From assembly GCA_012719085.1 (NCBI GenBank), contig JAAYBA010000425.1:1-32926 (forward strand): a DNA stretch of 32,926 bases, read 5' to 3'. The translations under genes were made by a program, and so were the position numbers. Below, one piece after another: positions 1-32,926 of the stretch. The notes below the pieces were generated by a model. The model ran no database searches. It saw only the letters and a list, made by a program, of their open reading frames with translations, and was not told the DNA's origin. The stretch is from Planctomycetota bacterium (GTDB lineage Bacteria > Planctomycetota > Phycisphaerae > Sedimentisphaerales > Anaerobacaceae). Numbering within the stretch: position 1 is the stretch's first letter; every line of letters starts with the position of its first letter.

Positions 1-81
1 CCGAACCCAAACCCGTGTCCGAACCCAAATCCGTGCCCGAACCCAAACCCGTGTCCGAGCCCAAACCCGTGTCCGAACCCG
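1..81 (+). repeat. 18-bp tandem repeat ccgaacccaaacccgtgt, about 4.5 copies, encoding PNPNPC
   Basis: Read directly: four consecutive 18-bp units with single-base variants plus a partial unit; it may extend left of the window. Confidence 0.9.
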
Positions 82-180
82 TACCAGAACTCGTCATGGT
101 ACTGGAGTAACTACAGCCACGTGTCCTACTATAGTGTCCACTACGGCCCCGTGTACTACGGCAACTGCTGGACACAATAG
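1..180 (+). CDS. C-terminal fragment of a Pro/Asn/Cys-repeat protein (PNPCPNPNPCPNPNPCPSPNPCPNPYQNSSWYWSNYSHVSYYSVHYGPVYYGNCWTQ*)
   Basis: Frame 1 is open from base 1 to the TAG at 178-180. The repeat is followed by an aromatic-rich tail. The 5' end lies outside the window, so the ORF track misses it. Confidence 0.6.
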   Translation, partial: PNPNPCPNPNPCPNPNPCPSPNPCPNPYQNSSWYWSNYSHVSYYSVHYGPVYYGNCWTQ

Positions 181-234
181 TCGTTCGCGACCGGGGCGAA
201 GCTGAGCAGATCGGCAGAAGCCGGAACTGCGTCC

Positions 235-285
235 GGCCCGGCGGTGAGTTGCAGAAGAAGTTCACCGCCGGCGCCGGGCCGTTTT
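235..285 (+). terminator. Candidate intrinsic terminator between convergent genes
   Basis: CCGGCGGTGA (238-247) pairs with TCACCGCCGG (262-271). The overlapping pair GGCCCGGCG (235-243)/CGCCGGGCC (272-280) is followed by GTTTT. Confidence 0.5.
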
Positions 286-411
286 ATCGATTGTCCCACG
301 CCTCCGCCGACGCATGGGTCAACCGATTGGTTGCAGGGTAATCGCCGCGCAGTGGCGATGTCGGACACACACGGGTGGCCGGCAGGATACTCCGCTTCCG
401 ACACAGATTTC

Positions 412-1518
412 TCAGGCACCCTCCGAGGCCCCGAATACCCGGACAGTGTTTTTACCGGATTGCTTGGCGTTGTAGAGGGCGCGGTCGGACCGGCTGGTAA
501 TATCCTCTGGATTGGCGTCGGCACCATACTGGCCTACGCCAACGCTGATCGAAAGCGGCACCTGAACACTTTGCCAGGTCACCGACGAGGCGGCAACCGC
601 CTCCACGATGCGACGAGAAACCACAATGGCTTCGTCCAACGACGTGTTCGGCAGAATGACGCTAAACTCATCGCCTCCGTATCGCGCTGCCAGGTCGATC
701 AGGCGGATGCACTCCTTGATCCTGCGGCTGATTTCCCGGATCACCTTGTCGCCGGCCCGGTGGCCGTAGGTGTCGTTGATGGCCTTGAGATTGTCGATGT
801 CGGCCATGATCATGGAAATCGTGCCGCCGTACCGACGCGAGCGCCACAACTCACGTTCCAGGGTCTCGTAGAATGTCTTGTGGTTCATCAGGCCGGTCAG
901 ACCGTCGAGCGTGGCTTGGCGTTGCATCTTCTCAAACAGCTTGATATTCCCGATCGAAGCCCCGATCAACTGCCCCAGCAATTCAATCAGTGAGATATCT
1001 TCCTGTGTAAAGGCAGCCGGCTCGGCCTTGTCGGCCAGATTGAGCACGCCAACCACCCCGTCGTGACAGATCAGGGGAACGATCGCACAGTTGCCGGTCA
1101 TGTAGTTCTCGGCAAAGGCGCGCTGAGACCGTTTGATGACCGGCTTGTTGTACGTATCGATGTCGCTCGTCAGAATCAGCTCCTTGCTCTTGACCGCCAC
1201 GACCATCGGAGACGGCGGGGTCTGATTCAGCGACACGATCTTGTTGATGGGAAACGGATGATTGCATCGCACCAGATGCAGGATGTGGTTCGGTTCATCC
1301 AGGGCATAGAGTGACGCGAAGGTCGATCCGACGAGCGCGGGGATCTTCGTGACGCAGACATCCGCGATTCGATCGATGTCCAGGCTGTTGATCTGGCGGG
1401 CCAGAGGTGTGACCCGTTCCAACAGCGACATCGGACGCGCGGGGCCGGCCTCGTGTCTGTTTGGTTCGGCGATTCGTTTCGTCATGGCAAAGACATCAAC
1501 CTGATTTCCATCGACCAT
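412..1518 (-). CDS. GAF-GGDEF diguanylate cyclase
   Basis: GAF-like N-terminal half; GGDEF domain with YGGDEF active site and RLID (RxxD I-site) exactly 5 residues upstream. Confidence 0.92.
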   Translation of the reverse strand: MVDGNQVDVFAMTKRIAEPNRHEAGPARPMSLLERVTPLARQINSLDIDRIADVCVTKIPALVGSTFASLYALDEPNHILHLVRCNHPFPINKIVSLNQTPPSPMVVAVKSKELILTSDIDTYNKPVIKRSQRAFAENYMTGNCAIVPLICHDGVVGVLNLADKAEPAAFTQEDISLIELLGQLIGASIGNIKLFEKMQRQATLDGLTGLMNHKTFYETLERELWRSRRYGGTISMIMADIDNLKAINDTYGHRAGDKVIREISRRIKECIRLIDLAARYGGDEFSVILPNTSLDEAIVVSRRIVEAVAASSVTWQSVQVPLSISVGVGQYGADANPEDITSRSDRALYNAKQSGKNTVRVFGASEGA

Positions 1519-1751
1519 TCATCTCAACACCGCTTCCTATCGTCCAATCCGCGGCAGTCTGTTGGCAAAAAATCGCAAATGCTCTCGTGGACCGACGCGG
1601 GAAAGCGACAGACCGCGTGCGCGCCGTCCGAATGCACGGAACCCAAGGCGTTATAGGGCCTTCGAGCGGCCTGCCGCACGCTGGAAGCCGAATGCCGGGG
1701 ACGACACGATCAAGGAAGAGGAAGATTTTTCCTGAAAAATCCCAAAACCAG

Positions 1752-1780
1752 TTGACAGGCCGATAAGCGCCTTTTACATT
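1752..1780 (+). promoter_or_regulatory. Candidate sigma-70 promoter TTGACA-N17-TACATT
   Basis: TTGACA 1752-1757, 17-nt spacer, TACATT 1775-1780, upstream of the MerR gene. Confidence 0.5.
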
Positions 1781-1790
1781 TTGCAAAATG
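1777..1790. promoter_or_regulatory. Perfect 14-bp palindrome CATTTTGCAAAATG overlapping the -10/start region
   Basis: Sequence equals its own reverse complement and overlaps the -10 at 1775-1780. Confidence 0.5.
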
Positions 1791-2104
1791 CAAAAGTTAT
1801 TTGAATGGCGTTGGACGGTTCGATGGTTGTCGTGCCGATCCTGCAACAGAAAGGCACCGCAGGCGACGCCGTGGTATGGTTTGTGTGCTTCGAGACGCCC
1901 TGGAGTGGGAGGCCACCTTAGACAGATGGTTATTTCCCTTCGGGACGTGTTTGTTTGAGTCGGATGCGATGGCATGGCCCTCCGTGATGACAACAGTGTT
2001 TCGTCTTGTTCTACCAGCCGTTCTGCAATGGGGACGTTCGCTTTGGGGCGCGCCGGCTGTTCGTATCGTCACAATCTGAATCTGTGGATATTCGAGCCGC
2101 ACCT

Positions 2105-2485
2105 ATGAGTTGGGACAAAACGAGTCACAGGCTACAAGTACCAGCCAAACGCTATCGCATCGGCGAACTGGTGCGATGCAGTCCCTTCTCCCGGCAGACG
2201 ATTCACAACTACACGATCATGGGACTCATCCGCGAAGCGGAGTGGACCGAGGGGGGGCACCGACTGTACGACGAATCCGTCTTTGATCGCCTTTCCCGGA
2301 TCATGGAACTGCGAGAGAACATGAGTCTGGGCGAGATCCGTCGCATATTGAATGAAGAAGACAGAAAGGGCAAAGGGTTGCGTGGGGACAGCCCCGGCGG
2401 GCCTCGGCACGTCGAACGTGCTGCTGGGACCAATGAGAATCCCCTGTCATCGGGAGGAGGCTTCATGTCGCCCGAGGCAACGTAG
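2105..2485 (+). CDS. MerR-family transcriptional regulator
   Basis: RYRIGELVRCSPFSRQTIHNYTIMGLIREAEWTEGGHRLYDESVFDRLSRI is a typical MerR HTH/wing. ATG at 2105 is preferred over the longer ORF starting at 2006. Confidence 0.85.
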   Translation: MSWDKTSHRLQVPAKRYRIGELVRCSPFSRQTIHNYTIMGLIREAEWTEGGHRLYDESVFDRLSRIMELRENMSLGEIRRILNEEDRKGKGLRGDSPGGPRHVERAAGTNENPLSSGGGFMSPEAT

Positions 2486-2525
2486 CCGCGTGCCTCCGAA
2501 GGTGGTGCAGGACGCGCGTGATCGA

Positions 2526-2553
2526 CTCCGTGAAGGTTCGCCGCTTCACGGAG
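2526..2553. promoter_or_regulatory. Perfect 10-bp stem hairpin between the merR-like and flgB-like genes
   Basis: CTCCGTGAAG (2526-2535), 8-nt loop GTTCGCCG, CTTCACGGAG (2544-2553). No T-tract follows. Confidence 0.5.
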
Positions 2554-2775
2554 CGTAAAGGAAAACCGAAAGGATCAAGGATGAGACAAACGGTTTCAGT
2601 GCGAGTGATACAGTTCAATGGCCTCCCTGTCCTTGCATGCGGATTCACCGCGACGGCAATACCCGAGTTTTCCCCCATCGGCCTGTGGTGTATGGAATCC
2701 CCGCGCTTCGCCGGCAATGCATCGTTTCGCTCTGACGTTCGGATCGCGTGAGATCGTCCTGCAGAAGGAGTGCCT

Positions 2776-3267
2776 ATGGACCTGTTGTCTCCTATCCCCG
2801 ACAATCTGACCGAGCTCTTGATGAAGATCATCCGCTTCACGGAACTTCGGCGCGACGTGCTGTATCGCAACATGCACAACACGCGGACGCCGGGGTTCAT
2901 ACCGCAGGACATGCCCGTGTTGGAGTTCGTCGGCGTGCTCAACGGCGCGATTGCCGAACATCTGCAAAGCCGTCGTCTGCTGTTCTGCGACACCGAGAAC
3001 ATCCGGTTCGGCCCCAACAGCACGATGGAGGTCCGACCGCAACCCGACCCGGATGCCCAAGCCCTGCTCGAACGCAACCGCGATGAGTATCTTCAGTTGC
3101 AGGTCAACAAGCTCCTCGAAAACTCCCTGAACCGCAAGATTGCCAAGGAGCTGCTGACGCTCAAGTGCGGCGCCCCGCTGGGTGTGGGTCGCCTGTCCAT
3201 TGCGGAAACCACCGCTCACGACGGACTTCTCGATGATCTGTCGAGCCCCGACGAAACCACGGACTGA
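2776..3267 (+). CDS. FlgB-like flagellar rod protein (divergent)
   Basis: N-terminal RFTELRRDVLYRNMHNTRTPGFIPQDMPVLEF resembles FlgB 'NIANADTPGYKARDxxF'; C-terminal LQLQVNKLLENSLNRKIAKELL resembles 'VDLExEMxKLAENxLRYQ'. Good SD (AGAAGGAG) before ATG 2776. Confidence 0.6.
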   Translation: MDLLSPIPDNLTELLMKIIRFTELRRDVLYRNMHNTRTPGFIPQDMPVLEFVGVLNGAIAEHLQSRRLLFCDTENIRFGPNSTMEVRPQPDPDAQALLERNRDEYLQLQVNKLLENSLNRKIAKELLTLKCGAPLGVGRLSIAETTAHDGLLDDLSSPDETTD

Positions 3268-3290
3268 ACCAGAGGCTTGTGCCCGCAACC

Positions 3291-4136
3291 ATGGGAAACC
3301 ACGCAGTCAATCTGCAACAGGCATCCGGCGGCGGCCGACCGGCGGCGCGCGTGCTCGCCGTCACCAGCGGCAAGGGCGGCGTCGGCAAGACGAACATCGC
3401 CACCAACCTGGCATTGTGCATGGCCGCCACGGAGAAACGCGTGCTTCTGCTCGACGCCGATATCTCGCTGGGCAATCTGGATCTGCTGTTGAACGTGCGA
3501 AGCAAGTACAACATCTCGCACGTGATCAACGGCTCCAAGCGGATTGAGCAGATCATCCTGCCCGGACCACAGGGCCTTCAAGTGATTTGCGGGGCTTCCG
3601 GTCTGGACCAACTGGCCGACATCAGCGAAACGGAGCAGCATCGGCTGCTTGAACACCTCTCCGGCCTGCAATACGGCAGTGACACCATTGTGATCGATAC
3701 GGCAGCGGGGATCTCGAACTCGGTCGTCAGTTTCTGTCTTGCCGCCGATCATGTGCTCGTGGTCACGACGCCCGAGGCCACCGCCATGACCGACGCCTAT
3801 GGGATGATCAAGGTCTTGGTCCGAAAACGCTATGAAGGCCCGATAAGCGTGGTGGTCAACATGGCGCACAGTCTGGCCGAAGGAAAGAGAATCTATCAGC
3901 GTCTGGCCGACGTCGCGGCCCGATTTCTTCAGGCCGACCTCTATTACGCCGGGGTCTTGCTCAAGGACGAACGCCTCTGTGCGGCCGTACGCTTGCGCCA
4001 GCCCGTCGTATTGGCCTATCCCAAGAGCCAGATCGCCTCTTCGTTCAACGCCTTGGCGACCCGCCTGGGGGGAATCGATTGCAGTAACCGGGGCAATGGG
4101 AGTTTTTTCCGGAGAGTGTTTCGGTGGCTGACCTAA
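3291..4136 (+). CDS. flhG: FlhG/YlxH-type MinD-like ATPase
   Basis: Deviant Walker A VTSGKGGVGKTNIATNLA, LLLDADISLGNLDLLL, VIDTAAGIS. An alternative GTG start lies at 3279. Sits next to a FliA-type sigma gene. Confidence 0.8.
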   Translation: MGNHAVNLQQASGGGRPAARVLAVTSGKGGVGKTNIATNLALCMAATEKRVLLLDADISLGNLDLLLNVRSKYNISHVINGSKRIEQIILPGPQGLQVICGASGLDQLADISETEQHRLLEHLSGLQYGSDTIVIDTAAGISNSVVSFCLAADHVLVVTTPEATAMTDAYGMIKVLVRKRYEGPISVVVNMAHSLAEGKRIYQRLADVAARFLQADLYYAGVLLKDERLCAAVRLRQPVVLAYPKSQIASSFNALATRLGGIDCSNRGNGSFFRRVFRWLT

Positions 4137-4160
4137 AGTCTTGGCCCAGGCGGCCGATAA
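4134..4160 (+). promoter_or_regulatory. Candidate sigma-28 (FliA) promoter TAAAGTCT-N11-GCCGATAA
   Basis: TAAAGTCT 4134-4141, 11-nt spacer, GCCGATAA 4153-4160. One mismatch to the FliA consensus TAAAGTTT-N11-GCCGATAA. Overlaps the stop codon of the upstream gene. Confidence 0.65.
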
Positions 4161-4261
4161 AGGATCTTGTGGGCATCGCTCTGTCCGAAGCAGGATCGTG
4201 AGCGGGCAAGACCGGCATCGCACAAAATGGATTGGGCTGCGGCACGTAACGGAGACGACTT

Positions 4262-5059
4262 GTGAAGACACAGACAGCGGCGAAGACGGACAAGAAGCTC
4301 GCAATCGATGAAGTATGGGAGCGTTTCCACGACAGTCGCCAGGACTGCTACCGCAACCTGCTCATGGAGCATTATCGGGACCTTGTCCGGCACGCCGCCG
4401 AGCGACTCCACAGTAAACTCCCGGACAAAGTCGAGATGGACGACCTGGTCAGTGCCGGCACGTTCGGTCTGATGGACGCCATCGACGCATACGACCCCGC
4501 GCGGGGCGTGAAGTTCGAGACCTATTGCGCTCCGCGAATCAAGGGATCGATCCTCGACGAATTGCGCAGCATGGACTGGGTCCCCCGCCTGGTGCGTGCC
4601 CGCGCCCATCAGTTGGCCAAAGCCACCCACGCCCTGGAGATGCACCTGGGTCGCAAGCCCGACGAACATGAGCTGGCCGAGGAGTTGAACATGGACATGG
4701 ATGAGTTCATTCGCCTCCAGCGCGACGCCAATGCCACCAGCCTCGTCTCCCTGAGCACCAAGTGCGGCGACGGGGATGGAGAGAGGGACGTCTGTGAGAT
4801 CGATGTCATCAAGGACAATCGCAGCGAGGACCCGCTCATCGAGGCCCAGAAACGCGACTTGAAGAGCCTTCTGACCAAGGGCCTGACTCGCGCCGAGCGG
4901 CTGATCATCGTGCTGTATTACTACGAAGAGATGACGATGAAGGAAATCGGCGCGACGCTGGATCTGTCCGAGTCGCGGGTTTCTCAGATGCACTCATCGA
5001 TCCTCGCCCGACTCAAGGCCCAGATGAACACCCGCAAGAAGGAATTCGCCGTCGAGTAG
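4262..5059 (+). CDS. fliA: RNA polymerase sigma factor, FliA/WhiG type
   Basis: DDLVSAGTFGLMDAIDAYDPARGVKFETYCAPRIKGSILDELRSMDWVPRLVR and C-terminal region 4 (YYYEEMTMKEIGATLDLSESRVSQMHSSIL). GTG start. Confidence 0.93.
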   Translation: MKTQTAAKTDKKLAIDEVWERFHDSRQDCYRNLLMEHYRDLVRHAAERLHSKLPDKVEMDDLVSAGTFGLMDAIDAYDPARGVKFETYCAPRIKGSILDELRSMDWVPRLVRARAHQLAKATHALEMHLGRKPDEHELAEELNMDMDEFIRLQRDANATSLVSLSTKCGDGDGERDVCEIDVIKDNRSEDPLIEAQKRDLKSLLTKGLTRAERLIIVLYYYEEMTMKEIGATLDLSESRVSQMHSSILARLKAQMNTRKKEFAVE

Positions 5060-5220
5060 AACGGCCCCCCCTCCGCAACAGACTACAGCAGTGCCATGTC
5101 CTTTTCCGTGGGGGACGCAACACGAAGGCGCTGTCCGTATCCATCCACTCCAAGCCGAATCGACGCCACGGATTTGCTGCGCCTGCCGTCACGAATCGGG
5201 GGTGCACTTCTGGGAAGAAG

Positions 5221-5305
5221 TGCCCGGGACTGGATTCGAACCAGCACGAGCCGAAGCTCACTAGCCCCTCAAGCTAGCGCGTCTGCCAAATTCCGCCACC
5301 CGGGC
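5221..5305 (-). tRNA. tRNA-Leu (anticodon GAG)
   Basis: Minus strand GCCCGGGTGGCGGAATTTGGCAGACGCGCTAGCTTGAGGGGCTAGTGAGCTTCGGCTCGTGCTGGTTCGAATCCAGTCCCGGGCA: acceptor stem, long variable arm, GGTTCGAATCC T arm, anticodon loop TTGAGGG. CCA not encoded. Confidence 0.95.
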
Positions 5306-5317
5306 GACAAGTGATTG

Positions 5318-5346
5318 ATTATTGACGATTGCTCATCGGTTGTCAA
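5318..5346 (-). promoter_or_regulatory. Candidate promoter of tRNA-Leu, TTGACA-N17-AATAAT
   Basis: Minus-strand -35 at 5341-5346 and -10 at 5318-5323 with a 17-nt spacer, just upstream of the tRNA 5' end. Confidence 0.6.
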
Positions 5347-5402
5347 CCGGGATTCGGGCGGAACGCGAAAAATGGGCGGTGGTCCCGAACGAAGCTGCCC
5401 GC

Positions 5403-6101
5403 CTACACACCCCGACAGTCGCTCCAGAGCAGCACCTGCAGGCGGTGACCGAAGCGATACCCCGTTTCCTGACACAGCTGGACGACCTGCGGCGTCCTGG
5501 CCAGGAGTTCCTCCCGCGTCCTGGCCTGAGGCATCAGGAGAATGCGGTCCGGGGGCACAGGCGGCAAACCATCCAGGAGGCGGCAGATCTCGCTGACATC
5601 GTCTGCGGCCTCGACCACGAACTTCAGTTGGCAGACATAGGTTTCCATCAATGCCGCCAAGGCCTCCGGATTGAGTCGCTGCCGGTCATGGGTCTGGGCA
5701 AGGGCCGGCTCTGCGGGGGCCGAATTGGTCATCTTCGGACTGATACTCATCAGGTCGCACGCCAGATCGGGCGTGAAGAGCCCCCCCGCCGTCTCGATGG
5801 TCACATGCATCCGTCTGGCTCGAAGGCGCCCCGTCAACTCCACCAGGCCCTCTCTGGCCGCAAGATCGGGTCCGACCATCGGCTCGCCGCCGGTGAGCAC
5901 GACGTGGCCGCAGGGATGTTTCCCAATCGCCTCCACCAGGTCGTCCATACCATATTCGTCGCCGGCCGAGAAATCCCATGCGTACCTCGTATCGCACCAT
6001 CGACACCGCAGGGGACAGCCGGCCAGTCGCACGAACAAGCTCGGCGTCCCGCTGAGAATCCCCTCGCCCTGCAAGGAATGAAATATCTCGATGACGCGCA
6101 T
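5403..6101 (-). CDS. queE: 7-carboxy-7-deazaguanine synthase (radical SAM)
   Basis: MRVIEIFHSLQGEGILSGTPSLFVRLAGCPLRCRWCDTRYAW (CxxxCxxC) and VVLTGGEPM. ATG at 6101 preferred over the 6128 ORF start. Confidence 0.93.
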   Translation of the reverse strand: MRVIEIFHSLQGEGILSGTPSLFVRLAGCPLRCRWCDTRYAWDFSAGDEYGMDDLVEAIGKHPCGHVVLTGGEPMVGPDLAAREGLVELTGRLRARRMHVTIETAGGLFTPDLACDLMSISPKMTNSAPAEPALAQTHDRQRLNPEALAALMETYVCQLKFVVEAADDVSEICRLLDGLPPVPPDRILLMPQARTREELLARTPQVVQLCQETGYRFGHRLQVLLWSDCRGV

Positions 6102-6112
6102 GGGAAGTCCCG

Positions 6113-6820
6113 CTATCGACCGGGGCAAACGTAGGCGACCGGATCGGTCAGCCCCGCCTCGGCAAAGCCCTTTAACCGCAATCGACAGGAATCACACCGG
6201 CCGCAGCTTCGCCCTTCTGCATCCGGATCGTAGCAACTATGTGTCAAAGCGTAATCGACCCCCCGCCGCGTGCCCTCTCGGATGATCTCGGCCTTGGTCA
6301 TCGCGATGATTGGCGTATGGATTCGGTACCGCCCCCTGCCCTCGACAGCGGCAGCCGTCGCCAGATTGGCCATCACCTCGTAGGCCGCCACGAATTCCGC
6401 CCGGCAATCGGGATATCCGCTGTAGTCCGTCGAGTTGACTCCGATGAACAGGTCGAACGCCCCGAGGACCTCCGCCCATGCGAGGGCGTAGCTGAGAAAG
6501 ATCGTGTTCCGGGCCGGCACATAGGTCACAGGGATGTCCGCTGCGGCCAGGAGATCGCGGTCCTTGGGCACGTCGATGCGACCGTCGGTCAGCGCCGAGC
6601 CACCGAAGGCCGCCAGATCGATCGTCACGACGCGATGCTCGACGGCGCCCAGCGAGGCGCATACCCTCTCGGCGGCCTGTATCTCCCGCCGATGACGTTG
6701 CCCGTACAGGAACGTCAGGGCGTAGCAGGCATACCCATCGTCGCGGGCGATCGCCAGCGTCGTGGCCGAATCCAATCCCCCACTGACCAATACGACAGCC
6801 TTCTTCTGCGGCACAGGCAA
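6113..6820 (-). CDS. queC: 7-cyano-7-deazaguanine synthase
   Basis: [32 protein letters not shown] and C-terminal zinc motif [22 protein letters not shown]. Confidence 0.95.
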
Positions 6821-6986
6821 CTCTCCCGACCACGCCGCCGAGACGAAGAACAGCCTTCTCCCGTCGGGGAATCGGGCGGCGTCCCGGTCTGCCGGTCAGG
6901 AGCATGGTATCGCGTCCATCCGGCCGTGTCAAAGACCTCCGGACAGCCCACAGGCCCGTATTCGCCGTCTCTGCGCCGGTTCTTGC

Positions 6987-7015
6987 TTGTCACACCAACG
7001 TCGATGCGCTATACT
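6987..7015 (+). promoter_or_regulatory. Candidate promoter TTGTCA-N17-TATACT for queF
   Basis: -35 6987-6992, -10 7010-7015, 17-nt spacer, about 30 nt before ATG 7046. Confidence 0.6.
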
Positions 7016-7045
7016 GAACACCTACAGAACGACAAGGATCGGGGT

Positions 7046-7411
7046 ATGACTGAATCTGGCACAATTGAGTTGTTCGACAATCCGCGTCCCGGACGCGATT
7101 ACCGGATCGCGATTCGCTGCCCCGAGTTCACCAGCGTGTGTCCGAAGACGGGCCAACCCGATTTCGGCGAGATCACCGTCGAATACTGCCCCGAGAAGCA
7201 CTGCATCGAGTTGAAAAGCCTCAAGTTCTACTTGCAGGGCTATCGAAACAAGGGCATCTTCTATGAGTCGTTGACGAACGAGATCCTGGACGATCTGAGC
7301 GGCGCGTGCAGACCGCGATGGATGACGGTGACGGCCCGCTTCACGCCCCGTGGCGGCATCACGACGGACGTGACGGCCGAGTATCACGCGCAGGGCCATC
7401 GCTTGACGTGA
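7046..7411 (+). CDS. queF: NADPH-dependent 7-cyano-7-deazaguanine reductase
   Basis: [58 protein letters not shown] matches QueF; short single-domain type. Confidence 0.95.
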
Positions 7412-7420
7412 GGTCTGAAA

Positions 7421-7921
7421 ATGTCGATCAAGTTTCATTGCGAGCACTGCGGGAAGAAAATAGATGCCCCGGACAGCGCCGGCGGCAAATGGGGCAAATG
7501 TCCGGCGTGCCACAACCGGATCTACGTCCCCCAGATGGAGGCCGACGAGGAGTTGAAGCTGGCCCCGATCGACGAGACCGAAGAGGAACGTCAGAAGCGG
7601 CTTCTTGCGGAAACGTTCCAGTTGACGCAAAGCATCCTTCAGGAAAAGGACGTTCCCGAGGGCGACCCGTTATCTTCACCGGCACAGGAGATCAACGACG
7701 AGAAGATGACCGAAGCAATCGTCCGCTACCTGCGTCAGATGGTGGACGGCGATCTCGACGCGGCCCAGCGGACTGCTGAGACCATCGCGTCGGATCGTCG
7801 CAAGGCCCGAGATATCCTCGGCCAGATGGCCACAGGCGATCCTCCCGACGCCGAATTGGCCGACGTCCCACCCCAGGTCCTCTCCGGGCTCATCCGAAAC
7901 CTGCGGACGCGCCTCAGTTAG
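7421..7921 (+). CDS. Zinc-ribbon-containing hypothetical protein
   Basis: FHCEHCGKKIDAPDSAGGKWGKCPACHNRIYVP contains two CxxC knuckles; the rest is helical and acidic. Confidence 0.75.
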   Translation: MSIKFHCEHCGKKIDAPDSAGGKWGKCPACHNRIYVPQMEADEELKLAPIDETEEERQKRLLAETFQLTQSILQEKDVPEGDPLSSPAQEINDEKMTEAIVRYLRQMVDGDLDAAQRTAETIASDRRKARDILGQMATGDPPDAELADVPPQVLSGLIRNLRTRLS

Positions 7922-7937
7922 GCTCCCTGCCCCCCCC

Positions 7938-8007
7938 GTCTTTTCCGTCCGAAAAGACCCCGCCCCGTCGCGCGGATCAGGGTTTCTTTTTCGGACCGAC
8001 AGCGGTC
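7938..8007 (+). promoter_or_regulatory. Candidate structured leader with competing hairpins upstream of the GT5/GT3-like gene
   Basis: Hairpin A GTCTTTTC/GAAAAGAC (7938-7958); alternative GTCCGAAAA (7947-7955)/TTTTCGGAC (7988-7996); hairpin C GACCG-acag-CGGTC (7994-8007); C-runs on both sides. Confidence 0.35.
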
Positions 8008-8118
8008 ATATCCCCCCCCCCAGCATCGGCGTTTGGCACATCTGAGGCCATGGCGTACATTTTAGGTGTGGATTCGCGCACTCGCTTCGACGTATGCCAA
8101 CGTTTGGGGAGATCTCAC

Positions 8119-9894
8119 ATGGCCGCAGAAGGCATCGCGGTACACGTCACCCATGAAGCCGCCGCCAAGGTCGGGGGAATCGGCGCCGTTCTTCAGGGCT
8201 TCTTCACGTGTCCATCCTATCTCGACGCGATCGGCCGGTCGATCCTCGTCAGCCCCCTGTTCACGACGGAAGGCTCCGTCCAGGATCGGTTGGGCCAAGA
8301 CGGCGAGGTGCTGTATTCGTCGGTCGACGGCCTGATCAATCCGAGCTACAGCCATGCGTTCGGCCGCATCGAGAGTCTCTACAACGTGGGCATCGTGTAC
8401 GGACGGCGCACGTTCCTCGACGAACAGACCGGAATTCGCAGCGCGCCTGAGGTATTGCTGATTGACGTGCGCTACATGGACGGCGGCATGGTCAACGAAT
8501 TCAAGCGGCGACTGTTCGAGGAATTCGGCATCCAGAGCCAAATGCACGAGCACCTGTGGGAGTACGAGCAGTACGTGCGGCTGGCGGCCCCGGCCATCGC
8601 AGCGCTCAAGGCGCTGGGCGCGGCCGAAGGACGAACCACCGTCATCTCTCACGAATTCATGGGCATGCCCACCGTCCTGGCGGCGATCCTCGAACCCTAT
8701 TGCCGCTTCCGGACCGTCTTCTACGCCCACGAGGTGGCGACCGTGCGGCGCATCGTCGAAGAGCACCCGGGCCACGATACAATGTTCTACAACGTCATGG
8801 AGCAGGCCCGGCGCGATCGGCTCTACGTCAGCGACGTCTTCGGCAACCAGGCAACGTATTTCAAGCACTCGCTCGTCGAGGCCTCGAAATACTGCGACCA
8901 CATCTATGCGGTCGGAGACTACGTGGCGGACGAGCTGCGCTTTCTGGCGCCGGAGTTCGAATCGGCCGATATCGACATCGTCTACAATGGCATCCCCGCG
9001 CACCAAATCGATATCGCAGACAAGCGTGCGTCCAAGGACAGACTCCAGCGCTATTGTGAAAGCCTTCTGGGGTTTCGGCCGGACTATGTGTTCACCCACG
9101 TGACGCGTCTGGTCCGCAGCAAAGGGCTTTGGCGCGACCTGCGCGTGCTCTACGAGATGGACGAAACGCTGCGGCAGCAGGGACAGACGGCGGTCTTCCT
9201 GCTGCTGAGCACCGAGGTTTCACGGCGGCGCAGTTGCGACATCCATCATATGGAATCGACCTATGGCTGGCCCGTCGCCCACCGGGAGGGCTGGCCCGAC
9301 CTGTCCGGCGGAGAGGCCAATTTCCACACGGCGATTCAGCAGTTCAACGCCCGCAGTCGAAGCATCAAGGCCATCTTCATCAATCAGTTCGGGTTCGATC
9401 GCCACTGCTGTGGCAGCAGGGTCCCTCTCGACGTGGAGTTCATCGACATCCGAAAGGGCAGCGACGTCGAATTCGGACAGAGCATCTATGAGCCGTTCGG
9501 CATCGCCCAACTCGAACCGCTCACATACGGAAGCCTCTGTGTATTCACGGGCGTTTGCGGGTGCGCCGGCTTCGTTCGTGACGTGACGGGCGGACAGTCG
9601 GTCAGCAATGTCCTCCTGGCCGACTACGCCGATCTCGGCGACCGCTCCTACGGGGATATCGAAGACCTGCTCACGATCGACCGGCACGTGCGCGATCAGA
9701 TCGAGACCGCCGAAGCGGCCCGGCTGGCGAAAGAAATCGTCGCGCGCTTGCCCAGGGACGACGCAGAACTGGAGACGATGATCTGTGAGGGGTACCGTCT
9801 GGCCTACAACATGAGCTGGGACGTTGTGGTCCGCAAGTATCTGCTCGCCGACCTGTCCTGTGCCTTCGACAAGCCGGTCCCCTGTCGGAATTGA
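8119..9894 (+). CDS. GT-B glycosyltransferase related to glycogen/starch synthases (GT5/GT3-like)
   Basis: IAVHVTHEAAAKVGGIGAVLQGF (KVGG motif), VYNGIP and IYEPFGIAQLEPLTYGSLCVFT (E-x7-E). GGGGAG SD before ATG 8119; an alternative start is 8050. Confidence 0.75.
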   Translation: MAAEGIAVHVTHEAAAKVGGIGAVLQGFFTCPSYLDAIGRSILVSPLFTTEGSVQDRLGQDGEVLYSSVDGLINPSYSHAFGRIESLYNVGIVYGRRTFLDEQTGIRSAPEVLLIDVRYMDGGMVNEFKRRLFEEFGIQSQMHEHLWEYEQYVRLAAPAIAALKALGAAEGRTTVISHEFMGMPTVLAAILEPYCRFRTVFYAHEVATVRRIVEEHPGHDTMFYNVMEQARRDRLYVSDVFGNQATYFKHSLVEASKYCDHIYAVGDYVADELRFLAPEFESADIDIVYNGIPAHQIDIADKRASKDRLQRYCESLLGFRPDYVFTHVTRLVRSKGLWRDLRVLYEMDETLRQQGQTAVFLLLSTEVSRRRSCDIHHMESTYGWPVAHREGWPDLSGGEANFHTAIQQFNARSRSIKAIFINQFGFDRHCCGSRVPLDVEFIDIRKGSDVEFGQSIYEPFGIAQLEPLTYGSLCVFTGVCGCAGFVRDVTGGQSVSNVLLADYADLGDRSYGDIEDLLTIDRHVRDQIETAEAARLAKEIVARLPRDDAELETMICEGYRLAYNMSWDVVVRKYLLADLSCAFDKPVPCRN

Positions 9895-9930
9895 CCCGGC
9901 CCTGTCCGATGTGCGCTCGTCCGACGGCCG

Positions 9931-11127
9931 CTACCTGGATCCTGTCTGGGCGAAGACATCGTACCCTGAGCCTTCGATCTCCGCGATCCAGACCACGACG
10001 TAGCGTCCGTCGGACGCCATCGCCGCATCAGGATACCAGTTCCGCCCAGCCGTCTCGATCGTCACGCTGCATTCATATCCCGACGGGTCGCCTGCTCCCG
10101 TACAGAACTGCCCGCCCACACGGCAACCGGCGCCGCTCGGATCGTGGCAATCCCATGCGATGAGGAAGTCGCTGTCACCGTTCGAAGCGATGCAGGGGCG
10201 GCCCTGATGGCCCTCCATGCAGGTATTGACGACGTACGGGGACGTCATCGGCTCGGCATCCCGATTGAACGGCTGGGCGCAGATATTGCAGGGAAACGGC
10301 CCGATCGCCCAGGTCACGATGAATCCGCCGTCGCCACCAGTCGCCACCGCCGGGCCGTACCACCGGCTGTTCAGGTCGCCCGTCAGGGACATCTCAGGCC
10401 CCAACGGTATGCCATCGGCGTCGAATTGGCGAATCATGATGTACTCACCGTAGGGGCGATTGTAGGTATCGCCCATCCGGCTCCATGCGACGACGAATCG
10501 GCCCGTTTCATCGATCGCCACATCGGGCCATCTCTGCTGCGGCCGATCGCTGATCTCGAACGGGTCGCTCACCGGTGAACCATCGGCCCCGTAGAGGCGG
10601 GCGGCCGCATAATTCCTGCCGGTGTAAGAGTCGCCGTATCGGTTGGTCCAGACGATGACAAAGGCTCCTGTCGAGTTCATCGCGATCCTCGGGTCTGACT
10701 CGAAGACACCTGCGGCGCCCGCCACCGGGATCTCCTCCGTCAGCGGTGCGCCTGCGGCGTCGAACTGCCGGGCCACAACGTCGCAGTCGCCCTCTCGGTC
10801 GGCCACCCATACCACCACAAAATCGCCTCCGGGCGCCATCGCCACCGCCGGGGACCAGGTGTCCACGTCCACGTCGGAGAGATTGACCTTGAATTCGTCG
10901 GTAAGTGCCATTCCGTCGTGGTCAAACCGGCGGGCAAACACCCCGCCCCCACGGCCGTCGGCCACGTGGCTGCGCCAGACCACAACAAAATCGCCGGCGT
11001 CGTTCATGGCCACCGCCGGATAGGTTTGATAGTGCCGATCGTAGCTGTTCACCTGCAACTGGGCCAGCCCGACAACGGCCAGAATCAAGACAATCCCTAT
11101 CGCCGCGCACAATCTTCGCTTGCACAT
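9931..11127 (-). CDS. Secreted seven-repeat, probable beta-propeller protein
   Basis: Signal peptide MCKRRLCAAIGIVLILAVVGLAQLQ; seven repeats of the type 'xPAVAMxxxGDFVVVW...ARxFDxxGxPL'. Confidence 0.75.
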   Translation of the reverse strand: MCKRRLCAAIGIVLILAVVGLAQLQVNSYDRHYQTYPAVAMNDAGDFVVVWRSHVADGRGGGVFARRFDHDGMALTDEFKVNLSDVDVDTWSPAVAMAPGGDFVVVWVADREGDCDVVARQFDAAGAPLTEEIPVAGAAGVFESDPRIAMNSTGAFVIVWTNRYGDSYTGRNYAAARLYGADGSPVSDPFEISDRPQQRWPDVAIDETGRFVVAWSRMGDTYNRPYGEYIMIRQFDADGIPLGPEMSLTGDLNSRWYGPAVATGGDGGFIVTWAIGPFPCNICAQPFNRDAEPMTSPYVVNTCMEGHQGRPCIASNGDSDFLIAWDCHDPSGAGCRVGGQFCTGAGDPSGYECSVTIETAGRNWYPDAAMASDGRYVVVWIAEIEGSGYDVFAQTGSR

Positions 11128-11354
11128 GGTTACACTCCAACCAGCGTTCCCCGGAAACAATGGAACCTCGCCTCGTCTTCTTGCCTGTGATGCTCACCGA
11201 CGCCTCACCTCGGCGCGTCTACCCCATAAGACGCAGCCGGCCCGATGATGTTACAGAAAAATGGGACCCATCGGAAAAATCGCGGCTGGTCCGGGGGGTG
11301 CGAACGCCGCCGGAGGCAACGTGCGGATCAGGGATGTGTCCTATCGGCGGGGCG

Positions 11355-12806
11355 TCATGGGAACCGCCATGTCTCCGACGGCTTGTGTGCGGCCTTCATC
11401 AGCGCGACCATCTGCGCGACGATCTCGGGGTTTCGATCGGCCACGTTCGTAGTCTCGCCCAGATCGGTTCGCAGATCGTACAACTCGATCGGCCCGTCCG
11501 GGTCGGCCGCCACGTTCAGACGCACACCCTTCCAGAAGCCCATGCGGACGGCCTGCTTCTTGCCCTGTTCGTGGAACTCCCAGTAGAGGTATCGGTGCTT
11601 CCTCTGGTACACCGGCTTGCCCAGGAGCGTGGGCAGGAAGGAAAACCCGTCCGCGTCGTCCGGCGGGATCGCCCCGGCCAGATCGCAGCATGTGGGCAGA
11701 AGATCCCAAAAGGCGCAGACGTGATCGGTGCCCGAGCCGGCGGCGATCCTCCCCGGCCAGCGTGCGATCAGCGGCACGCGGATTCCGCCTTCGTAGAGAT
11801 CACGCTTGATGCCGCGCAGCGGACCGCTGCTGTGGAAGAACGCCGGATCGGCGCCCCCCTCGGCGTGCGGACCGTTGTCGCTGGAAAACAACACGAGCGT
11901 ATCGGCGTCGATACCGAGTTCCTCGAGCTTATCGAGCAGGCGGCCCACGTCGCCGTCCATCCGCGTAATCATCGCGGCGTGGCCTTTCTGCGGCTCGGGC
12001 CAATCCTCGTCGGCATACGGCCCGTAGGACGGCACCTCCATCCCCGCCCGGCCCGCCTCATTGTTGGCGTGCGGAATGGTCAACGCCAGATACAGGAAGA
12101 AAGGCACCTGGCGGTTTCGCTCGATGAATTGCAGCGCCTCGTCCGCAATCAGGTCGTGGGAGTATTCCACCTTCTCCGTCGCCACGCCCGCGCCGTCGTC
12201 TCGATCGCCTGCGACCTTGTTGGCCAGCGGCACACGCTGATCGTTGCGATAGAGAAACTCCGGATAGTAATTGTGCGCGTGCCTCTGGCAAAGATATCCG
12301 AAGAAGTAGTCGAAGCCTTGGTTATTGGGCGCCCCGGTGCTTGCCGGCCCGCCGAGTCCCCACTTGCCGATCAAGCCCGTCCGATAGCCGCGACCGGCCA
12401 GCAGACGAGGCACGGTGACAGCGCCCGTGGGCAGAGGCAACTGCCCCATCGGCTTGGCCTCCTTGTTGCCGCGTACGTAGGCGTGCCCGGTATGCAGACC
12501 CGTCATCAACGAACAGCGCGACGGCGCGCAGACGGTGCTGCCGGCATACGCATCGGTGAAGAGCATGCCCTCGGCCGCCATCCGGTCGATGTTCGGGGTC
12601 TGGATCGCCTGCTGGCCGTAACAGCCCAGGTCGCCATAACCGAGATCATCGACCAGAATGAAGATGATATTCGGCTGTCCGGGCCCGGCCAGCCGCTTCG
12701 ACCCGCTGGTCCGACAGCCGCCAGACACGAACACGGAGGCGGCGGCCAATCCAGCCGCATGGAGAAAACCCCGTCGCGTCCAACTCTGGTTGCCTGGCTC
12801 GTTCAT
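11355..12806 (-). CDS. Arylsulfatase (S1 family), TAT-exported
   Basis: TAT signal WTRRGFLHAAGLAAASVFVSGGC; PNIIFILVDDLGYGDLGCYG; formylglycine motif CAPSR; GLIGKWGLG; SSDNGPH. Confidence 0.93.
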   Translation of the reverse strand: MNEPGNQSWTRRGFLHAAGLAAASVFVSGGCRTSGSKRLAGPGQPNIIFILVDDLGYGDLGCYGQQAIQTPNIDRMAAEGMLFTDAYAGSTVCAPSRCSLMTGLHTGHAYVRGNKEAKPMGQLPLPTGAVTVPRLLAGRGYRTGLIGKWGLGGPASTGAPNNQGFDYFFGYLCQRHAHNYYPEFLYRNDQRVPLANKVAGDRDDGAGVATEKVEYSHDLIADEALQFIERNRQVPFFLYLALTIPHANNEAGRAGMEVPSYGPYADEDWPEPQKGHAAMITRMDGDVGRLLDKLEELGIDADTLVLFSSDNGPHAEGGADPAFFHSSGPLRGIKRDLYEGGIRVPLIARWPGRIAAGSGTDHVCAFWDLLPTCCDLAGAIPPDDADGFSFLPTLLGKPVYQRKHRYLYWEFHEQGKKQAVRMGFWKGVRLNVAADPDGPIELYDLRTDLGETTNVADRNPEIVAQMVALMKAAHKPSETWRFP

Positions 12807-12858
12807 GCGATGTTCCTCCAACCAATGCGTTGCGACAATCGAGAGAAATCCCCGTGTG

Positions 12859-14313
12859 TCATCGGACCGGCGGCGGGATGGTGACATCGATCGAACGGAC
12901 TTCGCCCAACGTCGCAAGAGGCCGATCGAAGTCTTCCGGCCGCCCCACCACCAGAATCTGCAGGGCATCGGGCCTCAGATGCGCGCGGGCGGCCCTGAAG
13001 ATATCGGCCCTCGTGACCTTCTCGATCCGTTCTCGGGTCTGCTGCAGGAAGTCGGGCGGATAGCCGTAGAACTCATAGGTCATCAGGCGACTGATGATCT
13101 GGCCCGTGCTGTCAAAGTTGAACACGAACGAGTTCAGGTAGCTGTCCTTGGCCAGCTCCAGTTCCTCGTCGGTCACTTCCTCCTGGGTCATTCTCCGAGC
13201 CTCCTCGCAGATGGCCTCGATCGCGTGGACGGTGCTCTCGGACTTCGTCTGGCAACCCATGGAGAAGACGCCGGGGCGGTCGTAACGTGTGGCGTACGTC
13301 CCGAAGACCGAATAGGCCAGACCCTGCCGCGAACGCACGTTCTTGAACAATCGCCCGGTGAAGCCGCCGCCGAGGATGTGGTTCATCAGCGTCAGCGCCG
13401 CATAGTCCGGGTCGTTCATCCGCCCGCCGATGTGGCCGATGTAGATGTTCGACTGGTTGAGGTCCCCTCGGGCCACGAGGTTCACCGTCGCCCGCCACGT
13501 GTAATCCACCTCGGGTGCGGGCGGCAGGTCCAGATCGATCTTCGCCCAACCGTCGAAGGCCTTCTCGATCCGAGCGATCATCTCCTGCGTGTCGAAATCG
13601 CCCCAAACGGCCAGCATCATGTTGTTGGGCCCGAAGAACCGCCTGTGAAACGCCACCAGGTCGTCGCGGGTGATGCTGTCGATGGTTGCGTACTCGGTGT
13701 GCCGGGCATACACGCTTTCGGGACCGTAGATCAGCTTGTCGAACTCGCGCGATGCAATGGAGCGGGGCGAGTCGTTGCGCCGGGCGATGGCGCTGCGGTG
13801 CTGCATCTTGGCCAGCTCGATCTTGTCCTGGCGGAACGCCGGATGCATCAGCACGTCGGCCAGAATCCCCAGCCCCTTGCCGATATCCTCCTTGAGCACC
13901 GACACCGAGACATATCCCGAATCCTGCCCGATGCCCGTTTCGACCGAAGCGGCAATCTGCTCCAGTTCGTCGTCCAGTTCGTCTCCGGTCCTGCTCGTCG
14001 TTCCGCCGGTGCGCATCACCTCACCGGTGATGTCGGCCAGGCCCACCTTGTCGGCCGGCTCGTAGATGGACCCCACCCGAATCCGGCCGGACAGGGAGAT
14101 CAGCGGCAGCTCATGGTCCTCCAGCAGGAGCAACCGCATCCCGTTGGACAGGGTGACACGCTGCACCTCCGGCACGGCCACGTCGCGAAGGCTCGGGTAT
14201 TTCAGTTGCGTGTGGTCCGTCGCCCGCTGCGCCGTCACCGGCGAGACTGTCAGGCAGAACACCGCCACCGCACAGAGAACCGGTGACAGATGGCATACTC
14301 GTTGGCTTCTCAT
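12859..14313 (-). CDS. M16 family peptidase-like protein lacking the HxxEH zinc site
   Basis: VTLSNGMRLLLLEDHELPLISLSGRIRVGSIYEPADKVGLADITGEVMRTGG: M16 fold, but the zinc motif position reads ADITGEV. C-terminal M16 domain with GGGFTGRLFKNVRSRQGLAYSV. Confidence 0.9.
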   Translation of the reverse strand: MRSQRVCHLSPVLCAVAVFCLTVSPVTAQRATDHTQLKYPSLRDVAVPEVQRVTLSNGMRLLLLEDHELPLISLSGRIRVGSIYEPADKVGLADITGEVMRTGGTTSRTGDELDDELEQIAASVETGIGQDSGYVSVSVLKEDIGKGLGILADVLMHPAFRQDKIELAKMQHRSAIARRNDSPRSIASREFDKLIYGPESVYARHTEYATIDSITRDDLVAFHRRFFGPNNMMLAVWGDFDTQEMIARIEKAFDGWAKIDLDLPPAPEVDYTWRATVNLVARGDLNQSNIYIGHIGGRMNDPDYAALTLMNHILGGGFTGRLFKNVRSRQGLAYSVFGTYATRYDRPGVFSMGCQTKSESTVHAIEAICEEARRMTQEEVTDEELELAKDSYLNSFVFNFDSTGQIISRLMTYEFYGYPPDFLQQTRERIEKVTRADIFRAARAHLRPDALQILVVGRPEDFDRPLATLGEVRSIDVTIPPPVR

Positions 14314-14329
14314 ATTCCCGCTCCCCTAT

Positions 14330-15868
14330 TCAGGATTCGCTTTCGCCGGCCGTGGTTTCGATGATGCCGACCGTTCGGTTCTTCGTCGTAAAACAGGCCC
14401 GGGCGACCCGCTGGATATCCTCGGCGGTGACCCGATCGATCCGTTCGAGTTGTTGGAAGAGGTTTCGCCAATCGCCCGTCAGCACCTCGTAGAATGTCAA
14501 CTGCTCGGCCAGGCCCGAGTTGGAGTCGAGTTGCCGAATCAGAGCCGCGCGGGCCCGTGTTTTGGCCTTTTGCAGCTCCTGCTCGCTGACCGGCTCGTTC
14601 CGCAGCCTATCGATCTCGTCGTAGATCGCCCGTGTGCACTCCTGGTTTGTATGGCCTCTGGCCGGCATGGCGTAGAAAAGGAACAGCCCAGGGTACTTCT
14701 GACCGGGCATGCCCTGGAAGCCGGAGGTGGCCATCGCGATCCGCTTGTCCTTGACGAGACTGCGATACAGACGCGATGTCCGCCCGCTGCCCATAATGTC
14801 CGTGATGGCGTCGAAGACCGCGTTGTCCTCGTGCTGGATGCTCGGCTTGTGGTATCCGATCAGAACGAAGGGCTGGGACGGATCCTCGACGACGACGTGG
14901 CGCTCGCCCGGCTGCGGCGGCTCGACCGTCACGACCGGCCCCGGCGGCGGACGATGGGGAATCCGTCCGAAATACTCACGGGCCAGCGTCTTGACGCGAT
15001 CCGGATCGACGTCGCCGACGATGGCCACCGTCAGGTTGCTCGGCACATAGTGCGTTCGAAAGAACGCCTCGGCCTGCGCCCGGGTCACCGCCTCGATGTC
15101 GCTCATGTGCCCGATGACCGGCTGGCCGTAGGGATGAGCCTTGTACGCCGCCGCAAGGAATTCCTCCAGCAGTTTGCCGACCGGCTGGGTCTCCGTGCGG
15201 AGCCGGCGCTCTTCCATGACCACATCCTTCTCGCTGTAGAACTCGCGCAGAACGGGATTGAGGAACCGGTCCGACTCCATCAGCATCCACAGTTCGAGCT
15301 TGTTGGCCGGCAGACTCACGAAGTAGACCGTGTAGTCGGAACTGGTCCCGGCGTTGAGTCCCACCCCGCCGGCCCGCTTGAGGATCTCGTCGAACTCATC
15401 GTGCACGAGATACTGTTGGGCCTGCTCCTGCGCCTCGGCAAGCCGCCTTTGCAGCTCAGCCAGTTTCTGCTCGTCGGCCGGACCACCCTTGAGCCGCTCA
15501 GCCCGGATCGCCTCGAAGATTTCGTCGATCTTCGCCAGCGCCCTGGCCTCGGCCTCGGGGTCTCTGGTGCCAATCGTTCGAGTGCCCTTGAAGGCCATGT
15601 GCTCGAACAGATGCGCCAAGCCCGTCAGGCCCGTGACTTCGTCCACAGCGCCGACGTTGGCGTGGGTGAAGCACGTCACGACCGGCGCATCGGGCCGCCG
15701 AAGCACGATGAACTTCAGCCCGTTGTCCAGTGTGAATTCGCTCACGCGCGACTCGAACTCCGCCAGGTCCTGGGCGATACCCGACGGCCCCGTCGCCAGC
15801 AACACGACCAGCAACGGCAATACGGCCGAGCCAACCGCCCGCCGCCAACCTGCATATACTCGTCCCAT
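14330..15868 (-). CDS. M16 family zinc peptidase (active-site type)
   Basis: FTLDNGLKFIVLRRPDAPVVTCFTHANVGAVDEVTGLTGLAHLFEHMAFKGT contains HLFEH. SD GAGGAG before ATG 15868. Confidence 0.93.
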   Translation of the reverse strand: MGRVYAGWRRAVGSAVLPLLVVLLATGPSGIAQDLAEFESRVSEFTLDNGLKFIVLRRPDAPVVTCFTHANVGAVDEVTGLTGLAHLFEHMAFKGTRTIGTRDPEAEARALAKIDEIFEAIRAERLKGGPADEQKLAELQRRLAEAQEQAQQYLVHDEFDEILKRAGGVGLNAGTSSDYTVYFVSLPANKLELWMLMESDRFLNPVLREFYSEKDVVMEERRLRTETQPVGKLLEEFLAAAYKAHPYGQPVIGHMSDIEAVTRAQAEAFFRTHYVPSNLTVAIVGDVDPDRVKTLAREYFGRIPHRPPPGPVVTVEPPQPGERHVVVEDPSQPFVLIGYHKPSIQHEDNAVFDAITDIMGSGRTSRLYRSLVKDKRIAMATSGFQGMPGQKYPGLFLFYAMPARGHTNQECTRAIYDEIDRLRNEPVSEQELQKAKTRARAALIRQLDSNSGLAEQLTFYEVLTGDWRNLFQQLERIDRVTAEDIQRVARACFTTKNRTVGIIETTAGESES

Positions 15869-15938
15869 CTCACTGCTCCTCAAACCGCATCGTTTCAAGA
15901 TCGTCATGCGCAGATGTCATTTAACCGCCGATCGCCGC

Positions 15939-18599
15939 TCAGTTGTACACGAAATACACCGTGGCCTTGCAGGCCCTGTCGACCCGCACGCGGACCCAGT
16001 GGGCCGAGAAGCCGTCCGGGAACTCGTGGTGCCGGTAGCCTTTGCGGAAGCGGAAGGTCTCGTAGGGTTGCCAACTGCCATCGCCCAGGAAATCGATCTC
16101 CAGAGCGAAACTCACATTCTCGTCGCTGTCGTGGACCATGTGCACGACCTTCTTGTCGAAGCCGGTCATCAGGAACGGGTCGGAGACCTCGCCCGCCTGC
16201 ACGGGCGTATCCCACCACGGGCCGCCCCAGCCGGCGGGCTTACCCATCTGCCAGAGATCGTCGAGGTTTCCGAACCACAACCCGGATTGCGGCTGGCCCT
16301 GGTCGTGGTCGATCTGATCCGACGCCATCACGAACAGTCCGCGCCAGTGGCAGAAATCCGGGACCACCCGCAGATGCGAGCAGATCGGCCGAATCCCCCA
16401 GATCCGACCGCCGTAGGCGAACGGCGGCAGTTCGTAGAACATGCCGTGCACGTCCATCAACAGCCGCTCCGTCACCGCGTGGCGAATCCGCATCCATTCG
16501 GTGTTCCAGGCATGGTCCCAGCTATGGCTGGCCTTCGGCAGCAGGTACCGTTGCCACGTGCCGTTGACCAGGACGCGCAGCACCACGCTCGATTTGGTCC
16601 AGCCGGTTGCGTAAAGAGTGTTCCCGCCGTAGGAACTGCCGCCCGCGCTGGCGTGGACCTCGACGAAGGGATTCCGCTCGACAATCGTCCACTTGTCGCC
16701 GGCCCATTCAGCCAGCCGGCCCGCCTGACGACGGCCGAGAAACTCCTGCTCGTCGTATGTGTTGTTGGCGACCACGACGCGGCCCTGCGCGGTAAAGGCG
16801 CTCTTGAAATGCTCCTTGGCGTCGGTGATCTCCAGTTCTTTCCGCAGATCGAACAGGTTCGTCGCCTGGAGACTATGGACGTCCACCTCCCAGAAGCCCC
16901 CTTCCATCCCCAGGAAGTAGACCTTGTCCTTCGGGTCCTTCAGGTGATCGCACGTCGCGCACAGACGATGGTTCTTCAAGCCTTCAATCGTGCGGACGTT
17001 GCCGTCGATGTCGATCGCATAGGGCCCGATGAACGCCTGCCCGCTGGGCCAGTGCACGAACCGGTTGGCGAAGGTCCCGGTCAGCGTCACCGAGGCCGGG
17101 TGACGTCGCATCGTCATATCCTCGCCGATCTCATAGAGACCGATCCCCTGGCCGCGAATGTGTGCGACATAGCCCACCGCCCAGAGCTTGCCGGCCCAGG
17201 GCACCAGGGCGCCGATCCCCGCCTCGGAGTCGCTGCCGAGCCCGTGGGCCATCACCGTCATGTGTGGAAAGACGCCGCCGACCTGCACGGACCGCGCGGG
17301 CGATCCTTCGGCCGGCCGGTCCTCCACATCGAGGCGTTCGAGATACACCCGCATCGCCCGGGCGAGGCTTCGCCCGAAGGCGCGGGCGCTCTCGGCGGTC
17401 ACCGGCTGGCCCGCCGCGTTGGCATACGGGATCTCGAACGGCGCCGACAATCGCACGCCGTCGATGCCGCCCGCCCATCGACTGCAGCTCTTGCCCGCCG
17501 CATAGTTGCGCCCCGTGTTCCACGCTTTGCCGAACGGCAGATTGTCCGAAACACGATAGACCAGCGGACCTCGCTGAAGCTCTTCGAGCAGACGGCCGAA
17601 TCGGCGTTGCTCCTGCCACATCTGCTCGTCCGAACTGCCGGGGATGTAGATCACCTCGTTGTACTCGCCCCGGATGTACGGACAGTGCAGGTCGAACGCG
17701 GCGCGCAGCTTGCCGTTGGACCAGTTCGGCACAAACGTCCGAAGCGCCGTAACAGAAGGATGGATGCTGGGTCCGATATAGTCGCGGTTGTGGTCGCGAG
17801 GTTTGCGGTTCTTTCCCTGGTCGCCCGCCTCGACGCCGTCCTTGTCCACAAAGGGAATCGCCAGGACCTCGACGTTGCGGCCGAACCAGTAGCCATCGTC
17901 GCTGTCGGACAACACCACGTCGAGCAGGCCTTCCAGAGCGAAGTTGGCCATCGACTCGCACGCATGGTGCCGGGCGGTCAGCAGGACGCGAAATCGCGGG
18001 TCGCCGTCCAGACGGCCGGCATGAACCCGCTCGACCGACCGCCCCTGTCGCGTCTTACACAGCTCCTCAACGCGAAGGTTGGGATGGTTCGCAAAGCCGG
18101 CCAGAAACTCCGTCAGATCGGCCTCGACGTAGGGCACCGCAAAGCAGAAGCGCACCTCGGCCGCATCCTGCGAAAACGCATAGGAGAACGAGTTGCCCCT
18201 GACGGCCTCGGCGCCGAGCCAGGCCCAGGTTCGCCCGCGATTGAGACTGACAGCCGGGCCGCGTACGCCGATCGGGTTGTTGCCGCTGAATTGGAAGCGC
18301 AGCGTCCGGCCCTCGGCCCCGCGCACGCGGAAGTTCCAGTAGAACCACCATCCCTCCGTATCGCGTAGATCGGGCCGCAGATAAACGGTGTCCGCCTCCA
18401 CCCGCTCGACCACAACATTGCCGCCGGGATAGTCCGCATCGACCGTCATGCGAATGGAGACTTCTCCGAAGGCGGCCGGCAGTTCCAGAGCCAGCGCCGA
18501 CAGAGCGAAGACAACGATCATCATACGCATGGCAAGTGATGCGGGAGGCCGGCCGCAGAAAGCTCGCAGGAGGACGCCAAACCGATATGAGCACGCCAT
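15939..18599 (-). CDS. Secreted M14-family zinc carboxypeptidase-like protein with a large C-terminal domain
   Basis: LLTARHHACESMANFALEGLLD (HxxE), IPFVDKDGVEAGDQGKNRKPRDHNRDY, AAFDLHCPYI (third zinc ligand), PFEIPYANAAG (catalytic Glu). About 450 further residues follow. Confidence 0.8.
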   Translation of the reverse strand: MACSYRFGVLLRAFCGRPPASLAMRMMIVVFALSALALELPAAFGEVSIRMTVDADYPGGNVVVERVEADTVYLRPDLRDTEGWWFYWNFRVRGAEGRTLRFQFSGNNPIGVRGPAVSLNRGRTWAWLGAEAVRGNSFSYAFSQDAAEVRFCFAVPYVEADLTEFLAGFANHPNLRVEELCKTRQGRSVERVHAGRLDGDPRFRVLLTARHHACESMANFALEGLLDVVLSDSDDGYWFGRNVEVLAIPFVDKDGVEAGDQGKNRKPRDHNRDYIGPSIHPSVTALRTFVPNWSNGKLRAAFDLHCPYIRGEYNEVIYIPGSSDEQMWQEQRRFGRLLEELQRGPLVYRVSDNLPFGKAWNTGRNYAAGKSCSRWAGGIDGVRLSAPFEIPYANAAGQPVTAESARAFGRSLARAMRVYLERLDVEDRPAEGSPARSVQVGGVFPHMTVMAHGLGSDSEAGIGALVPWAGKLWAVGYVAHIRGQGIGLYEIGEDMTMRRHPASVTLTGTFANRFVHWPSGQAFIGPYAIDIDGNVRTIEGLKNHRLCATCDHLKDPKDKVYFLGMEGGFWEVDVHSLQATNLFDLRKELEITDAKEHFKSAFTAQGRVVVANNTYDEQEFLGRRQAGRLAEWAGDKWTIVERNPFVEVHASAGGSSYGGNTLYATGWTKSSVVLRVLVNGTWQRYLLPKASHSWDHAWNTEWMRIRHAVTERLLMDVHGMFYELPPFAYGGRIWGIRPICSHLRVVPDFCHWRGLFVMASDQIDHDQGQPQSGLWFGNLDDLWQMGKPAGWGGPWWDTPVQAGEVSDPFLMTGFDKKVVHMVHDSDENVSFALEIDFLGDGSWQPYETFRFRKGYRHHEFPDGFSAHWVRVRVDRACKATVYFVYN

Positions 18600-18665
18600 T
18601 TGATTCCCTTCCGGTGGATCGTCGGATATCCCGTCGGCTCGATACTCCTTACCGTCCGGCGGCAC

Positions 18666-18694
18666 ACTATACCCGCCGGCCTGGACCTTGTCAA
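18666..18694 (-). promoter_or_regulatory. Candidate promoter TTGACA-N17-TATAGT for the M14 gene
   Basis: Minus strand: -35 18689-18694, -10 18666-18671, 17-nt spacer, about 65 nt before ATG 18599. Confidence 0.65.
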
Positions 18695-18879
18695 TCGCCG
18701 GGACATCCTGGATATATGCAATGCCTCACATGTGATTTGACACAGTTTCTGCTTGAGATCGGCCCCGCCGTGAGGCAATATCGCCGATGCGGTACGTCAT
18801 GTCTGCCGCGGTCCCGACGGACACTCGGGGTGTCCGCAAGGCCCATCTGACGCCGGCAGCGCAGCGAAGGGAGGCGACG

Positions 18880-20496
18880 ATGAGCGTTCAAGCGAAGAGA
18901 TCTGTTCTGTTGTCGATCATTGCCCTGATGGGGCTGTCCTGGACCCGACCTGCAAGCGGCCAGATCGGTCCGCCGACGGGATCTCGCGATCTGGTGGTCT
19001 TCGTCGCCCGGGAGAAACCCGATCTATATCGCCTTGTGGGGCAGGAACCCATCCCGTACGGCGCCAGCCGGTTCCACAATCCCAAAGCCATCGTCGCCGA
19101 TCCACAGCAAGGCTGTTTCTACGTGATCGACGAACCCAGGCTGCTGACCGAAAAGGTCAAGATATGGCGCATCGCCGGCGACGGCTCGGCCCAGGTCGTT
19201 CTTCAGGCGGATACCGCCAAGAGTGGCGGACCGTTCGGGCTGGACGTGAGCTTGGGACTCGACCACCAGGGTCGCCCTCTGGTCGCCGATCGCGACTCCG
19301 GCCTGTGGCGTCTGAACCCCAACGGCCAGTTGCAGCAACTGCTCCAGCCCAAAGACAAGCCTCTGATTCGGATGACGGCGGCGACCGGCTGTCAACAGGG
19401 ATGGCTGGTCGCGACGAGCTACCTGCACGAAACGTCGCAGAATGCCGCCGGGATGATTCTGACTCACAAGAACCAGGGCGGACTGTTTCAGATCGACCCG
19501 AAGGCCAATCCCCCTGGCGTGACATGCCTGATCGAGAATCGCGTGCCCGGCGGTGAAGAACACGACACCTACTGGCGAAGGCCTGCCCATCTGTTCGTCG
19601 ATGCGGCCGGTCGGACCGTTCTCGTGGATGCCGGCAGCGCCCGGACGAGCACCGAGCCGATCTACACCGGCGCGCGACGCCGCAGCCAATACACATTGCA
19701 GCGCGTCACCACATCCGTCATCCCTGGAGGCGTCTTCGTCCGCCACCCGGACGGACGGTTTGAAGACCTCACCTTCAAGACTCCCGAGGCCAGCTCGGGA
19801 CCGATGCGCCGACCGACAGGGGCCGCCCAGTGGTCCGATGACACGTACATCGTCGCCGATCCGGAGATGCACGTCGAAGGACTCAACGGCACCGGCGGAC
19901 TGCTGCTGCTGAAGCTCGACGGCTCGCGCGAGGCAAGGTGGCCGTTCGGCTACCACATCCAGCCCGTCGGCGTCGCCATCCTGCGGGACGCCGGCGCGCC
20001 CGCCCAGGCCGCCCCCGTCAGGCCGATCCGGATCGAGGACCTCGTCGGCGCCCACACCGCCGGAAAGATCGTCCGCATCGACAGCGTCTCATGGGAATGC
20101 AAACCCGCGAACACCAACGACCCCGTGATCGGGGTCGGAATGCGCTGGGACGTGCAACCTCGCGACAGGGCCGAGGCCAAGCTGCGATCCATATTCGAAG
20201 GCGCCCGGTGGTCGGTTGCCGCCGACGGAACGCTCGGCTTCTGTGCCAACGGCGTCGATCCTCGCGCCGAAGGAACGCCGCTGGTCATGACCGGGAAGGT
20301 GACCGCAACCGGACAGTTGGTCACCGCCCTGGCACACTATCGCGGCAAGAGCATGTTCGACACGCAGGTCGGTTCGGTGGATGCCCGTTTGCGCAGCGCC
20401 GAACCGGACACCGTCCAGATGGATGTGACCATCAACGTCTTCACCAAGACCGAGCGACTGAAAGGCGCGTTCACCCAGGGGATGCCTGTCAAGTAA
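18880..20496 (+). CDS. Secreted hypothetical protein with an NHL/SMP-30-like N-terminal region
   Basis: Signal peptide VLLSIIALMGLSWTRPASG; repeated FHNPKAIVADPQQGCFYVIDEP / GLDVSLGLDHQGRPLVADRDSGLWRLNPNG / RPAHLFVDAAGRTVLVDAG. SD AAGGGAGG before ATG 18880. Confidence 0.75.
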   Translation: MSVQAKRSVLLSIIALMGLSWTRPASGQIGPPTGSRDLVVFVAREKPDLYRLVGQEPIPYGASRFHNPKAIVADPQQGCFYVIDEPRLLTEKVKIWRIAGDGSAQVVLQADTAKSGGPFGLDVSLGLDHQGRPLVADRDSGLWRLNPNGQLQQLLQPKDKPLIRMTAATGCQQGWLVATSYLHETSQNAAGMILTHKNQGGLFQIDPKANPPGVTCLIENRVPGGEEHDTYWRRPAHLFVDAAGRTVLVDAGSARTSTEPIYTGARRRSQYTLQRVTTSVIPGGVFVRHPDGRFEDLTFKTPEASSGPMRRPTGAAQWSDDTYIVADPEMHVEGLNGTGGLLLLKLDGSREARWPFGYHIQPVGVAILRDAGAPAQAAPVRPIRIEDLVGAHTAGKIVRIDSVSWECKPANTNDPVIGVGMRWDVQPRDRAEAKLRSIFEGARWSVAADGTLGFCANGVDPRAEGTPLVMTGKVTATGQLVTALAHYRGKSMFDTQVGSVDARLRSAEPDTVQMDVTINVFTKTERLKGAFTQGMPVK

Positions 20497-20526
20497 GATG
20501 GGCGGGTCCCCTACCCATGCGATCTC

Positions 20527-22011
20527 CTACCACATCGGGTCCCAGACGGGCAGCGTCACCACCGGCTGGGCCAGAATCTCGCGGACCTCGTCGGACACGT
20601 CATCGCGATGGACGATGATGTTGTAGACGTTGTCTTCGAACCAGTCGTCGTACATGGTCCAGAGCCCGCCGCTGCCGCGGTCACTGCCCCAACTGTTCTC
20701 CACGAGCCACTTGACCGGCGTGCCATCGACGAGATCAACGCCGATGAACGCCATGCCGTGATTGATCGTGCTGTCGCGCAGCAGGAGCCGCTCGGTCTTG
20801 TTCAGGCCCATGTCGAGGGCATAGACCGATTCGTAATCGTACAGATTGCGGGCCATGATCCCGGCCCGGCTGTCCTGGTCCGGCGAGACGTCGGCAGCGA
20901 AGTAGACCGGCCGGTTGCTCAGCAGCACCTTGACGACGAGGTCCTTGAGCATCTGAATGTCCACGCTTGCATAGCTGGCGTTGCGCCCGTCGTACAGGTT
21001 CTTGGTCATCGCGATCTCATAGTGACCGCCCTGCGGACGGATCGGATCGTTCGCCACGTTGACATACTGATGGAGGTCCAGGCCCACGAACTCCTCGTAG
21101 AACGACTGGGGCGTAAAGGTGCGCAGCGCGCTCCAATCCTGCTCGACCTGATAGCCGTCGTCCTTCTTCTCGCTGGCCTGGTCTTCGGCGGAATCATCGT
21201 CATTCTCGGCCTTCTCCTCATCGCCCTTGGCGTCCTTGCCTTTTGCCTTGTGGCGCCAGGAGAACTCCTCCGGCGGCTCGCCCAGGTTCAGCACGAGCAC
21301 ACGGTACACCTCGGCCAGCATCTTCGGCTTGGCGTCGCGCATCTTCCGGACCGAGCCGGTCTCCTCGTAGATCTCGCGCAGCTCGGCGGCGCTCTTGCGC
21401 AGCAGGCGCGCCAGGGCGCGGTTCATCATGCCCGTGCTCTCCGAACTGGCGGTCTCAGCCATCGCCTCTCTCGGGATCACGCCGTACTTGGTGACCAGGT
21501 CCACGAAGTTCTCCCAATACCCGCCGTCCGAGGCCGGGTCTTTCAGCAAGAACACCATATCGCGGTCCTGAAGGTCCCGATCGCGGTACTCGATCATATA
21601 TTCGAGGAAGCCGTTGGCCTTCTCCATCTTGTCCCAGAACTGAAGGTAGATCTGGGAAAACTCGAAGTCGTCCAGATCGAGCTTGTTGAGCACCACCGGC
21701 TTGATCGTATTGAATCCGGCGAACATCCAGCATCGCCCGCTGCTCTTCTGGTTGCTGATGCCCTTGGTCTTGATCTTGTGGCTGAACTGCTTGTTGTGCG
21801 CCGCGAGAATCTCGCGGTTTTCCGCAATGTCGCGGATGCCCGTGCTGGTCAGCGCGTTGCGCATCGCCCGCGTGTGCGCGTCCATCTGGAACTCGCTTCG
21901 AATCCGCTCGATCTGCGACGGCGCCAGCGCGCCGTCCTGGGCCGCCGCACCGGCCGAAAAGACCATCCACGCCAACAGCACCGCCATCAACCGCACCATA
22001 GCATCTCTCAT
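20527..22011 (-). CDS. C1 family peptidase, bleomycin hydrolase/PepC-like, with a predicted signal peptide
   Basis: KGISNQKSSGRCWMFAGFN (Cys), INHGMAFIGVD (His), WLVENSWG (Asn), C-terminal PVWDPMW; N-terminal MVRLMAVLLAWMVFSAGAAAQ. Confidence 0.9.
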   Translation of the reverse strand: MRDAMVRLMAVLLAWMVFSAGAAAQDGALAPSQIERIRSEFQMDAHTRAMRNALTSTGIRDIAENREILAAHNKQFSHKIKTKGISNQKSSGRCWMFAGFNTIKPVVLNKLDLDDFEFSQIYLQFWDKMEKANGFLEYMIEYRDRDLQDRDMVFLLKDPASDGGYWENFVDLVTKYGVIPREAMAETASSESTGMMNRALARLLRKSAAELREIYEETGSVRKMRDAKPKMLAEVYRVLVLNLGEPPEEFSWRHKAKGKDAKGDEEKAENDDDSAEDQASEKKDDGYQVEQDWSALRTFTPQSFYEEFVGLDLHQYVNVANDPIRPQGGHYEIAMTKNLYDGRNASYASVDIQMLKDLVVKVLLSNRPVYFAADVSPDQDSRAGIMARNLYDYESVYALDMGLNKTERLLLRDSTINHGMAFIGVDLVDGTPVKWLVENSWGSDRGSGGLWTMYDDWFEDNVYNIIVHRDDVSDEVREILAQPVVTLPVWDPMW

Positions 22012-22175
22012 CGGAGACCTCCAGACACCACATCTGCATTTGTCGTCACTTGACGCTCGCACCGAATCGGCATCCTGCCGTCGGCGAAAGGCCTCACTAT
22101 CGGCCCGCTTCGGCCCTCTGTCAACCCTTCTGTTCCGTCAATTCGACCGGCGCGACCCCCGCGACGCATTCGGCG

Positions 22176-22204
22176 TTGACGGCCTGGCCGGACCGCTCTA
22201 CGAT
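22176..22204 (+). promoter_or_regulatory. Candidate promoter TTGACG-N17-TACGAT
   Basis: -35 22176-22181, -10 22199-22204, 17-nt spacer, upstream of ATG 22243. Confidence 0.45.
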
Positions 22205-22242
22205 GAAATGCGACAATCTCAGCCGCGATGAAGGGGCAGGCT

Positions 22243-22788
22243 ATGAACGGGCGCAAGAACGATAGATCGAACCATGCTCTCATCCTCATGCGGCGGACGA
22301 ACGGCGGTGCGATCGTCAATCTCGTCGTCGCCGTGGTCTTTTTCGGGCTGCTCGCCCTTGGCGTCCTCTGGCTTCTCAAGATGGTCGGCGACGCGGGGCA
22401 GCAGTATTCCACCGCCATGGTGCAGACCAGCCACAGGGCCTCGGCGTTGAAGTGCCAGAACAATCTCCGCACCATCGCGCAGAGCATCCAGATGTATGCC
22501 ATCGGTAATGAGAGTCTGCCGCCGACCCAGCAGGCTTTGATGGACTACTGCGGCTACGGATCGCGATTGTTCCATTGCGACGAACCCAACGCGCCGCAGT
22601 ACGTCTACATCGCGGGCCAAAGCCCGGACATGCCACCGACGAACGTCCTGCTGTACGAGCCACAGCCCGTTCACGATGGCAAGTGCAGCGTCCTGTTCCT
22701 CGACGGCCAGATCACCATGCTCAGCCCCGAGGAGTTGGAATTCGCGGTCGAGGCCACCGTCGCAATCGTAGAGCGAAGGCAGAGATGA
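22243..22788 (+). CDS. Membrane-anchored H-X9-DG (pseudopilin-associated) type protein
   Basis: TM helix IVNLVVAVVFFGLLALGVLWLL; CQNNLRTIAQSIQMYA; C-terminal VHDGKCSVLFLDGQI gives exactly H-x9-DG. Confidence 0.65.
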   Translation: MNGRKNDRSNHALILMRRTNGGAIVNLVVAVVFFGLLALGVLWLLKMVGDAGQQYSTAMVQTSHRASALKCQNNLRTIAQSIQMYAIGNESLPPTQQALMDYCGYGSRLFHCDEPNAPQYVYIAGQSPDMPPTNVLLYEPQPVHDGKCSVLFLDGQITMLSPEELEFAVEATVAIVERRQR

Positions 22789-22795
22789 AAACCAT

Positions 22796-23266
22796 TCAGC
22801 CGAGCCGGCCGACCATCCGACAGACCGTTTCGAGATGGACGCGATCGACTTCGTCGAAGGCTGCCGGCTGATCGGAATCGATATCGAGCACGGCCACCAA
22901 CTCGCCCTGCGGCGCGAGCACGGGCACCACGATCTCTGAACGCGTCGAGTGCGAACAGGCGATATGGCCGGCAAACGCGCGGACGTCCGGCACGATCTGG
23001 GTCTGCCGCAGGCGAGCGGCGGCACCGCACACGCCTCGATCGAAAGAGATCTCCAGGCAACCGTGGGGCCCCTGATAGGGACCGACCTTGAGCAGCCCCG
23101 GCGCGACGACGCGATAGAATCCCGTCCAGTCGAACCACTCGAATCGATTGTGCAACTCGCACACCACCGTCGCCATGACCGCGATCAGATCGGTCTCGGC
23201 CACGATCAGCCGCTCGATGCCGCCGATGGCCTGGTCATACAACTGGTGCTTCTCGTTCGGGTCCAT
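22796..23266 (-). CDS. Free methionine-(R)-sulfoxide reductase (GAF domain, fRMsr)
   Basis: FDWTGFYRVVAPGLLKVGPYQGPHGCLEISFDRGVCGAAA...GHIACSHSTRSEIVVPV...AVLDIDSD; the three family cysteines appear conserved. Confidence 0.88.
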   Translation of the reverse strand: MDPNEKHQLYDQAIGGIERLIVAETDLIAVMATVVCELHNRFEWFDWTGFYRVVAPGLLKVGPYQGPHGCLEISFDRGVCGAAARLRQTQIVPDVRAFAGHIACSHSTRSEIVVPVLAPQGELVAVLDIDSDQPAAFDEVDRVHLETVCRMVGRLG

Positions 23267-23289
23267 TGCTTATCCGATGGCAGGACGCG

Positions 23290-24099
23290 CTACCGCTCGA
23301 TCGCGCCGTCGGCCCCAGGCGGCGGACAGGGGTGCGTAAACGGGAGGCGGCCACCCGGCCATGCCCCCTTGGCTTCGTGTTCCAGAGCCGCATATTTGCG
23401 GGCCAGTTCGATCACCGCGTCGTCGCTCTCATCGACGTACAGCTCCAGCCAATGCCCCTCGACCCCCTTCTTCGCAACGCGCATCCCCGCCGCCAGACGT
23501 CCGCGATGGTCGCCGCCGGCGCAGTCGCCGGCAACGAGCGCCGCCATCAGGCGGTCGGCGAGGCTGCCCTGCGTCTGCTCGTAGGCCCGGGCCATGGCGA
23601 AGACGACCTCACAACCGGCCAGCGTGTTGCCCTGACAGGCATAGTATCGGCCGCTGGCAGCGCCCCACCACAGACCCGATGGGTCGGCGTCGGCCGGGTT
23701 GCGGTTGGCCGCCCGGCCCGACATGTCGATGATCGCCAGTTGCCGCTTGTCCCGACGCGGGTCGTCCCGAAGCAGCTCGGCAAGGACCTGCTCGGGCAGA
23801 TGCCCCTCGGCCAGCAGGTCCAACGCCCGCTCGGCCCACGCGGGATTGTGCCAATGCTGCGTGCAGAAGGCGCCGACGCCGGCGCGCACGTACGGAACCA
23901 CCTTGCCCACCGCCGGATACCTGCTCGCCACCGCGGCGCCGCAAAGGCCCGTGTTGGGGTCGACCGCCACGATAGAAAACGTCCCGGAGACGGCCGCCGG
24001 GCAATCGCCGCTCAATCGCGCGGTGCGGGGTTCCGGACTTTGCCGGCACCCCCATGCGACCAAGGCAACGAACAGCGATATCGACAACAGCCTCTGCAT
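23290..24099 (-). CDS. DUF1028 family protein (Ntn-hydrolase-like), probable lipoprotein
   Basis: TFSIVAVDPNTGLCGAAVASRYPAVGKVVPYVRAGVGAFCTQHWHNP and QGNTLAG; N-terminal LLSISLFVALVAWGC resembles a lipobox. Confidence 0.85.
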   Translation of the reverse strand: MQRLLSISLFVALVAWGCRQSPEPRTARLSGDCPAAVSGTFSIVAVDPNTGLCGAAVASRYPAVGKVVPYVRAGVGAFCTQHWHNPAWAERALDLLAEGHLPEQVLAELLRDDPRRDKRQLAIIDMSGRAANRNPADADPSGLWWGAASGRYYACQGNTLAGCEVVFAMARAYEQTQGSLADRLMAALVAGDCAGGDHRGRLAAGMRVAKKGVEGHWLELYVDESDDAVIELARKYAALEHEAKGAWPGGRLPFTHPCPPPGADGAIER

Positions 24100-24250
24100 G
24101 GCCTCTATAGACACATCCGTTGCGATTCTGTCAAGCGCCCGTCCGTGCCGACGCCGACAGGAAAACGCAGACTTGACCGGCCCGAAGACAGGTGATACGG
24201 TGGGACCGTCGGCATGATCCGTTCCACATGATAATAAGGAGTGGCAAACG

Positions 24251-25570
24251 ATGCAGCGCAAACTGACCCGCCGTACCTTCCTCCGCAACGCCGCCTGGGC
24301 CGGCTCAAGCCTGGTCATCCTGTCCAACAGTCGGCTGGTGCGAGGGACCTTGGCCAACAGCAAGCTCAACATCGCCGGGATCGGGATCGGCGGTCGCGGC
24401 GCCGCCAACATCCAGGGCGTGGCGAGCGAGAACCTCGTCGCCCTCTGTGACGTCGATGAGAAGCACGCGGCGGCGACGTTCGAGCAACATCCCGGCGCCA
24501 AGCGGTTCAAGGATTTCCGCAAGATGCTCGACGCGGTGCACAACCAGATCGACGCGGTCGTGATCGGCACGCCGGACCATACGCACGCCCCGGCCGGGGT
24601 GATGGCCATGAAGCTCGGCAAACACTGCTACTGTGAGAAACCGCTGACCCACAGCGTCTACGAGGCCCGGCTGATGGCGAATATCGCCCGCGAGAAGGGG
24701 CTCGTGACACAGATGGGCACGCAGATCCACGCCGAGAACAACTACCGCCGCGCCGTCGAGCTGGTGCAAAGCAACGCCATCGGCCCCGTGCGCGAGGTTC
24801 ACGTCTGGCTGGGGGCCAACTTCGACGGTCCGCCCAAGCCCACCGACATGAGCCAGCCGAACGCGCCGACCGACCATGTGCCCGTGCCGGCAGGTCTCGA
24901 CTGGGACCTCTGGCTCGGACCGGCGCCGTACCGCTTCTACAGCCCCGCCTATGCACCGTTCCACTGGCGATACTGGTGGAACTTCGCCAACGGGCAATTG
25001 GGCGACTTCTTCTGCCACTATTGCGATCTGGCCTTCTGGGCACTGAAGCTGCGGCACCCGACGACGGTCGAGGCCGAAGGACCCGTCCATCCCGAGAGCA
25101 CCGCCAAATGGACCATCGCACGACAGGAATACCCCGCTCGCGGCGACCTTCCGCCTGTGACGCTGACCTGGTATAACGGCGGCGGCTATCCAACGCTGGT
25201 CAAGGAACGGAACGTGCCGCAGTGGTCCAGTGGCGTGCTGTTTGTCGGCAGCAAGGGCATGCTGCTGGCCGACTACGGCCGGCATCAATTGCTGCCCGAG
25301 GCAGAGTTCGCGGGTTTCCAGCCGCCCGATCCATTCATTGCGAACTCCATCGGCCATCATCGCGAATGGATCGAGGCCTGCAAGTCGGGTGGGCCGACCA
25401 CATGCAATTTCGACTACTCCGGCGCGCTGACCGAGGCGGCCCTGCTGTGCAACGTGGCACTGCGCACGGGCGAGAAGCTCACATGGGACGCCGCCAACCT
25501 CAAGGCCATCGGCTGCCCGCAGGCGGATTCGTATATTCAGCGTCCCTACCGACGAGGATGGACGCTCTAA
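24251..25570 (+). CDS. Gfo/Idh/MocA family oxidoreductase, TAT-exported
   Basis: TAT signal TRRTFLRNAAWAGSSLVIL; LNIAGIGIGGRGAANI; VVIGTPDHTHAPAGVMAMKLGKHCYCEKPLTHSVYEAR. Confidence 0.95.
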   Translation: MQRKLTRRTFLRNAAWAGSSLVILSNSRLVRGTLANSKLNIAGIGIGGRGAANIQGVASENLVALCDVDEKHAAATFEQHPGAKRFKDFRKMLDAVHNQIDAVVIGTPDHTHAPAGVMAMKLGKHCYCEKPLTHSVYEARLMANIAREKGLVTQMGTQIHAENNYRRAVELVQSNAIGPVREVHVWLGANFDGPPKPTDMSQPNAPTDHVPVPAGLDWDLWLGPAPYRFYSPAYAPFHWRYWWNFANGQLGDFFCHYCDLAFWALKLRHPTTVEAEGPVHPESTAKWTIARQEYPARGDLPPVTLTWYNGGGYPTLVKERNVPQWSSGVLFVGSKGMLLADYGRHQLLPEAEFAGFQPPDPFIANSIGHHREWIEACKSGGPTTCNFDYSGALTEAALLCNVALRTGEKLTWDAANLKAIGCPQADSYIQRPYRRGWTL

Positions 25571-25598
25571 GAGGCAGCCGCAGCAGGAGACCGACGAG

Positions 25599-27767
25599 AT
25601 GAACGAACGACGGAGGACGCGAACCGGCCCCGTGTTGGGATGGGTGTTTTTGGCAATGGCGATTCTCTCGTCGGGTTGGGGCCGCGCGGCGCGGGCGGCG
25701 GCGTTGGCGCCGATCGCCCTGCACCCGGAGAACCCCCACTACTTTCTCTGGCGGGACAAGCCCACCATTCTGACCACCTCGGCCGAACACTACGGCGCGG
25801 TGCTGAATCGCGCGTTCGACTATGTCAAGTACCTCGACACGCTGCAAGCCAACGGATTCAACATGACGCGAACCTTCAGCGGCGCCTACTGCGAGCCGCC
25901 GGGCGCGTTCAACATCGAGAACAACACGCTCGCGCCGGCCAAGGGCGAACTGCTCTGTCCGTGGGCGCGCAGCGACACGCCGGGCTATGCCAACGGAGGC
26001 AACAAGTTCGACCTGACACAATGGGAGCCGGAGTACTTCCGGCGTCTGACCGACTTCGTCGCCCAGGCGGGCCGACGCGGCATCGTGGTGGAGATGGTTC
26101 TGTTCTGTCCGTTCTACGAAGACGGCATGTGGGAACTGAGCCCGATGAACGCCCGCAACAACGTCAATGACGTCGGGACTATGCCGCGCACGGAGGTCTA
26201 CACGCTCAAGCACCCCAAGCTGCTGGCGATCCAGGAGGCGATGGTCCGCAGAATCGTCGAGGCCTTGGAAGGCTTCGACAACCTCTACTACGAGATCTGC
26301 AACGAGCCGTACTTCGGCGGCGTCACCATGGACTGGCAGCACCATATCGCCGAGACCATCGCCGGCGCCGAATCGAAGTTCCAGCACAAGCACCTGATCG
26401 CGCAGAACATCGCCAACAAGGCCCAAGTCGTCGAGAACCCGAGCCCTCACGTGTCGATCTTCAACTTCCACTACGCCAAGCCGCCGGTCGCCGTGGCCCA
26501 GAACTACCACTGGGACCGCGCGATCGGCGACGATGAGACCGGGTTCGCCGGCGACGACCGGGTCAAACCGTATCGGCTCGAAGGGTGGGACTTCATCATC
26601 GCCGGCGGAGCCGTCTTCAACAATCAGGATTACTCCTTCGCCGTCGGCCATGAAGACGGCTCGGCCAGGATCAACGCGCCGGGCGGCGGCGGTCCCGAAC
26701 TCTGGCAGCAGTTGGCCATCCTTCGGGACTTCATCAACGGCTTCGATTTCATCCGGATGCGCCCGGACGATTCGGTCCTCACCTCGGATCTGCCCGACGG
26801 CACCACGGCGCGGGCGCTCGTGCAACCGAGCGTCGCCTATGCGATTTACGTCAACGGAAACAATGCAACCAGACTGACCGTCGATCTGCCCAGCGGCGCC
26901 TACAAGGCTGAATGGATCGACACCAAGACGGGGCAGATCGCGGACACCCAATCGTTCACACACGACAGTGGCCTCCATCCGCTCGATGTGCCGCCGTACA
27001 CCGACGACATCGCCCTGCGCATCGTCAGCGCCCAGCGGCCGCGACAGGGATTGCTGTTCGAAAGCGACTTCGAAACCGAAGACCTCAAGGGCTGGAAGAC
27101 GTCGGGCAACGCCCCGCGTGTCACCGGCTCCCTCGCCCGGGCCGGCCGGCAGGCCATGCAGACCTCGCTCGATCGCGACAGAGACAAGGTTTCGTACCGC
27201 ACGGAGGTCAGCGGCCCCGGCGCCGAGGTCGGCAAGGAGTACTGGTACGGCTTCAGCATCCTGTTGCCCGAAGATTACCAGCCCGACGGGATATGGGAGA
27301 TCGTGGCCCAGTGGCACGGCGTCCCCGACTTCGACATCGGCGAAGACTGGCGCAATCCCGTCATGGCGCTGTCTACGACCGGCGGCCGGTGGGGCTGGGT
27401 CAGCCGCTGGGACGCCAAACGCAACACGTTCGAAAGCGGGACTCGCCAGTACGGCGGAACGCAGCACTACGATCTTGGCCCCTACCGCAAAGGTGTCTGG
27501 ACCGACTGGGTCGTCCACGTCAAGTGGTCGTATGGACAGGACGGGTTTCTGCAAGTCTGGAGAGACGGCGACAAGGTGATCGATCAGGACGGGCCCAACG
27601 CGTTCAACGACGAGCGCGGCCCGTATTTCAAGATGGGCCTCTACAAGGGTTGGGCCGATGCCGATCGGCCCAGCGACGCCGTGAGCCGGCGCATCCTCTA
27701 CCATGACGAGTTCCGCATGGGCGGATCGAACGCCGGCTACGACGATGTTGCGCCCGGACCACGGTGA
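25599..27767 (+). CDS. Secreted multidomain protein: clan-A glycoside-hydrolase-like barrel plus C-terminal polysaccharide-lyase-like jelly roll
   Basis: N-terminal FLWRDKPTILTTSAEHYGAVLNRAFDYVKYLDTLQANGFNMTR, acid/base-like LYYEICNEPY, DDETGF; C-terminal LFESDFETEDLKGW...KEYWYGFSILLPEDYQPDGIWEIVAQWHGVPD...FLQVWRDGDKVID. Confidence 0.8.
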   Translation: MNERRRTRTGPVLGWVFLAMAILSSGWGRAARAAALAPIALHPENPHYFLWRDKPTILTTSAEHYGAVLNRAFDYVKYLDTLQANGFNMTRTFSGAYCEPPGAFNIENNTLAPAKGELLCPWARSDTPGYANGGNKFDLTQWEPEYFRRLTDFVAQAGRRGIVVEMVLFCPFYEDGMWELSPMNARNNVNDVGTMPRTEVYTLKHPKLLAIQEAMVRRIVEALEGFDNLYYEICNEPYFGGVTMDWQHHIAETIAGAESKFQHKHLIAQNIANKAQVVENPSPHVSIFNFHYAKPPVAVAQNYHWDRAIGDDETGFAGDDRVKPYRLEGWDFIIAGGAVFNNQDYSFAVGHEDGSARINAPGGGGPELWQQLAILRDFINGFDFIRMRPDDSVLTSDLPDGTTARALVQPSVAYAIYVNGNNATRLTVDLPSGAYKAEWIDTKTGQIADTQSFTHDSGLHPLDVPPYTDDIALRIVSAQRPRQGLLFESDFETEDLKGWKTSGNAPRVTGSLARAGRQAMQTSLDRDRDKVSYRTEVSGPGAEVGKEYWYGFSILLPEDYQPDGIWEIVAQWHGVPDFDIGEDWRNPVMALSTTGGRWGWVSRWDAKRNTFESGTRQYGGTQHYDLGPYRKGVWTDWVVHVKWSYGQDGFLQVWRDGDKVIDQDGPNAFNDERGPYFKMGLYKGWADADRPSDAVSRRILYHDEFRMGGSNAGYDDVAPGPR

Positions 27768-28819
27768 CGGCCGAAAGACACAACGTGGTCGTCGCCCTTA
27801 GCGGGGGCGTCGATAGTTCGGTCGCCGCCGCCCTGCTGCTCGAGGCGGGCCACCGTGTCCAGGGCGTGTTCATGATCACGTGCGAGCAGGGCCGCCACGC
27901 CCAGGCGGACGCCGAAGAGGTGGCCCGCCGCCTCGGCATCCCGTTGACCGTGCTGGATCTGCGCGGCGACTTCGTGCCGATTCTCGGCTACTTCTTCGAC
28001 GAATACGCCAAGGCCCGCACGCCCAATCCCTGCGTAATGTGCAATCGCCTTGTCAAGTTCGGCAAGCTCTGGGATTTCGCCCGGCAGACGGACGCCGACT
28101 TCCTCGCGACCGGCCACTATGCCAGAGTGCTTGAGCGTGACGGAGAGATGGGCCTCTACGAAGGCGCGAACCCGGCGAAGGATCAGTCCTATGCGCTGTC
28201 GATGATCCGCCGCAACGTGCTCGCCCATGTGCTGCTGCCAATAGGCGAACATTCCAAGGACCAGACCCGCCAGATCGCCGGACGACTGGCCCTGGGCACC
28301 GAGGCCAAGGCCGAGTCACAGGAGATCTGCTTCATCCCCGACGACGACTACGTCGCCTTGCTCGAACATCGCCACCCCGAGTTGGTCCAACAAGGCCAGA
28401 TCGTTGACAGCTCCGGCAAGGTTCTCGGCGCGCACGAGGGCATCCACCGTTTCACCATCGGCCAGCGGCGCGGCCTGCGCGTGGCGATGGGCGAGCCGTT
28501 CTACGTTATCGGTCTCGACGCTCGCAGCAACACAGTGATCCTGGGCCCAAAAGAAGAGGTGATGCATCGCCGCCTGGTCGCCGACGCGGTGAACTGGCTG
28601 GTCGAACCGCCGCAATCGGCCTTCCGTGCGTCCGTTAAGATCCGCTATAACGACCGAGGCAAACCGGCGACGGTGCATCCGACCGAGGACACCGTGCAAG
28701 TGGAATTCGACGAACCCAACATGGCCATCACACCGGGGCAACTCGCCGTCTTCTATTTGGACGAAGGTCCCCTGCGACGCGCCGCCGGCGCCGCCTGGAT
28801 CGAAAGAGCCGATGAATAG
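27764..28819 (+). CDS. mnmA: tRNA-specific 2-thiouridylase
   Basis: VVVALSGGVDSSVAAALLLEAGH, ARTPNPCVMCNRLVKFGKL, AESQEICFIPDDDY, HRFTIGQRRGL. GTG start overlaps the upstream TGA (GTGA). Confidence 0.95.
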   Translation: MTAERHNVVVALSGGVDSSVAAALLLEAGHRVQGVFMITCEQGRHAQADAEEVARRLGIPLTVLDLRGDFVPILGYFFDEYAKARTPNPCVMCNRLVKFGKLWDFARQTDADFLATGHYARVLERDGEMGLYEGANPAKDQSYALSMIRRNVLAHVLLPIGEHSKDQTRQIAGRLALGTEAKAESQEICFIPDDDYVALLEHRHPELVQQGQIVDSSGKVLGAHEGIHRFTIGQRRGLRVAMGEPFYVIGLDARSNTVILGPKEEVMHRRLVADAVNWLVEPPQSAFRASVKIRYNDRGKPATVHPTEDTVQVEFDEPNMAITPGQLAVFYLDEGPLRRAAGAAWIERADE

Positions 28820-28861
28820 AACCAAGCCAGGCTGTATTCACACACATGAGGCGATCGAGTC

Positions 28862-28890
28862 TTGCCGCCAGACGGAAGATGCGATATAAT
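28862..28890 (+). promoter_or_regulatory. Candidate promoter TTGCCG-N17-TATAAT
   Basis: -35 28862-28867, consensus -10 28885-28890, 17-nt spacer, immediately before the GT9 gene. Confidence 0.6.
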
Positions 28891-28901
28891 TGGTGGTCAT
28901 C

Positions 28902-29981
28902 ATGGTGCAGACCAGTAACGACATTCTGAGTTTGCTCGAAGCCGAGGGCGCCCAGGCGGCCAAGGAGGCCCAACGAGGCGTCATTCTCCAGCCCGGGGCC
29001 TTGGGTGACTGTATCCTGACGCTGCCGCTGGTCAAGGTGATGACCGAAGCGCTCGGGCTCGGCGGCGTCGACCTCGTCGGACACAGCGAGTACATCGGCA
29101 TCCTGCCGGGCCGCAGTTGCGTCAGCAGCATCCGTTCGATCGATTCGACCGAGTTGCACCGCCTGTTCGTCGAACCGGCCAAGTTTGATCTGGCCGACCG
29201 CGACCCCCTCATCAACACGTTCGCCGACTACGCATGGATCGTCACATTCCTCGGAGAGCCGGACGGACCCTTCGAGCAGAACCTGATCTTCACGGCCAAT
29301 TGCAGCCACAGCGCCGAGATCATCACCCTGTCGCTCAAGCCGCCTCACGACGCCGCCCAGCACGTCGCCGAGCACTACGTCCGCCAGTTCGCCCGCCAGA
29401 GCGGCCTGCCGCAGAACCGCGCCAGCATCGCCGCGACCGAACCGCTGATCCGTGTCACCGACGCCGATCGCGAACGAGGACTCGAACTGCTCGAACAAAG
29501 GGACATCGATCCGTCCAAGCGACTGGTGGTGATCCACCCTGGCAGCGGCGGACGCCACAAATGCTGGCATATCAGCAATTTTCTCCGCATCGCGCAAACA
29601 CTTCGCGACGACGGAATCGAGGTCCTGTTCCTGCTCGGACCGGCGGAGGTGGAACGCTTTGAGAGCATCGACAAGGCGCGTCTGTATGGCGCCGCCCGGT
29701 GCATTGCACATCTTTCGCTCAGCCAGGTCGTCGATCTCCTGGCCTGCACGGATGCCGTCGTGGGCAATGACAGCGGCGTCACACACCTTGCCGCCGGGAT
29801 GGGATTGCGTACGCTTGCCCTGTTCGGTCCGACCGATCCGGCCCTGTACAAACCCATCGGGCCGGCGGTCACGGTCCTTCGGGACCCGCACGATCGATTC
29901 ACCCGGCAGCCCAATCCCGATCTCCAGAAGGCCGTCGTCGAGGCCATTCTCGCGCCCCCTTCCGATGGCCCCATGCACTAA
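28902..29981 (+). CDS. Glycosyltransferase family 9 (ADP-heptose:LPS heptosyltransferase-like)
   Basis: GVILQPGALGDCILTLPLVKVM, VVIHPGSGGRHKCWHISNF, VVGNDSGVTHLAAGMGLRTLALFGPTDP. Confidence 0.93.
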   Translation: MVQTSNDILSLLEAEGAQAAKEAQRGVILQPGALGDCILTLPLVKVMTEALGLGGVDLVGHSEYIGILPGRSCVSSIRSIDSTELHRLFVEPAKFDLADRDPLINTFADYAWIVTFLGEPDGPFEQNLIFTANCSHSAEIITLSLKPPHDAAQHVAEHYVRQFARQSGLPQNRASIAATEPLIRVTDADRERGLELLEQRDIDPSKRLVVIHPGSGGRHKCWHISNFLRIAQTLRDDGIEVLFLLGPAEVERFESIDKARLYGAARCIAHLSLSQVVDLLACTDAVVGNDSGVTHLAAGMGLRTLALFGPTDPALYKPIGPAVTVLRDPHDRFTRQPNPDLQKAVVEAILAPPSDGPMH

Positions 29982-30069
29982 TCGGCCTGTCCTGCACACG
30001 GCAACCCTGTTTTTCGAACGGGTCTTCCACAGACGCCGGGGCGAGACGGCTGGTGCCGATCCGGGAGGC

Positions 30070-30126
30070 GTCTTCACCGCCCACTGAGCCGACTGCCTTG
30101 ACCCCTGCCGGTGAAGACACTAAGAT
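30070..30126 (+). promoter_or_regulatory. Candidate promoter TTGACC-N17-TAAGAT with an inverted repeat whose right arm lies in the spacer
   Basis: GTCTTCACCG (30070-30079)/CGGTGAAGAC (30109-30118) perfect 10-bp arms; -35 30098-30103, -10 30121-30126. Confidence 0.45.
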
Positions 30127-30249
30127 GAAATGTGAAAGTGAAGAAAATGGGGATTCTACGACAGGTGTGTTGCCTGCCTGGACAGGTCGCGGTCGAAAGG
30201 TCCGACCCGTCACGATTCCTGTTTGTCGCTTGCTGTAAGGAGGACTGTC

Positions 30250-32926
30250 ATGTTCAAGAAACCCATTCCCAGCGCCCTGCACGCATGTCTTCTGGTGGTA
30301 GGGTGCCTGTTCACAGCGATGCCCGTCGCCTACGGCGACAGTGGATACGCTCTGGAGCTGAGTGGGGCGACCGTGACCATTGAGGATCCGCAGGACGTGC
30401 TGCGATTGAGCAGCTACACGTACGAGTCCTGGTTGAAGGACCTGCAAGGTCCCACGGGGAGCTGGAGAAATGTCTTCTGCAAGGGGTCGGGCGACACCAG
30501 TGCCGGCCGAGGCCCGCTGCTGGCGCTGCGTCCCGACGAGCAGGGACTGCATTACGATCACAGCACGGGCAGCGGACAGTCGACGTTGGACGTCATGCAA
30601 GGAATTCGTCCCAACGAGTGGATTCATGTCAGTCTCGTCCTCACGGCGTTGGACGGCGAGCAGCGAATCTACAACAACGGGGTACAGGTCGCCACGAGGA
30701 CGTCGGCCGGTCTGACGAATACTACGCAGGAACCGGTCTTCGAAATGGGCCTGGGGGCCAACGTGGTCCTCGATGATTTTCGGGTGTGGGATCATGCCCG
30801 CACGGAGGCTGAGGTCCAGGAACACATGGCCCAGGAGCTTGAGGGCGATGAAGAAGGACTCGTCGGCTATTGGCGATTCAACGAGGGCATGGGCGCGGTT
30901 GCCTACGACAGTTCGCCCAGTGAGATTCACGGAACGATCGTCAATCCCGTCTGGCGGATGGACGGTGCGCCGGTCGCGCTGGCGGCGCCCCCGGCGTTTG
31001 CCTACGGTCAGTTCCCGGCCCATGGAGCGGCCGACGTGCCTGTCGATGTGGTTCTCGTCTGGAAGCCGGGACAGTTCGCTCATACCCAGGACGTGTATTT
31101 CGGAACCAGCTACAACGACGTCAACGATGCCACCAGGGCGGATCCGCGCGGCGTGCTGGTCAGCCAGGGCCAGAGCGACAGCGCCTACAGCCCCATCGGG
31201 CCGCTCGCTCTGGGGCAGATCTACTACTGGCGCGTGGATACGTTTGAGGCCGACGGCATCACCCTGCACAGGGGCGCCGCATGGAGTTTCACCGTCGAGC
31301 CGATCGCCTATGCCGTCGCAGGCGTGGTGGCGACGAGCAACGGCGTCTCCGAGGGACTGTCCACGGCGCAGCGGACGGTCGACAGCTCGGGCCTGAATGC
31401 CACCGACCAGCACTCCGTCGAGGCCGACGATATGTGGCTGGCTAAGCCCCAGGATAACGAGCCGCTCTGGATTCAGTTTGAGTTCGACAGGCTCTACAAG
31501 CTCCACGAGCTTCTGGTCTGGAACTACAACAGCCAGTTCGAAATGGTTCTCGGCTTCGGGCTCAAGGACGTGACCATAGAGTACTCCGCCGATGGCGTCG
31601 AGTGGAACGTCCTAGCGGATGGGGAGTTTGCGCGGGCCGACGCCCAAGCCGACTACGCCGCCAACACGGTCGTCGATCTCAAAGGGATTGCGGCCCGATT
31701 CGTCCGACTGAACGTCAACAGCGGATGGGGCACCACGGGCCAATACGGCCTCAGCGAGGTTCGCTTCTCCTACATCCCCGTCCAGGCGCGCCAGCCGGAA
31801 CCAATCGACGGGGCCACCAATATCGATCCGGCGACGACCCTGCGCTGGCGGGCCGGCCGTGAGGCCATTTCTCACGAAGTCTACTTCGGCACAGACCCGG
31901 AGGATCTGCCGCTCGTCGATACAGCCACACAGACCGCCTTCGCACCGGCGACACTCGATCTCGGCACCACCTACTACTGGCGCATCGATGCGGTCAGCGA
32001 CGACGTCTGGGCCGGCGGACTCTGGAGCTTCTCGACGCTGGACTTCGTATTGATCGACGGCTTTGAGAGCTACACCGACGATATCGACGCCGGAGAGGCC
32101 ATCTTCGATACCTGGCTTGACGGCTGGGTCAACAACACCGGCTCGACGGTCGGCTATCTGGAAACGCCATTCGCCGAGCGGACCATCGTCCACAGCGGCA
32201 GCCAGTCGATGCCCTTGCAGTACGACAATACGGGTTCGCTGTTCTACTCCGAGACCGTACGCACGTTTGACTCGCCGCAGGACTGGACCGTCAACGGCGC
32301 CGATACGCTGCGCCTGTTCGTCGCCGGTGAGGCGCCGGCCTTCGTCGAATCGGCCGACGGCGCGATCGTGATGAACGGAATCGGTAACGACATCTGGGAC
32401 AACGCCGACCAATTCCGCTACGCGCACAAGAACCTCACCGGCAACGGCTCGATCACGGCCCGCGTCGAGTACCTGGACGCCAGCGCGAACAGTTGGGTCA
32501 AGGTCGGCGTGATGATCCGGCAGAACGCCGAGGCCGGCGCGGTCAACGTGTTCATGGCGCTGACGGGCGGCGACGGCGGCGGTGCGACGTTCCAACAGCG
32601 GATGACGGCCGGCGGCGCGTCGGTCTCTCAGCACACCTACGAAGACGGTCCGTTGGCTCCGCCGTACTGGGTGCGGGTGACGCGTGAAGGCAACACGCTT
32701 CAGGGCTACACTTCGCCGGACGGCGAGACGTGGACGCCGCGCGGCGATACGATCACGCTGGCGATGACGGACCCGGTGCTGATCGGTCTGGCCGTGACCA
32801 GCCACAACGTCAATCAGGCCACCAGCGCCGAGTTCTCGAACGTGGCCTTCACGGGCAACGTCACCGGCGACTGGCAGGTCGCCGAGATCGGCGTCGCCCA
32901 GCCAGCGGGCAACGCGATCGCGCCGC
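30250..32926 (+). CDS. Large secreted surface protein (LamG-like, two FN3-like YYWRVD modules, discoidin-like F5/8C, DUF1349-like), truncated at the window end
   Basis: Strong SD AAGGAGG; MFKKPIPSALHACLLVVGCLFTAMPVAYG; VWDHARTEAEVQ; two VYFGT...YYWR(V/I)D modules; FVRLNVNSGWGTTGQYGLSEVRF. Frame open to base 32926. Confidence 0.85.
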   Translation, partial: MFKKPIPSALHACLLVVGCLFTAMPVAYGDSGYALELSGATVTIEDPQDVLRLSSYTYESWLKDLQGPTGSWRNVFCKGSGDTSAGRGPLLALRPDEQGLHYDHSTGSGQSTLDVMQGIRPNEWIHVSLVLTALDGEQRIYNNGVQVATRTSAGLTNTTQEPVFEMGLGANVVLDDFRVWDHARTEAEVQEHMAQELEGDEEGLVGYWRFNEGMGAVAYDSSPSEIHGTIVNPVWRMDGAPVALAAPPAFAYGQFPAHGAADVPVDVVLVWKPGQFAHTQDVYFGTSYNDVNDATRADPRGVLVSQGQSDSAYSPIGPLALGQIYYWRVDTFEADGITLHRGAAWSFTVEPIAYAVAGVVATSNGVSEGLSTAQRTVDSSGLNATDQHSVEADDMWLAKPQDNEPLWIQFEFDRLYKLHELLVWNYNSQFEMVLGFGLKDVTIEYSADGVEWNVLADGEFARADAQADYAANTVVDLKGIAARFVRLNVNSGWGTTGQYGLSEVRFSYIPVQARQPEPIDGATNIDPATTLRWRAGREAISHEVYFGTDPEDLPLVDTATQTAFAPATLDLGTTYYWRIDAVSDDVWAGGLWSFSTLDFVLIDGFESYTDDIDAGEAIFDTWLDGWVNNTGSTVGYLETPFAERTIVHSGSQSMPLQYDNTGSLFYSETVRTFDSPQDWTVNGADTLRLFVAGEAPAFVESADGAIVMNGIGNDIWDNADQFRYAHKNLTGNGSITARVEYLDASANSWVKVGVMIRQNAEAGAVNVFMALTGGDGGGATFQQRMTAGGASVSQHTYEDGPLAPPYWVRVTREGNTLQGYTSPDGETWTPRGDTITLAMTDPVLIGLAVTSHNVNQATSAEFSNVAFTGNVTGDWQVAEIGVAQPAGNAIAP

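Follow-up and report, generated by a model that had tools for sequence, protein, structure and literature searches.

In the analysed window, a stretch of 32,926 nucleotides from a planctomycete genome, a gene for a FliA/WhiG-family sigma factor (4262-5059, plus strand; GTG start, 265 aa) follows an flhG/minD-like ATPase gene (3279-4136, plus strand), and a motif resembling a sigma-28 promoter begins in the stop codon of the latter. This arrangement raises the questions whether the sigma gene possesses a promoter of its own, which sigma factor reads it and what it serves in these bacteria. According to our sequence comparisons the motif at 4134-4160 is very probably a real promoter. We further regard it as probable that it represents a sigma-28-type promoter from which the gene at 4262-5059 is transcribed, and that its most likely reader is the product of that gene, a sigma factor partly uncoupled from flagella.

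The site and its gene neighbourhood

FliA (sigma-28) promoters of enteric bacteria, with the consensus TAAAGTTT-n11-GCCGATAA (PMC2859248), were used for comparison. Read directly from the plus strand, the 27 bases at 4134-4160 comprise a -35 octamer TAAAGTCT (4134-4141), a spacer TGGCCCAGGCG (4142-4152) and a -10 octamer GCCGATAA (4153-4160). The -35 octamer agrees with TAAAGTTT in 7/8 bases and the -10 octamer with the consensus in 8/8, while the spacing is exactly the 11 bases of the consensus, so that the original prediction of a near-consensus site deviating in one base holds. It had also proposed that the first TAA of the -35 element doubles as the stop codon of the upstream gene; the flhG-like reading frame, with the C-terminus FFRRVFRWLT, indeed terminates with TAA at 4134-4136. 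Transcription of the sigma gene, the presumed transcription unit of this promoter, is predicted to start at 4166-4168 given the usual distance between -10 and +1. About 101 bases separate the end of the -10 octamer from the GTG start codon, and the leader includes a likely ribosome-binding site GGAG (4251-4254) inside a conserved block AACGGAG. A comparison of the leader with Rfam matched no family. Downstream of the sigma gene, a tRNA gene was detected on the minus strand (5221-5305; Rfam tRNA).

Upstream, the window holds a gene for a GGDEF protein (412-1518, minus strand; RYGGDEF read in the sequence), divergent from a MerR-family regulator gene (2105-2485, plus strand; start codon uncertain), and a divergent FlgB-like gene (2770-3267, plus strand). 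The protein predicted from the latter had no Pfam or NCBIfam match by itself at E 0.001; its orthologues match FlgB models with a best value of 6.4e-10, the window protein with 0.019. The divergently oriented GGDEF gene stays together with the MerR, FlgB-like, flhG and sigma genes in the families f1, f2 and f7; a link of the cluster to c-di-GMP is possible. The FlgB-like gene, related to a flagellar rod protein, is retained in relatives without flagella. Family f5 has the orthologous sigma and flhG genes in the order flhA-flhF-flhG-fliA (flhF being named by position and sequence), which suggests that the flhG/sigma pair of the window is the original flagellar pair, relocated beside the MerR and FlgB-like genes.

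Conservation with and without the upstream gene

Orthologues of the window sigma factor (E<=1e-70) were found in 77/89 genomes of the family, the close relatives being metagenome-assembled planctomycetes of the Phycisphaerae/Sedimentisphaerales. The sigma factor is missing from the flagellated genomes G008, G014, G028 and G030, possibly due to incomplete assembly, and these were excluded from the argument. Upstream regions from 90 loci, 77 within the family and 13 outside, were scored for the 12-base core TAAAGT-N15-CGATAA at exact spacing. The core was present with at most one mismatch in 72/77 family orthologues (~93%) and in 74/90 of all loci, counts in which the mostly metagenome-assembled and related sequences are not independent; the second-best place in the same upstream stretches usually had 4 mismatches. 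Both elements are nearly invariant in the 74 sites, with column counts of T74, A68/T6, A74, A73, G74 and T70 in the -35 and C74, G74, A74, T73, A74 and A72 in the -10, and conservation is much lower downstream of the -10. Similarly, when five relatives are aligned, including four from the genus of the window, both core elements are invariant, in contrast to a variable spacer and a largely variable leader. No recognisable site was found upstream of the sigma gene in the family orthologues G012, G013, G019, G023 and G073, nor in most loci sampled from other families of the order. The conservation in orthologous loci called for by the original prediction is thus evident and strong in the family. 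Its proposal that the site could permit expression of the sigma gene independently of the genes before it is likewise supported.

The repeated natural loss of flhG amounts to a clean deletion experiment on the bases that the promoter requires. In 35/77 family loci, flagellated genomes included, the gene has disappeared or decayed from its place between the FlgB-like gene and the sigma gene, and an intact orthologue occupies this position in 41/77. Where flhG is intact the site was found in 40/41 loci, and in 38/40 of these flhG terminates at the first TAA of the -35. Among the 35 loci in which flhG is absent or degraded and the FlgB-like gene is still present, 31 keep the site, so its conservation is no by-product of the flhG stop; many of these sites still have the final codons of flhG (ggttcttc) in front of them. 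The second base of the -35 was A in 40/40 loci with intact flhG and T in 6/31 without (Fisher p=0.005), a link that comes from two lineages only, genus g13 and one g28 genome. All six sites with TTAAGT in place of TAAAGT belong to loci without intact flhG. This pattern fits a constraint by the stop codon at that base, as embedding of the -35 in the flhG stop would explain why no base other than A occurs there in loci with an intact flhG.

Conservation of the spacer may indicate selection beyond the two octamers. In most genera it reads TCGGCCAAAAG, and TTATCGGCC pairs with GGYCGATAA as an imperfect inverted repeat that includes the -10 (4138-4160 in the window). The mean folding energy of the sites was -5.8 kcal/mol compared with -2.6 kcal/mol for spacer shuffles, a bias not shown by the flagellin sites described below. 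In-register covariation at the variable pairs was nil, and in the genus of the window the repeat is short or shifted. An RNA hairpin or operator was accordingly kept only as a lead, given this strong folding bias but zero covariation. As a separate feature, the sigma leaders of about 23 relatives (e.g. L014, L020, L024) carry a conserved TATAGGAC roughly 55-85 bases past the -10 and CACGGAGG before the start codon; the two GGA motifs in these leaders might point to CsrA-type control. The window itself was found to lack this feature.

The sigma factor, its relatives and the visible regulon

The window sigma factor scored 252.6 bits against TIGR02479, above the cut-off of 189.6, and a Pfam scan identified sigma-70 regions 2, 3 and 4. 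According to a phmmer search against the PDB its nearest structures are WhiG 6pfv and FliA 6pmi. The genome holding the window (G000; 4.5 Mb) encodes a second FliA-family sigma factor directly behind flhA (C385:12675-13505, L109), which shares about 36% identity with the window sigma factor and has no such site nearby.

FlhA, FliP and flagellin are all missing from nine relatives (G010, G013, G016, G020, G024, G033, G035, G043 and G047), most of which are >90% complete, G033 and G024 reaching 68% and 74%, respectively. A window-type sigma factor was nonetheless detected in all nine, with an identity of about 68-83%. A dedicated flagellar FliA should co-occur with flagellar genes, which the window-type sigma factor does not do in these relatives. 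The flagellar role implied by the original prediction needs correction in that the window sigma factor cannot simply be equated with the flagellar one, considering both the second FliA-family sigma factor behind flhA and the window-type sigma factor kept in relatives without flagella. The exact core lies upstream of the sigma gene in the aflagellate G010, G016, G020, G024, G033 and G035, and the second sigma class (E about 1e-27 to 1e-35) was not among the matches listed for G010, G013, G016, G020, G024, G035, G043 and G047. In G010, G016, G020, G024 and G035, which combine the exact core with no listed second sigma factor, the obvious candidate to read the site is the sigma factor encoded behind it. 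G000 encodes a FlgM-like protein that scores above the PF04316 cut-off, as do the aflagellate G010, G013, G016 and G020. The FlgM-like gene of G000 (C400:798-896, L333) and its orthologues (L335-L338) have a conserved C-terminal half in common.

In the window the site alone matched the consensus with up to three mismatches, shuffles giving an expectation of 0.07. A genome-wide search for TAAAGYYT-N11-GCCGATAA with up to two mismatches recovered the site and one match with two mismatches, compared with 6 matches for the reversed pattern; the site is the single close consensus match in the genome. The exact pattern TNAAGT-N15-CGATAA occurs twice in G000, at the window site and upstream of flagellin, where it reads TTAAGTCC-N11-GACGATAA (C178:9199-9225, L084). 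Among the flagellar genes, flagellin alone has such an exact site. In the relatives, flagellin genes are preceded by T(T/C)AAGT-N11-xxCGATAA, mostly at about 130-165 bases from the ATG, which indicates that sigma-28-type promoters exist in these bacteria. This element heads most flagellin genes of the order; the long flagellins of family f5 are without it. TAAAGT and TTAAGT were considered as two sigma specificities and rejected as such, given that the sigma gene itself has TTAAGT in loci that lost flhG, and the flagellin gene of G017 has TAAAGT.

A search for additional regulon targets was unsuccessful. Sites with up to one mismatch were at background in G000 (15 versus 18 for the reversed pattern), and in the sister genome G004 a flagellar cluster of ~100 kb contained none apart from that of flagellin. 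In genus g16 (G020, which is aflagellate, G062 and G063) one-mismatch sites were likewise not commoner than in the control, and the sigma gene carries the sole exact site common to all three genomes. None of the candidate FlgM-like genes examined possesses the site. The enrichment at motility genes that the original prediction would require is thus not seen in any simple form: exact cores in G000 are confined to flagellin and the sigma gene itself, and the G004 cluster offers nothing beyond the flagellin site. A visible regulon that is almost empty is odd and counts against a self-promoter.

Who reads the site, and known systems compared

A chance match riding on the constrained stop codon, which supplies three of the 16 bases free, is practically negligible as an explanation: the orthologue data refute it, the site being present in 72/77 orthologues and also where flhG is gone, and a mis-spaced N14 control pattern had no match at the sigma gene. 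We consider it improbable that the element is mainly an operator, bound for instance by MerR, or a 3' structure of the flhG mRNA with only secondary likeness to a promoter. The conserved spacer, the folding energy unlike that of flagellin sites and the MerR gene close by in loci reaching far enough speak for such a function, but variable pairs lack compensatory changes, the repeat is short or shifted in the genus of the window, and TAAAGT is nearly invariant yet largely outside the repeat. Moreover, an operator or hairpin is compatible with a promoter and both could coexist.

In flagellated relatives, which have two FliA-family sigma factors, either could read the site. The sigma factor behind flhA might accordingly be the reader, placing the window sigma factor downstream in a flagellar cascade rather than making it self-activating. 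Such cascades are common, both sigma factors are FliA-like and the flagellin site shares the -10 core and the spacing; this scenario nevertheless seems unlikely since relatives that have neither FlhA, FliP, flagellin nor a listed second sigma factor still carry the exact site, and since the flhA-linked sigma gene of G000 has no such site nearby. Self-recognition is the simplest reading, from which we infer that positive autoregulation of the sigma gene is likely. The product of 4262-5059 would read the site, and self-activation would add to read-through from the upstream MerR, FlgB-like and flhG genes. The sigma factor presumably descended from a flagellar FliA, became partly uncoupled from flagella in this family and survives in aflagellate relatives, often alongside a FlgM-like protein and with the self-promoter still in place. 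It is conceivable, if rather doubtful, that the former flagellar sigma factor and the FlgM-like and FlgB-like proteins form a self-activating switch tied to MerR and c-di-GMP that operates without flagellum or export apparatus. If such a module works without flagellar export, the question arises how an unsecretable FlgM-type anti-sigma factor is relieved, and which genes the sigma factor controls in these uncultured planctomycetes. A self-promoter outliving both the upstream gene and the flagellum would mark the sigma factor as still used for something else.

Autoregulation of fliA is established in enteric bacteria. Their FliA promoters and the planctomycete site have both octamers and the 11-base spacing in common, whereas here exact sites are confined to the sigma gene and flagellin, the -35 is fused with the codon that terminates the preceding flhG-like gene and the sigma gene lies outside the flagellar gene cluster.

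In Streptomyces and Rubrobacter, WhiG is a FliA-clade sigma factor co-opted away from flagella and controlled by the RsiG-c-di-GMP-WhiG switch (PMC8325347). It uses the same promoter type as the window site and provides the nearest solved structures to the window sigma factor; its switch involves c-di-GMP, and here a GGDEF gene adjoins the cluster. The window sigma factor is, however, below the cut-off of the NCBIfam WhiG equivalog NF004935 (258.2 versus 343 bits), and whereas WhiG is paired with RsiG, several of the planctomycete genomes examined contain a FlgM-like protein.

Chlamydia trachomatis belongs to the same superphylum as these planctomycetes. Its sigma-28 regulon is limited to two genes, hctB and tsp (PMC10597470), and this small regulon can be likened to the planctomycete case, although its targets and the developmental cycle are not applicable here, where the site that can be seen belongs to the sigma gene. 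Comparable co-option is hence already known from WhiG (PMC8325347) and from the chlamydial sigma-28 (PMC10597470), and what is new is the setting, in which the self-promoter is retained after loss of flhG and the flagellum.
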